Program-made: the position numbers and the translations under genes
Assembly (NCBI RefSeq): GCF_006874475.1
Contig: NZ_VIRM01000001.1
Coordinates: 62,001-126,000, forward strand
DNA length: 64,000 nt
Direction: 5' to 3'
Source of the DNA: Microbispora hainanensis
Lineage (GTDB): Bacteria > Actinomycetota > Actinomycetes > Streptosporangiales > Streptosporangiaceae
The notes under the pieces: generated by a model
Databases searched by the model: none
What the model was told of the DNA's origin: nothing
What the model saw: the letters and a program-made list of their open reading frames with translations, nothing else
Shown here: positions 1-64,000 of the stretch, one piece after another
Numbering within the stretch: the first letter of the stretch is position 1
Layout of the letters: the number at the start of each line of letters is the position of its first letter

Positions 1-2
1 AC

Positions 3-1160
3 CCCCGTAAGGTCGACGCCCTGAACGCCGGCCGCTCCTACATCGACGACCTGACCGACGCCGACCTCGACGCCATGCTCTCCGCCGGCTTCACGGCCAC
101 GCTGGACGCATCGGTGCTGTCGCGGTCGCGCACCATCGTCATCTGCGTCCCGACGCCGCTGGACGAGGACCACCGTCCGGACCTGTCGGCCGTCGAGGGC
201 GCTACCAAGGCCGTCGCAGAGCACCTCCAGGCGGGCACGCTCGTCGTGCTGGAGTCCACCACGTGGCCCGGCACCACCGACGAGCTGGCGCGGCCGATCC
301 TGGAGCAGTCCGGCCTGGTGGCCGGCAAGGACTTCCACCTGGCGTTCTCGCCGGAGCGGATCGACCCGGGCAACCCCAAGTTCGGCCTGCGCAACACCCC
401 CAAGGTCGTCGGCGGCTACACCTCCGCCTGCAAGGAGCGGGCCGCGGCCTTCTACGCGCAGTTCGTCGAACGGGTCGTGCCGGTCAGCGGCACCCGCGAG
501 GCGGAGATGGCCAAGCTGCTGGAGAACACCTACCGGCACGTCAACATCGCCCTCGTCAACGAGATGGCGATCTTCTGCGACGAGCTCGGCGTGAACCTGT
601 GGGAGGCCATCGAGGCCGCCTCCACCAAGCCGTTCGGCTTCCAGAAGTTCCTGCCGGGCCCCGGCGTCGGCGGGCACTGCATCCCCGTCGACCCGTCGTA
701 CCTGTCCTACACGGTGCGCAAGCTCGGCTACCCCTTCCGGTTCGTCGAACTGGCCCAGGAGATCAACGAGCGGATGCCGTCGTACGTGGTGGCCCGCGTG
801 CAGCGGCTGCTCAACCGGGCCCGCAAGCCTGTGAACGGCTCGCGCGTGCTGCTCCTCGGCGTGACGTACAAGCCGGACATCGCCGACGAGCGGGAGACAC
901 CGGCCATCCCCGTGGCCGAGGCGCTCCTGGAACTGGGCGCCGATCTGTCCTTCTGTGATCCGTACGTGAAGGAGTGGTCGGTCGAGGGCAGGCGGATCCC
1001 CCGCGAGGAGAACCTGGCCGAGGCCGTGGCCGCCGCCGACGTGGTGGTCCTGCTCCAGCAGCACTCGGCCTTCGACCTCGACGTCGTGGAGGAGCGAGCC
1101 CCTCTCGTCCTGGACACTCGCGGCGTGCTGGCCACGAGCGAACGCGTCGAGCGGTTGTAG
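3..1160 (+). CDS. Nucleotide-sugar 6-dehydrogenase (UDP-GlcNAc/UDP-ManNAc type), 5' end outside window
   Basis: Oxidises the C6 hydroxyl of a UDP-sugar to the uronic acid with two NAD+, supplying surface-polysaccharide precursors in the cytoplasm. The frame is open at the left edge, so the N-terminal NAD-binding glycine motif is missing. Visible family signatures are ESTTWPGTT, AFSPERIDPGN and GPGVGGHCIPVDP, whose Cys (codon 678-680) is the catalytic thiol, followed by the C-terminal UDP-binding domain with LLGVTYKPDIADERETP. The GHCIPVDPSYLSY pattern fits the WbpA/WecC branch better than UDP-glucose dehydrogenase, but the exact substrate is inferred. A glycosyltransferase follows after 14 bp, consistent with a polysaccharide operon. 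Confidence 0.92.
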   Translation, partial: PRKVDALNAGRSYIDDLTDADLDAMLSAGFTATLDASVLSRSRTIVICVPTPLDEDHRPDLSAVEGATKAVAEHLQAGTLVVLESTTWPGTTDELARPILEQSGLVAGKDFHLAFSPERIDPGNPKFGLRNTPKVVGGYTSACKERAAAFYAQFVERVVPVSGTREAEMAKLLENTYRHVNIALVNEMAIFCDELGVNLWEAIEAASTKPFGFQKFLPGPGVGGHCIPVDPSYLSYTVRKLGYPFRFVELAQEINERMPSYVVARVQRLLNRARKPVNGSRVLLLGVTYKPDIADERETPAIPVAEALLELGADLSFCDPYVKEWSVEGRRIPREENLAEAVAAADVVVLLQQHSAFDLDVVEERAPLVLDTRGVLATSERVERL

Positions 1161-1174
1161 GAAGGGTTTCGCGC

Positions 1175-2263
1175 GTGCACGTGCTCGTCATGACGGTGGT
1201 GCATCACCCCGAGGACGCCCGGATCCTGCACCGGCAGATTCGGGCACTCGTCGACGCCGGTCATGAGGTCACGTACGCCGCGCCGTACACCGCGCGGGGA
1301 GTCGTGCCGCGTTCCTGGGTGACGGGTGTGGACCTGCCGAGGGCCGCCGAGCGGCGCCGTGTGACCGCGGTGCGGGCCGCCCGCGAGCTCTTCAAGAGCA
1401 TGCGGGGCAAGGTCGACCTGGCCCTCATCCACGACCCCGAGCTGCTGCTCGCGGTCGCCGGGGTGCGCGGCCGCCCGCCGGTCGTCTGGGACGTCCACGA
1501 GGACACTCCCGCGACGCTGTCGCTCAAGCCGTGGCTGCCGGCGTTCCTGCGCCCGCCGATGCGCTTCCTCGCCCGGCTCCTCGAAACCACCGCCGAGCGC
1601 CGGCTGTACCTGCTGCTGGCCGAGGCGGCGTACGCGGGCCGGTTCAAGCAGCAGCACCTCGTGGTGCCGAACGAGACCTGGGTGCCCGACCGGGTCAGCC
1701 AGCCCGGCGACGACCGCGTCGTCTATCTCGGCTGGCTGTCGGAGGCCCGGGGCGTCCAGGAGGCCGTCGAGGTGGCCCGCCTGCTCCAGCCGCACCGGGT
1801 GGCCGTGGAGCTCATCGGCTACGCCGACCCGCAGAGCCGCCCCCTGCTGAACGAGGCCGTCGCTGAGGGCGTGCTGGAATGGCGCGACTTCATGCCGAAC
1901 GACGAGGCGCTCAAGCGGCTCGACGGCGCGCTCGCCGGGCTCTCGCTGCTGCACGACGAGCCCAACTATCGCCACTCGATGCCCACGAAGATCGTGGAGT
2001 ACATGGCGCACGGCATCCCGGTCATCACCACCCCCTCGCCGCGGGCCGTGGAGCTCGTGGAGCGCTACCAGTGCGGACTCGTCGTCCCCTGGCAAGATCC
2101 CCAGGCGGTGGCGCGGGCGGTGCTCCAGCTCAGGGACAACCCCTTCGAGCGGATCGGCACCGGTGGACGCGGCTACGCCGCCGCGCGGGCGAACCACCAC
2201 TGGCCCAACTCCGCACGCCGCTTCGTCACCCAGTTAGAGGCGTGGGCGGGCGTCAAGAGCTGA
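1175..2263 (+). CDS. Glycosyltransferase, GT-B fold (GT4-like)
   Basis: Probably transfers a sugar from a nucleotide donor to a cell-surface glycan; donor and acceptor are unknown. It starts at GTG 1175, with AGGAAGG ending 8 nt upstream and overlapping the previous stop codon. The N-terminal half opens with a Rossmann strand (HVLVMTVVHHPEDARI, R-Q-I-x-ALVDAGHEV). The C-terminal donor domain has YLGWLSEARGV and the GT4-type loop KIVEYMAHGIPVITTP with its glutamate. At 362 aa it has normal family length and no membrane segment. It is co-oriented with the upstream dehydrogenase and the downstream anchored protein. Confidence 0.88.
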   Translation: MHVLVMTVVHHPEDARILHRQIRALVDAGHEVTYAAPYTARGVVPRSWVTGVDLPRAAERRRVTAVRAARELFKSMRGKVDLALIHDPELLLAVAGVRGRPPVVWDVHEDTPATLSLKPWLPAFLRPPMRFLARLLETTAERRLYLLLAEAAYAGRFKQQHLVVPNETWVPDRVSQPGDDRVVYLGWLSEARGVQEAVEVARLLQPHRVAVELIGYADPQSRPLLNEAVAEGVLEWRDFMPNDEALKRLDGALAGLSLLHDEPNYRHSMPTKIVEYMAHGIPVITTPSPRAVELVERYQCGLVVPWQDPQAVARAVLQLRDNPFERIGTGGRGYAAARANHHWPNSARRFVTQLEAWAGVKS

Positions 2264-2376
2264 ACGCGTGGTGAACACTCCCGCAGGCGGCCGGTGAGGC
2301 AGGCCCGGTAGTGCGCACATCCGGGTAGGCTGGGCGCGGCAAGATCATTTGAACGACGGGCGGTAGTGTCCTGAAA

Positions 2377-4203
2377 GTGCGCTGGCTCACTCTGATCCTG
2401 GGTGTGGCGATCCTCGCCGGCGTCGCATCAGTGGTGATCGTCCTTCGTGACGGAAGCACGGGCTCCGGCACCGCCAGCGCCGGGCAGACCGTCCCCCCGA
2501 CCCCCGTGGTCGGGTCGCCGACGCACAGCGTGTTCACCGACCCCTGCGGGACGTTCGAGACCGCGGCGACCACGCCGTACGCCGTGAGCGGCTACTGGCT
2601 GATCCCGACCTCCGACCCGTGCACCTGGCGCCGGCAGCTTGAGGCCATCCACCGCCTCGGCGGGGACACCGTCGTACGCCTCGGGTTCGGCCTGTCGCCG
2701 CGCAAGACCGACGACGAGGGCCAGGTCCTGGAGGCATCGACTCCCGAGGGCAAGGAGCCCAAGCCCGACGCCAGGTACGCCCGCTGCGTCGAGAACGGGC
2801 TGCCGTGCATGAAGGCGGCGGAAAAGGAGCTCCAGGCGGCCAATGCGGGCAACCGCATCACGAGGACGTACGTCTACCGCACCGACGAGCGGTTCGGCCC
2901 CGGCATCTTCCGCTGCCCCCAGATGGAGCACGAGATCGTGGTGGGGGACGCCGTCTTCTTCCGGCTCATCGCGCCCGAGGACGGCTCGGACGACCCCACC
3001 TGCGACTTCGGCCGGGAGGGGCGCGGCTACCACCTGATCCTCGTCTCGGCGGGCACCAGGGACAGCCTCAGCGAACTGCTCGACCTCGGCGACCGGTTCG
3101 GCATCAAGGTCTTCCCCGCCCTGCCGCTCGCCCCGCGCGACCCCGAGGAGTCCACCCGGGCCGACCCCCGCCACATCGGCACGCTCACCACGCTGACCCG
3201 GCGGGTCCTCCAGGACTACGGCGACCGCTTCAAGGGCCGCGAGTCGCTGGGCGGCGTCTACCAGCCGTTCGAGCTGCAGTTGCGCGACTGGCCCGACCCG
3301 AGCAAGGTCGACACGCTCCAGGTGTACGCCGAGCAGCACCTGATCGTCGAACAGGAGCTGCCGGACAAGCCGATCCTCGTGAGCCCCTACATCGACAGCC
3401 GCAGGCGGGTGAAGTACACCTCCACGCCCGCCCAGGTGGCGCAGGGCTTCAAGGAACTGGCACGCACCGGCGTCGAGATCATCGCGCCGCAGGACGGCCG
3501 GGGCACGGGCAAGGTCGGCCTGTTCTGGCCCAACTGGAAGAACAAGCCGGTGGACGACTCCCTCAAACCGGTCGTCGGGGAGAGCACGTACGCCACGGCC
3601 TACTACGGCAGCACCCGGGACTACTACCGCGCGATGTCGCTGGCCCGCCAAGACCTGGTCCAGGAGGGCATCCAGGTGGAGCTGTGGGCCAACGTCGAGG
3701 CGTTCGAGCCGTCCGCCTCGGCGGAGCCCTGCGGCCGTCAGGGCACCCGTGGGCGCACGGACAAGCCCCGGCTCGACACGCAGGTGACGCTCGCCGCGCC
3801 GTACGTGTCGAAGATCATCTCGTACATGTGGAGCGACTTCTTCACCTGCGGCTCGCCGTCCCTGTCAGAGGAGATCGCGGCGGACTGGGACCGTCCGATC
3901 CCGATCGAGGCGCAGCGGCGCGCCCGGCAGATCCAGGACGGCCTGGAGGTCCGCGGCTACCACCTCGGCTCGGCCAAGGTCACGCTGAGCTGGCCGGGCC
4001 TGGACACGCCGCGCGTCGTCGACTCGGCCACGGTCGGCTGGCACGACACCACCCCCATCCAGGGGCTGCCCGCGGGCGCGGAGAGGATCTGGATCCCGGT
4101 GGACTGGGCCACGGTCCCCGGCGGCGTCTGGATACGGGTGGAGGTCACCTCCGCCGACGGCAGGAAGTCCGCCGAGCCGGTCTACTTCCACAACACCGGC
4201 TGA
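2377..4203 (+). CDS. Membrane-anchored extracellular protein with DUF4434-like (glycosidase-like) domain
   Basis: A 608-aa protein with one N-terminal hydrophobic helix (residues about 3-22), a Thr/Pro/Ser-rich spacer to about 60, then a large exported domain. The stretch beginning SGYWLIPTSDPCTWRRQL and LGGDTVVRLGFG resembles DUF4434, a TIM-barrel-like domain near exopolysaccharide genes. A C-terminal beta-sandwich-like tail (about 510-608) follows. Several Cys residues suggest disulfides outside the cell. The GTG start at 2377 lies 7 nt after TAGTGT (2364-2369), a leaderless-type promoter, so it may be transcribed independently of the preceding glycosyltransferase. A glycan-processing role is inferred from context; catalytic residues cannot be assigned. 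Confidence 0.7.
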   Translation: MRWLTLILGVAILAGVASVVIVLRDGSTGSGTASAGQTVPPTPVVGSPTHSVFTDPCGTFETAATTPYAVSGYWLIPTSDPCTWRRQLEAIHRLGGDTVVRLGFGLSPRKTDDEGQVLEASTPEGKEPKPDARYARCVENGLPCMKAAEKELQAANAGNRITRTYVYRTDERFGPGIFRCPQMEHEIVVGDAVFFRLIAPEDGSDDPTCDFGREGRGYHLILVSAGTRDSLSELLDLGDRFGIKVFPALPLAPRDPEESTRADPRHIGTLTTLTRRVLQDYGDRFKGRESLGGVYQPFELQLRDWPDPSKVDTLQVYAEQHLIVEQELPDKPILVSPYIDSRRRVKYTSTPAQVAQGFKELARTGVEIIAPQDGRGTGKVGLFWPNWKNKPVDDSLKPVVGESTYATAYYGSTRDYYRAMSLARQDLVQEGIQVELWANVEAFEPSASAEPCGRQGTRGRTDKPRLDTQVTLAAPYVSKIISYMWSDFFTCGSPSLSEEIAADWDRPIPIEAQRRARQIQDGLEVRGYHLGSAKVTLSWPGLDTPRVVDSATVGWHDTTPIQGLPAGAERIWIPVDWATVPGGVWIRVEVTSADGRKSAEPVYFHNTG

Positions 4204-4426
4204 CCTCCCTGCTCGCGTGTGGTGAGCAGGATCCGGCAATGTCCGGGCAAGGAACGGGCAATGCCGCGGCGAGGCTCGCGCGCCGCGCGCCCCGCCCGCT
4301 GATCTCCTTTGCCTGCGCCGCCGCCAGTGGATCTCCATGTGACGGCGGCGTGATGGCCGGCCCATCCCCGCCGGCGCCGAGGTGCCTCCGCAACAGGGCA
4401 CCCGACGATCGACAAGGAGACCGCAC
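4204..4426. other. Intergenic region with GC hairpin
   Basis: Contains no convincing gene. CGCCGCCG (4316-4323) can pair with CGGCGGCG (4343-4350) around a 19-nt loop. This may be a U-less terminator for the upstream gene or part of the 5' leader of the secreted protein that starts at 4427. Confidence 0.3.
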
Positions 4427-5014
4427 ATGAACCGACTTCGTAACCTCCTGCCCGCAGGTCTCGCGGCGGGCGCGCTGGTGGCCGGGATGGCTCTGGCCGC
4501 CCCGGCGGCCACCGCCGCCCCGACCGCGAGCGGGCGTGCGAACGTCGTCACCGCGCTCGACTACAACAGCACCGGCTGGACCTACCGCCAGGTGCCTCCC
4601 GCGACCCAGGTGCCGGGCTTCGCCGACCGGGGGTTCGACGACAGCGGCTGGCCGTTGGGACAGGCCGGCTTCGGCACCACCAACGGCACCTGCTCGTGGA
4701 ACAACCAGAACACCGTCAAGACCCCGTGGACGGTCAACACCGACATCCTCGTGCGCCACTGGCTGCACCTGCCGCGCGACGCGCAGCAGGTGCGCGTCCA
4801 GGGCACGGTGGACAACGACGCGGAGGTCTACTTCAACGGCCACCTCGTGCAGAGCGTCAAGAGCGGCAAGTGCGCCGCCGGGGCGATCGACGTCGTGGTG
4901 CCCGTGGCCGACCTCGACTGCTGCAACCTGATCGCCGTACGCGGCCATGACGGCGGCGTGGCGACCTACCTGAACCTCCGGGTGACCTACGTCAAGCCCA
5001 CGAAGGCGCTCTGA
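4427..5014 (+). CDS. Secreted beta-sandwich protein (galactose-binding-like)
   Basis: Exported protein of 195 aa. The ATG at 4427 is preceded 6 nt upstream by AAGGAGA (4414-4420). A classical Sec signal follows: an Arg-containing n-region, a hydrophobic core rich in Ala, Gly and Leu to about residue 25, and a likely cleavage near ATA-A. The mature part has aromatic/Gly motifs such as GWTYRQ, FDDSGW, GQAGFGT and VRHWLHLP. These are typical of the jelly-roll domains that accompany beta-galactosidases and other glycosidases. A paired CC near the end (DLDCCNLIAVRG) plus two further Cys could form disulfides. No catalytic module is attached, so carbohydrate or ligand binding is the likely role. 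Confidence 0.7.
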   Translation: MNRLRNLLPAGLAAGALVAGMALAAPAATAAPTASGRANVVTALDYNSTGWTYRQVPPATQVPGFADRGFDDSGWPLGQAGFGTTNGTCSWNNQNTVKTPWTVNTDILVRHWLHLPRDAQQVRVQGTVDNDAEVYFNGHLVQSVKSGKCAAGAIDVVVPVADLDCCNLIAVRGHDGGVATYLNLRVTYVKPTKAL

Positions 5015-5058
5015 CGCACCCGGCCGCGCGTGGCCCCGGCATCGGCCGTACGGTGCAG

Positions 5059-5110
5059 TGCCGTCGTATGGTGCCGTCGTATGGCGCCGTCGTATGGCGC
5101 CGTCGTATGG
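5059..5110. repeat. Four tandem 13-bp repeats upstream of nrtR-like gene
   Basis: Four head-to-tail copies of (t/c)gccgtcgtatgg start at 5059, 5072, 5085 and 5098. They differ only in the first base. The array lies 69 bp upstream of the -10-like TAGCGT of the next gene, so it could be a multi-copy operator or a simple minisatellite. Confidence 0.85.
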
Positions 5111-5191
5111 TGCCGGGCCACGCCCGACGGGGGCCGGTCGGCTCACCCAGGACGGCCCGAGCCGAGGCCCGCGTCCTGTAGCGTCATGGGC

Positions 5192-5848
5192 ATGATCCCG
5201 CGTATCCCCGTCAGCGTGGATCTGGTCGTGCTCACCGTCAGGTCCCAGCAGCTCAGCGCCCTCGTCTGGCGGCGTGACCGGCCGCCGTACGAGGGCCGGT
5301 GGGCGCTTTCCGGCGGGTTCATCAAGCTGGAGGAGGACCTGCCCGCCGCGGCGGCCCGCGTGCTGGCCGAAAGGGCCGGTCTTCCCGGCGCCCCGGTCCA
5401 CCTGGAACAGCTTCAGACCTACGGCTATCCGGACCGCGATCCGCGCCAGCGGGTCGTCAGCGTGGCCTATCTGGGCCTCGCCCCCGATCTGCCCGCGTCC
5501 ACCGAGGCCCACATGAGCTGGCAGCCGGTGGCCGAGCTGACCGAGATGGCCTTCGACCACCGCAGGATCATGCTCGACGGGGTGGAGCGGGCCAGGGGCA
5601 AGCTCGAATACACCTCGCTCGGCGCCGCCTTCTGCCCGCCCGAGTTCACCGTCGCGGAGCTGCGCCGCGTCTACGAGATCGTCTGGGGACGCCCGCTCGA
5701 CCCGCGAAACTTTCACCGGAAGGTCACCAAGACCGAGGGGTTCCTCGTGCCCACCGGGCGCACCACTACCCGGGACGGCGGACGTCCCGCCATGCTCTAC
5801 CGCCGGGGCCCCGCCGTGCTGCTCCACCCGCCCATGCTGCGCACCTGA
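5192..5848 (+). CDS. NrtR-like regulator: degenerate Nudix domain plus C-terminal winged helix
   Basis: A 218-aa cytoplasmic protein. Residues about 8-140 form a Nudix fold (VDLVVLTVRSQQLSALVWRR; Nudix box begins GGFIKLEEDLPAAAARVLAE). The catalytic REUxEE signature is degraded to R-V-L-A-E-R, as expected for NrtR-type sensors that bind ADP-ribose or a related nucleotide without hydrolysing it. Residues about 150-215 (FTVAELRRVYEIVWG, RNFHRKV) match the NrtR winged helix. ATG 5192 is preferred over ATG 5186 because TAGCGT (5179-5184) lies 7 nt before it, a leaderless arrangement. No NAD-metabolism gene is adjacent, so its targets are unknown. Repeat arrays flank both ends. Confidence 0.82.
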   Translation: MIPRIPVSVDLVVLTVRSQQLSALVWRRDRPPYEGRWALSGGFIKLEEDLPAAAARVLAERAGLPGAPVHLEQLQTYGYPDRDPRQRVVSVAYLGLAPDLPASTEAHMSWQPVAELTEMAFDHRRIMLDGVERARGKLEYTSLGAAFCPPEFTVAELRRVYEIVWGRPLDPRNFHRKVTKTEGFLVPTGRTTTRDGGRPAMLYRRGPAVLLHPPMLRT

Positions 5849-5896
5849 CCGGCCGCACCTGATCGGCGGCAACTGATCGGCCGCGTCTGATCGCTA
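5841..5896. repeat. Four degenerate 14-bp tandem repeats overlapping the end of the nrtR-like gene
   Basis: Units of about gcacctgatcggcc begin at 5841, 5855, 5869 and 5883. The stop codon of the nrtR-like gene (5846-5848) lies inside the first unit. The copies diverge at one to five positions. Confidence 0.75.
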
Positions 5897-6047
5897 GGGG
5901 CCCGGCGCGAGGGTGGGCGTGCAGGGCGAGGGGCACGGCATGGCGGGCATCTCGGTAGAGCGGGCACTGCCGGTACAGCGGGTGTCAAGGGCCTTGAAAG
6001 CGCCCCGGGACACACTGCCGGCAACGACGAGGAAAGGAACCCCAGCC

Positions 6048-6524
6048 ATGACCCTCACCCGCACCCTCGCAGGCATCACGCTCGCGGCCGGCATCCTGGC
6101 CCTCGCCCCGCTCGCCACGGCGACGGCGGCCGAGGCCACCGCCGCCAAGTCCTGGGGCCCCTACTACGCCGCCGGGTCGAAGGCCAAGGTCAGCGGCTCG
6201 CTGACCGCCGCGGCCAAGAGCGACCGGAGCCGGCCCGCGCCGTACGTCAAGGTCACCGGCAAGGTCACCAGCCTGAACCGCAAGGCGTCCACCTGCGGCT
6301 GGGCCCTGTTCCGCGTCAGCTACTTCGACGCCGCCAACAAGCCGCACCTGGCCTACCGCAACTACCGCACCTGCTCTTACGGCGGGAAGAAGACCTTCGC
6401 CTTCACGATGAAGAACGTCGGCGAGGTCGAGCTCAAGGTCTGCTCCGAGGGCAAGGCCACCAAGCCGTCCCTCACCTGCCAGTACGCCGGCAGCTGGAAG
6501 ACGCTCTACGCCTACTACCAGTAA
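6048..6524 (+). CDS. Small secreted cysteine-containing protein, unknown function
   Basis: A 158-aa exported protein. ATG 6048 has AGGAAAGGA (6030-6038) upstream. The signal peptide runs to about residue 27 (hydrophobic core TLAGITLAAGILALAPLA, then ATATAAEA). The mature domain of about 130 aa has four Cys (STCGWA, RTCSYG, KVCSEG, LTCQYA), enough for two disulfides. It is rich in Lys and Tyr and looks like a small beta-sandwich. The family is not recognised. An extracellular binding or inhibitor role is possible but unsupported. Confidence 0.72.
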   Translation: MTLTRTLAGITLAAGILALAPLATATAAEATAAKSWGPYYAAGSKAKVSGSLTAAAKSDRSRPAPYVKVTGKVTSLNRKASTCGWALFRVSYFDAANKPHLAYRNYRTCSYGGKKTFAFTMKNVGEVELKVCSEGKATKPSLTCQYAGSWKTLYAYYQ

Positions 6525-6540
6525 GACCGGGGCAGGAGAG

Positions 6541-6549
6541 TTATCCACA
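6541..6549 (+). promoter_or_regulatory. Perfect DnaA-box-like 9-mer
   Basis: TTATCCACA lies 51 bp upstream of the aminotransferase start and is identical to the classical DnaA-box consensus. It is isolated and there is no replication gene nearby, so it is at most a single titration or regulatory site. Confidence 0.3.
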
Positions 6550-6599
6550 GGGGCCGTGCGGGGTGCCGCCGGAACAGGCGAATCTCCTATCGTTAGGGC

Positions 6600-7664
6600 A
6601 TGCCTCGATTCCGCTCGATCCTCGACACCGTGCCGGCCTACAAGCCGGGCAAGGCCGTGGTCTCACCGGACGGCCGGTCCTACAAGCTGTCCTCCAACGA
6701 GAGCCCCTTCGGACCCCTGCCGTCGGTGCTGGAGGCGATCGCGCGGGCGGCCACGGAGATCCACCGTTATCCCGATCCCGGCGCGGTCCGGCTCACCGAG
6801 ACGCTCGCCGAGCGGCTCGGCGTGCCGTTCGACCACGTCGCGCTGGGCGCCGGATCGGTCGCGGTCGCCCAGCAGATCCTGGAGGCGGTGGGCGAGCCCG
6901 GCGCCGACGTGATGTACGCCTGGCGCTCGTTCGAGGCATACCCGCTGCTGGTCGGCCTCGCGGGCGCCAACACGATCGAGGTGCCGCTGCGCGACGAGAC
7001 GCACGACCTCGACGCCATGGCCGACGCCATCACGCCGGAGACGCGCCTGGTCTTCGTCTGCAACCCCAACAATCCGACCGGCACCGTGAACCGGGCCGAC
7101 GAGCTCGCGCGGTTCCTCGACCGCGTGCCCGAGAACGTCCTCGTCGTCCTCGACGAGGCCTACCGGGAGTACGTCAGGGACGCGGACGTGCCGGACGGCC
7201 TCACGTTCTACCGCGAGCGCCCCAACGTCGCCGTCCTGCGCACGTTCTCGAAGGCGTACGGCCTGGCGGGGCTGCGGGTCGGCTACCTGATCGGGCAGGA
7301 GCGCGTGGCCGCCGCGGTTCGCAAGACGCTGCTGCCCTTCGCGGTCAACCACCTCGCCCAGGCGGCCGCGATCGCGTCCCTGAAGGCCGAAGACGAGCTG
7401 CAGGAGCGGGTCGAGACCGTGATCAAGGAGCGCACCCGGGTCAGGGAGACGCTGCTGTCGCAGGGCTGGACCGTCCCATCCACCGAGGCCAACTTCGTCT
7501 GGCTCCGCCTCGGCGAGCGCACGATGGAGTTCGCCGAGAAGTGCGCGGCCGTCGGGGTCGCCGTGCGCCCGTTCGCCGGTGAGGGCGCCCGGATCTCCAT
7601 CGGCGACACCGAGGCCAACGACGTCTTCCTCGCCGCCGCCGCGGCGTTCCGTAAGGCTTCCTAG
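6600..7664 (+). CDS. pat: Aromatic/histidinol-phosphate aminotransferase (HisC/Pat family)
   Basis: Class II PLP-dependent aminotransferase of 354 aa, converting an aromatic 2-oxo acid (or imidazole acetol-phosphate) to the amino acid. Signatures are [12 protein letters not shown] near the N-terminus, [21 protein letters not shown] and [14 protein letters not shown], whose Lys forms the Schiff base. The absence of other his genes favours the actinobacterial Pat branch. ATG 6600 follows TATCGT (6588-6593) by 6 nt with no Shine-Dalgarno, suggesting a leaderless mRNA. Its stop overlaps the convergent ClpN gene by 4 bp. Confidence 0.88.
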
Positions 7665-8110
7665 GGGGCCGGGTAGTACTGCCGGACGAGCTCCTCCATG
7701 GCCCGCGCCGCGTGGCCGGGATCGGCTCCGCACGCGACCAGCACCCGGGCCGCCACGGTCTCGCGATCGCGGAGGAGCGCGAGCAGGATGTGCTCGGTGC
7801 CGATGCGGTCGTGGCCGCGCCGCACGGACTCCTCGTTCGACCCCTGGAGGACCGCGTGGGCGGCCGGGGCGAACGGCAGGTGCTCCGCCGTGGCGGGCCG
7901 GCCGTGGCCGACGGTCTCCTTGACCCGGAGGCGCACATCCTCGAGGCTCAGGCCCAGGCTCGTCAGAACCTGGGCCGCCAGGCCACCGCCTTCGCGGAGC
8001 AGACCGAGGAGGATGTGCTCGGTGTCGATGGAGTAGTGGCCGAGCGTGCGGGCCTCGTTCTGGGACAGGATGACGACCTGTCGCGCTCGATCGGTGAACT
8101 TCTCGAACAT
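7661..8110 (-). CDS. Clp N-terminal-domain protein (ClpC N-domain, stand-alone)
   Basis: A 149-aa protein consisting only of the double Clp_N repeat: [20 protein letters not shown], then [14 protein letters not shown], and a second copy with [13 protein letters not shown]. There are no Walker motifs, so it is not an unfoldase. Stand-alone Clp_N proteins may act as adaptors or competitors for ClpC substrates; this is family inference. It starts with ATG at 8110 and meets the aminotransferase tail-to-tail. The sequence upstream (8111-8416) is AT-richer than its surroundings and holds its promoter region. Confidence 0.85.
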
Positions 8111-8416
8111 TGCGCGGTTCCTCGCAAAGCAGTGTCAGTAAACCCTTCCGGGTCCTGTCACGATCTGTCAGGGGATCTCCGTGTATATCGCAGGCGGTCG
8201 CCCACGGAGTCGCCCACCCTGCCCGCCGTGGGTCGCCCTCGCATTTCTCATGCGAATATCGCGGGATAATCGGCGGATCGCAGCGAAATCAGGTGCCCGA
8301 TTCGCCGGCGGCCTCGAATTACCGATTTCGCTCTCACGCTTCACCGAGCCGGCCCTGTTTCCCGGTCCAGCTCGGTTTCCCGGTCCGGCTCACGCTGATG
8401 GTTCGCGGGTCTGCTT
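8111..8416. other. Intergenic region with long imperfect hairpin and an 18-bp direct repeat
   Basis: No gene was seen. GCGAAATC (8283-8290) pairs with GATTTCGC (8324-8331), with inner pairing GGT/ACC and GATTCG/CGAATT. This gives a stem of about 17 bp that lies after the transporter gene on the minus strand and lacks a U-tract. Separately, tttcccggtcc occurs at 8358 and 8376. The unit of 18 bp is otherwise nearly identical. Confidence 0.5.
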
Positions 8417-9379
8417 TTACGGCTCGGCGGCCGGCCGGGACGCCGTGACGCGTCCGGGGCCCGCGGGGGCCTCCTCTTCCGGCGGTGTCGCGGGCCTGCC
8501 ACGACGCTCGGTGGAGACCACCAGCGCGACCCCCACGACGATCAGGGCTCCCGCCACGAGCATGGCCGCGGTGACCGGTTCGGCCAGGACCGCCATCCCG
8601 AGGATCACCGCCACCACCGGGTTCACGTACGCGTAGGTGGACACGAGCGAGATCGGCGCATGGCCGAGCAGCCAGATGTACGAGGTGAAGCCCACCAGCG
8701 AGCCCACCAGCACCAGGTAGGCCAGGGCCGTCCACGACTGCCAGCTCACCGTGGCGAGGTGCAGCCGCTCGCCCTGCACGAGACCCATGACCAGCAGGGC
8801 CACGCCGCCCACCGCCATCTCGACCGTGCTGGCCACGAAAGGGTTCTTCGGCATCGGGATCCGGGGGGAGATGAACGAGCCCACCGACCACGACAGCGAG
8901 CCCAGCAGCACGATGGTGATGCCCACGCCGCTGCCGGACGTGCCGCCGCCCCGCAGTGAGAGGAAGGCGACCCCGGCGAAGCCCACCAGCACACCGGCCA
9001 GCGTCAGCACGTGCGGCCGGTCCCTGAAGACCGTCCTGAGCACGATCAGCCACAGCGGGGTACAGGCGACGAGCAGCGCGGCCAGGCCGCTGGAGATGTG
9101 CTGCTCGGCCACGGCCACCATGCCGTTGCCTCCGGCGAGGAGCAGGAGCCCGACGAGCGCGGCGCCCCCGAACTCCTTCCACCGCATGCGGAGTGGCACG
9201 GCCCTGACGAGCAGGACCGTGCCGAGAACCAGCGCCGCCGCGACGAAACGGAGTCCACCGCTTGTCATCGGCGGAAGGGTCTGGATGGCGATCGCGATGC
9301 CGAGGTACGTCGAGCCCCACACCACGTACACGGCGGCCAGCGCCAGCCACACCCGTGTGTCATGACCGTTTCGTTCCAT
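8417..9379 (-). CDS. EamA/DMT-superfamily exporter
   Basis: Ten-helix drug/metabolite transporter of 320 aa made of two EamA halves (about residues 8-145 and 155-290). The first helix carries VYVVWGSTYLGIAIAI, typical of YedA/RhaT-like carriers. The second half has SPRIPMPKNPFVASTVEMAVGG and YAYVNPVVAVILGMAVLAEPVT. A hydrophilic tail of about 30 aa (rich in Pro and Glu) follows the last helix. The substrate is unknown; relatives export amino acids or small metabolites. ATG 9379 has a TATTGT hexamer shortly upstream. It is separated by 36 bp from the regulator gene that precedes it on the same strand. Confidence 0.88.
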   Translation of the reverse strand: MERNGHDTRVWLALAAVYVVWGSTYLGIAIAIQTLPPMTSGGLRFVAAALVLGTVLLVRAVPLRMRWKEFGGAALVGLLLLAGGNGMVAVAEQHISSGLAALLVACTPLWLIVLRTVFRDRPHVLTLAGVLVGFAGVAFLSLRGGGTSGSGVGITIVLLGSLSWSVGSFISPRIPMPKNPFVASTVEMAVGGVALLVMGLVQGERLHLATVSWQSWTALAYLVLVGSLVGFTSYIWLLGHAPISLVSTYAYVNPVVAVILGMAVLAEPVTAAMLVAGALIVVGVALVVSTERRGRPATPPEEEAPAGPGRVTASRPAAEP

Positions 9380-9415
9380 GGGTCATGACAATAGACCGTC
9401 GCTTCCGGACGGCGA

Positions 9416-10762
9416 TTACCGGTTCAGCTTCTCCACGATCAGCCGGTAGAGCTGCCGCGGCCGGCCCGGCTGGGGGGTGCGGTTGGGCGGAAGCGGCCAC
9501 GCGAGTCCCTCGTCAACCAGCGTGCGCAGCAACCGCCTGGCCGTGCGGGGGGTCACCCCGAGCATGCGCCCGGCGCCCTCCGCGTCGACGACCGTGTCGC
9601 CGCCCTCCAGCTTGGCGGCCAGGCGCGCCAGCACCTCGACCCCCTTGGGCTTGACCGGTCCGCCCGGCTGGGGAGGCATCCGGGGCGGCGGCACCAGTGC
9701 GCGGCCCTCCCGGTCCACGGCGAAGCCCTGCGGCTGCTTGCCGCCCTGCGTGCGGGCGAGCGCGCCCCTGGCGTGCGTCTCGGCCTCGTGCGTGGTGCGG
9801 CCCATCCCCACACCCACCTCGACCGCCAGGCCCAGCTCCTCGCGGATCCGCGCCGCGAACGGCAGCACCCGGAACCCGTCCGTGGCCGTCGAGATCGAGC
9901 CCTTCGTCGCCACCACGAGATAGCTGTGGTCGTCGATCGGCCACACGCTCGCGTTGATCCGGTTGGCCTCCTGCACCAGCAGGCGGTGCAGCGACAACCG
10001 CAGCTCGTCGCGCCAGTAGCGCGGTGCGGCCCGCCGTACGGGCTCGCGCAGCGTCGGCACCTCGACCAGCACGACGGTGAGCTGCGACTCCTCCAGGCGG
10101 TGGCGGGCGCCGAGCAGCGCCGCCGTGTGCAGTGCCGTACGGACGGCCGCGGAGGTCGGCCTGACCGGCACCACCGGCACCCCGGCGGCCGTCAGCCGGT
10201 CGGCCACGCCCTGGACGCACGTGAGCGCGCCCGTCGTGGCCCCCTGGCGGAACAGCCGCTCGTGGAAGGCCGTGATAGTGCCCACCGGGCCCGGCTCGTC
10301 ACGGCTGTGGACCTCACCGGAGGAGAGGTTGAGGTCCGTGTACGCCTCGTCGATGTCCGGCCGTCCGAGCACGTCGAGGCTCACCCGGCGCGGATCGATC
10401 CGCTCGTCCAGCGCGGCCCGCGCGATCGCCGCCACGAGCGCGGCCCCGCCGAGCTGCACGTGCGTGGCCGGCATCGTGAGCACGCCGGCCCGCCGGGCGA
10501 GCTCGAAAGGCACCGGACTCGCGAACAGGCACGCGTCCACACCCGGACCGAGCCGGGTCACCTTGTCCGCCGCCTCCTGCTCGTCCCGGTACGCGGCGGC
10601 GACCAGCCGGCAGGGCACCGGGGCAGCCGAGTGCCCCATGAGCATCACCCGCTCGACCAGATCGTGCGACCCCACCACGCCGATGGTGAGGTCGGGTGTC
10701 ACCGTGCCCAGACGTGACCCGCGCGGAGTGTCTTCCGTGCGTTCGACCAATGTTCGTCCCAT
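9416..10762 (-). CDS. Putative transcriptional regulator: sensor, GGDEF-like domain, C-terminal winged helix
   Basis: A 448-aa cytoplasmic protein without a clear named family. Residues about 25-200 look like a periplasmic-binding or Rossmann-like sensor (TIGVVGSHDLVERVM, VDACLFASPVPFELARRAG). Residues about 230-345 contain WPIDDHSYLVVATKG and VGVGMGRTTHEAETHA, reminiscent of the GGDEF-like domain of CdaR regulators and of GTP cyclohydrolase III. The last 80 residues form a winged helix (AGRMLGVTPRTARRLLRTLV). No GG[DE]EF or zinc site is obvious, so it is probably a ligand sensor rather than an enzyme. It lies downstream of murA on the same strand and may control it or the following transporter. 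Confidence 0.6.
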   Translation of the reverse strand: MGRTLVERTEDTPRGSRLGTVTPDLTIGVVGSHDLVERVMLMGHSAAPVPCRLVAAAYRDEQEAADKVTRLGPGVDACLFASPVPFELARRAGVLTMPATHVQLGGAALVAAIARAALDERIDPRRVSLDVLGRPDIDEAYTDLNLSSGEVHSRDEPGPVGTITAFHERLFRQGATTGALTCVQGVADRLTAAGVPVVPVRPTSAAVRTALHTAALLGARHRLEESQLTVVLVEVPTLREPVRRAAPRYWRDELRLSLHRLLVQEANRINASVWPIDDHSYLVVATKGSISTATDGFRVLPFAARIREELGLAVEVGVGMGRTTHEAETHARGALARTQGGKQPQGFAVDREGRALVPPPRMPPQPGGPVKPKGVEVLARLAAKLEGGDTVVDAEGAGRMLGVTPRTARRLLRTLVDEGLAWPLPPNRTPQPGRPRQLYRLIVEKLNR

Positions 10763-10922
10763 CCCACGTCGCCCTCGTTGTTGTGGCTTCTCTTTGGAAC
10801 GATCGCTGGTTAAGGCCGTAATGTCACGCCCAGATTTACCGGAATACCATTCTGGGTGGTCTGGGGGGTTCCTTAAATCGGAAGATCTGCGCTGGTCAGG
10901 GCATTAGTAAAGGTTTCCGGAC

Positions 10923-12200
10923 TCACCCCTCGTCCGAAGTGGAAATTTCACGCACCACATCTGCGCCGAGAGCCTGCATACGCTGCGCGAGCGCCGCGTG
11001 GCCGCGGTCGATCAGATATCCGGACCCGATCGTGGTCTCGCCCTCCGCCGCGAGCCCGGCGAGCACGAGCGCGATGCCCGACCGCAGGTCGTGCGCCGTC
11101 ACCTCGGTGCCGTGCAGCGGCGTCGGACCGTGCACGACCGCCCGGCTGCCCTCGACCTCGACGTTCGCCCCCATCTTGTTCAGCTCGCCCGCCAGCGCGA
11201 AGCGGCCGTCGAAGATGCGCTCGTGGATGTAGCTGGAGCCCTCGGCGAGGCAGGCCACGGTCATCAGCGGCGACTGCAGGTCGGTCGCGAAGCCGGGGTA
11301 GGTGTCGGTGATGACGTTGATCGGCCGCAGCGGGCGGTTGCGGCGCACCTGGAGGACCGCGCCGTGGGTCTCGAACTCGACGCCCATCTGCTCCAGCTTC
11401 CACCGGACGACGCCGAGGTGCTCCAGGGAGGCGCCGACCAGGCTGACCTCGCCGCCGGTGATCGCCGAGGCCATCGCGAAGACGCCCGCGTCGAGCCGGT
11501 CGGGCATGACAGTGTGCTCGACCGCGGTCAGCTCGTCGACGCCCTCGACCGTGATGAAGCCCGTGCCGCCGCCGCGGATGCGCGCGCCCATCCGGGTCAG
11601 CATCGTGATGACGTCGAGCACCTCGGGTTCGAGGGCCGCGTTCTCGATGACGGTGGTGCCCCGCGCCAGCGAGGCGGCCATGATCAGGTTCTCGGTGCCG
11701 GTGTGCGACGGGGTGTCGAGGTAGAGCGGGGCGCCGATCAGGCCTCCGGCCTTGATGTGGATGACGGCCTCGCCCTCGTCCACCATCGCGCCCAGGCGCT
11801 TGTAGCCCAGGTAGTGGAAGTCGAGGTTGCGGCTGCCGAGGTTGCATCCGCCGATGCCCTCGATGATCGCCTCGCCGAGGCGGTGGAGCAGCGCGGGGAC
11901 GAACAGCACCGACCCCCGGAACCGGCGGGCGATCTCCGCGGGCAGGACCGGGCTGGTCAGGCGGGAGGCGTCGATGACGAGCGTCCGCTCGCTCTCGTGG
12001 AACTCCACCTTCGCGCCCACGGCCTGCGCGAGCTCGACCGCCCGGCGCACGTCCTCGATGACGGGCACGTTGCGGAGCACCGTACGGCCTTCGGCCGCGA
12101 GCAGCGCCGCCCCGATCATGGGCAGTACGGCGTTCTTCGCGCCCTGGATGAAGGCGGTTCCACGCAGTACGTTGCCACCGCGCACGCGGTAACGGACCAT
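10923..12200 (-). CDS. murA: UDP-N-acetylglucosamine 1-carboxyvinyltransferase (MurA family)
   Basis: Adds enolpyruvate from PEP to UDP-GlcNAc, the first committed step of peptidoglycan synthesis, in the cytoplasm. The 425-aa length is usual. It retains Lys22 (GAKNAVLP) and the fosfomycin-target Cys119 in GGCNLGSRNLDFHYLG. The usual R-P-V-D of this loop is R-N-L-D, so it may be the second (MurA2/MurZ-like) paralogue that many actinomycetes carry. ATG 12200 has AGGAG upstream. The gene is not in a division/cell-wall cluster; it follows purC on the same strand and precedes the GGDEF-like regulator. Confidence 0.9.
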   Translation of the reverse strand: MVRYRVRGGNVLRGTAFIQGAKNAVLPMIGAALLAAEGRTVLRNVPVIEDVRRAVELAQAVGAKVEFHESERTLVIDASRLTSPVLPAEIARRFRGSVLFVPALLHRLGEAIIEGIGGCNLGSRNLDFHYLGYKRLGAMVDEGEAVIHIKAGGLIGAPLYLDTPSHTGTENLIMAASLARGTTVIENAALEPEVLDVITMLTRMGARIRGGGTGFITVEGVDELTAVEHTVMPDRLDAGVFAMASAITGGEVSLVGASLEHLGVVRWKLEQMGVEFETHGAVLQVRRNRPLRPINVITDTYPGFATDLQSPLMTVACLAEGSSYIHERIFDGRFALAGELNKMGANVEVEGSRAVVHGPTPLHGTEVTAHDLRSGIALVLAGLAAEGETTIGSGYLIDRGHAALAQRMQALGADVVREISTSDEG

Positions 12201-12373
12201 GAATTGCTCCTATTTCGGGGGAAGGATGGGGGACTCCCGTCAGCCGGCACCCGACGCGTCGGCGAGGACGATCGGCCTAGAGTAGCCGCTGTTCCAGGAG
12301 TTTCGGGGAGGAACTACCCCCAGAAGGCATGGGGGAACGAGTCACTTGAGACTACTTGTGTGACCTGTGTGAT

Positions 12374-13222
12374 TCAGCCGCGGAAACGCTCGCCGGTCAG
12401 CCGCTCGTACGCCTCGACATAACGGCTGCGGGTGCGCTCCACGATCTCGTCGGGCAGCGGCGGGGGCGCCTCGCCGGACGACCTGTCCCAGCCCGACTCG
12501 GGGGACAGCAGCCAGTTTCGGACGAACTGCTTGTCGAACGACGGCTGGGAGTGGCCCGGCTCCCACTCGTCCAACGGCCAGAAGCGGGAGGAGTCGGGCG
12601 TCAGCACCTCGTCGCCCAGCGTCAGCACGCCGTCGGCGTCCCAGCCCAGCTCGATCTTCGTGTCGGCCAGGATGATGCCGCGTTCCAACGCGATCTCGGC
12701 GCCGCGGCTGTAGACGTCGAGGGTGATCCGGCGCAGCTGCTCGGCCACGTTCTCGCCCACCTCGCCCACGACCTCCTCGTACGTCATGGGCTCGTCGTGC
12801 TCGCCCATGGGAGCCTTGGTCGACGGGGTGAAGATCGGCTCGGGCAGCCGGGACCCGTCGGTGAGCCCTTCGGGGAGCGGCACGCCGGAGACGACGCCCT
12901 CCCTGCGGTAGTCCACCAGCCCGGAGCCGGTGAGATAGCCGCGTGCCACGCACTCCACCGGCACCATTCGCAGCCTGCGGCACAGCACGCCGCGGCCGGC
13001 GAACTCCGCCGGGACGTCGGTCGAGACCACGTGGTTGGGGACCACGTCCTTGAGTTGCTCGAACCACCACAGGGACAGCCGGGTGAGGATCTCCCCCTTG
13101 TCGGGGATGCCGGGCTCGAGCACGTAGTCGAAGGCCGAGATGCGGTCGGAGGCGACCATCAGCAGCAGCCCGTCGGGGGTCTCGTAGAGGTCGCGTACCT
13201 TGCCGGAGTGCAGGTGCTTCAC
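12374..13222 (-). CDS. purC: Phosphoribosylaminoimidazole-succinocarboxamide synthase
   Basis: Joins CAIR and aspartate with ATP to form SAICAR in purine biosynthesis. The 282-aa protein starts at GTG 13222 with HLHSGKVRDLYETPDG, and the SAICAR synthetase signatures VASDRISAFDYVL, VPVECVARGYLTGSG and LADTKIELG follow. Internal residues such as QPSFDKQFVRNWL match the type I family. It lies 278 bp downstream of purD on the same strand, with a short possible gene or remnant between. Upstream of the start the reading frame continues without recognisable sequence, which favours this GTG. Confidence 0.93.
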   Translation of the reverse strand: MKHLHSGKVRDLYETPDGLLLMVASDRISAFDYVLEPGIPDKGEILTRLSLWWFEQLKDVVPNHVVSTDVPAEFAGRGVLCRRLRMVPVECVARGYLTGSGLVDYRREGVVSGVPLPEGLTDGSRLPEPIFTPSTKAPMGEHDEPMTYEEVVGEVGENVAEQLRRITLDVYSRGAEIALERGIILADTKIELGWDADGVLTLGDEVLTPDSSRFWPLDEWEPGHSQPSFDKQFVRNWLLSPESGWDRSSGEAPPPLPDEIVERTRSRYVEAYERLTGERFRG

Positions 13223-13242
13223 CGTTCCATCTTCCCAGCTCT

Positions 13243-13398
13243 TCACCGCGCCTTGAGCAGCGGGAGCGTCGGCGGCCGCGCCTCGATGTGATCGCCCGCG
13301 AACGCCGGAACGGGCCGGTGCGCCTGCGTCACGCCGTCGCACCGGCCGAGCTCCGCGTCCATGAGCCAGGGACGGTCTCGGGGCCGGCTCAGGAACAT
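13243..13398 (-). CDS. Short orphan ORF / possible gene remnant between purD and purC
   Basis: A 51-aa frame (ATG 13398, TGA 13243-13245) ends 20 bp before the purC start. Its tail contains PVPAFAGDHIEARPPTLPLL. On the same strand just upstream (about 13405-13495), in a different frame, lies FAPAGRREPVLEHWFPVGPG. Together they look like a protein C-terminus interrupted by a frameshift. No family is recognised. It may be a decayed gene or a small real one. Confidence 0.3.
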   Translation of the reverse strand: MFLSRPRDRPWLMDAELGRCDGVTQAHRPVPAFAGDHIEARPPTLPLLKAR

Positions 13399-13500
13399 CG
13401 CCTGGTCCAGCCCGGCCCCACCGGGAACCAGTGCTCAAGCACCGGCTCGCGCCGCCCCGCCGGCGCGAAGCGGCCAGTGCCATAGAAGATCCGTCAGGCG

Positions 13501-14742
13501 TCAGGAGGACGCGGCGGCCAGGGCGATGTCGGAGCGGTGGTGGGAGCCGCGCATCGTGATCTGCTCCAGCGCCTCGTAGGCCCGGGCCCGGGCCTGGGCG
13601 ACGTCGGCGCCCGTGCCGACCACGTTGAGCACCCGCCCGCCGTTCGACACGATCCGGTTGTCCTCGTCGAGGGCCGTGCCCGCGTGCAGCACGTACGCGC
13701 CCTCGACCGTCACCGGGAGCCCCGCGATCGGGTCGCCCTTCACCGGGTCTGCCGGGTAGTTCTCGGCGGCGAGCACCACGGTCACGGCGGCGCCGTCCCG
13801 CCACCGCAGCGGCGGATGCCCGGCGAGCGTGCCGGTCGCGCACGCGAGCAGCAGCCCGCCCAGAGGGGTCTCCAGCCGGTCGAGCACGACCTGGGTCTCC
13901 GGGTCGCCGAACCGTGCGTTGAACTCGATCACGCGTGGCCCGGCCGAGGTCAGCGCCAGCCCGGCGTACAGCACTCCCGTGTACGGCGTGCCGCGCCGCG
14001 CCATCTCGGCCACGGTCGGGCGCACGATCTCGGCCATCACCCGCTCGGACAGGCCCTCCGGCGCCCACGGCAGCGGGGTGTAGGCCCCCATGCCGCCGGT
14101 GTTGGGGCCCTTGTCGCCGTCGTAGGCCCGCTTGAAGTCCTGGGCGGGCTGCAGCGCCACCGCGTCGGTCCCGTCGCACAGCGCGAACAGCGACACCTCT
14201 GGGCCGTCGAGGTATTCCTCGATGACGACCCGCCCGCACGCCCCGGCGTGCTCCAGGGCCTCCTCACGGCTGTCGGTCACGACCACGCCCTTGCCCGCGG
14301 CCAGCCCGTCGTCCTTCACGACGTACGGCGCGCCGAACGCGTCGAGCGCCGCCGCGGCCTCCTCCGGTGTGGTGCAGGTGTACGCGCGCGCGGTCGGCAC
14401 CCCGGCGGCCGTCATCACGTCCTTCGCGAACGCCTTGGACCCCTCGATCCGCGCCGCCTCCGCCGACGGGCCGAAGCAGGCGATCCCGGCGGCCCTGACG
14501 GCGTCGGCGACCCCGGCGACCAGCGGCGCCTCGGGACCGATCACGACGAGGTCGGCGCCCAGCCGTTCGGCGAGCGCGGTCACGGCCGCCCCGTCGGTGG
14601 GCGTGACCTGGTGCAGGGTGGCCACCTCGGCGATGCCGGCGTTGCCGGGGGCGCAGTGGACCTCTACGACGGCGGGGTCGAGCCGCAGGGCCCGGCACAG
14701 AGCGTGCTCCCGACCCCCGGAACCGATGACAAGTACGCGCAC
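13501..14742 (-). CDS. purD: Phosphoribosylamine-glycine ligase
   Basis: ATP-grasp enzyme joining 5-phosphoribosylamine to glycine, the second step of purine synthesis. The 413-aa protein starts at GTG 14742 with [17 protein letters not shown], the diagnostic PurD N-terminus. Further motifs are [16 protein letters not shown], the ATP-grasp loop [18 protein letters not shown], and [17 protein letters not shown] with its metal-binding residues. It continues towards purC in the same direction. A GC-rich tandem repeat and the divergent corA leader lie upstream. Confidence 0.95.
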
Positions 14743-14769
14743 CCGACCATTGTCGCAGTCTTTGCCCGC

Positions 14770-14870
14770 CGCACCTCCGGCGCGGCACCGCCCCCCCGCA
14801 CTGCCCCCCGCATCTCCGGCGCGGCACCGCCCCCGCATCTCCGGCGCGGCACCCGCCCCCCGCGCCCCGG
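14770..14870. repeat. GC-rich direct repeats upstream of purD
   Basis: The core ctccggcgcggcac recurs at 14775, 14814 and 14839, separated by runs of C. The spacing is irregular (39 and 25 bp). It lies between the purD start and the corA leader and codes for nothing recognisable. Confidence 0.7.
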
Positions 14871-14999
14871 CGGAGCGGTTTGGGCGGGGATACACATCCA
14901 TGGCCAGTTTGTGCGGGCGGTTTTTGGCAAGAAGTGCATGATCGACGGGACTTGACGCGGGTACTCTGGAACAGGTGTCCAACGGCTGTGTGGTAGGTT

Positions 15000-15106
15000 A
15001 GACAGGCTTCGCGCTGTCTCGTGGCGATTGGAGGTGGTCTGGGATGAATTCTGGTGATCCCGTCAGTACGTGCTCGCGCACGTACGTCGTGCGCATTCCC
15101 GACCAC
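15000..15106 (+). ncRNA. Structured leader upstream of corA (candidate cis-regulatory RNA)
   Basis: Three hairpins are visible in the corA leader. AGACAG pairs with CTGTCT at 15000-15019. GTGGTC-t-GGGA (15034-15044) pairs with TCCCGACCAC (15097-15106). Inside the latter is a perfect 8-bp stem, GTACGTGC/GCACGTAC, with a 4-nt loop (15066-15085). The outer stem occludes the start of a 36-aa leader ORF (ATG 15044). The layout does not match the M-box Mg2+ riboswitch as I know it. Sensing by RNA, or by translation of the leader peptide, is inference. Confidence 0.5.
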
Positions 15107-15154
15107 TCCGAAACTGAAGCCCGAGGGGCAGCTCACGCCTGTATGAAGGGGTGA
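15044..15154 (+). CDS. 36-aa leader ORF upstream of corA
   Basis: ATG 15044 is preceded by GGAGG (15030-15034) with 9 nt spacing, better than most genes here. It encodes MNSGDPVSTCSRTYVVRIPD and 16 further residues, ending at TGA 15152-15154, 48 bp before the corA ATG. Its first half coincides with the hairpins described for this leader. By analogy with the enterobacterial corL and mgtL leader peptides, its translation could control corA expression. The analogy is positional; no sequence similarity is claimed. Confidence 0.5.
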   Translation: MNSGDPVSTCSRTYVVRIPDHSETEARGAAHACMKG

Positions 15155-15202
15155 CATCACGTCGCGCGTAGGGCGTGCCGGCTCGGGCGGGAAGGGACCG
15201 CC

Positions 15203-16324
15203 ATGCGCTCCTCTCTGCTCTTTCCCCGCATCAACAGGCACACCCGCGTCATGCCCACGCGTCTCGGCGCGGCGCCCATGAACGACGTGGACCCGATCGT
15301 CCGCTGTGTGCCACCGAGCAATTCCCTCGTCGAGTTCGGCGCGTACGTCGGCGGCAAGAAGGTCGACGCCGGCGGCATTCCCGAGGCCGTACGCCTGGTT
15401 CGCGAGCACAACGAGGCCAACGAGGTGCCCGACGCGTACGTCTGGGTCGGTCTGCACGAGCCCGCCGCGCCCGAGGTCGAGTGGCTCGCCGACGTGTTCG
15501 GCCTGCACCCGCTCGCCGTCGAGGACGCCATCAAGGCCCACCAGCGCCCCAAGGTCGAGCGGTACGGCGACTCGCTGTTCGTGGTGCTCAAGACCGTCGC
15601 GTTCCTCGACCACGAGGTGTCGGCGGCGAGCAGCGAGATCATCGGCACCGGCGAGATCATGGTGTTCGTCGGGCCCGACTTCGTGGTGACCGTACGGCAC
15701 GGGCGGCACTGTCCGCTCGGGGACGTCCGCGAGAAGCTGGAGTCGAAGCCGAAGCTGATCGGCCGCGGTCCCACCGGTGTCCTGCACGCCATCGCCGACC
15801 ACGTCGTGGACAAGTACCTGCAGGTCGCCGACCTCATGCAGGCCGAGCTCGAAGAGGTCGAGGCGGCCGTCTTCGCGGAGGTCAGCTCCCGCGACATCAA
15901 CAGGATCTACCAGCTCAAGCGCGAGATGCTGGAGCTCAAGCGCGCGGTCGGACCGCTCCAGACCCCCTTCAACGCCCTTCCCCAGCGGCGCAGCATCCCC
16001 TCCGAGATGCGTGAGTACTTCCGCGACGTCGGCGACCACCTGTCCCGCGTGTGCGAGCAGGTCCAGTCGTCCAACGAGCTGTCCGACTCGATCCTCCAGG
16101 CCGCCCTGGCGCGCTCCAACGCCCTCGCCAACGAGGACATGCGCAAGATCTCCTCCTGGGTGGCGATCATCTCGGTCCCCACGATGATCGCCGGCATCTA
16201 CGGCATGAACTTCGAGCACATGCCCGAGATCAGCTCCTTGTACGGCTACCCCGTCGTGATCGGCGTGATGGTCGTCGCCTGCACGCTTCTGCATCGCGCC
16301 TTCCGCCGCAACGGCTGGCTCTGA
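15203..16324 (+). CDS. corA: CorA-family Mg2+/Co2+ transporter
   Basis: Inner-membrane divalent-cation channel, 373 aa. A cytoplasmic alpha/beta domain (about 40-210) and long stalk helices are followed by two C-terminal membrane helices. The first ends in the diagnostic YGMNFEHMPE loop (GMN motif), and the last helix ends in a basic tail. ATG 15203 has GAAGGGA about 5 nt upstream. An unusually long structured leader with its own small ORF precedes it. A GC hairpin follows the stop codon. Expression is probably magnesium-responsive, by inference from the family. Confidence 0.93.
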   Translation: MRSSLLFPRINRHTRVMPTRLGAAPMNDVDPIVRCVPPSNSLVEFGAYVGGKKVDAGGIPEAVRLVREHNEANEVPDAYVWVGLHEPAAPEVEWLADVFGLHPLAVEDAIKAHQRPKVERYGDSLFVVLKTVAFLDHEVSAASSEIIGTGEIMVFVGPDFVVTVRHGRHCPLGDVREKLESKPKLIGRGPTGVLHAIADHVVDKYLQVADLMQAELEEVEAAVFAEVSSRDINRIYQLKREMLELKRAVGPLQTPFNALPQRRSIPSEMREYFRDVGDHLSRVCEQVQSSNELSDSILQAALARSNALANEDMRKISSWVAIISVPTMIAGIYGMNFEHMPEISSLYGYPVVIGVMVVACTLLHRAFRRNGWL

Positions 16325-16339
16325 CCGCCCTTTTCCCCC

Positions 16340-16363
16340 GGGACGCCGCCCCACGGGCGTCCC
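16340..16363 (+). terminator. Terminator-like hairpin after corA
   Basis: GGGACGCC (16340-16347) can pair with GGCGTCCC (16356-16363) around an 8-nt loop, 16 bp after the corA stop. There is no U-tract, as is common for actinobacterial hairpin terminators. Confidence 0.45.
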
Positions 16364-16399
16364 GGCGGGCGTCGACGGGCTTCCGGAGACACGTACGCT

Positions 16400-16432
16400 T
16401 CATGACCGGAATCATGAGCAATCAGTCATTGC
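16400..16432. promoter_or_regulatory. Two adjacent inverted repeats upstream of the P450 gene
   Basis: TCATGA-ccggaa-TCATGA (16400-16417) is immediately followed by GCAAT-cagtc-ATTGC (16418-16432). Both are perfect inverted repeats in an AT-rich stretch 80-110 bp upstream of the P450 start, as expected of repressor sites. No regulator gene is adjacent. Confidence 0.5.
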
Positions 16433-16512
16433 GATATGTCAAATGATGTTGTTAGGTGGGGTGAGCGGGCCGCTCGACACATCGACCGTTTCCACTCTCG
16501 CAGGAGCGTGTC

Positions 16513-17709
16513 ATGACAGAGGCGACACCCCGGCTGGCGACTTATCCCCTCACTCGGGAACGTGCTTTCGATCCACCGGACGAACTGGCACGCCGCCGCG
16601 CCGAGGCGCCGATCCAGCGAATGACGTACGCGGACGGGCACGAGGGCTGGCTGGTGACCGGCTATGCCGAGGCGCGCGCCATCCTGGCCGACAACCGCTT
16701 CAGCACACGCCCCGAGCTCTTGCACTCGCCCATCCCCCAGCGCGGGGAGTTCCGCAGTGAGCCGCTGACGCCGGGGTTCTTCATCCGCATGGACGCCCCC
16801 GCGCACACCCGCTATCGCCGCCTGCTGACCGGGCAGTTCACGGTGCGGCGGATGAAGCAGCTCGAACCGAGGGTCAAGGAGATCACCGAGAGCCGCCTCG
16901 ACGCCATGGAACGCGAGGGCGCCCCCGCCGACCTCGTCGAGTCGTTCGCACTCCCCATCCCCTCGCTGGTCATCTGCGAGCTGCTCGGTGTGCCGTACGA
17001 GGACCGGGGGAAGTTCCAGCACGACTCGGCGGTGCTGCTGAACCTGAACTCCTCGATCGAGGAGGTCCGGGCCGCGGTGCAGGACCTGTACTCCTACCTG
17101 CACGGTCTCGTCACGACGAAGGCCAAGGAGCCCACCGACGACATCCTCAGCGGCCTGGTCGCGGGCGGGGAGCTGACGTACGAGGAGATCGGCGGCGTCG
17201 GGCTGCTGCTGCTCATCGCGGGCCACGAGACGACCGCCAACATGCTCGGCCTCGGCACGTTCGCGCTGCTGACGAACCCCGGCCAGCTCGCCACCGTGCG
17301 GGACGACCCGGCCGCGGTCGAGAACGCGGTGGAGGAGCTGCTGCGCTACCTCAGCATCGTGCACATCGGACCGACCCGTACGGCCCTGGAGGACGTGGAG
17401 GTCGGCGGCTGCCTGATCCGGGCCGGCGAGGCCGTGACGCTGTCGTTGGGGGCGGCGAACCGGGATGCCGAGCGGTTCGAGGGCGGTGACACGCTCGACG
17501 TGACCCGGCCTGCGCACGGGCACCTGAGCTTCGGGCACGGCATCCACCAGTGCCTCGGCCAGCAGCTCGCCCGGATCGAGATGCGCATCGCCTTTCCCGC
17601 CCTGCTGCGCCGCTTCCCCAACCTGCGCCTGGCCGTGCCCGCGCACGAGGTTCCGATGCGGTCCAATATGGCCATCTATGGTGTGCACCGCCTGCCGGTG
17701 CTGTGGTGA
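16513..17709 (+). CDS. Cytochrome P450 monooxygenase (soluble, CYP105-like)
   Basis: Soluble bacterial P450 of 398 aa that hydroxylates an unknown substrate using electrons from the ferredoxin encoded next. Visible motifs are the I-helix AGHETTAN, the ExxR pair in EELLRYLS, and the heme loop FGHGIHQCLGQQLAR with ligand Cys347. The N-terminal TYPLTRERAFDPPDEL and RFSTRPEL are typical of the CYP105 group, many of which act on xenobiotics or macrolides. A GGAG ribosome-binding site precedes ATG 16513. The ferredoxin gene begins 20 bp after the stop. Confidence 0.95.
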   Translation: MTEATPRLATYPLTRERAFDPPDELARRRAEAPIQRMTYADGHEGWLVTGYAEARAILADNRFSTRPELLHSPIPQRGEFRSEPLTPGFFIRMDAPAHTRYRRLLTGQFTVRRMKQLEPRVKEITESRLDAMEREGAPADLVESFALPIPSLVICELLGVPYEDRGKFQHDSAVLLNLNSSIEEVRAAVQDLYSYLHGLVTTKAKEPTDDILSGLVAGGELTYEEIGGVGLLLLIAGHETTANMLGLGTFALLTNPGQLATVRDDPAAVENAVEELLRYLSIVHIGPTRTALEDVEVGGCLIRAGEAVTLSLGAANRDAERFEGGDTLDVTRPAHGHLSFGHGIHQCLGQQLARIEMRIAFPALLRRFPNLRLAVPAHEVPMRSNMAIYGVHRLPVLW

Positions 17710-17729
17710 GGAAGGTCGCAGGGGGAACG

Positions 17730-17924
17730 ATGAAGATCAAGGCGGACACCGGACGGTGTATCGGTGCGGGGATGTGCGTGCTCACGCTGCCCCGGGTGTT
17801 CGACCAGAGCGAGGACGACGGGACGGTCGTGGTGCTCGATGCCGAGCCCCCGGCCGACCTCGAGCCCGGAGTGAAGAGGGCCGTGCAGCTCTGCCCGTCG
17901 GGCGCGCTGTCCGTGGAGGAGTGA
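17730..17924 (+). CDS. 3Fe-4S ferredoxin, P450 partner
   Basis: A 64-aa electron carrier reading MKIKADTGRCIGAGMCVL at the start and QLCPSGALSVEE at the end. The three cysteines in C-x5-C...C-P, with no fourth Cys between, define the single-cluster 3Fe-4S class that pairs with soluble actinobacterial P450s. The start has AGGGGG upstream. It lies directly after the P450 gene, so the two are almost certainly co-transcribed. No ferredoxin reductase is nearby, so a shared housekeeping reductase is expected. Confidence 0.93.
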   Translation: MKIKADTGRCIGAGMCVLTLPRVFDQSEDDGTVVVLDAEPPADLEPGVKRAVQLCPSGALSVEE

Positions 17925-18045
17925 GGTTCGCACGGGCCGTGACGGCGACACACAGGGGCGGGTGACGCTCGGCTACTTGACGGGCACGGTCCGGTGCGCT
18001 TGGCTGTACGTCGGCTGTGAAAGCCATTCTTGTGGGTGACCCTGG

Positions 18046-18092
18046 AGCCCCGCCTCGGTGGTTGTCGAAACCGCCCACGGGCGGGGCTCTTC
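18046..18092. terminator. Bidirectional terminator between ferredoxin and glycerophosphodiesterase genes
   Basis: AGCCCCGCC (18046-18054) pairs with GGCGGGGCT (18080-18088). An inner GGTGGTT/AACCGCC stem can extend it. A pyrimidine-rich tail (cttccctttg) follows on the plus strand. It sits between convergent genes. Confidence 0.7.
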
Positions 18093-18148
18093 CCTTTGCG
18101 CTGTGGCGCCTCAAGCCCTTACACGCGGCTCAGGCCCCTGCGCGCGGT

Positions 18149-19075
18149 TCAGGCCCCTACCGGCCGCAGTGGGGTCACCGGGCCGGGCAGCGGCAGGCCG
18201 CGGGCCTTCCAGAGGCGGCGCATGCGGTCGGGATAGTCGGTGACGATCCCGGCCACTCCCAGGTCGATCAGCCGGGCGGCCTCGTCGGTCTCGTTGACCG
18301 TCCACACGACGACCGGCAGGCCCTGCCGGGCCGCCCCCGCCATCAGCGCCTCGTCGACGAGCACGCGGTCGGGGGACAGGGTCGTCGCCCCCACCGCCGC
18401 GGCCGCCGCCGCGAGGTCGCCGCCGACCTCGCCGAGACGGATGCCGTTCATCCAGGCGGGGGTCATCGTGTCGTGCTCGACCAGGGCGTACCGCCGCTCG
18501 ACCATCGGCCGGGCGATCTCCAGGAGGCGCCAGTCGAAGCTGAGCAGGGCCGACCTCGACAGCCGGTCGTGCCGGTGGAGCTCGTGGACGACCTCCTCCA
18601 CGAACCGGCGCGGGTCGGCGCACAGGTCGGGACGGGTGGGATCGGACTTCAGCTCCACGTTCAGGCGCACGTGGTCGGCGCCGAGGGCGCCGATCAGGCC
18701 GAGCACCGCCCCGAGCGTGGGCATCCGGGTGTCCGGCAGCGGCACCTGCGTGAGCGCGAAGCGGTCGTCCGGCCGCTCGGGCAGCCGTACGCCCACATCG
18801 AGGGTGCGCAGCTGCGGCAGGGTGAGCGCGATGATCGGCTTGCCGACGTAGGGGAACATCTCGTCGCCGGGGACGGCCATGCCGGTGTCGGCGCTGGTGA
18901 CCGCGGACACGTGCAGGTCGTGCGTGAGCACGAGCTGTCCGTCCGCGGACATGGCGACGTCGAACTCGAGTGCGTCGACCCCCAGCTCCAGCGCGAACGC
19001 CAGGCCGGGCAGGGTGTTCTCGGGCCGCAGGCCCCGCGCTCCACGGTGCCCGTGCAGCTCAACGTATCCATGCAC
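18149..19075 (-). CDS. Glycerophosphodiester phosphodiesterase
   Basis: Hydrolyses deacylated phospholipid glycerophosphodiesters to glycerol-3-phosphate and an alcohol. The 308-aa protein is a GDPD TIM barrel. The N-terminal HGHRGARGLRPENTLPG carries the catalytic His/Arg. LEFDVAMSADGQLVLTHD gives the metal ligands Glu/Asp and the second His, and LNVELKSDP and WTVNETDEA complete the fold. It starts at GTG 19075. No signal peptide is present, so it is probably cytoplasmic. It lies just upstream of the purA terminus without obvious coupling. Confidence 0.93.
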   Translation of the reverse strand: MHGYVELHGHRGARGLRPENTLPGLAFALELGVDALEFDVAMSADGQLVLTHDLHVSAVTSADTGMAVPGDEMFPYVGKPIIALTLPQLRTLDVGVRLPERPDDRFALTQVPLPDTRMPTLGAVLGLIGALGADHVRLNVELKSDPTRPDLCADPRRFVEEVVHELHRHDRLSRSALLSFDWRLLEIARPMVERRYALVEHDTMTPAWMNGIRLGEVGGDLAAAAAAVGATTLSPDRVLVDEALMAGAARQGLPVVVWTVNETDEAARLIDLGVAGIVTDYPDRMRRLWKARGLPLPGPVTPLRPVGA

Positions 19076-19148
19076 AGCGGCGTACCTTACCGCCTCGCCC
19101 GTCCGCGGCCCGGAACCCGCCGGTTCCGGGCGCGTACCCCACGAACCA

Positions 19149-20432
19149 TCAGATGAGAGAACGAATCTGGATGGTCTGCGTGCGGCCCGGACCGACGCCG
19201 ATGGCGGAGATCGGGGCGCCGCTCATCTCCTCCAGCGCCCTCACGTACGCCTGCGCGTTCGGCGGCAGGTCCTCGAACGTCTTGGCGCCGGTGATGTCCT
19301 CCTGCCAGCCGGGCAGCTCCTCGTAGATCGGCGTGGCGTGGTGGAACTCGGTCTGCGTCATGGGGATCTCGTCGTGACGGACGCCGTCCACGTCGTACGC
19401 CACGCAGACCGGGATCCGCTCCAGGCCCGACAGCACATCGAGCTTGGTCAGGAAGAAGTCGGTCACGCCGTTGATCCGGGTGGCGTACCGCGCGATGACC
19501 GCGTCGAACCAGCCGCAGCGGCGGTTGCGGCCGGTGGTGACGCCATACTCGCCGCCGGTCTGGCGCAGCCAGTCGCCCTGCTCGTCGAGCAGCTCGGTCG
19601 GGAACGGCCCGGACCCCACGCGCGTGGTGTACGCCTTGAGGATGCCGATGATCCTGGTCAGGCGGGTGGGCGGGATGCCGGAGCCGGCGCAGGCGCCGCC
19701 GGAGGTGGGCGAGCTGGAGGTCACGAAGGGGTAGGTGCCGTGGTCGATGTCGAGCAGCGTGCCCTGCCCGCCCTCCAGCAGCACGACCTTGTCCTGGTCG
19801 AGGGCCCGCGACAGCACGAGCGAGGTGTCGGCGATGTGGGGGCGCAGCCGCTCGGCGTAGCCGAGGTACTCCTCCAGCACCTTCGCCGGGTCGAGCCCGC
19901 GGCGGTTGTAGATCTTGGTGAGGATCTGGTTCTTCTCGCCCACCGCGGCCTCGATCTTCTTGCCGAGGATGCCGGGGTCGAGCAGGTCCTGCACCCGGAT
20001 GCCCATGCGGTAGATCTTGTCGCCGTACGCCGGGCCGATGCCGCGGCCGGTCGTGCCGATCTTGGCCTTGCCGAGGAAACGCTCGCTGACCTTGTCGATG
20101 GCCTTGTGCTGCGGCATGATCAAATGCGCGTTGGCCGAGATCAGCAGCCGGTCGCAGGAGATGCCCCGCTCGGCCAGCCCGTCGATCTCGCTGAGCAGCA
20201 CGCCCGGGTCGACCACCACGCCGTTGCCGATCACCGGGACCACGTCGGGGGAGAGCACGCCCGTCGGCAGCAGGTGCAACGCGTACTTCTGGTCGCCGAT
20301 GACGACGGTGTGGCCCGCGTTGTTGCCACCCTGGTAACGCACGACATAGTCGACGTCACCGCCCAGCAGGTCGGTGGCCTTCCCCTTGCCCTCATCGCCC
20401 CACTGGGCGCCAACGAGAACGACAGCCGGCAT
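19149..20432 (-). CDS. purA: Adenylosuccinate synthetase
   Basis: Joins IMP and aspartate with GTP, committing purines to AMP. The 427-aa protein begins [20 protein letters not shown], the family P-loop with catalytic Asp. [10 protein letters not shown] follows with the catalytic His, then [14 protein letters not shown] and [14 protein letters not shown]. Length and motifs are complete. A T-tailed hairpin lies only 24 nt before the ATG, which suggests transcription attenuation of the leader unless a promoter is hidden within it. Confidence 0.96.
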
Positions 20433-20455
20433 GGTTCAACTCCCGCACCAAGACG

Positions 20456-20485
20456 AAAAGCCCCTGACGCAAGCGCGGCAGGGGC
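20456..20485 (-). terminator. Rho-independent terminator/attenuator immediately upstream of purA
   Basis: On the minus strand GCCCCTG pairs with CAGGGGC (20460-20485) around a 12-nt loop and is followed by TTTT (20459-20456). It lies after the DUF3151 stop and 24 nt before the purA start. An upstream GCCCCT near 20510 could compete for the CAGGGGC arm, giving an alternative fold. Confidence 0.65.
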
Positions 20486-20626
20486 CTCTTGCACACAGAG
20501 ACTACCTGAGGGGCATGCCGACGGTGAACGGAGTCTTAAGTCACAAGACGGATTGATTGTCCCGCTTAATGTCCCGTTCTAGCGGTTCGTCCAGGAGTCA
20601 TCCAGGCAATTCGTTCAAGAGATCGC

Positions 20627-21049
20627 TCAGGAGCTGGGTGCCAGCGCCTCCGCGGCCTCCCGGCTGCTGTCACGCAGGAACTGGGCGCAGCGCTCGGCCT
20701 CGTCCTTCTCGCCGATCGCCTGGGCCGCCCGGGCCAGGGCGTTCAGGCAGCGCAGGAACCCCTGGTTCGGCTCGTGCTCCCACGGGATCGGCCCGTGCCC
20801 CTTCCAGCCCGCCCGGCGCAGCTGGTCAAGACCGCGGTGATAGCCGGTGCGCGCGAACGCGTACGAGGTGACGGCGTGACCCGCGGCGAAGTAGTCGTCG
20901 GCGAGAGCGGCCCAGGCCGCCGAGTAGGCGGGGAAACGGGCTGCCACGTCTGCCGCCTTGGCGCCCGACTCGAGCATCCGCCGCGCCTCGGGGTTGTCCG
21001 GCAGCAGGGTGGGCGGCGGGCCGGCAAGGAGGTTCTCGTGCGATTCCAT
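20627..21049 (-). CDS. DUF3151 family protein
   Basis: A 140-aa cytoplasmic protein that matches the actinobacterial DUF3151 family (start MESHENLLAGPPPTLLP; core RFPAYSAAWAALADDYFAAG and GYHRGLDQLRRAGWKGHG). It is an all-helical, TPR-like protein of unknown role, encoded close to fba and purA here. ATG 21049 is preferred because the family begins there and the upstream extension shows no conservation. A 10-bp hairpin separates it from fba. Confidence 0.85.
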   Translation of the reverse strand: MESHENLLAGPPPTLLPDNPEARRMLESGAKAADVAARFPAYSAAWAALADDYFAAGHAVTSYAFARTGYHRGLDQLRRAGWKGHGPIPWEHEPNQGFLRCLNALARAAQAIGEKDEAERCAQFLRDSSREAAEALAPSS

Positions 21050-21093
21050 GGGGACAGTCTTACCTGTCAAAGAGCCGCACGGGTATGGGCGGC

Positions 21094-21145
21094 CCGGCGG
21101 GAACCGAAGACCGATACAAGAATGGAGCTTCGCGTTTCCCGCCGG
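21094..21145 (-). terminator. Hairpin between fba and the DUF3151 gene
   Basis: CCGGCGGGAA (21094-21103) and TTCCCGCCGG (21136-21145) are perfect 10-bp complements with a 32-nt loop, 12 nt after the fba stop. There is no U-tract, so it could terminate fba or stabilise its 3' end. Confidence 0.5.
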
Positions 21146-21156
21146 CCGCGCCCCGG

Positions 21157-22179
21157 CTACTTGAGCTTGGTGCCCGCGGAGTTGAGCTGCTGGCACGCCT
21201 CGACGACGCGCGCGGCCATGCCGGCCTCGGCCGCCTTGCCGTACGAGCGCGGGTCGTAGGCCTTCTTGTCGCCGACCTCGCCGTCGACCTTCAGCACGCC
21301 GTCGTACTTGCGGAACATGTGGTCCGCGATCGGGCGGGTGAAGGCGTACTGCGTGTCGGTGTCGATGTTCATCTTCACCACGCCGTACGAGATCGCCTCG
21401 CGGATCTCCTCCAGCGTCGAGCCGGAGCCGCCGTGGAAGACCAGCGAGAACGGCTTCTCCTTGCCGTACTTGGCGCCGACGGCCTCCTGGATCTCCTTGA
21501 GCACGCTCGGGCGCAGCTTGACGTGGCCCGGCTTGTACACGCCGTGGACGTTGCCGAACGTGGCGGCCACGATGTAGCGGCCGCGCTCGCCGAGGCCGAG
21601 GGTCTCGGCGACGGCCAGGGCGTCCTCCGGCGTCGTGTACAGCTTCTCGTTGATCTCGCCGACGATGCCGTCCTCCTCACCGCCGACCACGCCGATCTCG
21701 ATCTCGAGGACGACCTTGGCGGCGGCGGTCTTCTCGAGCAGCTCGCTCGCGATCTGGAGGTTCTCGTCCAGCGGCACGGCGGAGCCGTCCCACATGTGCG
21801 ACTGGAACAGCGGGTCCTGGCCGCGCGCGACGCGCTCGGCGGAGATCTCCAGGAGCGGGCGGACGAAGGAGTCGAGCTTGTCCTTCGGGCAGTGGTCGGT
21901 GTGCAGTGCCACCGTCACCGGGTACTTCTCGGCGACCACGCGGGCGAACTCGGCGAACGCCACCGACCCGGTGACCATGTCCTTCACGGTGGTGCCGGAG
22001 AGGAACTCCGCGCCACCGGTCGACACCTGGATGATCCCGTCACTTTCCGCCTCCGCGAAGCCGCGCAGCGCGGCGTGCAGGGTCTGCGACGAGGTCACGT
22101 TGATCGCCGGGTAAGCGAAACCGCCCTCTTTGGCGCGGTCGAGCATCTCGGCGTAGACCTCTGGAGTCGCGATAGGCAT
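21157..22179 (-). CDS. fba: Class II fructose-bisphosphate aldolase
   Basis: Zn2+-dependent reversible cleavage of fructose-1,6-bisphosphate in glycolysis and gluconeogenesis. The 340-aa protein has FAYPAINVTSSQTLHAALRG, the zinc motif ALHTDHCPKDK, KVVLEIEIGVVGGEEDG and the phosphate-binding FHGGSGSTLEEI. The start at ATG 22179 has AGGAGA upstream. Its length is normal for the long class IIA form. Confidence 0.96.
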   Translation of the reverse strand: MPIATPEVYAEMLDRAKEGGFAYPAINVTSSQTLHAALRGFAEAESDGIIQVSTGGAEFLSGTTVKDMVTGSVAFAEFARVVAEKYPVTVALHTDHCPKDKLDSFVRPLLEISAERVARGQDPLFQSHMWDGSAVPLDENLQIASELLEKTAAAKVVLEIEIGVVGGEEDGIVGEINEKLYTTPEDALAVAETLGLGERGRYIVAATFGNVHGVYKPGHVKLRPSVLKEIQEAVGAKYGKEKPFSLVFHGGSGSTLEEIREAISYGVVKMNIDTDTQYAFTRPIADHMFRKYDGVLKVDGEVGDKKAYDPRSYGKAAEAGMAARVVEACQQLNSAGTKLK

Positions 22180-22355
22180 GCGAAGTCATCTCCTTCTGAC
22201 GGTATGCGGCGTGGCAAGTATCCCGAAGGGCGGGCCGATCGGGAAAGCCGGGTATGCGGGGCACCGGGAAAGCCGCGGTCATTCCGCGATTCACGGTTTT
22301 CCACAGCCCTGCCGCTTCTCAGTCTGATCTCACCCGGGACAGGTAGGCTCGCCCC

Positions 22356-23036
22356 GTGGACGTGCTCTTGGACCTTCTTGACCCGAAGTGGTGGCTGAGC
22401 ATGCTCGGCGCCTTCGCGACGATCGGCGTTATCGCCATCGTATTCGCAGAGACGGGGCTGCTCGTCGGGTTCTTCCTGCCCGGTGACTCGCTGCTGGTGA
22501 CCGCTGGAATTTTCAGCACCGTCGCCGCAGCGGAGGGATTCGGGATCGCGCCGTTGTCACTGCCCACGCTGTTGATCGGCGCGCCGCTCGCGGCGATCGC
22601 GGGAGCGCAGTTGGGCCACTTCCTGGGGGCGAAGGTCGGGCGGAAGATGTTCGACAAGCCCGACTCCCGGCTGTTCAAGAGGGAGCACGTCGAGAAGGCG
22701 GAGTACTACTTCGAGAAGTTCGGTCCTGCGAAGGCCGTGGTCGTCGCGCGGTTCATGCCGATCGTCCGCACCTTCATGAACCCGGTGGCCGGCGTGCTGG
22801 AGATGGACGCGCGCCGTTTCTTCGTCTGGAACGCCCTCGGCGGTGTCGTCTGGGTCGAGGCCCTGCTGCTGCTCGGCCGCTTCCTGGGGGACACGGTCAA
22901 GGACATCGACAAGTACATCCTTCCCGGAGTCTTCGTCGTCGTCCTCCTGTCGGTGATCCCGATCGTGCGCGAGGTCATGAAGAACCGCAAGGCCGGCGCC
23001 GCCGTCCCCAAGGGCCGCCACCACGCCCCCCGGTAA
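22356..23036 (+). CDS. DedA/SNARE-associated family membrane protein
   Basis: A 226-aa polytopic protein of the DedA family, implicated elsewhere in undecaprenyl-phosphate or phospholipid flipping. Signatures are FAETGLLVGFFLPGDSLLVTAG in the re-entrant segment, then GAQLGHFLGAKVGR and the conserved VARFMPIVRTFMNPVAGV with its essential Arg. The last helix ends in a basic tail. GTG 22356 lies exactly 6 nt after TAGGCT (22344-22349) with no Shine-Dalgarno, a leaderless-type start. It is divergent from fba. Confidence 0.9.
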   Translation: MDVLLDLLDPKWWLSMLGAFATIGVIAIVFAETGLLVGFFLPGDSLLVTAGIFSTVAAAEGFGIAPLSLPTLLIGAPLAAIAGAQLGHFLGAKVGRKMFDKPDSRLFKREHVEKAEYYFEKFGPAKAVVVARFMPIVRTFMNPVAGVLEMDARRFFVWNALGGVVWVEALLLLGRFLGDTVKDIDKYILPGVFVVVLLSVIPIVREVMKNRKAGAAVPKGRHHAPR

Positions 23037-23169
23037 CGCCCTCGGAGGGGCGGTGCCGCTGTGGGCCGTCGCCTCCGGGGATCCGGGGATGACCTGCGGG
23101 AAGGTGCTACCGCACAAGAAGTGACCGGTCGGTACTGAGATATGCCTCACACCCGCTACTCTCCCGATT

Positions 23170-23643
23170 GTGGGACGCCACAGGTCTGATCCCCTCGGTA
23201 TCGCCAGGCTGGCGCTGGTCGGTCTGGCGGCCGTACTGCTGCTCGCCGTCATCGTGGTCGGCGCGAGAGCGCTGCTGTCCACGTTCGGCTCGGAGGGGCC
23301 CGCCTCCGACGCGGCCTCCACCTCGCCGGCGCGGCCCACCGCCGAGCCTTCCTCCGAGCCTTCCTCCGAGCCCTCCTCCGAGCCCTCCACGCCTCGCGTG
23401 CCCACCGTCCGCGTGATGTGCAAGGCCGACCGGTGTCCCGTGTTCGTCCGGGTGCCCGGCGGCGACGTGCTCATCGACCGTGACCTGGCCCGGGGTGAGG
23501 AGGCGTCCTACTTCCAGCCTGAGCTCGACGTCGTCCTCGACGACGCGAGCACGGTCCAGGTCTTCGAGAACGGAACCGCCAGGTCCCCCGGGCCGGCCGG
23601 TGAGCGGCAGGCGTTCAGTGTGAAGCGATCGGAGAGCCGGTGA
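23170..23643 (+). CDS. Single-pass membrane protein with Pro/Ser/Glu repeat linker
   Basis: A 157-aa protein of unknown family. One transmembrane helix lies at about residues 13-34 (LALVGLAAVLLLAVIVVGA). It is followed by a low-complexity linker with three to four PSSE units and a C-terminal domain of about 80 aa with two Cys (VMCKADRCPVFVRVPG), probably outside the cell. GTG 23170 follows TACTCT (23157-23162) by 7 nt, suggesting leaderless translation. The tail overlaps the convergent pyrE gene by 29 bp. A cell-surface binding role is possible but unproven. Confidence 0.72.
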   Translation: MGRHRSDPLGIARLALVGLAAVLLLAVIVVGARALLSTFGSEGPASDAASTSPARPTAEPSSEPSSEPSSEPSTPRVPTVRVMCKADRCPVFVRVPGGDVLIDRDLARGEEASYFQPELDVVLDDASTVQVFENGTARSPGPAGERQAFSVKRSESR

Positions 23644-24172
23644 GCGCCAGGTCGGCGAGCGAGTAGGCGGAGCGGTAGGGGATCCCGGTCGCGGCCAGCG
23701 CCTCGTCGCCGCCCCGGTGCACGATCGTCGCGATGCCCACGACCTGCGCGCCGGCCTCGCGCAACGCCTCCACGGCGGTGAGCACGGACCCGCCCGTCGT
23801 GGTGGTGTCCTCCACCGCGAGCACCCGGCGCCCGGCGACGTCCGGACCCTCGATCCTGCGCTGCAGGCCGTGGGCCTTGCCCGCCTTGCGCACCACGAAC
23901 GCGTCGAGCGTGCGGCCACGCGCCGCCGCGGCGTGCAGCATCGACGTCGCCACCGGGTCGGCGCCCAGCGTGAGCCCGCCGACCGCCTCGTAGTCCAAAT
24001 CTTCGGTGAGGTCCAGCATCACGCGGCCCACCAGCGGGGCCGCCACGCCGTCCAGGGTGATGCGGCGCAGATCGACGTACCAGTCGGCCTCCTTGCCGGA
24101 GGACAGCACGACCCGCCCGTGCACGATGCCCTTGTTCTTGATCTCGTCCAGCAGTCTCTCGCGGTCACTCAT
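23615..24172 (-). CDS. pyrE: Orotate phosphoribosyltransferase
   Basis: Transfers ribose-5-phosphate from PRPP to orotate to form OMP in pyrimidine synthesis. The 185-aa protein has SSGKEADWYVDLR and GLTLGADPVATSMLHAAAA. The PRPP loop is VLAVEDTTTTGGSVLTAVEA, where the usual second acidic residue is intact. Its 3' end overlaps a convergent small membrane-protein gene. It is divergent from the large sigma-factor fusion across 162 bp. Confidence 0.94.
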   Translation of the reverse strand: MSDRERLLDEIKNKGIVHGRVVLSSGKEADWYVDLRRITLDGVAAPLVGRVMLDLTEDLDYEAVGGLTLGADPVATSMLHAAAARGRTLDAFVVRKAGKAHGLQRRIEGPDVAGRRVLAVEDTTTTGGSVLTAVEALREAGAQVVGIATIVHRGGDEALAATGIPYRSAYSLADLALTGSPIASH

Positions 24173-24334
24173 GAGCCTCAGCGTACGGCCGGCCCCGCGG
24201 TGCGGGCCGTACGGGCCGGGTGGAGCCCGCGTGGCGTGCGATGACTACTGAGAGTAAAGAGGGTCCAGCGGTTTAGCCAGGACATGGACTGCGGAATGTA
24301 TGGCCGTGCAACTCATCGTAATCGCGAGGTCGCA

Positions 24335-27300
24335 ATGCGTAGAGAAGTCCGGCATACCGACATGGAACTGCTTGAGGCCGTGCGGGGAGGCGACACGGCG
24401 GCCTTCGGGACGCTCTACCGGCGGCACTCGGCCGCCGCGCGGTCCTTGGCGCGGCAGGTCGTGCAAGGCGAGGACGCGGTCGAGGATCTCCTCGTCGAGA
24501 CCTTCGCGAGGGTTCTCGAAGCGGTGCGGCGGGGCGGCGGGCCCGCCTGCGCGTTCCGGCCCTACCTCCTCGCGTCCGTGCGCCGCTACGCCGCCGCCGG
24601 AGTGGCCGACCTGGCCGACGGCGACTCCCTCTATGTGGACCCCGAGCTCACGGGACTGGAGCGCTCGCCGCTCGCCCGCGCATACCGCTCGCTGCCGGAA
24701 CGCTGGCGCGCGTTGCTGTGGCACGTGGAGATCGAGGGCGGCAGGCCCGCCGACGCGGGCCCGCTGCTCGGCCTGTCGGGCAGGGCCGCGGCCCCTCTGG
24801 TCCGGAGGGCCCGCCAGGGCCTGCGGGAGGCGTACCTGCGGCTGCACCTGGAGAACGGCCCGCGCGCCGAGTGCCGGCCGATCCTGTCCATGATCCTGCG
24901 CTACGTCGAGAACGGCCTGCCCAAGCAGGAGGCCGGCGAGGTCGACGCCCACGTGGCCGAGTGCATCGACTGCCGGTCGGTCTTCCTCCAGATGGTCGAT
25001 CTCACCCAGGAGCTGCGGGCCGTCGTCGGTCAGCTCGTCGCGGGGCCGGCCGTGGACGGCTACCTCGCCGACCTCGCCACCGCGACCGTCACGGGAGCAC
25101 GGTCGTACGGCGGCGGCATGACGGGCGGCACGAGCGGGCGCGGGCCGAACGGCAGGGCGGGCGGCAGGGCGGGCGGCAGGGCGGTGGGCAGGGCGGTGGG
25201 CAGGGTGGGCGCCGGCGCACGGGCACGGGCACGGGCGCAACTGGAGGCCGTGCGCCATCACATCGGGGCGTTGGCGAGTCGTGCGGACCGCCGCATGAGA
25301 GGTGCCGTCCGGGCCGCCGAGGGCGAGACGGGCACTGCGGGGCCTGCGCGCGGCCGGGCGGACGCGCTGCGCGCGGCCTGCGGCCGTGCGCGGGCGATGA
25401 CCGGGCGCGTGTACACGAAGGTCGGCCCGACGCTGGGCTCGCGAGCGGGCCTGACTGCGGGCTTGGGTGCGGGCCTGGCTGCGGGCCTGGCTGCGGGCCT
25501 GAAGATGGGATCGAGAGTGGGCCCGGCGATCGGCAGGGCGCTGAGGATGGCGTTCTCGCGTGTGCGGGCGGCGCTGGCGCGGCTGTCCGAGCTGGTGCGG
25601 AGCGTGCCGACGTCGCATCGGGCGGTGCTGGGAGGCATCGCCGTGGCGGCCCTCGCGACGGCCGCCTTTTTGCTCGTCGCCCAGCCGACGGGCGTGCTCT
25701 TCACCGGCGGCTCGAAGGGACAGGACGGGACACGAGCCCTGGACCGCCCGCAGCCCGCGGACAGCGCCTCGCGCTCGCGGGCCGCCACCGGCGACACCAG
25801 CGCGGCCGGCATCCCATCCGCGAACGACCCGCAGAGCCCGAGCGCACAGGCGTCCCCAACGGCCGCGAGCGGCCCGACGCCGGAGATCGTGGACGACCCG
25901 GCGGCAGTGAGCGGCGCCGACGGGCCGGGCGCGGGCATCGCGCTCGGCATCCCCGAGATCACCGGCAAGGTGACGCCCGGTGCCGATCCGCGAGGACAGG
26001 ACAGCAGGGCACAGGACAGCAGGGCGCAGGACAGCAGGGCGCAGGGCGCCGGCCAGGGCGGCAGCGGCCAGGGCGGCAGCGGCCAGGGCGGCAGGGGGCA
26101 GGACAGTAGCGGCCAGGACGGCAGGGGGCAGGGCAGCAGGGGAGAGATCGGCAGGGGACAAGGCAGCGGGCAGAGCAGCAGCGGGCAGAGCAGCAGCGGG
26201 CAAGGCGGCAGAGAGCAGGGCAGCGGGGCGCAGGGCAGCAGGGGGCAGGCGGGCAGGCGTCCGGTGAGCGAGCCGGATACGACCACCGTCCTCGCCGATC
26301 GTGAGCGGACTTCCCGCCCCGCGGACGCCGCAAAAGCCTCGGCTCCGGAACGGCAGCAGGTGCGACGTCAGCTCTCCCGGCACCCCTACCAGGACCAGCG
26401 CGCCCAGGCCGGGGCGCAGGGCAGTGGCCGAAGCGGTGTCGAAAGCAGTGCCAAGGCTGGGTCGCGGGGCAGTGCACAGGGCGGCCAGGCCCGCTCGAAG
26501 GTGGGCGCAGGCAGTGCCGAGGCCCGCGCGAAGGGCGGGGCCAGGCAGACGTCAGAGGGGGCTCGTGAGCGGCGCGAGTCGCAGGCAGGCGGTCCGGCAA
26601 CGGATCGCGCCCCACAGGTGCGGCCGGGCAGCGCGCAGGGCCCTCGGCAGGCCGGTGAGCGCGGTCGTGAGGCCCGTGAGCACGCCCGGTCGGGCGAGAG
26701 CCACACCGGCGCCCAGAAGGCCGCAGGGAGCGGGAGGAAGGCGAAGGAGGCGCTCGTCGCCGCCGTCGATCCGCTCGGTGCCCTGCTGCGCGGCCAGACC
26801 GGGCTCGTCGCCGTACGGCTGCGCAACGCGGGCGGTGCGGCCACCGGTGAGATCACCGCGACGGTGACCCTCCCGCCCGGCGTCCGCTACCTGGGTCAGG
26901 ACGGAGGCCGAAGCCGCGCGGCGGGCGGCGGCACACGACAGGGCCACGAGCCGAAGCCGGGTGTCGCCGGGCAGAACGGCGCGCCCCCCGAGCCGGGCGG
27001 CGGCGCGGGTCAGGGGCGTGCGGCGAGCGGGGGCAGTGGGCGCGCGAACGCGGGAAGCGAGGCCGGTCCGGGGCGTACGGAGCGCGCGCGGGGAAGCGGG
27101 GCGGGTGGCGGCGCGGGTCAGGGGCGTGCGGCGAGCGGGGCCACGCAGGGTGCGCACTCGGGAAATGGGGCGGGCGACGGCTGGTCGTGCGAGGCGTCGG
27201 GCCGCTCGGCGAGGGGCCAGACCGTGCGGTGCGTCCGGGGGCCGCTCGCCGCCGGTGAGGTGACGGCGATCTTCCTGAAGGTGGCCGTGGCGGCGGACGC

Positions 27301-28243
27301 GCCCACGGGACGGGCCTTCACGGTGCGGATACGGTCGGGGCGGCTGGAGACCACCGCCTCGTCGACCGTGGGGGTGCGCGCCTCGGGCGCGGCCGCGCGC
27401 TTCGCCGCGGACGGCCGCCTCCTCGCCCGCGTAGTCGGCAACGCGCTCGTGAGCTCCACCGCACCGGCCGCGCCCTGCGGAGCCGCCACGGGCGGCCGGG
27501 GCCGGGGCCGGGACTCGGGGGTGAGCGTGCCGATCGACCTCGACAGGGACCCCTCGACGCGTACGTCCAGTTGCGCCGATCTCGACCTGCCCGCCGGAAG
27601 CCGGGTGTTGTGGGCGGGCCTCTACTGGTCCGGCGGCGGCCGGGGGGCGGCCCCCGCGGGCGACATCCGGGTGCGCGCTCCGAAGGCGCCGGGATACGCG
27701 ACCCTGCACGCCGCCGAGGTCACCCGAAGGGATCTGCCCTCCGGGTCCGGCTATCAGGCGTTCACCGACGTGACCTCTCTCGTCCGTACGGCAGGCGGGG
27801 GCCGCTGGTGGGTCGCGGGCGCCCCGGCCCGTACGGGATCGGTCCGGCACGCGGCCTGGGGCCTGGTGGTGATGGCCGAGGACGCGCGGCAGCCGTACAC
27901 GCGGGCCGTGGTCCTGGACGCCGCGGCGGTCATCGGGAACGAGGAGAAGGCCCTGCGGCTCCCGCTCGACGGGCTGGCCCCCGGTGGCGCGCCCGCGCGC
28001 ATCGACCTGATGGTGTGGAACGGCGAGGGGGTCAGGGCGGGGGTCGTCCCGATGACTGATCGCACCCGCGGGGACGGGGAGGGCCGGAGCCCGGAGGGCG
28101 TCCTCGGCCAGGGAGACGCCGGAGGGGTCGCGGTCGACACCCTTCACGCACTGCTGGGACCCCACCCCGCGCTCCAGCTCGCCACCCGGCGCGACCCCGT
28201 CTTCTTCGGCGTCGCGGTCGTGAGCGCGAGAACGTGGTCTTGA
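24335..28243 (+). CDS. ECF sigma factor fused to zinc-finger anti-sigma-like segment, transmembrane helix and large surface domain
   Basis: One 1302-aa reading frame. Residues about 8-170 are an ECF sigma factor: region 2 (ELLEAVRGGDTAAFGTLYRR, EDAVEDLLVETFARVLEAV) and region 4 (YRSLPERWRALLWHVEIEGG). At about 190-235 a VDAHVAECIDCRSVF motif resembles the zf-HC2 anti-sigma zinc finger. A low-complexity linker rich in Gly, Arg and Ala follows. One transmembrane helix lies at about 430-455. The outer half holds Gln/Gly/Ser/Arg repeats, a DUF11-like beta-sandwich (about 810-1000) and a C-terminal domain with WAGLYWSGG. This matches the transmembrane ECF groups with C-terminal extensions. ATG 24335 has GAGG upstream; the ATG at 24362 is an alternative. 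Confidence 0.8.
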   Translation: MRREVRHTDMELLEAVRGGDTAAFGTLYRRHSAAARSLARQVVQGEDAVEDLLVETFARVLEAVRRGGGPACAFRPYLLASVRRYAAAGVADLADGDSLYVDPELTGLERSPLARAYRSLPERWRALLWHVEIEGGRPADAGPLLGLSGRAAAPLVRRARQGLREAYLRLHLENGPRAECRPILSMILRYVENGLPKQEAGEVDAHVAECIDCRSVFLQMVDLTQELRAVVGQLVAGPAVDGYLADLATATVTGARSYGGGMTGGTSGRGPNGRAGGRAGGRAVGRAVGRVGAGARARARAQLEAVRHHIGALASRADRRMRGAVRAAEGETGTAGPARGRADALRAACGRARAMTGRVYTKVGPTLGSRAGLTAGLGAGLAAGLAAGLKMGSRVGPAIGRALRMAFSRVRAALARLSELVRSVPTSHRAVLGGIAVAALATAAFLLVAQPTGVLFTGGSKGQDGTRALDRPQPADSASRSRAATGDTSAAGIPSANDPQSPSAQASPTAASGPTPEIVDDPAAVSGADGPGAGIALGIPEITGKVTPGADPRGQDSRAQDSRAQDSRAQGAGQGGSGQGGSGQGGRGQDSSGQDGRGQGSRGEIGRGQGSGQSSSGQSSSGQGGREQGSGAQGSRGQAGRRPVSEPDTTTVLADRERTSRPADAAKASAPERQQVRRQLSRHPYQDQRAQAGAQGSGRSGVESSAKAGSRGSAQGGQARSKVGAGSAEARAKGGARQTSEGARERRESQAGGPATDRAPQVRPGSAQGPRQAGERGREAREHARSGESHTGAQKAAGSGRKAKEALVAAVDPLGALLRGQTGLVAVRLRNAGGAATGEITATVTLPPGVRYLGQDGGRSRAAGGGTRQGHEPKPGVAGQNGAPPEPGGGAGQGRAASGGSGRANAGSEAGPGRTERARGSGAGGGAGQGRAASGATQGAHSGNGAGDGWSCEASGRSARGQTVRCVRGPLAAGEVTAIFLKVAVAADAPTGRAFTVRIRSGRLETTASSTVGVRASGAAARFAADGRLLARVVGNALVSSTAPAAPCGAATGGRGRGRDSGVSVPIDLDRDPSTRTSSCADLDLPAGSRVLWAGLYWSGGGRGAAPAGDIRVRAPKAPGYATLHAAEVTRRDLPSGSGYQAFTDVTSLVRTAGGGRWWVAGAPARTGSVRHAAWGLVVMAEDARQPYTRAVVLDAAAVIGNEEKALRLPLDGLAPGGAPARIDLMVWNGEGVRAGVVPMTDRTRGDGEGRSPEGVLGQGDAGGVAVDTLHALLGPHPALQLATRRDPVFFGVAVVSARTWS
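25990..26255 (+). repeat. In-frame Gln/Gly/Ser minisatellite inside the sigma fusion
   Basis: Short imperfect 12-15-bp units (variants of caggacagcagggca and ggccagggcggcagc) encode DSRAQ, SGQGG and SSSGQ repeats just outside the predicted membrane helix. They probably form a flexible wall-spanning tether. Confidence 0.75.
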
Positions 28244-28506
28244 CAGCGTCCCCTTGCAGCACAGCCCTTGCCGCAGAGGGGATTCCGCGCCGCCGCCGGT
28301 CGTTTCAGTGGCCCGTTTTCCATACCAAATTGGTGAGAGGCGATACCCGGACAAACTGGTACGGTCGGCGTAAACGCTTGCGATCCCAGGGTTGTCGGCG
28401 TCCGGATCCCCCACCAGGCGGGCGAGGGCTGAATCGCCGGGAATCACCCTCGCGGGAAGACACGCTTGTCTACCCTGAGAGAGCCACGTAGGAAGGGCGG
28501 TGTCGC
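28244..28506. promoter_or_regulatory. Intergenic region with 11-bp palindrome
   Basis: A perfect palindrome ACCAA-a-TTGGT lies at 28324-28334 in a locally AT-rich stretch about 170 bp before the NYN gene. A looser ACC...TGGT pair follows about 20 bp later. No gene was seen here. It is a plausible operator or promoter region. Confidence 0.4.
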
Positions 28507-30576
28507 GTGGATCGCTGCGCGCTGTTCGTTGACGCCGGCTACTTGCTGGCAGACGGCGCGATGGCCGTCCACGGGACTCGCCATCGCGAGGCCGTCTCCT
28601 GGGACTATCCGGGCCTGCTGCAGCTCCTGACCAACCTGTCAAGAGAGCGCACGGGCCTTCCGCTCCTGCGCTGCTACTGGTATGAGGCGACCGTCGAGGG
28701 CCGCCGTACGCCGGAGCACGACGTGCTGGCGGACATCCCCGGGCTCAAGCTCCGCCTCGGCCGGATCCGGCCGGGCCGTCGGGAGGGTGTGGACGCCCAG
28801 GTCCACCGCGATCTCATGACCCTGGCGCGCAACAACGCGGTCTGCGACGCGGTCGTGGTGAGCGGCGACGAGGACCTCGCCCAGGTGGTCAGCGACGCGC
28901 AGGACCTCGGCATCCGCGTGACCGTCATGCAGATCGCCGCCGACGGCGCGTGGTCGGCGGCCCGCACCCTGCGGCAGGAGTGCGACGACCTCGTCGAGAT
29001 CGCGAGCGGTCACCTCCGGCCGTACGTCACGATGCTCACCGGGGCGGACCCGGGCCCCGGCCTCGGCAACGGCCAGTCGCACGGCAACGGCCTCGTCCCC
29101 CTCGGCAACGGTTCGCTGTCCAACGGGACGCACCTCAACGGCTCTCACCAGAACGGGACACAGCACAACGGCTCCCAGCACAATGGGACACAGCACAACG
29201 GGACACAGCAGAGCGGGACACAGCAGAGCGGGACACAGCAGAGCGGGACACAGCAGAGCGGGACACAGCAGAGCGGGACACAGCAGAGCGGCACCCCGTC
29301 GCAGGGGAGCCACTCTCCCGGCCTTCCCAGCGGGACGACCCCGGTGGCGGGAGCGCACGGGGCCCTCCCGCAGAGCGCGTCGTACGACCTGGGCGTTTCC
29401 GGCGGGGTGTCGAATGTCCCCCAGCCGCAGGCGACGGGAACGCCCGGCACGGGCGCCCACAGCGGCGGCTCACACGGCGCAGGCGTCCCCGGGAGCGGCA
29501 CCCCCGCGGACAGCACCCACGGAGGCGGCGCCCAGGGAGCGGGTGCACAGAGAAGCGGCGCTCACGGCACGGGCGTCCCCGGCATCGGCGCTCCCGCAAT
29601 CGGCGCGCACGACTCGGGCGCCCACGGTATGGGCGCCTCCGGCATGGGCGCCTCCGGCATGGGTGTCAACGGGATGGGTGTCAACGGCATGGCCGCTCAT
29701 GACTCCGGTGCCCACGGTGCCCGCGCCCCCGGCATCGGCGCCAACGGTATGAGTGCCAACGGCATGGGCCCGCACGACTCCGGTGCCCACGGCGCCGGCT
29801 CCCAAGGCACGGGCTCTCTCGGCACCGGCTCCCACGGCGCAGGCTCCCCCGGCACGGGTTCTCACAGTGCCGGCTCTCTCGGTGCCGGCTCCCAGGGCAC
29901 TGGCGCTCACGGCACGGGCTCTCTCGGTGCCGGCTCCGCCGGCACGGGCTCCCCTGGCACGGGGGCGCACAGCGGCGGGCGGTCCTCCGCCGCCCACGCG
30001 CGTCCGGCCCTGCCCGCGCAGCCGTCCCCGCCGGTCTACAACGGCTACTCGCCCGAGTCCCAGCAGCAGCCCGCCCAGCCGCCTCAGCAGCAGCGGCAGG
30101 CCCAGCCGTCCGCGAGCACCCCGCTGCCGGCTCCGCCTGCGTCCACCCCTCCGCCGCCTCCGTCGCCGCCCGTCCAGACGCCGCCGAGCAGCCCCGTCCA
30201 GAGCCAGCCCGTGCAGAGCCAGCCCGTGCAGAGCCAGTACGGCTCCGGCTCCACGGGCTACTCGCCCTCCCAGCTCGGGCCTTACACGGGTCCGCAGCCC
30301 GCGCCGGTGCCGGTCCACACGGGAGGCACGACGACGCTCGCCGAGGCGGTGAAGGCGGCGCACAAGGAGGGCCACGACTTCGGCGAGTCGGTCGCCAGGG
30401 ACGCCCCCGCGCTCTGGCTGGAGGCCGTGCTCGCCCGCAAGCCCCGGATGCCGTCCGACCTGGAGGCCCGTCTGCTGCAGGGGTCCTCGCTGCCGATCGA
30501 CTTCCTGCTGCACGACGAGGTGCGGCACGCCCTCCGCCGCGGCTTCTGGGACGCCCTGGAGCGCGCCCGCCGCTGA
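28507..30576 (+). CDS. NYN-domain (LabA/DUF88-type) protein with long repetitive linker
   Basis: A 689-aa protein. Residues 1-185 form a NYN/PIN-like nuclease domain: ALFVDAGYLLADGAM (first Asp), GVDAQVHRDLMTLAR, and VVVSGDEDLAQVVSDAQDLG with the metal-binding SGDED. A linker of about 400 aa follows, made of NGTQ/SGTQQ repeats, then AHG/GMG/GTGS repeats and a Pro/Gln-rich stretch. The last 90 residues (TLAEAVKAAHKEGHDFGESV to the end) are a conserved helical tail, possibly an RNA-binding module. NYN proteins are RNases in RNA processing or defence; this target is unknown. It starts at GTG 28507. The linker length is unusual. Confidence 0.82.
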   Translation: MDRCALFVDAGYLLADGAMAVHGTRHREAVSWDYPGLLQLLTNLSRERTGLPLLRCYWYEATVEGRRTPEHDVLADIPGLKLRLGRIRPGRREGVDAQVHRDLMTLARNNAVCDAVVVSGDEDLAQVVSDAQDLGIRVTVMQIAADGAWSAARTLRQECDDLVEIASGHLRPYVTMLTGADPGPGLGNGQSHGNGLVPLGNGSLSNGTHLNGSHQNGTQHNGSQHNGTQHNGTQQSGTQQSGTQQSGTQQSGTQQSGTQQSGTPSQGSHSPGLPSGTTPVAGAHGALPQSASYDLGVSGGVSNVPQPQATGTPGTGAHSGGSHGAGVPGSGTPADSTHGGGAQGAGAQRSGAHGTGVPGIGAPAIGAHDSGAHGMGASGMGASGMGVNGMGVNGMAAHDSGAHGARAPGIGANGMSANGMGPHDSGAHGAGSQGTGSLGTGSHGAGSPGTGSHSAGSLGAGSQGTGAHGTGSLGAGSAGTGSPGTGAHSGGRSSAAHARPALPAQPSPPVYNGYSPESQQQPAQPPQQQRQAQPSASTPLPAPPASTPPPPPSPPVQTPPSSPVQSQPVQSQPVQSQYGSGSTGYSPSQLGPYTGPQPAPVPVHTGGTTTLAEAVKAAHKEGHDFGESVARDAPALWLEAVLARKPRMPSDLEARLLQGSSLPIDFLLHDEVRHALRRGFWDALERARR
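29125..29290 (+). repeat. 15-bp in-frame minisatellite in NYN gene
   Basis: Perfect or near-perfect units of gggacacagcagagc repeat at least six times from about 29200 to 29290. More diverged units (gggacacagcacaac) lie before them. They encode SGTQQ/NGTQH pentapeptides. Confidence 0.9.
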
Positions 30577-30630
30577 CCCGGGCCGTACGCGCTCCCGGCC
30601 GCGGGCCTTCTCACATGCCGGATGACCGGC

Positions 30631-30659
30631 CGCGACCGGCCGTTTCGGGGCCGGCCGCG
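30631..30659. terminator. Bidirectional terminator-like hairpin between convergent genes
   Basis: CGCGACCGGCC (30631-30641) pairs with GGCCGGCCGCG (30649-30659) with one mismatch and a 7-nt loop. It lies between the NYN gene and the convergent response-regulator gene. There is no U-tract. Confidence 0.5.
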
Positions 30660-30669
30660 GTGCGCGGTG

Positions 30670-31296
30670 TCAGCCGAAGGCGTCGAACCCGGCCCGCAGG
30701 TGGGCGACGCGCTCGCCCAGCTCGGTGACGACGCCGTTCAGGGGCGTGTCGCCGGACTTGTCCGCCAGCTCCCGCACCCGCCGCAGCTCGTCCTCGACGG
30801 CGGTGACGCGGCTGGACAGCTCGGCCAGTACGGAGGTGTGGTCGCCGCCGCCCGGCAACTCGTTCGACAGGCGTTCGCGCAGCAACGCCGCCTGCTCGGC
30901 GAGCCGCCGGTTCATCGCATAGAGCTCCACGAACACGGCGACCTTGGCGCGCAGCACCCAGGGGTCGAACGGCTTGGTGAGGTAGTCGACGGCCCCCGCG
31001 GCGTACCCGCGGAAGGCGTAGTCGGGGGCGCTGTCGACCACGGTCAGGAAGATGATCGGGATGTTCCTGGTGCGCTCTCGCCGCTTGATGTGCGCGGCGG
31101 TCTCGAAGCCGTCCATGCCCGGCATGCGCACGTCGAGCAGGATCAGGGCGAAGTCGGTGGACAGGAGGGCCTTCAGCGCCTCCTCTCCCGACCGGGCCCG
31201 CACGGGCACGACGTCCAGCGAACTGAGGATCGCCTCCAGGGCGATCAGGTTCTCCTCGCGGTCGTCGACCAGCAGGACCCTGGCGCGGTCAGGCAT
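30670..31296 (-). CDS. Response regulator: receiver domain plus C-terminal coiled coil
   Basis: A 208-aa protein. Receiver residues 5-120 include VLLVDDREENL, the phosphorylation Asp in ALILLDVRMPGMDGFE, FLTVVDS and DYLTKPFDP. It has no DNA-binding or enzymatic output. The C-terminal 80 residues are a heptad-rich coiled coil with RLAEQAALLRERL, suggesting an adaptor or dimeric regulator. The gene begins 3 bp after the stop of the hybrid kinase with AGGAGG inside the kinase 3' end, so the two are translated together. It is probably phosphorylated by that kinase. Confidence 0.9.
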   Translation of the reverse strand: MPDRARVLLVDDREENLIALEAILSSLDVVPVRARSGEEALKALLSTDFALILLDVRMPGMDGFETAAHIKRRERTRNIPIIFLTVVDSAPDYAFRGYAAGAVDYLTKPFDPWVLRAKVAVFVELYAMNRRLAEQAALLRERLSNELPGGGDHTSVLAELSSRVTAVEDELRRVRELADKSGDTPLNGVVTELGERVAHLRAGFDAFG

Positions 31297-31299
31297 CGA

Positions 31300-35511
<4,212 letters not shown>

Positions 35512-35663
35512 TTAGCCTCCTTTACCCCGACGGGGCTGACGCGACCAAGGCGTTGGGCCTCATACGGCCTGTCCAGCCGCGGACTCCATGCCAGTCTGTC
35601 ACGTTCCGTGGGGTGCGGGGCCCCTTGCTTGACCCGAAGTCAGCAGGAAGTGTGGTAAGCACA

Positions 35664-37202
35664 ATGGTGGTGGCAACTACCCCTCGAGCCGTCCTCGCGG
35701 CGTCCTTCACGCCAGGCGAGACGGCCGTACCCGAAGCGAAGCGGTTCACGCGCGAGGTGATGACCGCGTGGGCCGCGATGTCCGTGTATCCCGAAGCCGA
35801 ACGCCTGGTGGGCGAGCTGGTCGCGGACGCCGTCGGCGCGCCCTTCGAGGTGGTGTGGCTCCACCACGGCGAGTCCGTCCAGGTGGAGGTGCGGGAGAAG
35901 ACGGACGGCCATGACTTCGGGCCGCCGGCCGAGGCGATCATGTGGGGCGTCACCTTCACCTCGTCGTTGCGCACCCGCTGGGCCCGCCTCGACCTGCCGG
36001 GCGGGGAGCCGGTGCAGAGCGACGAGTGGCTGCTCGAGGCCGCGCACGGCCCGGGCTGGCTCGGCTTCCTCGCGGACGCGAGCGACCTGCTCGCGGGCAC
36101 GCTCAACCCCGACATGGTCCCGGCGATCATCGCGCAGATCGTGGTGCCCCGCCTGGCGAGCTGGTGCGCCGTCTACACCGACCAGGACGGGATGGGGGAG
36201 CTGCGGCCCGCCTACCTCTGGCACGCCGACGAGACCCAGATCGACACCATGCGCGACGAGCTGGAGGAGATCGCGCTGCCCGGGGAGGACGACCCCGCCG
36301 TGCTGCCGATGAGCGACTGGCAGGCGCTGGCCTACCCGCTGACCGCGCGGGGACGGCGGCTCGGCGTGATGTGCCTCGGCCGGCGCGACCGCTTCCCCGA
36401 CGAGGCCATGCAGATCGCCGAGGACCTCAGCCGGCGCGCGGCGCTCGCGCTCGACAACGCCCGCCTGTACGCGCAGCAGGCGGCGGCCAACCGGGCGCTG
36501 CAGCGCAGCCTCCTGCCGCCCGACGAGCCCACGACCCCCGGGCTCGACTTCCACGTCATCTACGAGCCGGCCGGGGAGAACAACGAGGTCGGCGGGGATT
36601 TCTACGACCTGTTCCCGATCGCCGACGGGGTCTGGCGCTTCGCGATCGGCGACGTTTGCGGCACCGGGCCCGAGGCCGCCGCGGTCACCGGTTTGGCCCG
36701 CCACACGCTGCGGCTGCTCGCCCGCGAGGGGTACGGCGTGGCCGCCGTCGTGGGCCGCCTCAACCAGGCCATCCTGGAGGAGGGGGAGCGCGCCCGCTTC
36801 CTGACGCTGCTGCACGGCCAGATCACGGTCGTGCCCGAGGGCCTCGACATCCGCCTCGTCTCGGCCGGGCATCCGGAGGCCCTGCGGCTGCGGCCGAACG
36901 GCGTCGTGGAGGTCGTCGCCTCGCCGCAGTCGCTGCTCGGGGTGTTCCCCGAGGCGAAGTTCCAGGAGGACAACCTGCGGCTCACCCCCGGCGACGTGCT
37001 GCTGGGCGTGACCGACGGGGTGACCGAGCGGCGGTCGGGCGACCGGCTGCTCGACGACGACGGCGGCCTCGCCAAGCTGCTGGCGGAGTGCGCCGATCTG
37101 TCCGCCCGCGCGGTGGCCGAGCGCATCCGCCGTGCCGTACAGGACTTCGCGCCCGAGCCGAGCGCCGACGACCTGGCCATCCTCGTCCTGCGCGCGCCCT
37201 AG
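35664..37202 (+). CDS. SpoIIE-type PP2C phosphatase with HATPase-like and GAF domains
   Basis: A 512-aa serine phosphatase of the Rsb/SpoIIE class, likely acting on an anti-anti-sigma factor. Residues about 15-90 resemble an RsbW-type ATPase cut short (FTREVMTAWAAMSVYPEAER, LVGELVADAV). A GAF domain lies at about 150-280 (RLASWCAVYTDQDG), followed by PP2C from about 300 (EVGGDFYDLFPI, IGDVCGTGPEAAAVTG, VTDGVTERRSGD, SADDLAILVL) with the metal-binding Asp residues. ATG 35664 is chosen; an in-frame GTG at 35652 has its ribosome site too close. It is divergent from the poly-HAMP kinase, a recurring actinobacterial partnership. Confidence 0.9.
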   Translation: MVVATTPRAVLAASFTPGETAVPEAKRFTREVMTAWAAMSVYPEAERLVGELVADAVGAPFEVVWLHHGESVQVEVREKTDGHDFGPPAEAIMWGVTFTSSLRTRWARLDLPGGEPVQSDEWLLEAAHGPGWLGFLADASDLLAGTLNPDMVPAIIAQIVVPRLASWCAVYTDQDGMGELRPAYLWHADETQIDTMRDELEEIALPGEDDPAVLPMSDWQALAYPLTARGRRLGVMCLGRRDRFPDEAMQIAEDLSRRAALALDNARLYAQQAAANRALQRSLLPPDEPTTPGLDFHVIYEPAGENNEVGGDFYDLFPIADGVWRFAIGDVCGTGPEAAAVTGLARHTLRLLAREGYGVAAVVGRLNQAILEEGERARFLTLLHGQITVVPEGLDIRLVSAGHPEALRLRPNGVVEVVASPQSLLGVFPEAKFQEDNLRLTPGDVLLGVTDGVTERRSGDRLLDDDGGLAKLLAECADLSARAVAERIRRAVQDFAPEPSADDLAILVLRAP

Positions 37203-37203
37203 C

Positions 37204-39006
37204 CTAGGAACAGCCCAGGGTGCGGACGGCGAAGTCGATCGACGCGGCCATCCGGTGCACCCGCTCCTCCACCGTCGACGTGCCCGGTCCGGTGCCGTAC
37301 CGGTAGACCGACGCCTCCCTGCCGTGGTCCGCCAGGGCCCGCACGTAGCGGTCGACCTGCCGCTGCGGGCAGCGCGGGTCGTTCGCACCCGTGAGGATCA
37401 GCAGCGGCGCCTCCACCATGTCGGCGTAGGTGATCGGGGAGGACGCGGCGTACCGCTCGGGCACCTCGGCCGGGGAGCCGCCCAGCAGCGCCCGGTGCGC
37501 GGCACGCAGGCAGTCGGCCTCGTCCTCGTACGCCGCCGCGTGGTCGGCGATCGGCGCGGCGGCGATCCCCGCCGCCCACGACTTCGGCTGGGTGCCGAGC
37601 GCCAGCAGGGTCAGATAGCCGCCCCACGCCCGGCCAGTGAGCACGAGGCGGTCGGGGTCGGCGATGCCGCGCTCCACCGCCCACTCGCGCACCGCCGCGA
37701 CGTCGGCCAGTTCGATGTGGCCGATCTCGCCGCGCAGGGCGTCACGCCAGGCCGAGCCGTACCCGGCCGAGCCCCGGTGGTTCACCCTGATCACCGCGAA
37801 GCCGCTGTCGACCCACGCCGCGACCTGCGGCCGGAACGAGTCGTCGTCCTGGCCGCCCGGGCCGCCGCCGAAGCCCGGCAGCACGCTGCGCAGGAGGAAC
37901 ACCGTCGGATAGGGCGCGGCCACCCGCTCCGGCCGGGAGACGAGGGCGTGGATGCGCCCGCCCGGGCCCTCCACGTCGATGTCCTCCAGCGGCACGGACG
38001 GCGGCGGCGTACGCCCGGGGCTGAAGACCACGTGGCCGTTGCTCGACTTGACGACCGGCGGGTGGGCGGCGCTCGACCAGGCGTATTCCACGGTGCCGTC
38101 GGAGCGCGGCGCGGCCGCCTCGATCACCCCGTGGGGGCTCTCGATGGGGGTGAGGCCGCCTCCGGCGAGGTCGTAACGGAGCAGTTCCGTGCGTCCCCGC
38201 TGGGTGTGGATGATGAGCAGCGCCCGGCCGTCGTCGTACCAGTCGGCGGAGATCTCGCCGCGCACCCGCAGCCAGATCTCCCGCTGCTCGCCGGTGACCG
38301 GGTCCCACACGAGCGGTTCGCGGCGGCCCCGGCGCTCGTGCAGGACGAGCAGGCGCCGGTCGCCGGGGACGGGGGCGAACCTGCCGCCGGCCACGCCCCG
38401 GCCCGGCCCGTCGTTCAGCTCGGCGACCGTCGAGCCGTTCGCCCTGATCACCCGCAGGGCCGGGTGCATGACGTCGCCGTGCTCGCTGTGGTTGACGGCG
38501 ATGAGCGAGCCGTCGAGCGACATGTCCGCGACCGCGGCGTACTCGTCGTGGCGATACAGCGTGACCGGCTCGCTTCCCGGCCTGGCCAGCAGGATCTCGA
38601 AGCCGTCCCGGGAGGAGCGGCCGACGGCCGCGGCGCCGTCGGAGGCGAGCGCGAGCCCGCAGGGGTGACCGGGCGGCATGGCCAGCGGCACGTCCGGGCC
38701 GCCGTGGAACGGCTGGCGCGACCACACGCCGTGCCCGTCGTCGTCCACATCGTTGTCCTGGCCGCCGTGTACGTCGCCGAACCACCAGATCCACTGCCCG
38801 GTGGGGTCGATGGCGCCATAGCGGGTGCCGTGGGGGCGGTCGGTGACCTGGCGGGTCTGGCCGCTCGCCCGGTCCCAGGCGTAGATCTCCCAGGAGCCCG
38901 AGGCGTTGCCGCGATAGACGGCCCGTTGCGGCGCCTGGCGCGCCCACGTGGGCAGGGTCACCCGGGGTGCCCGGAACCTGGCCTGCCAGCGTTCCTCGGC
39001 CTTCAT
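37204..39006 (-). CDS. Prolyl-oligopeptidase (S9)-like protein lacking catalytic Ser and His
   Basis: A 600-aa protein with an N-terminal beta-propeller (about 30-360) and C-terminal alpha/beta-hydrolase domain. ATG 39006, with GGGGAGGG upstream, fits the family start. The nucleophile elbow reads TGRAWGGYLTLLALG, so the usual Ser of GxSxGG is Ala460 (codon 37627-37629, GCG). The Asp region is intact (LLILTGANDPRCPQ). The expected catalytic GHG reads GTGPGTS, so His is also lost. The fold is otherwise complete, with no frameshift. It is probably a non-catalytic binding protein, or an enzyme recently inactivated. It ends 1 bp from the phosphatase stop. Confidence 0.85.
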   Translation of the reverse strand: MKAEERWQARFRAPRVTLPTWARQAPQRAVYRGNASGSWEIYAWDRASGQTRQVTDRPHGTRYGAIDPTGQWIWWFGDVHGGQDNDVDDDGHGVWSRQPFHGGPDVPLAMPPGHPCGLALASDGAAAVGRSSRDGFEILLARPGSEPVTLYRHDEYAAVADMSLDGSLIAVNHSEHGDVMHPALRVIRANGSTVAELNDGPGRGVAGGRFAPVPGDRRLLVLHERRGRREPLVWDPVTGEQREIWLRVRGEISADWYDDGRALLIIHTQRGRTELLRYDLAGGGLTPIESPHGVIEAAAPRSDGTVEYAWSSAAHPPVVKSSNGHVVFSPGRTPPPSVPLEDIDVEGPGGRIHALVSRPERVAAPYPTVFLLRSVLPGFGGGPGGQDDDSFRPQVAAWVDSGFAVIRVNHRGSAGYGSAWRDALRGEIGHIELADVAAVREWAVERGIADPDRLVLTGRAWGGYLTLLALGTQPKSWAAGIAAAPIADHAAAYEDEADCLRAAHRALLGGSPAEVPERYAASSPITYADMVEAPLLILTGANDPRCPQRQVDRYVRALADHGREASVYRYGTGPGTSTVEERVHRMAASIDFAVRTLGCS

Positions 39007-39115
39007 GCCGGCCCTCCCCTGCGCTCCTACGGGGTCGGGTTCAGTATGTCCCGCCAGACGCGACAATGCCTGACAAACAGGTGATGTCGGGCCACAAGTT
39101 CGGCGACGCCGCCCG

Positions 39116-40762
39116 TCAGGACAGGTCCAGGCCGGCGAGCTGGGCGCGGCTCGCCACGTTGAGCTTCGGAAACGCCCGATAGAGGTGGTGGCTGACGGTC
39201 TTCGGGCTGAGGAACAACTGCGCGCCGATCTCCCGGTTGGTCATGCCCGTGGCGGCCAGCCGCACGATCTGCAGCTCCTGCGGGGGGACAGCGCGGACAG
39301 CGCTTCCGCCCGCACGGCCGGGGAGCTGGTGTCACCGGTGGCGCGCAGCTCGCCGCGGGCGCGCTCGGCCCACGGACGGGCGCCCAGCCGCTCGAAGGTC
39401 TCCCACGCCGCCCGCAGATGCGGCCGGGCGCTGCCCTTGTCGCGCTCCCTGCGCAGGCGCTCCCCGAAGGCGAGCCTGGTGCGGGCCGCCTCCCAGGGAC
39501 GGCCGCTGCCGGCGTGAAGCCGTACGGCGGCGCTGAAGTCCTCGTGCGCCCGCTCCCAGCCGGGTTCGAGCAGGGCGCGGCAGCGGTGCAGGACGGCCAG
39601 CGCCCAGTCCTGTCCCGAGGCCGTCGCCCACTCCTCGAACCGGCGCAGCGGCTCGGGCGCGGGCAGCCCGAGCCGTACGGCGGCCTCGATCTGGTCGGGG
39701 GCGAAGTAGACGGCCTGGATCTGGTGGCGCGGCCTCGGTCGGTCGGCCCGCCCTGAGCGCGTGGTCCTCGGTGAGCTCGGCGGCCCGTTCGAGTGCGGCG
39801 CAGGCGCCGGCGTTGCCGTCGCGCTCCCTGGCCCGCCGCGCGGCCTGCTCCAGCGCCAGCGCGGCCGTCTCGTCGGGGCCGGTGGCGGCGGCGGCCAGGT
39901 GCCAGGCCCGCCGGTCGGGCTGATGGGCGAGCAGCCTCGCCAGGATCGCGTGGACCTCCAGCCGCAGGTCGTAGGTGCCGTGCCGGAAGGCCGCCGCGCG
40001 CATCAGGGGATGCGTGAAGGCCACCCGCCCGCCGTCGATCCTGACCAGGCCGGACTTCTCGGCCACGCCGAGCGCGGCGGGCGCGATCCCGAGCTCCCGG
40101 CCCGCCCGTACGATCACGTCCAGGTCGCCGCCGTCGGTCAGCGCGGTGACCAGCAGCGCCTTCTGGGCGTCCGCGGGAAGTTCGGCGATGCGGGCCTCGT
40201 ACGCCTGCCGGATGCGGGCGGGCAGCGGCAGCGGGCTCCGGTCGTAGACGGACAGGTCCGTACGCGGGAGTTCGAGCAGGGCGAGCGGGTTGCCGCAGCT
40301 CTCCTCGATGAGGCGGTCGCGGGCGCCGGGGGCGAGCCCGGGGGCGGCGCGATCGAGCAGCGCGGCGGTGCTGCCGGCGTCGAGGCCCGGCAGCCGGTGC
40401 TCGGGCAGGCCCGAGGCATCGAAGCCGTCGCGCGCGGCGAAGATCATGACGATGCCCTCGGCGTGCAGCCGGTGGGCCGCGAACCGCAGTGCCCGCGCCG
40501 ACTCCTGGTCGAGCCACTGCGCGTCGTCGACCAGGCACAGCAGCGGCCCGCCCTCGGCCAGCTCGGCCAGCAGCGACAGGACGGCCAGGCCCACCAGGAG
40601 CCGGTTGGTCACCGGGGCCAGGCCGAATGCGCCGCGCAGGGCCGCCACCTGCGGCTCGGGCAGCGCGTCCAGCCGGTCGAGCCCGTGTCCGAGCAGCAGA
40701 TGAAGCGAGGCGAACGGGATCTCGGCCTCGGTCTCGACGCCGACGCCGCGCAGCACGAGGCG
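39116..40762 (-). pseudogene. LuxR-family ATPase regulator, 5'-truncated and frameshifted
   Basis: Remnant of a large AAA-type LuxR regulator. The frame enters at GVGVETEAEIPFASLH (about 40750), which normally follows the Walker A region, so the first 60 or more residues and the P-loop are missing. LCLVDDAQWLDQESARALRF (Walker B) and further ATPase sequence are intact. Near 39747 the frame shifts: HQIQAVYFAPDQIEAAVRLG continues one base off. A second shift occurs at a run of six G (about 39281-39286) before LQIVRLAATGMTNREIGAQL, the LuxR HTH, which ends at TGA 39116-39118. Three lesions make function unlikely. A sequencing error could explain the homopolymer one. Confidence 0.82.
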
Positions 40763-41167
40763 GCCCTCGTCGCGGTGGCCGCATCCGCGGCCGGCGCGTT
40801 CGTCGGCCCGGCGGCCACCGGGCCGATCCTCGACCGGCTGGCCGTGCTCGGCATGGCGCCGGAGTGGGCGGAGCGGGGCGGCCTGCGGCTGCTGGGCGCG
40901 ACGCGCGCGCAGGTGCTGCGATATGTCGTCGCGGAGGCGCTGGCGGTCGTGGCGGTCGGGGTGGTGCTGGGGTTCGCGGCCACGGCGCTCGGCCTGCTGG
41001 GGCTGGAGGCGGCCCTGCTGCGCCTGGCCGGGCTCTTCGCCTTCGAGGTGCCGTGGCTGCCGGTCGTCTTGGTGATCGCGATCTGCTTCCTCCTGGGGGC
41101 GGCCGCGGCGGTCGCCCCCGCGATCCGCACCATCCGCACCCGGGGCGTCGCGATCCCGCGCTCGTGA
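40757..41167 (+). pseudogene. FtsX-like ABC permease, C-terminal fragment
   Basis: About 135 residues of a MacB/FtsX-type permease C-terminus: RLLGATRAQVLRYVVAEAL, then hydrophobic helices (AVVAVGVVLGFAATALGLLG) and a last helix with VVLVIAICFLLGAAAAVAPA ending in TIRTRGV. The N-terminal four-fifths of a normal permease is absent. The join with the truncated LuxR gene lies at about 40757. No ATPase gene is adjacent. Confidence 0.75.
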
Positions 41168-41215
41168 CCCGTGCCGCATCGTTCAGGACGCGGTGGTCAG
41201 CGGGGTGATGGGGGT

Positions 41216-42031
41216 TCAGCGGGTGATGGTCCAGCGGGTGATGCGGAAGGACGCGGTCACCGGCACCGGGCCGGGCAGCGCGCCGATCTTCGCGGCCAGT
41301 TCCTCCGGGCGCGTGTGCCAGGCGCTCGGGCCCATCCCGACCACCGCCTCGATCTCCTCATGGGCGAGGGAGAGCGCGATCTCCTCGGTCTCCTCGCTTA
41401 TCCGGGTGAACCGGCCGCCCAGGGTGTCGTCCAGGCGGCGGTCCTTGTCCTCGTCCACGTTCAGCAGGCCCAGCCGTTCGACGAGCGGGCTCAGGTGGCC
41501 GGGGCCGGGCGTGACGACGACCAGCGTGCCGCCCGGCCGCAGCACCCGGGCGAACTCCTCCGCGTTGCGCGGCGCGAAGACATTGAGCAGCACGTCCACG
41601 CGGTCGTCGGCGACGGGGATCGGCCGCCACACGTCCGCCACGACGGCGCCGATGCGGGGATGCGCGCGGGCGGCCCGCTTCAGCGCGTGCTTGGACACGT
41701 CGAGGGCGATGCCCACCGCGGCGTCGCCGAGCGCCGCGGCCAGGTAGTAGCCGGTGCCCGCGCCGGCGTCGGCGACCACGGCGGCGCCCTCGCACAGCCG
41801 GGCGAGGCGGCCGGCCAGCGGGGCGTAGTGGCCCGCCTCCAGGAAGCGCGCCCGCGCGGCCACCATGGCGGGCGTGTCGGCCGTGCCGGCCGGGCGGGTG
41901 AGCATGTTCACGTATCCCTGCCGCGCCACGTCGAAGGAGTGGCCCTGCGCGCATCCGACCGATCCCTCGGCCAGGTGGATCGCCGTACGGCAGGCCGGGC
42001 AGACGAGATGGTCGATGACGTCGGCGAGCAC
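41216..42031 (-). CDS. RlmA-like 23S rRNA (guanine-N1) methyltransferase
   Basis: A 271-aa SAM-dependent methyltransferase. The N-terminal zinc site HLVCPACRTAIHLAEGSVGC with Q-G-H (C-x2-C...C-x3-H) and FDVARQGYVNML is diagnostic of RlmA. VVADAGAGTGYYLAAAL is the SAM motif I, and LLNVFAPRNAEEFARVL follows. The Gram-positive RlmA(II)/TlrB branch modifies G748 and lowers sensitivity to tylosin-type macrolides; the exact guanine here is not known. The start is GTG 42031; GTG 42046 or the ATG at 42169 are alternatives. Confidence 0.85.
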   Translation of the reverse strand: MLADVIDHLVCPACRTAIHLAEGSVGCAQGHSFDVARQGYVNMLTRPAGTADTPAMVAARARFLEAGHYAPLAGRLARLCEGAAVVADAGAGTGYYLAAALGDAAVGIALDVSKHALKRAARAHPRIGAVVADVWRPIPVADDRVDVLLNVFAPRNAEEFARVLRPGGTLVVVTPGPGHLSPLVERLGLLNVDEDKDRRLDDTLGGRFTRISEETEEIALSLAHEEIEAVVGMGPSAWHTRPEELAAKIGALPGPVPVTASFRITRWTITR

Positions 42032-42141
42032 CCGTCCATCATCCACCCCGAGCGGAGTGCGAACCGGCGGCAAGCCGGCTGCAGGAGTGCGGCACGCCGC
42101 CACCCGCTGAACCATGAGAGCGGGCCGGGCGTCCAACAGCC

Positions 42142-43473
42142 ATGAGGTGTCCCGGTCATACGGCCTCACGGACGGGGATCGCGCTGGCCGTCGCGCTCGT
42201 GCTCGCCGCGTGCGGCACTGCCGGGGAGGCGCGTCCGTCGTCCGGCATCGTCACCGGCTCCACTCCGGCCTCCGCTCGGACGGGGCCGGTGACGGCCGAC
42301 GCGGAAGGCGTGCCGTACGGCGCGGGGAGCGCGCTGCCGGACGACGTCAACGGGGACGGCTATGCGGACGCCGTGATCACGGCGGAGGCGTCGCCGCAGG
42401 TCCCCGTCCTCGCCGTCCTGTACGGCTCACGCGGCGGTCTGGACGCGGGGCGGCGGACGGTGGTGCGGTTCGGCGGGCGGGAGTTGTTCGACTTCGCGGG
42501 ACCGCGTCACCGGCGGCCGGACACCGCCGACCTCGACGGCGACGGATACGCCGACATCCCGGTCATACTCCGGGCAGGGCTGCGGATCGTCTGGGGTGGC
42601 CCCGAGGGCCCGGCGGGCGGCCTGTCTCCTGTGGTGCCGGTGCCCGACGTGGAGAGGATCGAGTCGGACTGGCCCGCCGCCGGGGACTTCGACGGCGACG
42701 GGCACGCCGATCTGGCGCTCGCCGCGCCTTACCTGGAAGTCTCCGACATCGGCGGCTACGCGGTGCTCTACGGGCCGTTCGGCAGGAACGGGCGACCGAG
42801 CCGCACGTACTTCTCCGGCCCGGGACCGGTGAACGGCCCCGGACGGCGCGTCGCCTGGATCGTCCCGGACGGGATCAGGCCGGGCGGGCGGACCGGGCTG
42901 ATCCTCCACGCGGCCGACGACGGCGAGCAGACCGGCGCGACCTATCTGACGCGGGTCCCTTCCGGCCGGGGCCGCCCGCTCGGCCCCGGGAACGCCGTCG
43001 CCGTCGGCGACTTCGACGGGGACGGCCGCCGCGACGTCGCGGTGGGCGACGACGGGAGCCGCAACGACGAGCCCGGCGCCGAGACGATCGGGGCGACGTC
43101 CGCGATCACCGTCTACGGCGGGCGGGCGCCGCAGGCCCCGATCGTGATCGACGTTCCCGGCATCCACGGCGCGCTGACCGCCGGGGACGTCGACGGGGAC
43201 GGCCGGGACGACCTTCTGCTCCAGGACGGCGGCCGGGTCGAACTGCTGCGGAACGGCCTGACCGCCCGGCGGGCTCTCGGCCCGTTCTCGTGCCGGGAGG
43301 TCGAAGGCGGCCGGCCGGGAGCGCTGCGCGCCGGCGACTACGACCGGGACGGGCGGGCCGAGGTGCTGGTCACCTGCTGGACGGCCGCTTCCGGCCCCGA
43401 TCCGCACCGGCTGTGGGTGTGGGAGGACGACGGCCGGGTGACCTTCGTGGACATCGCGGGCTTCGCCGGCTGA
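42142..43473 (+). CDS. FG-GAP/VCBS-repeat lipoprotein
   Basis: A 443-aa exported protein. A signal peptide with lipobox LVLAAC-G (Cys at about residue 24) anchors it to the membrane. The mature part is a beta-propeller of FG-GAP repeats with at least six calcium-type loops: DVNGDGYADAV, DLDGDGYADIP, DFDGDGHADLA, DFDGDGRRDVA, DVDGDGRDDLL and DYDRDGRAEVL. The propeller resembles integrin-like surface proteins that bind ligands; the ligand is unknown. It stands alone and is followed by an MBL-fold gene with its own promoter. Confidence 0.88.
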   Translation: MRCPGHTASRTGIALAVALVLAACGTAGEARPSSGIVTGSTPASARTGPVTADAEGVPYGAGSALPDDVNGDGYADAVITAEASPQVPVLAVLYGSRGGLDAGRRTVVRFGGRELFDFAGPRHRRPDTADLDGDGYADIPVILRAGLRIVWGGPEGPAGGLSPVVPVPDVERIESDWPAAGDFDGDGHADLALAAPYLEVSDIGGYAVLYGPFGRNGRPSRTYFSGPGPVNGPGRRVAWIVPDGIRPGGRTGLILHAADDGEQTGATYLTRVPSGRGRPLGPGNAVAVGDFDGDGRRDVAVGDDGSRNDEPGAETIGATSAITVYGGRAPQAPIVIDVPGIHGALTAGDVDGDGRDDLLLQDGGRVELLRNGLTARRALGPFSCREVEGGRPGALRAGDYDRDGRAEVLVTCWTAASGPDPHRLWVWEDDGRVTFVDIAGFAG

Positions 43474-43496
43474 CCCGGTTCTTCTATCGTGATGCG

Positions 43497-44228
43497 ATGC
43501 CGCACCATGAGCCGAGAACCGTGTCCGGTGTCGAGATCGTGCCGCTCTGCGACGCCGTGGGGCCGATGAAGGATCCGGTCCGCAAACCGCTGCCCGAGAT
43601 GTTCGCCGGTGCCGCGTTCGCACCCGACGAGGAGTGGGTGCTCCACTTCCACTGCTACCTGGTGCGGGCGGCGGGCCGTACGGTCCTGGTGGACACCGGG
43701 ATCGGCGGCGCGGACTCGCCCGCGACCTGGGCGCCGCTGCCCGGCCGCCTGATCGAGGAACTGGCCGCAGCCGGAACCACGCCGGAGGACGTGGACGTCG
43801 TGGTGCTGACCCACCTGCACAGCGACCACATGGGGGGCGCGGTGGCGGGTGGCGCGCCCGCCTTCCCGAACGCCCGCCACATCGTGCAGCGAGCGGAGGC
43901 CGAGTGGGCCTCCGCCCCGGTGCGCGAGCTGATCCTCGATCCCCTTCGGGACCTGCTCGACGTCGTCGACGGCGACGTGGAACCCGTGCCCGGAGTCCGG
44001 GTGCTGCACGCCCCCGGGCACACGCCCGGCCACCAGTGCGTCGAGGCGGGCGACGTCGTCATGAGCGGCGACGTCCTGCACCATCCCGTCCAGCTCGCCG
44101 ACCCGACGATCCGCTACGTGTACGACGAGGACCCCGGCCTCGCCGTACGGACGCGCACGGACATCCTCGCCCGCGCCGCCGTCCTCGCCCCCGCCCACTT
44201 CCCCGACCCCTTCGTGCACCTTAAGTAA
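43497..44228 (+). CDS. MBL-fold metallo-hydrolase
   Basis: A 243-aa metallo-beta-lactamase-fold enzyme. The metal motif HLHSDHMGG (HxHxDH) is complete, with the third His in APGHTPGHQC, Asp in MSGDVLHHP and a final His near APAHFPDP. The N-terminus EWVLHFHCYLVRAAGRTVLVDTG fits the AHL-lactonase/glyoxalase-II-like group, so lactonase or thioesterase activity is possible. ATG 43497 lies 6 nt after TATCGT (43485-43490), a leaderless-type start. The stop overlaps the convergent MFS gene by 8 bp. Confidence 0.87.
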   Translation: MPHHEPRTVSGVEIVPLCDAVGPMKDPVRKPLPEMFAGAAFAPDEEWVLHFHCYLVRAAGRTVLVDTGIGGADSPATWAPLPGRLIEELAAAGTTPEDVDVVVLTHLHSDHMGGAVAGGAPAFPNARHIVQRAEAEWASAPVRELILDPLRDLLDVVDGDVEPVPGVRVLHAPGHTPGHQCVEAGDVVMSGDVLHHPVQLADPTIRYVYDEDPGLAVRTRTDILARAAVLAPAHFPDPFVHLK

Positions 44229-45477
44229 TCACCCGGTCTCTCATTGCTATGGTCGGGACGGCGGGAGCGCGCGGAGCGGCGCGGCGGCGGGCGCGGGCGC
44301 GGGCGCGATAGCGGATCACCTGTACGGCCCCGAGCAGCCAGATCGGATACTGCACGGCGAACGCCCAGCGGAAGTCGTTCTGCAGGTCCATGACGATCCC
44401 GACGAGCGCGATCAGGGACATCGAGGCGGCGAAACCGCCGCCGTTGACGATGCCGGTCGCCACGCCGATGCGCTCGGCCGGGTTGAAGGTGCGGGCGTAG
44501 TCGAAGCCGACCATCGAGCCGGGGCCGTTCGTGGCGAGTGCCAGCATGAGCAGCCCGAGCGTCCACAGCGGGGCGCGGCCGGGCCACAGGAGGACGAGCG
44601 TCCACGCGCCGGCCGTGGCGCCGATGACCGTGAGCACCATCCACGAGCGGCGCAGCGGGAAGCGCCCGGCGAGGTGCCCGAGCAGCGGCCCGCAGCCCAT
44701 CGCGAGCAGCGTCAGCGTGGTCAGCAGCACGCCGGCCGTCCGCGGAGACAGGCCCTGCCCCTGCACCAGGAAGGGGTAGCCCCACAGGATCGTGAAGGCC
44801 GCGGACGAGCACTGGGTGGCGGCGTGGGTCCACATCCCGAGGCGGGTGCCCGGCTCCGCCCAGGCCGCCCGCACGCCGAGCGCCGCAGGCGCGCGGTCCG
44901 GCCGCCGGTCGCGCAGGAAGAGACCGACGGCGGCCAGCGCCACCACCCCCAGGCTCGCCGCCCACAGGAAGGTCGGCGTCCAGCCGTACGTGTGCAGCGA
45001 GGTGATCAGCGGCACGGCGGACACGACCGCGCCGAACTGGCCGAGGATGCCGGTGAGCTGGACGATCAGCGGGTTGCGGCGGGGCGGGAACCAGACCGTG
45101 ACCACCCGGATCACGCTGATGAACGTCATCGCGTCGCCGCAGCCGACCAGCACCCTTCCGGCGACGGCCGCCGGGAGGCCGGTGGCGACGGCGAACAGGA
45201 GCTGTCCGAGGGCCATGATCGACGCGCCGGCGAGCAGCATGCGCGTGGATCCCAGGCGGTCGACCAGGACGCCGACGGGGATCTGCATGGCCGCGTAGAC
45301 GAGCAGTTGCAGCATCGCGATCGTGGACAGCGCCGCCGATCCGACCCCGAACCTCGCCGCCGCGTCGATCCCCGTCACGCCGAGCGACTGGCGGTGGAAG
45401 ACCGCGACCATGTACGCGAGCACACCGGCGGTCCAGTAGATCAGGGGTTTGCGACTGTTCTCACCCGTATGCCCCAC
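44221..45477 (-). CDS. MFS transporter
   Basis: Twelve-helix major facilitator, 418 aa. Helix 1 carries YWTAGVLAYMVAVFHRQSLG. The loop 2-3 motif A is PVGVLVDRLGSTRMLLAG, and GDAMTFISVIRVVTVWFPPRRNPL resembles nitrate/oxalate-type MFS carriers. The middle loop and the symmetric second half (MGCGPLLGHLAGRFPLRRSW) are complete. The substrate cannot be assigned. The GTG at 45477 is preferred; TAAAAT lies 8 nt before it and no ribosome site is evident. It is divergent from a SnoaL-like gene. Confidence 0.85.
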   Translation of the reverse strand: MGHTGENSRKPLIYWTAGVLAYMVAVFHRQSLGVTGIDAAARFGVGSAALSTIAMLQLLVYAAMQIPVGVLVDRLGSTRMLLAGASIMALGQLLFAVATGLPAAVAGRVLVGCGDAMTFISVIRVVTVWFPPRRNPLIVQLTGILGQFGAVVSAVPLITSLHTYGWTPTFLWAASLGVVALAAVGLFLRDRRPDRAPAALGVRAAWAEPGTRLGMWTHAATQCSSAAFTILWGYPFLVQGQGLSPRTAGVLLTTLTLLAMGCGPLLGHLAGRFPLRRSWMVLTVIGATAGAWTLVLLWPGRAPLWTLGLLMLALATNGPGSMVGFDYARTFNPAERIGVATGIVNGGGFAASMSLIALVGIVMDLQNDFRWAFAVQYPIWLLGAVQVIRYRARARARRRAAPRAPAVPTIAMRDRVIT

Positions 45478-45616
45478 ATGCACAAATTTTACTGTTATGC
45501 GCTTCTTGCCCCATGCGTGACGTCCCTCACGTATGCCGCCGCTCACTCGTCCCGGTGATGGATTTTCCTCCGTGTTTGTCGGTATTTCGATACGCTTGTC
45601 CGGAGAGGGGGCTCCG

Positions 45617-46048
45617 ATGTCCGACGTCGTGGACCGCATGCTCGCCGCGATGAACGACCATGACATCGACGCCGTGCTGCGGTGCTTCGCGCCGGACGCG
45701 GTGGTGGTCGGGCCGGAACTGGAGGCGGGGAACCCGGATGAGATCGCCTCCTACATCCTGCAGATCTGGGAGGGATTTCCGGACCTGCGGCTCCTGCTCT
45801 GGGGGAGGGTCGGCCACGGTGACGCGCTGGCGACCGAGCTGCTGGCCACGGGGACCCATCGGGGGCCCTACCTGATCGCCGACGGCCAGGTCCTGGAGGC
45901 GACGGGACGCTTCACCACTCTGCGCGTCTCCTGGTTCTGGCAGATAGCGAACGACCTCGTCGTCAGCCAGCGCTACTACTACGACCAGCTGGAGCTCTAC
46001 GCGCAGCTCGGGCTGCGCATGCCGCTGACCTTCGACCCGACCGGCTGA
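45617..46048 (+). CDS. SnoaL-like (NTF2-fold) protein
   Basis: A 143-aa NTF2-fold protein. MLAAMNDHDIDAVLRCFAPDAVVVGPE is typical of SnoaL-like polyketide cyclases and ketosteroid-isomerase relatives. WEGFPDLRLLLWGRVGHGDALATE follows in the fold order. The catalytic residues of true cyclases cannot be confirmed, so it may be a small-molecule binding protein. ATG 45617 has a GGAGAGGGG ribosome site. It is divergent from the MFS transporter. Confidence 0.82.
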   Translation: MSDVVDRMLAAMNDHDIDAVLRCFAPDAVVVGPELEAGNPDEIASYILQIWEGFPDLRLLLWGRVGHGDALATELLATGTHRGPYLIADGQVLEATGRFTTLRVSWFWQIANDLVVSQRYYYDQLELYAQLGLRMPLTFDPTG

Positions 46049-46221
46049 GGGGTCTTCTCCCGCACGGACCCCGGCGAGCGTACGGGCGGGTCGTGCCGCC
46101 CGGTGCATGCCCCTCATGGCCGGATTCGAGGGATGCGTGTCCCATACGGCGGCGATGGATCGCCCGGCCGGGCGCATTGATGCCAGGTGATTCCTGCACC
46201 CGTTCATCAGGAGGACATGGC

Positions 46222-47469
46222 ATGCGTCCTGTCGATTCCCCCGGCGTCTCCCCCGGCGTCGTCGCCGGATCCCCCGCGCCCGCCGGCGCGTCACCCGCCC
46301 GGCAGGCCCTCACCGCGCTCGGCCTGGCCGCGGGACCGGTCGTCGCGCTCGGCTTCACCCGCTTCGCCTACGCGCTGCTGCTCCCCGCCATGCACGAGCG
46401 GCTGCACTGGTCGTACGCGCAGGCGGGCGGCATGAACACGGCCAACGCGCTGGGCTACATCATCGGCGCGGGCACGGCCGCCTTCTGGGCGCGGCGGTTC
46501 GGCAACCGCGCCGCGTTCCTGTGGGGGCTCGTGGTGAGCGCGCTGTCCCTGTGCGCGACGGCGGCCACGGCGGACTTTTCCGCGCTGCTCGCCCTGCGCT
46601 TCGTCGGGGGACTCACCACGGCGGTCGCGTTCGTGGTCGGTTCCGCCCTCGCCTCGCGTGTCGCGACCGGCGCCGACCGCGGCCGTGCGGCGCTGCCGGT
46701 CGCGATCTACATGGCGGGCGTCGGCGCGGGCGTGGTGATCTCCGGGCTTGTCGTGCCGGCCGCGCTGTCGGCCGGGCAGGACGCCGGCTGGCGCCTCGGC
46801 TGGCTGCTGATGGGCCTGGCCTCGGTCGCCGCCCTGCTGCCCGCCTGGCTCGGCGCCCGCGCGGTCGCGGAGCCCACCGGACCGCACGCGGCCATGCTCA
46901 CCGCCGGTCAGGTGCGTCGCCTCGCCCCCACGCTGGTCTGGTATGTGCTCTTCGGCGCCGGATATGTCAGTTACATGACGTTCGCGGTCGCACTGCTGCG
47001 CACCCAGGGACTGGGCTCCTGGATCGTCTCCGTGTTCTTCGTCGTGCTCGGCGCGGCCTCGGCGGTCGCCACGCTGACGGTCTGGGGCCACCTCGCGGGA
47101 CGGCTGCGCGGCGGGCGCGCCCCCGCCCTCGTCGCCGCGCTGGTCTTCCTCGGCGTGCTGCCCGTGCTGCTCATGACCCCCGGATCGGCCGCCGCGCTGC
47201 TGTCGGCCGTCGTCTTCGGCGCGAGCTTCATGGCCGGTCCCACGGCCGCCACCGTGATCGCCCGGCGGATGCTCCCCGCGTACGGCTGGACGGCGGGCAT
47301 CGCGGTGCTGACCGTGGCCTTCTCGCTCGGCCAGGCCGTCGGCCCCCTGGTGTCGGGGCTGCTGTCCGACGGCCAGGGCGGCATCGCCCGGGGCCTGTGG
47401 CTGTCGGCGGTCCTGCTCGTCCTCGCCGCCGTCGCCGCCCTGTTCCAGCGCGAACACTCCCCGTCCTGA
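46222..47469 (+). CDS. YbfB/YjiJ-family MFS transporter
   Basis: A 415-aa MFS protein of the YbfB/YjiJ family, with GPVVALGFTRFAYALLLPAM in helix 1, QAGGMNTANALGYIIGAG, a long regular series of helices and AYGWTAGIAVLTVAFSLGQAVGP near the end. AGGAGG (46209-46214) lies 7 nt before ATG 46222. The function of the family is unclear, possibly sugar or drug efflux. The GlxA-type regulator follows 54 bp downstream in the same direction and could control it. Confidence 0.86.
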   Translation: MRPVDSPGVSPGVVAGSPAPAGASPARQALTALGLAAGPVVALGFTRFAYALLLPAMHERLHWSYAQAGGMNTANALGYIIGAGTAAFWARRFGNRAAFLWGLVVSALSLCATAATADFSALLALRFVGGLTTAVAFVVGSALASRVATGADRGRAALPVAIYMAGVGAGVVISGLVVPAALSAGQDAGWRLGWLLMGLASVAALLPAWLGARAVAEPTGPHAAMLTAGQVRRLAPTLVWYVLFGAGYVSYMTFAVALLRTQGLGSWIVSVFFVVLGAASAVATLTVWGHLAGRLRGGRAPALVAALVFLGVLPVLLMTPGSAAALLSAVVFGASFMAGPTAATVIARRMLPAYGWTAGIAVLTVAFSLGQAVGPLVSGLLSDGQGGIARGLWLSAVLLVLAAVAALFQREHSPS

Positions 47470-47523
47470 CCGGCTCTCCGGCGGAGGGCGGCGGTGCGGA
47501 AGGGGGTGGCGCAGACTGGACGC

Positions 47524-48504
47524 ATGGGCGTCCGGACGCGGGCGGGTCACTGCGTGGTCGTCGTCGTGTACGACGGCGTCCGGCTGCTGGACGTGACCGG
47601 CCCCCTGGAGGTGTTCACCGTCGCCAACGAGCACGGGGCGACGTACCGGCTGCGGACGGCCTCCCCGGGCGGGCGGGACATCAGGACCAGCGGCGGAGTC
47701 CGGCTCGGCGCCGACCTGGCGCTGGAGGACCTGGGCGGGGAGTCGCCCGACGTGCTGCTCGTGCCGGGCAGCCCGGACGTCGCGGCCACCGAATGCGACG
47801 CGGTCCTGCTCGACCAGATCCGCCGGCTGTCGGAGCGGGCCCAGTGCACGGCGTCGGTGTGCGCCGGGGCGTTCGTCCTCGCGGCGGCCGGGATTCTCGA
47901 CGGCCGCCGGGCGGCCACCCACTGGGACCTGGCCGACCGGCTGGCGCTCAGCTATCCCCGCGTGACGGTCGACCCGGACGCCATCTTCGTCCGGGACGGC
48001 CGCGTGATCACCTCGGCCGGAGTGACGTCCGGGATCGACCTGGCGCTGGGGCTGGTCGAGGAGGACTACGGCCCCGGCCTGGCCCGGACGGTCGCCAAGC
48101 ACCTGGTGGTGTTCATGCAGCGGCCGGGCGGCCAGTCGCAGTTCAGCGTGCGGCTGCGTTCCGGGGGCACCGGCGGCGGGGCCCTGCGGCAGGTGCTCGA
48201 CGCGGTGACCGTCGACCCGGCCGCCGACCACGGGCTGACCGCGATGGCCGCCCGGGCGGGGCTGAGCGTCCGCCAGCTCACCCGGCTGTTCAAGGGGGAG
48301 ACGGGCATGACCCCCGCCCGCTATGTCGAGCTGATCCGGGTCGAGACGGCGCGGGGCCTGCTGGAGGCCGGGAACGATCCGCTCGACGTGGTCGCGCGCC
48401 GTGCCGGGTTCGGCTCGCCGGAGACCATGCGGCGGGCGTTCGCCCGGGAGATCGGCGTGCCGCCCGCCGCGTATCGGTCGCGCTTCCGCACCACCAGCGC
48501 GTAG
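47524..48504 (+). CDS. GlxA-family AraC regulator (DJ-1/PfpI plus double HTH)
   Basis: A 326-aa transcription factor. Residues 5-180 are a DJ-1/PfpI-like sensor (VVVYDGVRLLDVTGPLEVF; SVCAGAFVLAAAGILDGRRA, whose Cys is the nucleophile-elbow position). The C-terminal AraC domain (about 220-320) has both HTHs: LTAMAARAGLSVRQLTRLF and DVVARRAGFGSPETMRRAF. The ATG start at 47524 follows CAGACT by 6 nt, a weak leaderless pattern. It may regulate the MFS gene upstream. Confidence 0.9.
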   Translation: MGVRTRAGHCVVVVVYDGVRLLDVTGPLEVFTVANEHGATYRLRTASPGGRDIRTSGGVRLGADLALEDLGGESPDVLLVPGSPDVAATECDAVLLDQIRRLSERAQCTASVCAGAFVLAAAGILDGRRAATHWDLADRLALSYPRVTVDPDAIFVRDGRVITSAGVTSGIDLALGLVEEDYGPGLARTVAKHLVVFMQRPGGQSQFSVRLRSGGTGGGALRQVLDAVTVDPAADHGLTAMAARAGLSVRQLTRLFKGETGMTPARYVELIRVETARGLLEAGNDPLDVVARRAGFGSPETMRRAFAREIGVPPAAYRSRFRTTSA

Positions 48505-48544
48505 CTGGGGAGTGTCCGTGCCAGACACGATCTAGGCTCAGGGC

Positions 48545-48565
48545 ATGAGATCGGAGCTGCGATGA
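48545..48565 (+). CDS. Six-residue leader ORF coupled to Nudix gene
   Basis: ATG 48545 opens a six-codon frame (MRSELR) whose TGA overlaps the Nudix start as ATGA (48562-48565). TAGGCT (48533-48538) lies 6 nt before the first ATG, the leaderless-promoter spacing. It is very short and could be chance, but the layout repeats that seen at 52952. Confidence 0.3.
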   Translation: MRSELR

Positions 48566-49080
48566 TCCCGGCGGACGCCTTCTACGCGGGGCTGTTCAAG
48601 GTGGCCGCCGCGGCGGCCGGTTTCCTCACCGACTCCTCCGGGCGGGTCCTGCTCGTGAAGCCGGGCTACCGCGATCACTGGGGCTGGCCGGGCGGCCACA
48701 TCGACGAGGGCGAGTCGCCAGAGGCGGCCTGCGGCCGGGAGCTGGCCGAGGAGCTGGGCCTCACCCGGCAGGTGGGCCGCCTTCTCGTGGTCCAGTGGGT
48801 GCCGCCGCTGGACGACCGGCCGATCCCCCTGGTCCACTTCCTGTTCGACTGCGGCACGTACGACGAGGGAACGGGCGACGGGGGAACGGGCGACGGGGGA
48901 ACGGGCGAGGACGGAACCGGCGTCGTCCTGCAGGAGGAGGAGCTGGACGACTACGGGTTCTTCACCGCCGAGCAGGCCGCCTCTCTCATGCCGGCCTACC
49001 TGGTGGCGCGGCTGAGGGCCGCGCAGCGGGCCCGTGCGACCGGCGAGACCGTCTACCTCCCTGTCACCGCCGTCGAATAG
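48562..49080 (+). CDS. Nudix hydrolase
   Basis: A 172-aa hydrolase with a perfect Nudix box from GGHIDEGESPEAACGREL into AEELGL (G-x5-E-x7-RE-x2-EE-x-GL), so catalysis is likely. DHWGWPGG precedes it. A 15-bp minisatellite (48868-48907) inserts repeated GTGDG residues into a surface loop before LQEEELDDYGFF. The substrate (nucleoside diphosphate derivative) is unknown. ATG 48562 may be translated by coupling to a 6-residue leader frame. Confidence 0.88.
   Translation: MIPADAFYAGLFKVAAAAAGFLTDSSGRVLLVKPGYRDHWGWPGGHIDEGESPEAACGRELAEELGLTRQVGRLLVVQWVPPLDDRPIPLVHFLFDCGTYDEGTGDGGTGDGGTGEDGTGVVLQEEELDDYGFFTAEQAASLMPAYLVARLRAAQRARATGETVYLPVTAVE
48868..48907 (+). repeat. 15-bp in-frame repeat in Nudix gene
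   Basis: Units of ggaacgggcgacggg occur two to three times head-to-tail, encoding GTGDG. They lie between core strands of the Nudix fold, presumably in a loop. Confidence 0.85.
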
Positions 49081-49153
49081 TTTGCCGTCCCCGTGGAATG
49101 GGGTGGACGAACATGTCACGGCGAACGCCCGTGACGGGATGGGGCGGTGAGGC

Positions 49154-49378
49154 ATGGACGATCCGGAGCTCAAGAAGGAGCTTGAGGAGTTGGAGGCCCA
49201 GATCGAGCGCCTGCGCAGGGAGACCGCGCAGATGCGCGAGGAGATCGGGCAGAGCTGGGACGAGCCCACGGACCCGGCGGAAAGGGCCACCCTGCTGACC
49301 AACGTCGAGCAGCAGGAGGCGCTCATCGAGGAACTGGAACTCAGGCGCGAGCAGATCCTGCGGCGGTTGAGGGGCTGA
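49154..49378 (+). CDS. Small coiled-coil protein
   Basis: A 74-aa highly charged protein with two heptad stretches (LKKELEELEAQIERLRRET and VEQQEALIEELELRREQIL) joined by a SWDEPTDP turn. There is no membrane helix, Cys or known domain. Probably a dimeric helical hairpin. It lies between the Nudix and AfsR-like genes without close coupling. Function unknown. Confidence 0.68.
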   Translation: MDDPELKKELEELEAQIERLRRETAQMREEIGQSWDEPTDPAERATLLTNVEQQEALIEELELRREQILRRLRG

Positions 49379-49514
49379 GCCCGCCCCGGGGGCGCGCGAA
49401 CCGTCGGGCGTACGCCGCGACGAGCGGACGGAACATGGCCTGACCTGCGTTTGTACGCTGGTATGTGCCACGACGTGGTGGTGCGTGCCGGATGACGGGG
49501 GCGGCGTGGGCGTC

Positions 49515-51932
49515 ATGACCGCGATGCGAACGAGAGTTGCCAAGGGGGAGCAGGACGGACTGCCCGCGGAGGTGACCAGCTTCGTGGGGCGGCGCCACGA
49601 GCTGGCCGAGCTCAAACGCCTTCTGGGGACATCGCACGTGGTCACGCTGATCGGCGTGGGCGGGGTGGGGAAGACCCGCCTCGCGCTGCGGGCGGCCGAG
49701 GAGGTCCGCAGGAGCTTTCCCGGCGGTGTGCGGTTCGTCGAGCTGGCCGCGCTCGAAGATCCGGATCTGCTGGCGCAGGCCGTGGCCGAGGCGCTGGCGG
49801 TCAACGAGCACTCGACCCGGTCGCCGCTCGACGCGCTGATCGAACGCCTGCGGGGCAGGCAGACCCTGATCGTGCTCGACAACTGCGAGCACGTCCTCGC
49901 CGAGTGCGCGGTGCTCGTGGACACGCTGGTCCGTGCGCTTCCCGAGCTTCGGATCCTCGCCACGAGCAGGCAGGCGCTGGGCATCGCCGGCGAGCAGATC
50001 GTCGAGCTGGCGCCGCTGTCGACGCCCGCCCCGGGCGGCGAATCGGCGGTGCCGCTCGCCGAGTCGGACGCGGTCCGGCTGTTCGCCGAGCGGGCCGCGT
50101 CGGTCGTCCCCGGGTTCGAGGTGACCGAGGAGAACGAGGAGGCGGTGGCCGAGATCTGCCGCCGGCTCGACGGCCTGCCCCTGGCGATCGAGATGGCGGC
50201 CGTACGGCTGCGCGCCCTGTCGGTGCGGCAGCTGCTGGAGCGGCTCGACGACCGGTTCCGGCTGCTCACCGGGGGATCGCGGGCCGCGCTGCCCCGGCAG
50301 CGTACGCTGCGGGCGCTGTTCGAGTGGAGCTACGAGCTGTGCACCGAGCAGGAGCGGCTGATGTGGCAGCGGGTCTCGGTCTTCGCCGGCTGTCTTGATC
50401 TGGAGGCGGCCGAGCAGGTGTGCGCCGGTGACGGGATCGCCCGCGAGGACGTGCTCGAACTCATCGCGGGGCTGGTCGACAAGTCGGTCCTGCTCCGCAG
50501 GGAGTCCGACGGCATGGTCCGCTACCACCTGCTCGACACGGTGCGGCAGTTCGGCCGGGAGCTGCTGGCCGCCTCCGGGGAAGAGGCGACGCTGCACCGG
50601 CGCCACCGCGACTACTACCGGAAGATCACCTCACGGGCGTGGGCGGAGCTGTTCAGCGCCGCCCAGCAGTCGTGGGTGGAACGGCTCCAGCGCGACCACG
50701 CCAACCTGCGCAAGGCCCTGGACTGGTCGCTGCGCGAGCCGGGAGAGGCCGAGACGGGCCTGGCGATGACCGCGGAGCTGCTCTACCACTGGAGTGGCTA
50801 CCACCTGTCGGAGGGGGCGGGCTGGTTCGACCGGAGCCTGGCCGCCGCGACCGAACCCGGCGAGGTGCGCGCCCACGCCCTGTGGGCGGGCGCCTGGATC
50901 TCCCTGCTGAGGGGCGACTGCACCACCACGCTCGCCCGGCTGGAGGAGGCCGCGTCGATCGCCGAGCGGCTCGGGCTGCGGGTGACGCTCGGCTACATCG
51001 CGCTCCTGTCCGGCATGGCGGCCGTGTCCGGGGGTGACCTGGAGAGCGGCATGCGGCTGTACGAGGAGGCGGAGGCCATTCACCGCGCCGCCGGCAACCC
51101 CATGGGGCTCGCGCTGGCACTCAACCGGCTCGCCCTGGCCAACGCGTTCCTCGGCCGTCCGGCCGCCCGTGATCTCGCCGAGGAGTGCGTGGCCCTGTGC
51201 GACCTGTACGGCGAGGGCTGGCACCGGGCGTACGCGCTGCTGGCGCTGGCGATCGACGCCTGGCACCGAGGCGACATGCGCGCGGCCTGCGCGATCAATA
51301 ACGAGAGCCTGCGCCGCAACGCGGCGATGGGCGACCAGCTCGGCATGGGCATGAACCTGGAGGCCCACGCCTGGTTCGCCGCCGGGGAGCAGAAGTACGA
51401 ACGGGCGGCCCGGATGCTCGGCGTCGTACAGACCTGCTGGCAGGCCGTCGGCTCGCGGCTGGCGGAGTTCCGCTACATGAGCCGATATCACGACGAGTGC
51501 GAGGCGGTCACCCGGGAGGCGCTGGGCGAGCGCGCCTTCCAGGCCGAGGTCTCCAAAGGCGCGGCCCTGACGAGGGAAGAGGCACTGGCGTACGCCCTGC
51601 TCGAACGGGCGCCGGCCGCCGCGCGCGCGCCCGCGCCGTTCGAGGGCCGGATCGCACCGCTGACGCGCAGGGAGACGGAGATCGCGCACCTTGTCGCCGA
51701 GGGACTGAGCAACAAGGACATCGCAGGGAGACTGGTGATCTCTCAGCGCACCGCGGAGGGCCACATCGAGCACATCCTCGACAAGCTCGGGTTCAAGTCG
51801 CGCGCCCAGGTCGCCGCCTGGGTGAAGGAACGGCTGAGCGAGCCCGCGGACGGCCGGGTCGCGGACGGCGTGAGCGGCACGAAGAACCGGCCGGTCAGCG
51901 GAGGGCGTAAGCCGGCAGCTCGAACCAAGTGA
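49515..51932 (+). CDS. LuxR-family regulator with NB-ARC ATPase (AfsR/MalT-like)
   Basis: An 805-aa STAND-type regulator. After VTSFVGRRHELAELKRLL come Walker A IGVGGVGKTRLALRAA and Walker B QTLIVLDNCEHVLAECA, and GLPLAIEMAAVRLRAL marks the NB-ARC end. Tetratricopeptide-like helices fill about 400-700. The C-terminal LuxR HTH is LTRRETEIAHLVAEGLSNKD. Such proteins switch on secondary metabolism or stress genes on ligand binding. The start is uncertain: ATG 49515 is used, GTG 49485 or ATG 49524 are alternatives. It overlaps the convergent ATPase gene by 38 bp. Confidence 0.88.
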   Translation: MTAMRTRVAKGEQDGLPAEVTSFVGRRHELAELKRLLGTSHVVTLIGVGGVGKTRLALRAAEEVRRSFPGGVRFVELAALEDPDLLAQAVAEALAVNEHSTRSPLDALIERLRGRQTLIVLDNCEHVLAECAVLVDTLVRALPELRILATSRQALGIAGEQIVELAPLSTPAPGGESAVPLAESDAVRLFAERAASVVPGFEVTEENEEAVAEICRRLDGLPLAIEMAAVRLRALSVRQLLERLDDRFRLLTGGSRAALPRQRTLRALFEWSYELCTEQERLMWQRVSVFAGCLDLEAAEQVCAGDGIAREDVLELIAGLVDKSVLLRRESDGMVRYHLLDTVRQFGRELLAASGEEATLHRRHRDYYRKITSRAWAELFSAAQQSWVERLQRDHANLRKALDWSLREPGEAETGLAMTAELLYHWSGYHLSEGAGWFDRSLAAATEPGEVRAHALWAGAWISLLRGDCTTTLARLEEAASIAERLGLRVTLGYIALLSGMAAVSGGDLESGMRLYEEAEAIHRAAGNPMGLALALNRLALANAFLGRPAARDLAEECVALCDLYGEGWHRAYALLALAIDAWHRGDMRAACAINNESLRRNAAMGDQLGMGMNLEAHAWFAAGEQKYERAARMLGVVQTCWQAVGSRLAEFRYMSRYHDECEAVTREALGERAFQAEVSKGAALTREEALAYALLERAPAAARAPAPFEGRIAPLTRRETEIAHLVAEGLSNKDIAGRLVISQRTAEGHIEHILDKLGFKSRAQVAAWVKERLSEPADGRVADGVSGTKNRPVSGGRKPAARTK

Positions 51933-52452
51933 TCTTGCCCTGGCGGGTGCGCTCCGCGCCCCAGCAACAGGCCAGCGTGTCGATCAGCCGGAGTCCGCGC
52001 CCGTGCTCCTCGCCCGAGGAGGGCGCGGCCATCTCGGGCATCGTGCCGTCGCTGTCCTCCACCTCGCAGCGCAGCAGCCCCTCGACGGCGGACAGCCGTA
52101 CGACGAGGTCGCCGCAGCAGGTGTGGCAGACCACGTTCGTGACCAGCTCGGTCACGAGGAGCTGGGTCACGTCGGACAGGTTCTCCATGCCCCAGGTGGT
52201 GAGGCGCTCGTGGACCAGCCGCCGGGCCAGCCCGGCGGAAGCGGCGTCGGCGGGCAGTCGCCAGGACGCCATCTCCACGTCGGGTTCCTCCACAAGCTGG
52301 ATCGCGAGGTCGCCGATCCGCTTCCGCAGCGTCTCCCAGCGGTGGCGGATCGCGGAGTGCCGGCGCTGCCGGGCGGCCTGCGTCTCGCCGCTCTGGGCTG
52401 ACGGTGACACAGATGACAACGAATCGTCCTGAACAGGAATGAGCAGACTCAT
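51895..52452 (-). CDS. RsbW/SpoIIAB-like ATP-binding protein (anti-sigma kinase family)
   Basis: A 185-aa HATPase_c_2 protein. The N-box SDVTQLLVTELVTNVVCHTC and the GEEHGRGLRLIDTLACCWG loop define the ATP site. Such proteins bind sigma factors or phosphorylate antagonists. An extra cysteine cluster (VCHTCC) replaces the usual histidine/arginine-rich stretch of the N-box. The start overlaps the preceding DUF5999 gene (ATGA-type overlap, 52449-52452), indicating translational coupling. Confidence 0.85.
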   Translation of the reverse strand: MSLLIPVQDDSLSSVSPSAQSGETQAARQRRHSAIRHRWETLRKRIGDLAIQLVEEPDVEMASWRLPADAASAGLARRLVHERLTTWGMENLSDVTQLLVTELVTNVVCHTCCGDLVVRLSAVEGLLRCEVEDSDGTMPEMAAPSSGEEHGRGLRLIDTLACCWGAERTRQGKITWFELPAYALR

Positions 52453-52640
52453 GCGGCACACCCCAAAGAAGCGCGAGCCGGGATGCTACGGCCGTCCGGC
52501 ATGAGCTCACCGCTGTCGTCGAAGAGCACAACGCCGTTGCAGAGCAGGCCCCATCCCTGCTCCGGGTGGAAAGCGATCAGACAGGCCGCGTCGCGGTCGG
52601 GTGCGTCCGCTGACGGGCACTGCGGGTGGTGCTGGCACAT
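52449..52640 (-). CDS. DUF5999 family protein
   Basis: A 63-aa protein matching the actinobacterial DUF5999 pattern: MCQHHPQCPSADAPDRDAA, then HPEQGWGLLCNGVVLFDD. Three Cys and two His near the N-terminus (C-x-H-H-x2-C...) could bind a metal. The function of the family is unknown. It is the first gene of a two-gene operon with the RsbW-like ATPase, whose start overlaps its stop by 4 bp, so it may act with that regulator. Confidence 0.82.
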   Translation of the reverse strand: MCQHHPQCPSADAPDRDAACLIAFHPEQGWGLLCNGVVLFDDSGELMPDGRSIPARASLGCAA

Positions 52641-52951
52641 GATCGGTCCCCCTGACTCTCATGCACTCTTTAGGACGTTTTCAGACTGCCTTCTTGCCCC
52701 TTGGTGCGAGGAGGGGGAAAACACCCGTATCGATACCTGTTCGAGGCATACGTACGTAGTGGGTGCTGGTCGGGTAGAGGACAGGTAAAGAGCCGCGGGT
52801 CCCTCACCCGTCCAGGGAGATCACTTCCTTTGCACGATCAACGGACCGGCTCGGAGGCCCCACGGCCCGGCTCGGGGTCGCCGCCGAGCGCCATCCCGGG
52901 CTCGGGACGCTACCCGGCCTTCGCCTCCGGATGGTCACTAAAGTGACGGGC
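52641..52951. promoter_or_regulatory. Divergent regulatory region with palindrome over a leaderless-type promoter
   Basis: No gene was seen. Its right end has the perfect inverted repeat GTCACT-AA-AGTGAC (52934-52947). This overlaps TAAAGT (52939-52944), which lies exactly 7 nt before ATG 52952, the first of three repeated mini-frames. A repressor bound there would block the promoter directly. The left end serves the divergent DUF5999 gene. Confidence 0.6.
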
Positions 52952-53032
52952 ATGAGTGAGCGGAGCGAGCGAATCAATAGGCACAGCGTCTGGCTCATGC
53001 CGCTCCGAGCCGGAGGCGAGGAGAGCGCATGA
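52952..53032 (+). CDS. 26-aa mini-ORF, repeat copy 1
   Basis: Starts MSERSERINRHSVWLMPLRA and ends in TGA 53030-53032, overlapping the next ATG (53029) as ATGA. It is preceded by TAAAGT and 7 nt, so probably leaderless. The peptide is not recognised as a known family. Function may lie in translation itself rather than in the product. Confidence 0.5.
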   Translation: MSERSERINRHSVWLMPLRAGGEESA

Positions 53033-53109
53033 GTGAGCGGAGCGAGCGAATCAAAAGGCACAGCGTCTGGCTCATGCCACTCCGAGCCGGAGGCGAGGAG
53101 AGCGCATGA
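53029..53109 (+). CDS. 26-aa mini-ORF, repeat copy 2
   Basis: Same peptide as copy 1 except Asn9 to Lys. Starts inside the stop of copy 1 and ends in TGA 53107-53109 overlapping copy 3. A GGAGGCGAGGAG ribosome site lies in the 3' end of copy 1. Confidence 0.5.
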   Translation: MSERSERIKRHSVWLMPLRAGGEESA

Positions 53110-53186
53110 GTGAGCGGAGCGAGCGAATCAATAGGCACAGCGTCTGGCTCATGCCGCTCCGAGCCGGAGGCGAGGAGAGCGCATGA
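53106..53186 (+). CDS. 26-aa mini-ORF, repeat copy 3
   Basis: Identical peptide to copy 1. Its TGA (53184-53186) overlaps the start codon of the oxidoreductase gene at 53183, completing the coupled chain. Confidence 0.5.
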   Translation: MSERSERINRHSVWLMPLRAGGEESA

Positions 53187-53644
53187 GCCCCAGGATCGCG
53201 ACCGCAGACAAGGTTTCCCGTGAGGAGTTGCTCGACTTCATCCGTGGTCGCCACCGGGCGATCCTGATCACGACGAGGCGCGACGGCGGCCCCCAGGCGT
53301 CCCCGGTGACGTGCGGAGTCGACGCCGAGGGCCGCATCGTCGTGTCCACCTATCCCGAGCGCGCCAAGACCCGCAACGCGCGCCGTGACCCGCGCGCGAG
53401 CGTCGTGGTGCTGTCGGACGACTTCGACGGGCCGTGGGTGCAGGTGGACGGCACCGCCGAGGTGCTCGACCTGCCGGAGGCCCTGGAGCCGCTGGTCGAG
53501 TATTACCGCTCGATCTCCGGGGAGCACCCCGACTGGGAGGAGTATCGCGCGGCCATGGTCCGCCAGGGCAAGTCGCTGGTGCGGATCACCCCGACGTCCT
53601 GGGGACCGGTGGCCACCGGCGGTTTCCCGCCGCGCCTGGCGTGA
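53183..53644 (+). CDS. PNPOx-like flavin/F420-dependent oxidoreductase
   Basis: A 153-aa split-barrel protein of the pyridoxamine-5'-phosphate-oxidase-like superfamily. RHRAILITTRRDGGPQASPVT and VVVSTYPERAKTRNARRDP match the actinobacterial F420-dependent FDOR-B (Rv1155-like) group. WVQVDGTAEVLDLPEA completes the barrel. The cofactor (F420 versus FMN) is inferred. Its ATG lies at the end of three 77-bp repeats and overlaps the last mini-frame stop. The MFS gene follows after 22 bp. Confidence 0.87.
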   Translation: MSPRIATADKVSREELLDFIRGRHRAILITTRRDGGPQASPVTCGVDAEGRIVVSTYPERAKTRNARRDPRASVVVLSDDFDGPWVQVDGTAEVLDLPEALEPLVEYYRSISGEHPDWEEYRAAMVRQGKSLVRITPTSWGPVATGGFPPRLA

Positions 53645-53666
53645 TGGGCCGTTCCCGCACCGGCCC

Positions 53667-54833
53667 GTGAGCCGCGCGCGCCTGTGGCCCCTGTATGCCG
53701 CGGGGTTCACCACCGCCTTCGGCGCGCACGGCATCGCGGCCAATCTCGGCGTGGCCGGCGACGGCGCGGGAGCGTCCCTGCTCCGGCTCGGCCTGCTGCT
53801 CGCCCTGTATGACGGCGCCGAGGTCGTGCTCAAACCGGCGTTCGGCACGCTGGCCGACCGGATCGGCCCGCGCCCGGTGCTCGTGGGCGGCCTCGTCGCG
53901 TTCGTCCTCGCTTCGGGCGGCTACGTGGTGGCGGCGCGGCTCGATGGTCTTTCGGACACCGGGTGGCTCCTGGCGGCGCGGCTGGGGCAGGGCGCGGCGG
54001 CCTCGGCGTTCTCGCCCGCGGCGTCCGCGCTGGTCGCGCGGCTGACACCGGAGACCGCGCGCGGCCGGGCCTTCGGCTCGTACGGCTTCTACAAGAGCAT
54101 CGGCTACACGCTCGGCCCCTTCCTCGGCGGAGCGGTCGTGGCGGCGGGTGGACTGCGCTCGCTGTTCGCGGTCATGGCCGTGCTGGCCGCCGCGGTGGCC
54201 TGCTGGGCGGCCTTCGCGGTGCCCCGGGTGCCGCCGCTGCCGCGCACCAGGCAGACCGTGGGGGACCTCGTCCGGCGTGTCGCCGATCCCGGGTTCCTGA
54301 GGCCGGTGACGGCCCTGGCGGCGGGGACGGCGGCGCTGTCGGTGGGGGTCGGCTTCCTGCCGGTGTCCGGCCGGGCGGACGGGCTCGGGCCGATCACGAC
54401 CGGTGCCGCCGTTTCCGTGCTGGCGGCGTGCGCCGCCGTCGCCCAGCCGCTCGCGGGCTGGGCGCTCGACGCGAGGAGGATCAGCGCGGTCCAGGGCCTG
54501 GCCACCGGGCTGCTGCTCTGCGCGGCGGCCTTCGTGATCGCCGCCGTGCCGGGCGTGGTCCCGCTCGTCCTGGCGGCGGCGACGGCGGGCGCGGGGATCG
54601 GCCTGGTCACTCCGCTCGGGTTCGCCGTTCTGGCCGAGGCCACGCCTCCCGAGCGCATGGGCCAGACCATGGGAAGCGCCGAGGTGGGCCGGGAGATCGG
54701 CGACGCGGGCGGCCCGCTCCTCGTCGGGGCGGTCGCGACCGCGCTGTCCCTGACCTCGGGTTATCTGCTGCTGGCCGGGCTGCTCGCGGGTGCCGCCGCG
54801 TATGCGGGCAGGCGCGGGCGCTGGGCGGCGTGA
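53667..54833 (+). CDS. MFS transporter
   Basis: A 388-aa twelve-helix MFS exporter. It has motif A LKPAFGTLADRIGPRPVLVG, AARLGQGAAASAFSPAASAL (motif C-like Gly/Ala helix) and GRAFGSYGFYKSIGYTLGPF typical of drug:H+ antiporters. The GTG at 53667 lies 22 bp after the oxidoreductase stop, so the two form an operon, perhaps detoxification plus efflux. It ends 1 bp before the convergent AraC gene. Confidence 0.85.
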   Translation: MSRARLWPLYAAGFTTAFGAHGIAANLGVAGDGAGASLLRLGLLLALYDGAEVVLKPAFGTLADRIGPRPVLVGGLVAFVLASGGYVVAARLDGLSDTGWLLAARLGQGAAASAFSPAASALVARLTPETARGRAFGSYGFYKSIGYTLGPFLGGAVVAAGGLRSLFAVMAVLAAAVACWAAFAVPRVPPLPRTRQTVGDLVRRVADPGFLRPVTALAAGTAALSVGVGFLPVSGRADGLGPITTGAAVSVLAACAAVAQPLAGWALDARRISAVQGLATGLLLCAAAFVIAAVPGVVPLVLAAATAGAGIGLVTPLGFAVLAEATPPERMGQTMGSAEVGREIGDAGGPLLVGAVATALSLTSGYLLLAGLLAGAAAYAGRRGRWAA

Positions 54834-54834
54834 A

Positions 54835-55662
54835 TCAGGCCGCCGCGGCCGCCTGGTAGTTCCCCGGGCTGATGCCGTAACAGCGGACGAACCACCGGGT
54901 GAGGTGGCTCTGGTCGGCGAACCCCGCCTCGGCCGCCGCCTCGCTCAGGGAACGGCCCTGCGCGATCAGCCGCCGGGCCGTACGCAACCGGAGCAGACGC
55001 TGGTAGTCGCTGGGCGCCATGCCGTACACGGCACGGAAGGCGCGATAGACGGCGAACCTGCTGCGCCCGGTCACGGCGGCGAGGTCGTCGGCGGTGACGT
55101 CGGCGAGCGGGGCGTCCTGGAGGTGGCCGCGCACCCGCTCGGCGATGCGGCGGGCGTCCGCGGAGGTGGCCTCCCGCGCCGGCACCGGCCGGCTGGCGGC
55201 CCGCCGGACGATCGAGGAGACGACGGCGGTCAGCAACTCGTCCCGGCGGAGGGCGCCGGCGCCGCCGAGCAGGGCCGTGTGCAGTGCCCTGAGCCCGGCC
55301 GCGAGCGCCGGGTCGCGTACGACGGGGTGGGGGAACAACGGCGGGCTCGTCTCCCGCCCGGCCACGTCGCCGAGCACGCCGGTGACCAGCTCCGGCGCGA
55401 TGTGGACGATCCGATAGGTGAACCCGAGGGCGTCGGCGGCGTGCCCGTCGTGCGGGTCGTCCGGGTTGAACGCCATGACCATGCCCGTCACGCTCGTGTG
55501 CGCGGCTCCACGGCAGGTGAACGCCTGGTGGCCCTCCTCGGTGACGCCGAAGGAGTAGGTCTCGTGGCTGTGCCGGTGATAGACGTGCTGCGCGAAGTGG
55601 GCGTGCATGGCCTCCAGCGACCGGTCGGGAGAGCGCCAGTAGCGGGACCAATCCTGTGCCAC
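54835..55662 (-). CDS. AraC-family transcriptional regulator
   Basis: A 275-aa regulator. An N-terminal cupin-like sensor (AQHVYHRHSHETYSFGVTEE) is followed by a double HTH at about 170-270: DDLAAVTGRSRFAVYRAFRA and SLSEAAAEAGFADQSHLTRW. The GTG at 55662 has CACAAT 6 nt upstream. It is divergent from the DUF2000 gene, with an inverted repeat between them, suggesting control of both. Confidence 0.9.
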   Translation of the reverse strand: MAQDWSRYWRSPDRSLEAMHAHFAQHVYHRHSHETYSFGVTEEGHQAFTCRGAAHTSVTGMVMAFNPDDPHDGHAADALGFTYRIVHIAPELVTGVLGDVAGRETSPPLFPHPVVRDPALAAGLRALHTALLGGAGALRRDELLTAVVSSIVRRAASRPVPAREATSADARRIAERVRGHLQDAPLADVTADDLAAVTGRSRFAVYRAFRAVYGMAPSDYQRLLRLRTARRLIAQGRSLSEAAAEAGFADQSHLTRWFVRCYGISPGNYQAAAAA

Positions 55663-55671
55663 CCCACCATT

Positions 55672-55685
55672 GTGCGGGGGCGCAC
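55672..55685. promoter_or_regulatory. Inverted repeat between AraC and DUF2000 genes
   Basis: GTGCG-gggg-CGCAC lies 10 bp upstream of the AraC start in a 67-bp divergent gap. It is a candidate operator for self-regulation. Confidence 0.4.
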
Positions 55686-55729
55686 GAGCGTACAAGACCG
55701 CCCGGGTGCGTGCGGGCAGGCTGGAGCGC

Positions 55730-56140
55730 ATGCGTTTCGACACCAAGATCGGGATCGTGGTCCGGGAGGACCTCGCCGTGTGGCAGAAGCTGAACGTGAC
55801 GGCGTTCCTGGCGAGCGCGGTCGCGGGGGGAGCCCCCGAGGTGATCGGGGAGCGATACGAGGACGGCTCGGGCACCTCCTATCTGCCGATGTTCCGCCAG
55901 CCCGTGCTCGTCTACGCCGCGGATCTCGCCGGGCTGGCCCGTGTGCGCGAGCGCGCCGTCGAACGGGGGCTCGCCGTGGCCGTCTACATCGAGGAGATGT
56001 TCAAGACCGGCAACGACGTGGACAACCGGGCCGCCGTACGGGCCGTCACGGCCGAGGAGATGCCGCTCGTCGGGCTGGCCGTCTATGGCCCCAAGAACGC
56101 GGTGGACAAGACGCTCAAGGGGCTTCCCCTGCATCCGTGA
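55730..56140 (+). CDS. DUF2000 family protein
   Basis: A 136-aa protein of the DUF2000 family, related to peptidyl-tRNA hydrolase-like folds. TKIGIVVREDLAVWQKLNVT and AFLASAVAGGAPEVIGERY open it, and LVGLAVYGPKNAVDKTLKGL closes it. Function unknown. CAGGCT lies 7 nt before ATG 55730. It is divergent from the AraC regulator, its likely controller. Its 3' end overlaps the convergent GNAT gene by 26 bp. Confidence 0.85.
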   Translation: MRFDTKIGIVVREDLAVWQKLNVTAFLASAVAGGAPEVIGERYEDGSGTSYLPMFRQPVLVYAADLAGLARVRERAVERGLAVAVYIEEMFKTGNDVDNRAAVRAVTAEEMPLVGLAVYGPKNAVDKTLKGLPLHP

Positions 56141-56777
56141 TCCCCTCCGTGGCTCCGAACAGGGGGAGGCAGGGTTCGAGGTTGTGGATCTCGAACCCGT
56201 CCGGCGTCTTCCACTCCTCGCGTGACAGGCGCACCCGCTGCTGGACGACGGCCTCGCCCCCGCGGTCGAAGACCCCGATCCCGTCCTCCCGATAGCCGAG
56301 CTTGCGGGAGACCGCCAGCGAGGCGGCGTTGTCGACGAAGGCGGACGACCGGGCGTACCGCGCGCCGAGCCCGGCGAAGGCGAGGTGCAGGACGGCCGCG
56401 CGCATCTCGGTGCCGATGCCCTTGCCGTGGTAGCGCCTGCCGAGCCACGAGCCGGTGGCGACCTCCCGGGTGACGGCGAAGCCGACGGCCCGCATCTCCT
56501 GCACGCCGACCACCTGGCCCTCCCACACCGTCACGAACGAGCACGCCCAGTTGCCGGGAGACCAGGTGCCCCACTGCCGGAAGTGCACCTGGACGGTGGC
56601 GCGGGCGCGTTCGTGCGGCGGGGCGTCCGTCCACGGCTCGCCGAACGGCATCTCGCCCGAGTCGTGCACCCCCTCGGCGGCCCGGTCGGCGAGCGCGTCC
56701 AGGTCGTCGAGGCCGGGCAGGCGCAGCTCCAGCCGGGGGGTCGTCAGTCGCAGTGCCAGGAGCGGCCAGTGTCGCAT
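56115..56777 (-). CDS. GNAT N-acetyltransferase (RimJ-like)
   Basis: A 220-aa acetyltransferase of the RimJ/RimL-like type: LTTPRLELRLPGLDDLDALA at the N-terminus and SWLGRRYHGKGIGTEMRAAV as the acetyl-CoA loop (R/Q-x-x-G-x-G/A). ARSSAFVDNAASLAVSRKLG follows, as in the family. The acceptor (protein N-terminus or antibiotic amine) is unknown. The ATG at 56777 is preferred because the upstream extension shows no family sequence. Confidence 0.9.
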   Translation of the reverse strand: MRHWPLLALRLTTPRLELRLPGLDDLDALADRAAEGVHDSGEMPFGEPWTDAPPHERARATVQVHFRQWGTWSPGNWACSFVTVWEGQVVGVQEMRAVGFAVTREVATGSWLGRRYHGKGIGTEMRAAVLHLAFAGLGARYARSSAFVDNAASLAVSRKLGYREDGIGVFDRGGEAVVQQRVRLSREEWKTPDGFEIHNLEPCLPLFGATEGITDAGEAP

Positions 56778-56959
56778 GGCACGATCGTGGCAAGATCGGC
56801 CGCCCGCCGGACAGTGGTTTTTCCCGGAATAATCGGTTTCCGCTGGATCGGGGGTGCGGCTAGCGTCGGGTGCGGCCACGAGCGCCGGAGCCGACGAGCC
56901 CGGCGCCGACCAAGAACGCGGACGAAGAACGCGGACAGAGAACGGGGACAAGAAACCGC

Positions 56960-57820
56960 ATGCCCGACCCGCTCACCACGCCGGCCGCCGAGCTTCCCGT
57001 ACGCCGGCTCGGACCCGGGGACCTGGATCGATGCGTCGCCCTGAGCGAGGACAGGGCCTGGGCCCGGGAGGAGCGCAAGTGGCTGTTCCTCCTGGAGAAC
57101 GCCGAGGTCTACGCGATCGACGCCCCTTCGGGAGATCTCGCGGGCACGGTCACGCTCACCCGATATGGCACGACCGCGGCGGGCATCGGCATGATGCTCG
57201 TCGCCACCCGGTATGGCGGACGCGGGCTGGGCCGCCGGCTGATGACGCACGTGCTCGGCACGGCCGGTGACGCGACCGTCTTCCTTTGGGCCACCGAGTT
57301 CGGCAGGCCGCTCTACGAGAAGCTCGGCTTCGAGACCTTGGGCGTGACCGAGGCGCGCGTGGGGCGTCTGCGCGTCGGGGACGATCCCGTCCGGACGAGG
57401 CCGGCCGACCTCGACGCCGATCTCGGCGCCCTGCTGGCGCTGGACGGGGAGGTCTTCGGCGCCGACCGGGCCGGGCTGCTGGCGCGGCTGTTCGCCTTCG
57501 CCGAGGAGATCAGGGTCACCGAGGACGAGAAGGGGCCGACCGGATACGCCGTGTCGTGGCGCAACGGCGACACCCTGTTCATCGGGCCGGTGGTCGCCGA
57601 CGACGAGGAGGCCGCCCGCGCGCTCGTGATCGACCTCGCGCGCCGGGCCGAAGGGCTGGTGCGGATCGAGGCCGACCGCGCCCGGCCGAGCCTGCTGGGG
57701 TGGCTCGGCGAGCGGGGCCTGTCGCAGGCGTTCTCGACGTCCTTCATGGTGCAGGGCGGCAGGCCGATGCCCGGCGACCGGGCCCGCATGTTCGCCCCGA
57801 TGATGCTCGCGATGGGCTGA
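56960..57820 (+). CDS. Two-domain GNAT N-acetyltransferase
   Basis: A 286-aa protein with a complete N-terminal GNAT domain (MMLVATRYGGRGLGRRLMTH carries the R-x-x-G-x-G/A loop) and a degenerate second GNAT-like half from about 160. The pattern, with a C-terminal GGRPMPGDRARMFAPMMLAM, is found in YitH-type acetyltransferases. The substrate is unknown. The ATG at 56960 lies after a stretch of short repeats (gaacgcggac variants). Confidence 0.85.
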   Translation: MPDPLTTPAAELPVRRLGPGDLDRCVALSEDRAWAREERKWLFLLENAEVYAIDAPSGDLAGTVTLTRYGTTAAGIGMMLVATRYGGRGLGRRLMTHVLGTAGDATVFLWATEFGRPLYEKLGFETLGVTEARVGRLRVGDDPVRTRPADLDADLGALLALDGEVFGADRAGLLARLFAFAEEIRVTEDEKGPTGYAVSWRNGDTLFIGPVVADDEEAARALVIDLARRAEGLVRIEADRARPSLLGWLGERGLSQAFSTSFMVQGGRPMPGDRARMFAPMMLAMG

Positions 57821-58092
57821 GCTCGGTCGATCCCACCGGGTCGCTCCCACCGCCGTTCCCATTGGGACCGCTCCTGCCGGGCCGCTGGGCCGCTCCTATA
57901 TCCGGGCCGATCCCGGCGGGGGCTCGCGGGCGCGCGTTCTGACACGGCTCTGATCGGGCTCTGATCCGGCTCTGATCCGGCTCTGATCTGGGCCGCCTAC
58001 CGTCGCGACAGCCGGTGGGAGACCGGCGCCCGCGCCGCGGCCGGTCGTGTCGTCGCCGCGGGCGGGTGCCTCGCGAGACGAAGGAGCCGGAC
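57821..58092. other. Intergenic region with 11-bp tandem repeats
   Basis: Four units of about ggctctgatcc run head-to-tail from about 57946 to 57990. No gene was seen. The region ends with the ribosome site of the ligase operon (AAGGAG, 58081-58086). Confidence 0.6.
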
Positions 58093-59787
58093 ATGAACGA
58101 CCCCGTCATCCACGCCACGCACCACGAACGCGCCGTGCCGCACACCCCGCCGCACACCCCGCCAGACACCCCGCCACGCACCACGCCGGACGCCGCGCCG
58201 CACACTGCGCTCGAGCCGCACACCGCGCCACACACCGCGCCGCCGGACTCCGGCGGGCCGTACGAGCAGGCCGTGGACGCGTTCCCGCACCTGCTGCTGG
58301 AGGCGCTGCGCGGCGCGCCCGGCACCCCCGCGTTCGAGCAGGGCGACAGGATCGTCTCCCGGGGCGAGCTGCTGGAGCTCATCGGGCGCATGGCCGGCGC
58401 GATGCGTGAGGCGGGACTCGGCCCCGGCACGGGCGTCGCGATCCGCACCGGGCTGTCGCCGGAGGCGTTCGCCGCCCAGATGGCCGCGCACGTGCTGGGC
58501 TGCCGCGTCGTGAGCGTACGGCCCGGGTATACGCCCCGTCAGCTCGCCGACGTCCTCGGCGTGGACGTTGACGCCGTGGTCCTCGACCGGTCGACGGCGA
58601 CGCCGGACCTGCTCGAGGCCGCCCGACCGGCCACGGTGCTGTCACTTGGGCCCGTTCCCGGCGCAGACGACCTGCTGGCCCATAGTCCCGGCGACGACCG
58701 CCTCCCCGACGTGGCGGCACGTCCGGACGACGTGGCCCTGCTGACCTTCACCAGCGGCAGCACGGGCCGGCCGAAGGGCTGCGTGCTCACCTATGGAGCG
58801 ATGGCGGCGCACTGGTGCAGTTATCGCGGCTGGTCGTCGATCGCGCCCGGCTTCGCGGACTCCTTCGAGCGCTACCTGCTCTTCGGCACCCTGTCGAGCC
58901 TGGTGGTGCTGGAGTTCCTGGCGCCGTGCCTGCTCGGCGGCGGCACCGCGGTGATCCCCGAGGAGGACGGCCGTCCCCTGTTCCCGTACGCGATCGAGCG
59001 GCACCGGATCACCGGCGCGATCGTGACCGTGCCCCGCGTGTGCCGGATGCTCGACCTGCTTCGCGAGGAGCGGGTCGACGTCGGCAGCCTGCGCGCGCTG
59101 ACGGTCTCCGGGTCGCCCCTCAGCCCGCATCGGCTGCTGGAGGCGCTCGACCGGCTGGGCCCCGTCCACGTCGCGTACGGCGCGACCGAGGCCGGGATCA
59201 TCTCCCTGCTCACGCCCGGGGAAGGCCGCGACACGCCCACCTCGGTCGGCCGCCCGCACCCCAGGGTGGAGATCAGCGTGCGCGACGAGGAGGGCCGCCC
59301 GGTCGGCACGGGACGCACCGGCGAGATCCACGTGCGCGGTCCCTTCCTGATGGCGGGCTACTGGAACCAGCCGGAGGAGACCGGCGACGTGCTGCGGGAC
59401 GGCTGGCTGCGCACCCGCGACCTCGGGCACCTCGACGAGACCGGCCTGCTGCACCTGGCCGGCCGTACCAGGGACGTGATCATGGTGAACGCCATCGTCG
59501 TCCCCGCAGGTCCCATCGAGCGGACGTTGACCGGTCACCCCGACGTGGCCGAGGCGTACGTGACCGGTGCGCCGGACGAGCGGACCGGGGAGGCCGTCCA
59601 CGCGTTCGTCGTGCCCGCTCCGGGGCGCACTCCGGACCACGCCGCCCTGACGGAGCTGGTGCGCGCCGAGCTCGGCGCGGACAGCGTGCCCCGGACGATC
59701 ACGACGGTGTCCTCCGTGCCGGTCGCGCCGAGCGGAAAACCGGACAAGCGTGCCCTGCTGGAACGGCATCTGTCCTCGGTGCTCTGA
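58093..59787 (+). CDS. Adenylate-forming (AMP-dependent) synthetase/ligase
   Basis: A 564-aa ANL-superfamily enzyme that activates a carboxylic acid as the AMP ester, and usually the CoA thioester. The P-loop-like LLTFTSGSTGRPKGCVLTYG is followed by VAYGATEAGIISLL, DGWLRTRDLGHL and the C-terminal catalytic Lys in APSGKPDKRALL. An unusual N-terminal extension of about 55 residues is built from HTPP/HTAP repeats. It has no carrier-protein domain. It is the first gene of a four-gene operon with an FAD oxidoreductase, a hydroxyacid oxidase and a P450, so it probably activates a pathway intermediate. Confidence 0.92.
   Translation: MNDPVIHATHHERAVPHTPPHTPPDTPPRTTPDAAPHTALEPHTAPHTAPPDSGGPYEQAVDAFPHLLLEALRGAPGTPAFEQGDRIVSRGELLELIGRMAGAMREAGLGPGTGVAIRTGLSPEAFAAQMAAHVLGCRVVSVRPGYTPRQLADVLGVDVDAVVLDRSTATPDLLEAARPATVLSLGPVPGADDLLAHSPGDDRLPDVAARPDDVALLTFTSGSTGRPKGCVLTYGAMAAHWCSYRGWSSIAPGFADSFERYLLFGTLSSLVVLEFLAPCLLGGGTAVIPEEDGRPLFPYAIERHRITGAIVTVPRVCRMLDLLREERVDVGSLRALTVSGSPLSPHRLLEALDRLGPVHVAYGATEAGIISLLTPGEGRDTPTSVGRPHPRVEISVRDEEGRPVGTGRTGEIHVRGPFLMAGYWNQPEETGDVLRDGWLRTRDLGHLDETGLLHLAGRTRDVIMVNAIVVPAGPIERTLTGHPDVAEAYVTGAPDERTGEAVHAFVVPAPGRTPDHAALTELVRAELGADSVPRTITTVSSVPVAPSGKPDKRALLERHLSSVL
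58130..58250 (+). repeat. In-frame HTPP-type repeats in the ligase N-terminus
   Basis: Imperfect 12-15-bp units (cacaccccgccg and variants) encode HTPP, DTPP, HTAP and similar tetrapeptides before the catalytic domain. Confidence 0.75.
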
Positions 59788-59852
59788 TCCGTCTCTGAGA
59801 ATCACCCGCCAACACTGGTGAAACTTCAAGCACTCCAGTGAGGGAGGCGTCA

Positions 59853-61421
59853 GTGCCGGACAACATCCTGGACTACCTGGTGATCGGTGCCGGACCGGCG
59901 GGCCTGCAGATGGGCCACTTCCTGCACCGGGCGGGGCGCAGCTACCGGATTCTCGAGGCCGCGCCCGAGCCCGGCGCGTTCTTCCGGACCTTTCCCCGCC
60001 ATCGCACGCTCATCTCCATCAACAAGAAGTACACCGGATGGGACGACCCGGAGCTCAACCTCCGGATGGACTGGAACTCGCTGCTGTCGGACGACCCCCG
60101 TCTCCTGTTCACCCGCTACAGCGACCGTTATTTCCCCGCCGCCGAGGACTTCGTCCGCTATCTGGAGGACTTCGCCGCCTTCCACGGCCTGCACGTCACC
60201 TACGACGCGCGGGTCGCGGAGATCGCGCGCCCGGACGCCGCGGGCCCGTTCACGGTGACCGACGAGCGTGGCCGGACCTACCGGGCACGGCAGGTGATCG
60301 TCGCGACGGGGGTCACCCGGCCCAACGTCCCGCCCATCCCCGGCATCGAGACGGCCGAGCAGTACAGCACCCACTCGACCGACCCCGCGGACTACACGAA
60401 CAAGCGGGTGCTCATCATCGGCAAGGCCAACTCGGCCTTCGAGACCGCCGACAACCTCGTCGAGACGGCCGCGGTCATCCACGTGGCCGGGCCGCGCTCG
60501 GTGCGCCTGGCCTGGCGGACCCACTTCGTGGGGCACCTGCGCGCCTTCAACGCCAACTTCCTCGACACCTATCAGCTCAAGTTGCAGAACGCCGTGCTGG
60601 ACGGCGACATCAGGCGCATCGAGCGCCGGGCCGACGGCTCCTACCTGGTCACGGTGGCCTTCGTCCGGGCCGACGAGATCACCAAGGACATCCCGTACGA
60701 CAAGGTGATCGTCTGCACCGGATTCCGGTTCGACGCCTCCATCTTCTCGCCCGAGTGCCGTCCCGAGCTGACGATCGGGGACAGGTTCCCCGCCCTGACC
60801 CCGGCGTACGAGTCGGTCAACGTGCCCGGCCTCCACTTCGCCGGGACGCTCACCCAGTCGCTCGACTTCAAGCGCGGCACCAACGGGTTCATCCACGGTT
60901 TCCGCTATGGCGTGCGCGCCCTGCACCGCATGCTGGAGCACAGGCATCACGGCGTCCCCTGGCCGGGCCGCGACCTGCCCGCCGACCCGGACGCGCTCGC
61001 GGCGGCCGTGCTCGAACGGGTCAACCGCAGCTCGGCGCTGTGGCAGCAGTTCGGGGTGCTCGCCGACATGATCGTCCCGGACGGGAACGGCGGCATGCGC
61101 TACCTGGAGGAGCTGCCGCTCGGCCTGCAGGGCCCGCCGCTCGGCGACGCGGGCCACTACGCGATCACCCTGGAATATGGCCCGCACCACGACCAGATCG
61201 ACCCCTTCGACATCAGTGTGGGACGGATCAGGCAGAGCGACGCGGAGCGGGCGGACGAGGGCCACTACCTCCACCCGGTCGTACGCCGCTACAGAGGCGG
61301 CGTGGTGGAGGCCGTCCACCACGTCACCGAGAACCTGGAGAACGACTGGACCTCCGACGAGGTGCACCTGCGCCCGCTCCGGGACTTCTTCCAGCGCCAG
61401 AGCCTCCCGGTGACGGTGTGA
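59853..61421 (+). CDS. FAD-dependent oxidoreductase (flavin monooxygenase-like)
   Basis: A 522-aa two-dinucleotide-fold flavoenzyme. LVIGAGPAGLQMGHFLHRAG binds FAD. KRVLIIGKANSAFETADNL, the second Rossmann motif, has GKANSA where GxGxSG is usual, a form seen in FOXRED2-like and N-hydroxylating monooxygenases. VPPIPGIETAEQYSTHS and GLHFAGTLTQSLDFKRG support this class. It starts at GTG 59853 with AGGGAGG 5 nt upstream, in preference to GTG 59838. The next gene overlaps its stop by 4 bp. Confidence 0.9.
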   Translation: MPDNILDYLVIGAGPAGLQMGHFLHRAGRSYRILEAAPEPGAFFRTFPRHRTLISINKKYTGWDDPELNLRMDWNSLLSDDPRLLFTRYSDRYFPAAEDFVRYLEDFAAFHGLHVTYDARVAEIARPDAAGPFTVTDERGRTYRARQVIVATGVTRPNVPPIPGIETAEQYSTHSTDPADYTNKRVLIIGKANSAFETADNLVETAAVIHVAGPRSVRLAWRTHFVGHLRAFNANFLDTYQLKLQNAVLDGDIRRIERRADGSYLVTVAFVRADEITKDIPYDKVIVCTGFRFDASIFSPECRPELTIGDRFPALTPAYESVNVPGLHFAGTLTQSLDFKRGTNGFIHGFRYGVRALHRMLEHRHHGVPWPGRDLPADPDALAAAVLERVNRSSALWQQFGVLADMIVPDGNGGMRYLEELPLGLQGPPLGDAGHYAITLEYGPHHDQIDPFDISVGRIRQSDAERADEGHYLHPVVRRYRGGVVEAVHHVTENLENDWTSDEVHLRPLRDFFQRQSLPVTV

Positions 61422-62524
61422 CGGCCGTGCTGCCGACGATCCGGGACTTCGAGGCGGCGGCCCGCGCCCGGCTCGACCCCGCCCACTACGACTACTTCGC
61501 CGGCGGGGCCGGCGACGAGATCACGGTGAAGGCCAACGAGGCGGCGTTCGCGCGGCTCGCGCTGCTGCCGCGGGTCCTGCGCGGCGCGGGGACCCCGAAC
61601 ATCGGGGTCACCCTCCTGGGTGGCCGCGTGGCCATGCCGGTGCTGGTGGCGCCGACCGCGTTCCACCGGCTCGCCGACCCGGAGGGGGAGAAGGCCACGG
61701 CCCGCGCGGCGGCCGCCGCCGAAACCGTGATGATCGTGAGCATGGCCGCCACGGTCGCCGTCGAGGACGTCGCGGCCGCGGCGCCGGGCGCCACCCTGTG
61801 GTTCCAGCTTTACGTGCAGCCCGACATGGACTTCACCGAGTCGATCGTCCGGCGCGCCGAGAAGGCAGGCTGCGCCGCGCTGGTCGTCACCGCGGACTCG
61901 CCCGCCCGGGGACGCCGGGACCAGGACGTGCGCAACGGCTTCGACGACCTGCCCGAGGGCATGTGCTGCGAGAACCTGCGCGACGGCGACGGCGACGGCG
62001 ACGGTGACGGCGACGGCGACGGTGACGGCGACGGCGACGGCGACCGCGGGCCGGTGCGGCCGATCGTCATGTCACCGGTGATCTCCTGGGAGCACGTCGA
62101 TCTGCTGCGGCGGATGACCCGGCTGCCGATCGTGCTCAAGGGCGTCACGCACCCCGCCGACGCGCGCCTCGCCCTCGACCACGGCGTCTCGGCGCTGTAC
62201 GTCTCCAACCACGGCGGACGGCAGCTCGACGGCGTTCCCGCCGCCGTCGACCTGCTGCCGGAGATCGTGGCCGCCGTCGGCGGGGCCATACCGGTGCTGA
62301 TGGACGGCGGCATCCGGCGCGGCACCGACGTGGTCAAGGCGATGGCGCTGGGCGCGTCCGCCGTCGCGGTCGGCCGTCCGGTGATCTGGGGTCTTGCGGC
62401 AGGCGGCGAGCGCGGCGTGGCCCACGTGCTCGAACTGCTGCGCGACGAGGTCGAGCACGCGCTCACGCTGTGCGGCCTCGCCTCGATCCGTGACCTGGAG
62501 CCGGGGCTGGTGCGGCGATGCTGA
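61418..62524 (+). CDS. FMN-dependent alpha-hydroxyacid oxidase
   Basis: A 368-aa TIM-barrel flavoenzyme of the glycolate/lactate/mandelate oxidase family, oxidising a 2-hydroxy acid to the 2-oxo acid. YFAGGAGDEITVKANEAAF opens it, VTADSPARGRRDQDVRN follows, and the catalytic LYVSNHGGRQLDGVPA and MDGGIRRGTDVVKAMALGA are intact. Loop 4 is expanded by a Asp-Gly repeat of about 20 residues (61981-62046). GTG 61418 overlaps the previous stop (GTGA), so it is translationally coupled. The substrate is inferred to come from the operon's pathway. Confidence 0.93.
   Translation: MTAVLPTIRDFEAAARARLDPAHYDYFAGGAGDEITVKANEAAFARLALLPRVLRGAGTPNIGVTLLGGRVAMPVLVAPTAFHRLADPEGEKATARAAAAAETVMIVSMAATVAVEDVAAAAPGATLWFQLYVQPDMDFTESIVRRAEKAGCAALVVTADSPARGRRDQDVRNGFDDLPEGMCCENLRDGDGDGDGDGDGDGDGDGDGDRGPVRPIVMSPVISWEHVDLLRRMTRLPIVLKGVTHPADARLALDHGVSALYVSNHGGRQLDGVPAAVDLLPEIVAAVGGAIPVLMDGGIRRGTDVVKAMALGASAVAVGRPVIWGLAAGGERGVAHVLELLRDEVEHALTLCGLASIRDLEPGLVRRC
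61981..62046 (+). repeat. Hexanucleotide microsatellite encoding poly-(Asp-Gly)
   Basis: Ten consecutive units of (c/t)gacgg plus one cgaccg in the oxidase gene. They encode alternating Asp and Gly in the flexible active-site loop 4 region. The unit is a multiple of three, so copy-number changes keep the frame. Confidence 0.95.
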
Positions 62525-63927
62525 CGGCGGTGTGGGTGACGCTGTGGGCGGCCGCGGCCGTCGTCGTGATCAGCCTGCCCCGGTGGCTTCCCGCCCGCGT
62601 CGTCGCGCTGCGCGGGTGGGTGTTCACGAGGATCAACGGCGAGGAGAGCATCACGGTGCCCGGCGAGCTCGTCGGCGTGGACCGGTTCAGGGAGGTCTAC
62701 TCCCATCCGGCGGCCTCCGGCCGGAGCGAGGGCGCCGCCCTGTCGGACCTGTTCTGGTATTGGCTGTCGCCGGGGCCCGAGATGCACCAGGAACACCTGG
62801 AGGCCGGGGAGCGGTACGACGCCGTCGCCCTGACCACCCGCCGCATCCTGTCCGTGCCGCGGGCACGGGTGGAGGAGCTCACCCGATCGTGCGTCGTACG
62901 GGCACTGGAGGACGGGCACCGGAGCAGGCCCGGGGGCGGACACGGGATCAGGCACGGCGTGGTCCGGCTGCGCGACCTGATGATGCCGGTCTGGGCCGAG
63001 TTCTCCTATGAGCTCGTCTTCGGCGAGGCGTGCCCGCCGCACGCACGTGATCTCATCGTCGGCAACGCGGACGACGTCGTGACCGCGCTCAAGTGCTGCG
63101 GCCTGCGGCACATGGACCGGCGCGACCGGCTCACCGCCTATCTCGTCGAGTCGCTGCCCCGGGTGAAGCACGAGCTGCCCGCGGGCCTGACCACCCGGGA
63201 GCGGGCGCTGTATCTCCAGGGCGCCTTCTTCAACACGGCGGTCGTGCAGATGTCGGAGGCCGCTGCCCACGTGCTGATGGCGCTCGCCCGGCACCCCGGC
63301 GTACAGGCCAGGGCGCGCGCCGGAGACGACCGCTACCTCGACCAGGTGATCGCGGAGACGCTGCGGCTCCATCCGCTCTTCGGCATCGCCCACCGCATCA
63401 CCACGGGCGACATCCCCCTCGGCGAGGGCGTCGTCATCCCGGCCCGCTCTGTGCTGTGCTTCGACTACCCCGCCTTCCACCGCGCGGGCTTCCCCGACCC
63501 CGGGCGTTTCGATCCCGGCCGCTTCGCCCCCGGGCACGCCCCGGTCAGGGAGCTCAACCACATCCCGTTCGGCATGCCGGCGAACCGTCCCTGCCCGGCG
63601 TGGCGGCTCGCGCCGCTCGCCCTGCGGGTCGCGGTGCGGGAGGTCCTGCGGGCGTACGAGCTCGACTCCACCGCCGCGCACACCCGGTCGCTGCCCAACC
63701 GGGGGCCGTGCCTGCTCACCCCGCTTGATCAAGGAGGCTCCGCGGTGGCGCGGCGCGGGCCGGGGCGACGCCTGACGTTGCTGTTCATGCGGCTCAGGGA
63801 CGGCTGGGAGGACGTCTGGCGCAGCCTGGTCCAGCTCGTCCTCGGCACGTACATGGTGTGGGACGCGCGGCGGCTGCGGCTGTGCGAGCGCCACTTCTCC
63901 GGCCACGCCCGCCCCGAGGGCACGTAG
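62518..63927 (+). CDS. Divergent membrane-anchored cytochrome P450
   Basis: A 469-aa P450-like protein. A hydrophobic helix at about residues 3-22 (VWVTLWAAAAVVVISLP) is unusual for bacterial P450s. The ExxR motif is present (AETLRLHP). The I-helix segment FFNTAVVQMSEAAAHVLMAL lacks the usual AGxDTT acid-alcohol pair. The heme loop is PFGMPANRPCPAWRLAP, one residue longer than F-G-x-G-x-R-x-C, with Cys359 as ligand. A C-terminal extension of about 70 residues follows. These features suggest an unusual oxygenation or peroxide-type reaction. It overlaps the oxidase stop by 7 bp. Confidence 0.85.
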   Translation: MLTAVWVTLWAAAAVVVISLPRWLPARVVALRGWVFTRINGEESITVPGELVGVDRFREVYSHPAASGRSEGAALSDLFWYWLSPGPEMHQEHLEAGERYDAVALTTRRILSVPRARVEELTRSCVVRALEDGHRSRPGGGHGIRHGVVRLRDLMMPVWAEFSYELVFGEACPPHARDLIVGNADDVVTALKCCGLRHMDRRDRLTAYLVESLPRVKHELPAGLTTRERALYLQGAFFNTAVVQMSEAAAHVLMALARHPGVQARARAGDDRYLDQVIAETLRLHPLFGIAHRITTGDIPLGEGVVIPARSVLCFDYPAFHRAGFPDPGRFDPGRFAPGHAPVRELNHIPFGMPANRPCPAWRLAPLALRVAVREVLRAYELDSTAAHTRSLPNRGPCLLTPLDQGGSAVARRGPGRRLTLLFMRLRDGWEDVWRSLVQLVLGTYMVWDARRLRLCERHFSGHARPEGT

Positions 63928-64000
63928 ACGACCCGCCGATCTCAGGCTCCGACACGAGCCTCGGATTCCGACATGAGTCTCAGGTTCCGGCCACGAGTTT
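63928..64000. repeat. Degenerate 19-20-bp tandem repeats at the right edge
   Basis: Three imperfect units of about ctcaggctccgacacgag run to the window end. No gene begins here. Confidence 0.5.

Follow-up and report, generated by a model that had tools for sequence, protein, structure and literature searches.

Tandem repeats with ATGA-overlapping mini-ORFs at gene start codons in Microbispora hainanensis and its relatives

A triple repeat ahead of an oxidoreductase-like gene

The window, by which we mean the whole stretch of 64,000 nucleotides of Microbispora hainanensis DNA that was analyzed (positions 62,001 to 126,000 of contig NZ_VIRM01000001.1), contains on its plus strand a gene for a 153-aa protein with a PNPOx_N domain (53183..53644; Pfam PF01243, E 2e-18; pyridoxamine 5'-phosphate oxidase-like). 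Immediately upstream of this gene, a tandem-repeat scan detected an array with a 77-bp period, 3.1 copies and 97% matches (52950-53187). The array is made up of three 77-bp units on the same strand (52952..53028, 53029..53105, and 53106..53182), each of which opens with ATGAG and carries a frame of 26 codons (mini-ORFs at 52952-53032, 53029-53109, and 53106-53186). The TGA of each mini-ORF shares an ATGA with the ATG of the next unit, and the third TGA does so with the ATG of the oxidoreductase gene at 53183. The ends of the units cannot be placed exactly because ATGAG is present at each end. The original prediction, which had been made from the sequence at 52952-53186, described three 77-bp repeats, each encoding a 26-aa peptide and passing through ATGA overlaps into the oxidoreductase ATG, and this layout is confirmed. 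It had also called the three mini-ORFs identical, which is true of units 1 and 3; unit 2 deviates from them at two bases (position 27, T to A; position 51, G to A), with the replacement of N9 by K as the sole change in its peptide.

A predicted and conserved -10-like hexamer, TAAAGT (52939..52944, plus strand), lies 7 nt upstream of the first ATG. At all 15 orthologous loci, whether filled with units or empty, the sequence TARAGT is followed after 6-7 nt by the first ATG, and this spacing is the same when that ATG belongs to the gene itself and when it belongs to the first mini-ORF. A generic sigma-70 promoter scan of the region 52640-53700 found no promoter. For Streptomyces coelicolor, one study gives TANNNT as the -10 motif and reports that about 21% of the mRNAs are leaderless (PMC4895711). 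The array at the window gene is likely to have a leaderless start at its first mini-ORF, as predicted from these sequence features.

Dispersed copies, filled sites and empty sites

Further units stand at gene starts in the same genome, on contigs C135 (92%), C198 (84%), and C204 (a 107-nt form), with a diverged one on C189; the copy on C135 precedes a gene for an ABC-transporter-like ATPase, and a search with a second query added another unit on C124. Within the genus Microbispora, 14 of the 15 genomes searched possess matches at E<=1e-6, and one (G006) is without a match at this threshold. An exact composite pattern was found in 53 stretches of the GTDB contigs, which come from Microbispora, Planomonospora, Planotetraspora, Microtetraspora, Planobispora, Streptosporangium, and one further member of the Streptosporangiaceae. 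A sample of the family yielded matches in at least 17 of 120 genomes and at least 10 of 68 genera, figures that are a lower bound, with at most seven candidates scored per genome. A search of a plasmid collection in 'distant' mode left the array unmatched.

For the genus unit set, we used the places of the genus matches at E<=1e-6 together with four loci of the M. hainanensis genome itself (L004-L007). BLAST provided 118 distinct match contexts, from which a parser that required the 5' motif recovered 92 units in 78 loci; 12 contexts were left as 5' ends only (some of them chance matches, contig ends or in-frame fusions), and copies without the 5' motif are outside all unit counts. Copies at the same locus in related species share descent, and the 92 units are not 92 independent events. 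The recurrence of the unit before start codons, which the original prediction had proposed as a check, holds across the genus: 71 of the 72 terminal units directly adjoin an ORF of 100 aa or more, and the exception (L067) leads via an 11-codon frame to another ATGA. Five rechecked terminal units (L042, L077, L109, L063, and L070) all adjoin ORFs of 116-437 aa and would raise this count to 76/77; those at L063 and L070 run into a gene that opens with a fused 5' fragment of the repeat. In 50 of the 77 first units, the TGA within the unit's ATGA closes an open frame of 60 codons or more that comes from upstream. This count is an upper estimate, and an inflated one: the unit itself supplies the TGA for whatever open frame enters it in that phase, and some of the 77 come after a truncated unit.

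The downstream genes fall into at least 32 groups in the genus, so worded because one of the 33 groups obtained is the 11-codon frame of L067. From our own recognition of the proteins, we take some of these genes to be ilvN, ribH, rsmE, pnuC, and a hydantoinase gene. This diversity bears on the suggestion that the array gates the expression of the enzyme. A translational gate specific to this gene, under which the three mini-ORFs and their hairpins would have arisen as a regulator of the oxidoreductase that works like a leader peptide (e.g., through sensing of ribosome supply or of an amino acid), would fit with the stable predicted hairpin in which each start is paired and with the intact chain of mini-ORFs. 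However, at least 32 different gene groups have units before them, the window gene is without units in 8 of 15 species while the others possess one to three, the coupled units encode 76 distinct peptides, and the translations of the three window mini-ORFs contain no single-amino-acid run. We have dropped the gate as the main reading on account of the number of gene groups and the empty orthologs, and consider it to have only a very slim chance of being correct.

Seven of the 15 genomes carry one to three units at the ortholog of the window gene, and eight are empty. In the empty orthologs, the flank passes straight into ATGAG, the insertion being clean at the start codon, while every chain of mini-ORFs in the filled orthologs is unbroken. 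We scored 89 sites at six other loci and found 36 inserts and 28 empty sites; one 3-nt difference was set aside, and 24 sites were unscorable with the flank strings used. All 32 single inserts stop on the gene's ATG, including those of 41, 44, 47, 65, 68, 71, and 110 nt, and in the four arrays the first frame, which is the one tested, stops on the next ATG. The coupling phase is thus kept in eroded inserts (41-110 nt) as well. A few short inserts (e.g., at ribH in G002 and G012) contain little recognisable repeat sequence, and their position suggests that they descend from the repeat. Some of the genes scored as empty open with repeat-like codons (G002 at the L036 locus; G000 and G009 at the hydantoinase-like locus). 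The ilvN locus, the seventh, was read by eye only.

Dispersed copies, filled and empty orthologous sites and insertion at start codons agree with the mobile leader cassette that had been offered as one possibility, and it is from this distribution that we infer movement by transposition rather than gene conversion or loss. The scatter of filled and empty states across the 15 genomes, and the fact that no mobiliser is known, could also be accommodated without any insertion if ancestral units had been precisely lost in some lineages, or if the repeat had spread only by gene conversion between copies already in place. Yet precise loss at many loci would require recombination between repeats of 4-5 nt, copies at different loci in different species reach 97.5% identity, and several empty sites look by eye like ordinary ATGA overlaps (e.g., the hydantoinase-like locus). 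We regard loss or conversion as very improbable, and insertion remains our preferred reading.

Tandem copies have a mean identity of 97% (13 pairs, one of them at 78%), compared with 85-86% for copies at different loci. In the arrays at L044, L065, and L063, the copies within an array are far more alike than copies from different loci. By eye, the 104-nt and 77-nt units of L044 hold private bases in common, which suggests a local duplication with gain or loss of a middle segment.

Conservation of the frame and of the hairpin

The 92 units have lengths of 68 (2 units), 72 (1), 77 (27), 78 (1), 80 (44), 81 (2), 104 (7), and 107 nt (8), so that 71 of them are of 77 or 80 nt and 15 of 104 or 107 nt. 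In 88 units, the length is 2 mod 3, the phase that lets the mini-ORF end on the following ATG; in four it is 0 mod 3 (three of these read on into the gene, the fourth into another mini-ORF), and in none is it 1 mod 3. The exact ATGA overlap is present at the 3' end of 87 units and missing from the other five, one of which has the right phase but meets a gene that starts with ATGG. None of the 92 units has an in-frame stop in the mini-ORF frame, versus 9 and 72 in the other two frames. The 85 distinct unit sequences give 76 distinct peptides among the coupled units. By eye, the 77- and 80-nt types have GCTCCGAGCCG in common but read it in different frames, and yet both end coupled; the peptide is therefore not what is kept. 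A codon-position test for selection on the peptide was weak: mean entropies at codon positions 1 to 3 are 0.208, 0.304, and 0.436 for the 23 distinct units of the 77-nt type, a mild bias, and 0.357, 0.367, and 0.391 for the 42 distinct units of the 80-nt type, a slight one. As judged by comparing the units, the frame is conserved and the peptide much less so, and this conservation suggests that the mini-ORFs are translated.

The unit-3 hairpin (GCTCATGCCGCTCC...GGAGAGCGCATGAGC; 53146..53189, plus strand) is predicted to pair the GAGGAG region and the start codon of the gene with sequence further upstream in the unit; a like fold is predicted for units 1 and 2, onto the start of the unit that follows. 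The segment 53140-53195 folds at -30.1 kcal/mol versus -21.7 +/- 3.1 kcal/mol for shuffled sequences (z -2.7), and 3 of 200 shuffles were as good. The hairpin pairs are retained in nearly all units of 77 and 80 nt. When the arms were shuffled among the genus units, the pairing was supported overall (1/200) and in the 80-nt type (4/200), in which one hairpin pair is TA in 28 of 41 units and CG in 12 of 41; the same test was negative for the 77-nt (75/200), 104-nt (170/200), and 107-nt (65/200) types. Eight units of another bacterial family (f22) possess an equivalent hairpin with compensatory changes at three pairs, 97.9% of the cells being paired. Its covariation score and its double-changed cells exceed all 500 shuffles, while two of the five measures, the counts of double-changed pairs and of pair types, are not above the shuffles (203/500 and 153/500). 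The earlier idea that a pairing hides each start until the preceding frame is translated consequently stands in part: the pairing of CTCATGC with GCATGAG is possible at the folding energy given above and has its compensatory changes in f22, and the shuffle test of the 77-nt type, to which the window units belong, gave it no support.

A conserved hairpin with compensatory changes, a fixed target tetranucleotide and tandem copies would also be found in a passive palindrome of the REP/RAYT type that is spread by a Y1 transposase, with the hairpin serving DNA mobility and the frame being incidental. For an incidental frame, however, the phase kept in 88 of 92 units and in the eroded inserts is unexpected, and the Y1 transposase (PF01797) was not found in the M. 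hainanensis genome or in five other genomes of the genus. Of all the readings weighed here, we give this one the lowest chance; it concerns the role of the frame only, since the element could still be moved by a Y1 transposase or some other enzyme. In our search of 15 genus genomes for PF01797, nine had matches and six, among them M. hainanensis with none, were without; five of these six carry the repeat. The Y1 transposase, the sole type of mobiliser sought, was rejected as a candidate mover in view of this lack of association with the presence of the repeat. The preferred reading, in which the frame itself matters to the host gene, is set out below.

Comparison with MIRUs and proposed explanation

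MIRUs (mycobacterial interspersed repetitive units) insert into DTGA sites with an overlap at both ends, and their founding description is said to be that of Supply et al. in 1997. Although the original prediction knew of no described system of the kind seen here, these mycobacterial elements, as two papers describe them, answer to it (PMC12548453; PMC4213456). MIRUs are described as inserting at start codons with a coupling of -4 nt (PMC12548453) and as being 46-101 bp long (PMC3914561); the senX3-regX3 intergenic region of strain H37Rv contains three MIRUs of 77 bp, all identical, and reportedly drives the expression of regX3 independently of senX3 (PMC4213456). The Microbispora units resemble MIRUs in that they are short, dispersed and often tandem, with the 104- and 107-nt forms lying just above the MIRU range, and in that a small ORF spans the unit on the same strand as the neighbouring gene (in-frame stops in 0/92; long ORF adjoining in 71/72). 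Further points of likeness are the DTGA overlap with the neighbours (87/92 at the 3' end and, as an upper estimate, 50/77 at the 5' end), the position at start codons with empty sites present, and the variable tandem number, which at the window gene ranges from 0 to 3 across 15 genomes. They differ in host group and in sequence. By its layout, the Microbispora repeat appears to work like a MIRU, and it is not one by sequence or host.

An exact pattern for a MIRU core was found in 12 of 393 genomes of the class, all in one of 122 genera, presumably Mycobacterium, and in none of the six Microbispora genomes drawn. Among 20 fetched loci with this core, at least seven have the DTGA-to-DTGA layout by our own reading, and several others do not. 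The sole stretch that, by eye, MIRUs and the Microbispora repeat have in common is GAGCGNAGCGA, which we read as ERS in both. The open-access papers searched gave us no description of the repeat sequence or of MIRU-like elements outside the mycobacteria.

With a probability of roughly 0.85, we propose that the array consists of tandem copies of a MIRU-like, non-autonomous repeat that has start codons as its sites of entry, and that this repeat is tolerated since its mini-ORF hands ribosomes on beyond the start-hiding hairpin. The repeat would enter at a DTGA start codon, where its first codon would take over the original initiation site, while the gene would receive from the 3' end of the repeat both a new ATGA junction and a ribosome site rich in purines. 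The mini-ORF would carry ribosomes across the hairpin that pairs the ribosome site and the start codon of the gene, and its TGA would release them for re-initiation on the gene's ATG, so that the insertion would cost the gene little. From then on, selection would act to keep the mini-ORF's reading frame and not the peptide that it encodes. In the case of the window gene, a leaderless start was probably taken over by the first mini-ORF, after which the unit may have multiplied locally to three. The ribosome relay, which formed part of the original prediction, finds support of an evolutionary kind in the 88 of 92 units in phase, in the complete absence of in-frame stops from the 92, and in the 32 of 32 single inserts that stop on the gene's ATG. 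The phase kept in short, decayed inserts offers natural evidence that a gene can come to depend on a tiny upstream frame. Many filled and empty sites are available in related species, and the orthologs of the window gene amount to natural constructs with 0 to 3 relays ahead of one gene.

Other known systems have some of these properties. REP/RAYT, ERIC, and BOX elements are short, non-autonomous hairpin repeats of intergenic regions; the Microbispora repeat is likewise short, non-autonomous, hairpin-bearing and present in many copies, but it departs from those extragenic elements, which have no kept frame, in that it preserves its phase and lies at start codons. Rickettsia palindromic elements are mobile repeats that are inserted in proteins with the frame kept open. 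Four Microbispora units and several 5' fragments likewise continue in frame, while the main form, in contrast to an insertion inside a protein, stops on the next start. In the bicistronic expression designs of biotechnology, a short upstream ORF brings ribosomes to the start and removes concern over repressive structure (PMC12548453); unlike the Microbispora repeat, these designs are engineered and not mobile.

Related sequences beyond the Streptosporangiaceae

An 18-nt pattern that excludes the start codon, GAGCGNAGCGAGCGAATC, occurs in 21 of 296 genomes of the class, while its reverse occurs in none of the 296. We read all 23 matches outside the family and found that 18 of them are mini-ORFs of 12-59 codons that run from DTGA to DTGA ahead of ORFs that are 143 aa long or longer; these belong to the families f8, f13, f16, and f22. 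Of the other five, three lie in one in-frame array (G198) and two look like chance. The viral contigs, used as background, contain nine stretches with GAGCGNAGCGAGCGAATC, none of which has the start/stop architecture. With a motif that includes the start, 22 of 31 further loci yielded 28 frames, 25 in other genera of the Streptosporangiaceae and three in Microbispora. By script, 27 of these 28 frames end at DTGA; a stricter count gives 25, with L167 being two 6-codon frames without a long ORF and three rows of L155 being one nested chain. The same architecture thus appears, on the sequence evidence, in four other families, and repeats that sit on start codons and carry a coupled mini-ORF are not peculiar to mycobacteria.

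Two loci contain fused units. An array in another family (L261; G198:C22:32678-32851) consists of 78-bp units in which the inner starts are GCAAGC in place of ATGA, and the units are therefore fused into one frame of 78 codons. At L155:1500-1740 (G108), units of 81 nt (0 mod 3) are fused in frame to give 77 codons, and this fused frame still ends on ATGA ahead of an ORF of 452 codons.

More tentatively, and with the odds somewhat against it, MIRUs could represent one branch of a superfamily of start-codon repeats that extends over the class Actinomycetes and is characterized by a GAGCGNAGCGA-like core, entry at DTGA, a start-silencing hairpin, a dependent gene and a frame that selection keeps after decay. 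As part of this proposal, GAGCGNAGCGA may descend from an ancestor common to both repeat families. If true, the superfamily would act as a ratchet that leaves behind permanent mini-ORFs and new MSERSER N-termini of proteins.

At L008:1501 (C209:38061), L011:1501 (C222:21108), L070:1581, and L353, long ORFs begin with 5' fragments of the repeat, which make up their N-terminus (MSERSER...). One such ORF in the M. hainanensis genome presumably encodes a short-chain-dehydrogenase-like protein, and the relative of this ORF in G003 is preceded by a full unit as well. The repeat would explain a class of frames of 26-35 codons, and also MSERSER N-termini, which may be either called or overlooked in annotation. 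Elsewhere in the window, the minus strand carries six tandem copies of a 276-bp sequence (33399-35061; 79% matches) that form one open frame of 92-residue repeats, which in our view resemble the HAMP arrays of sensor kinases.
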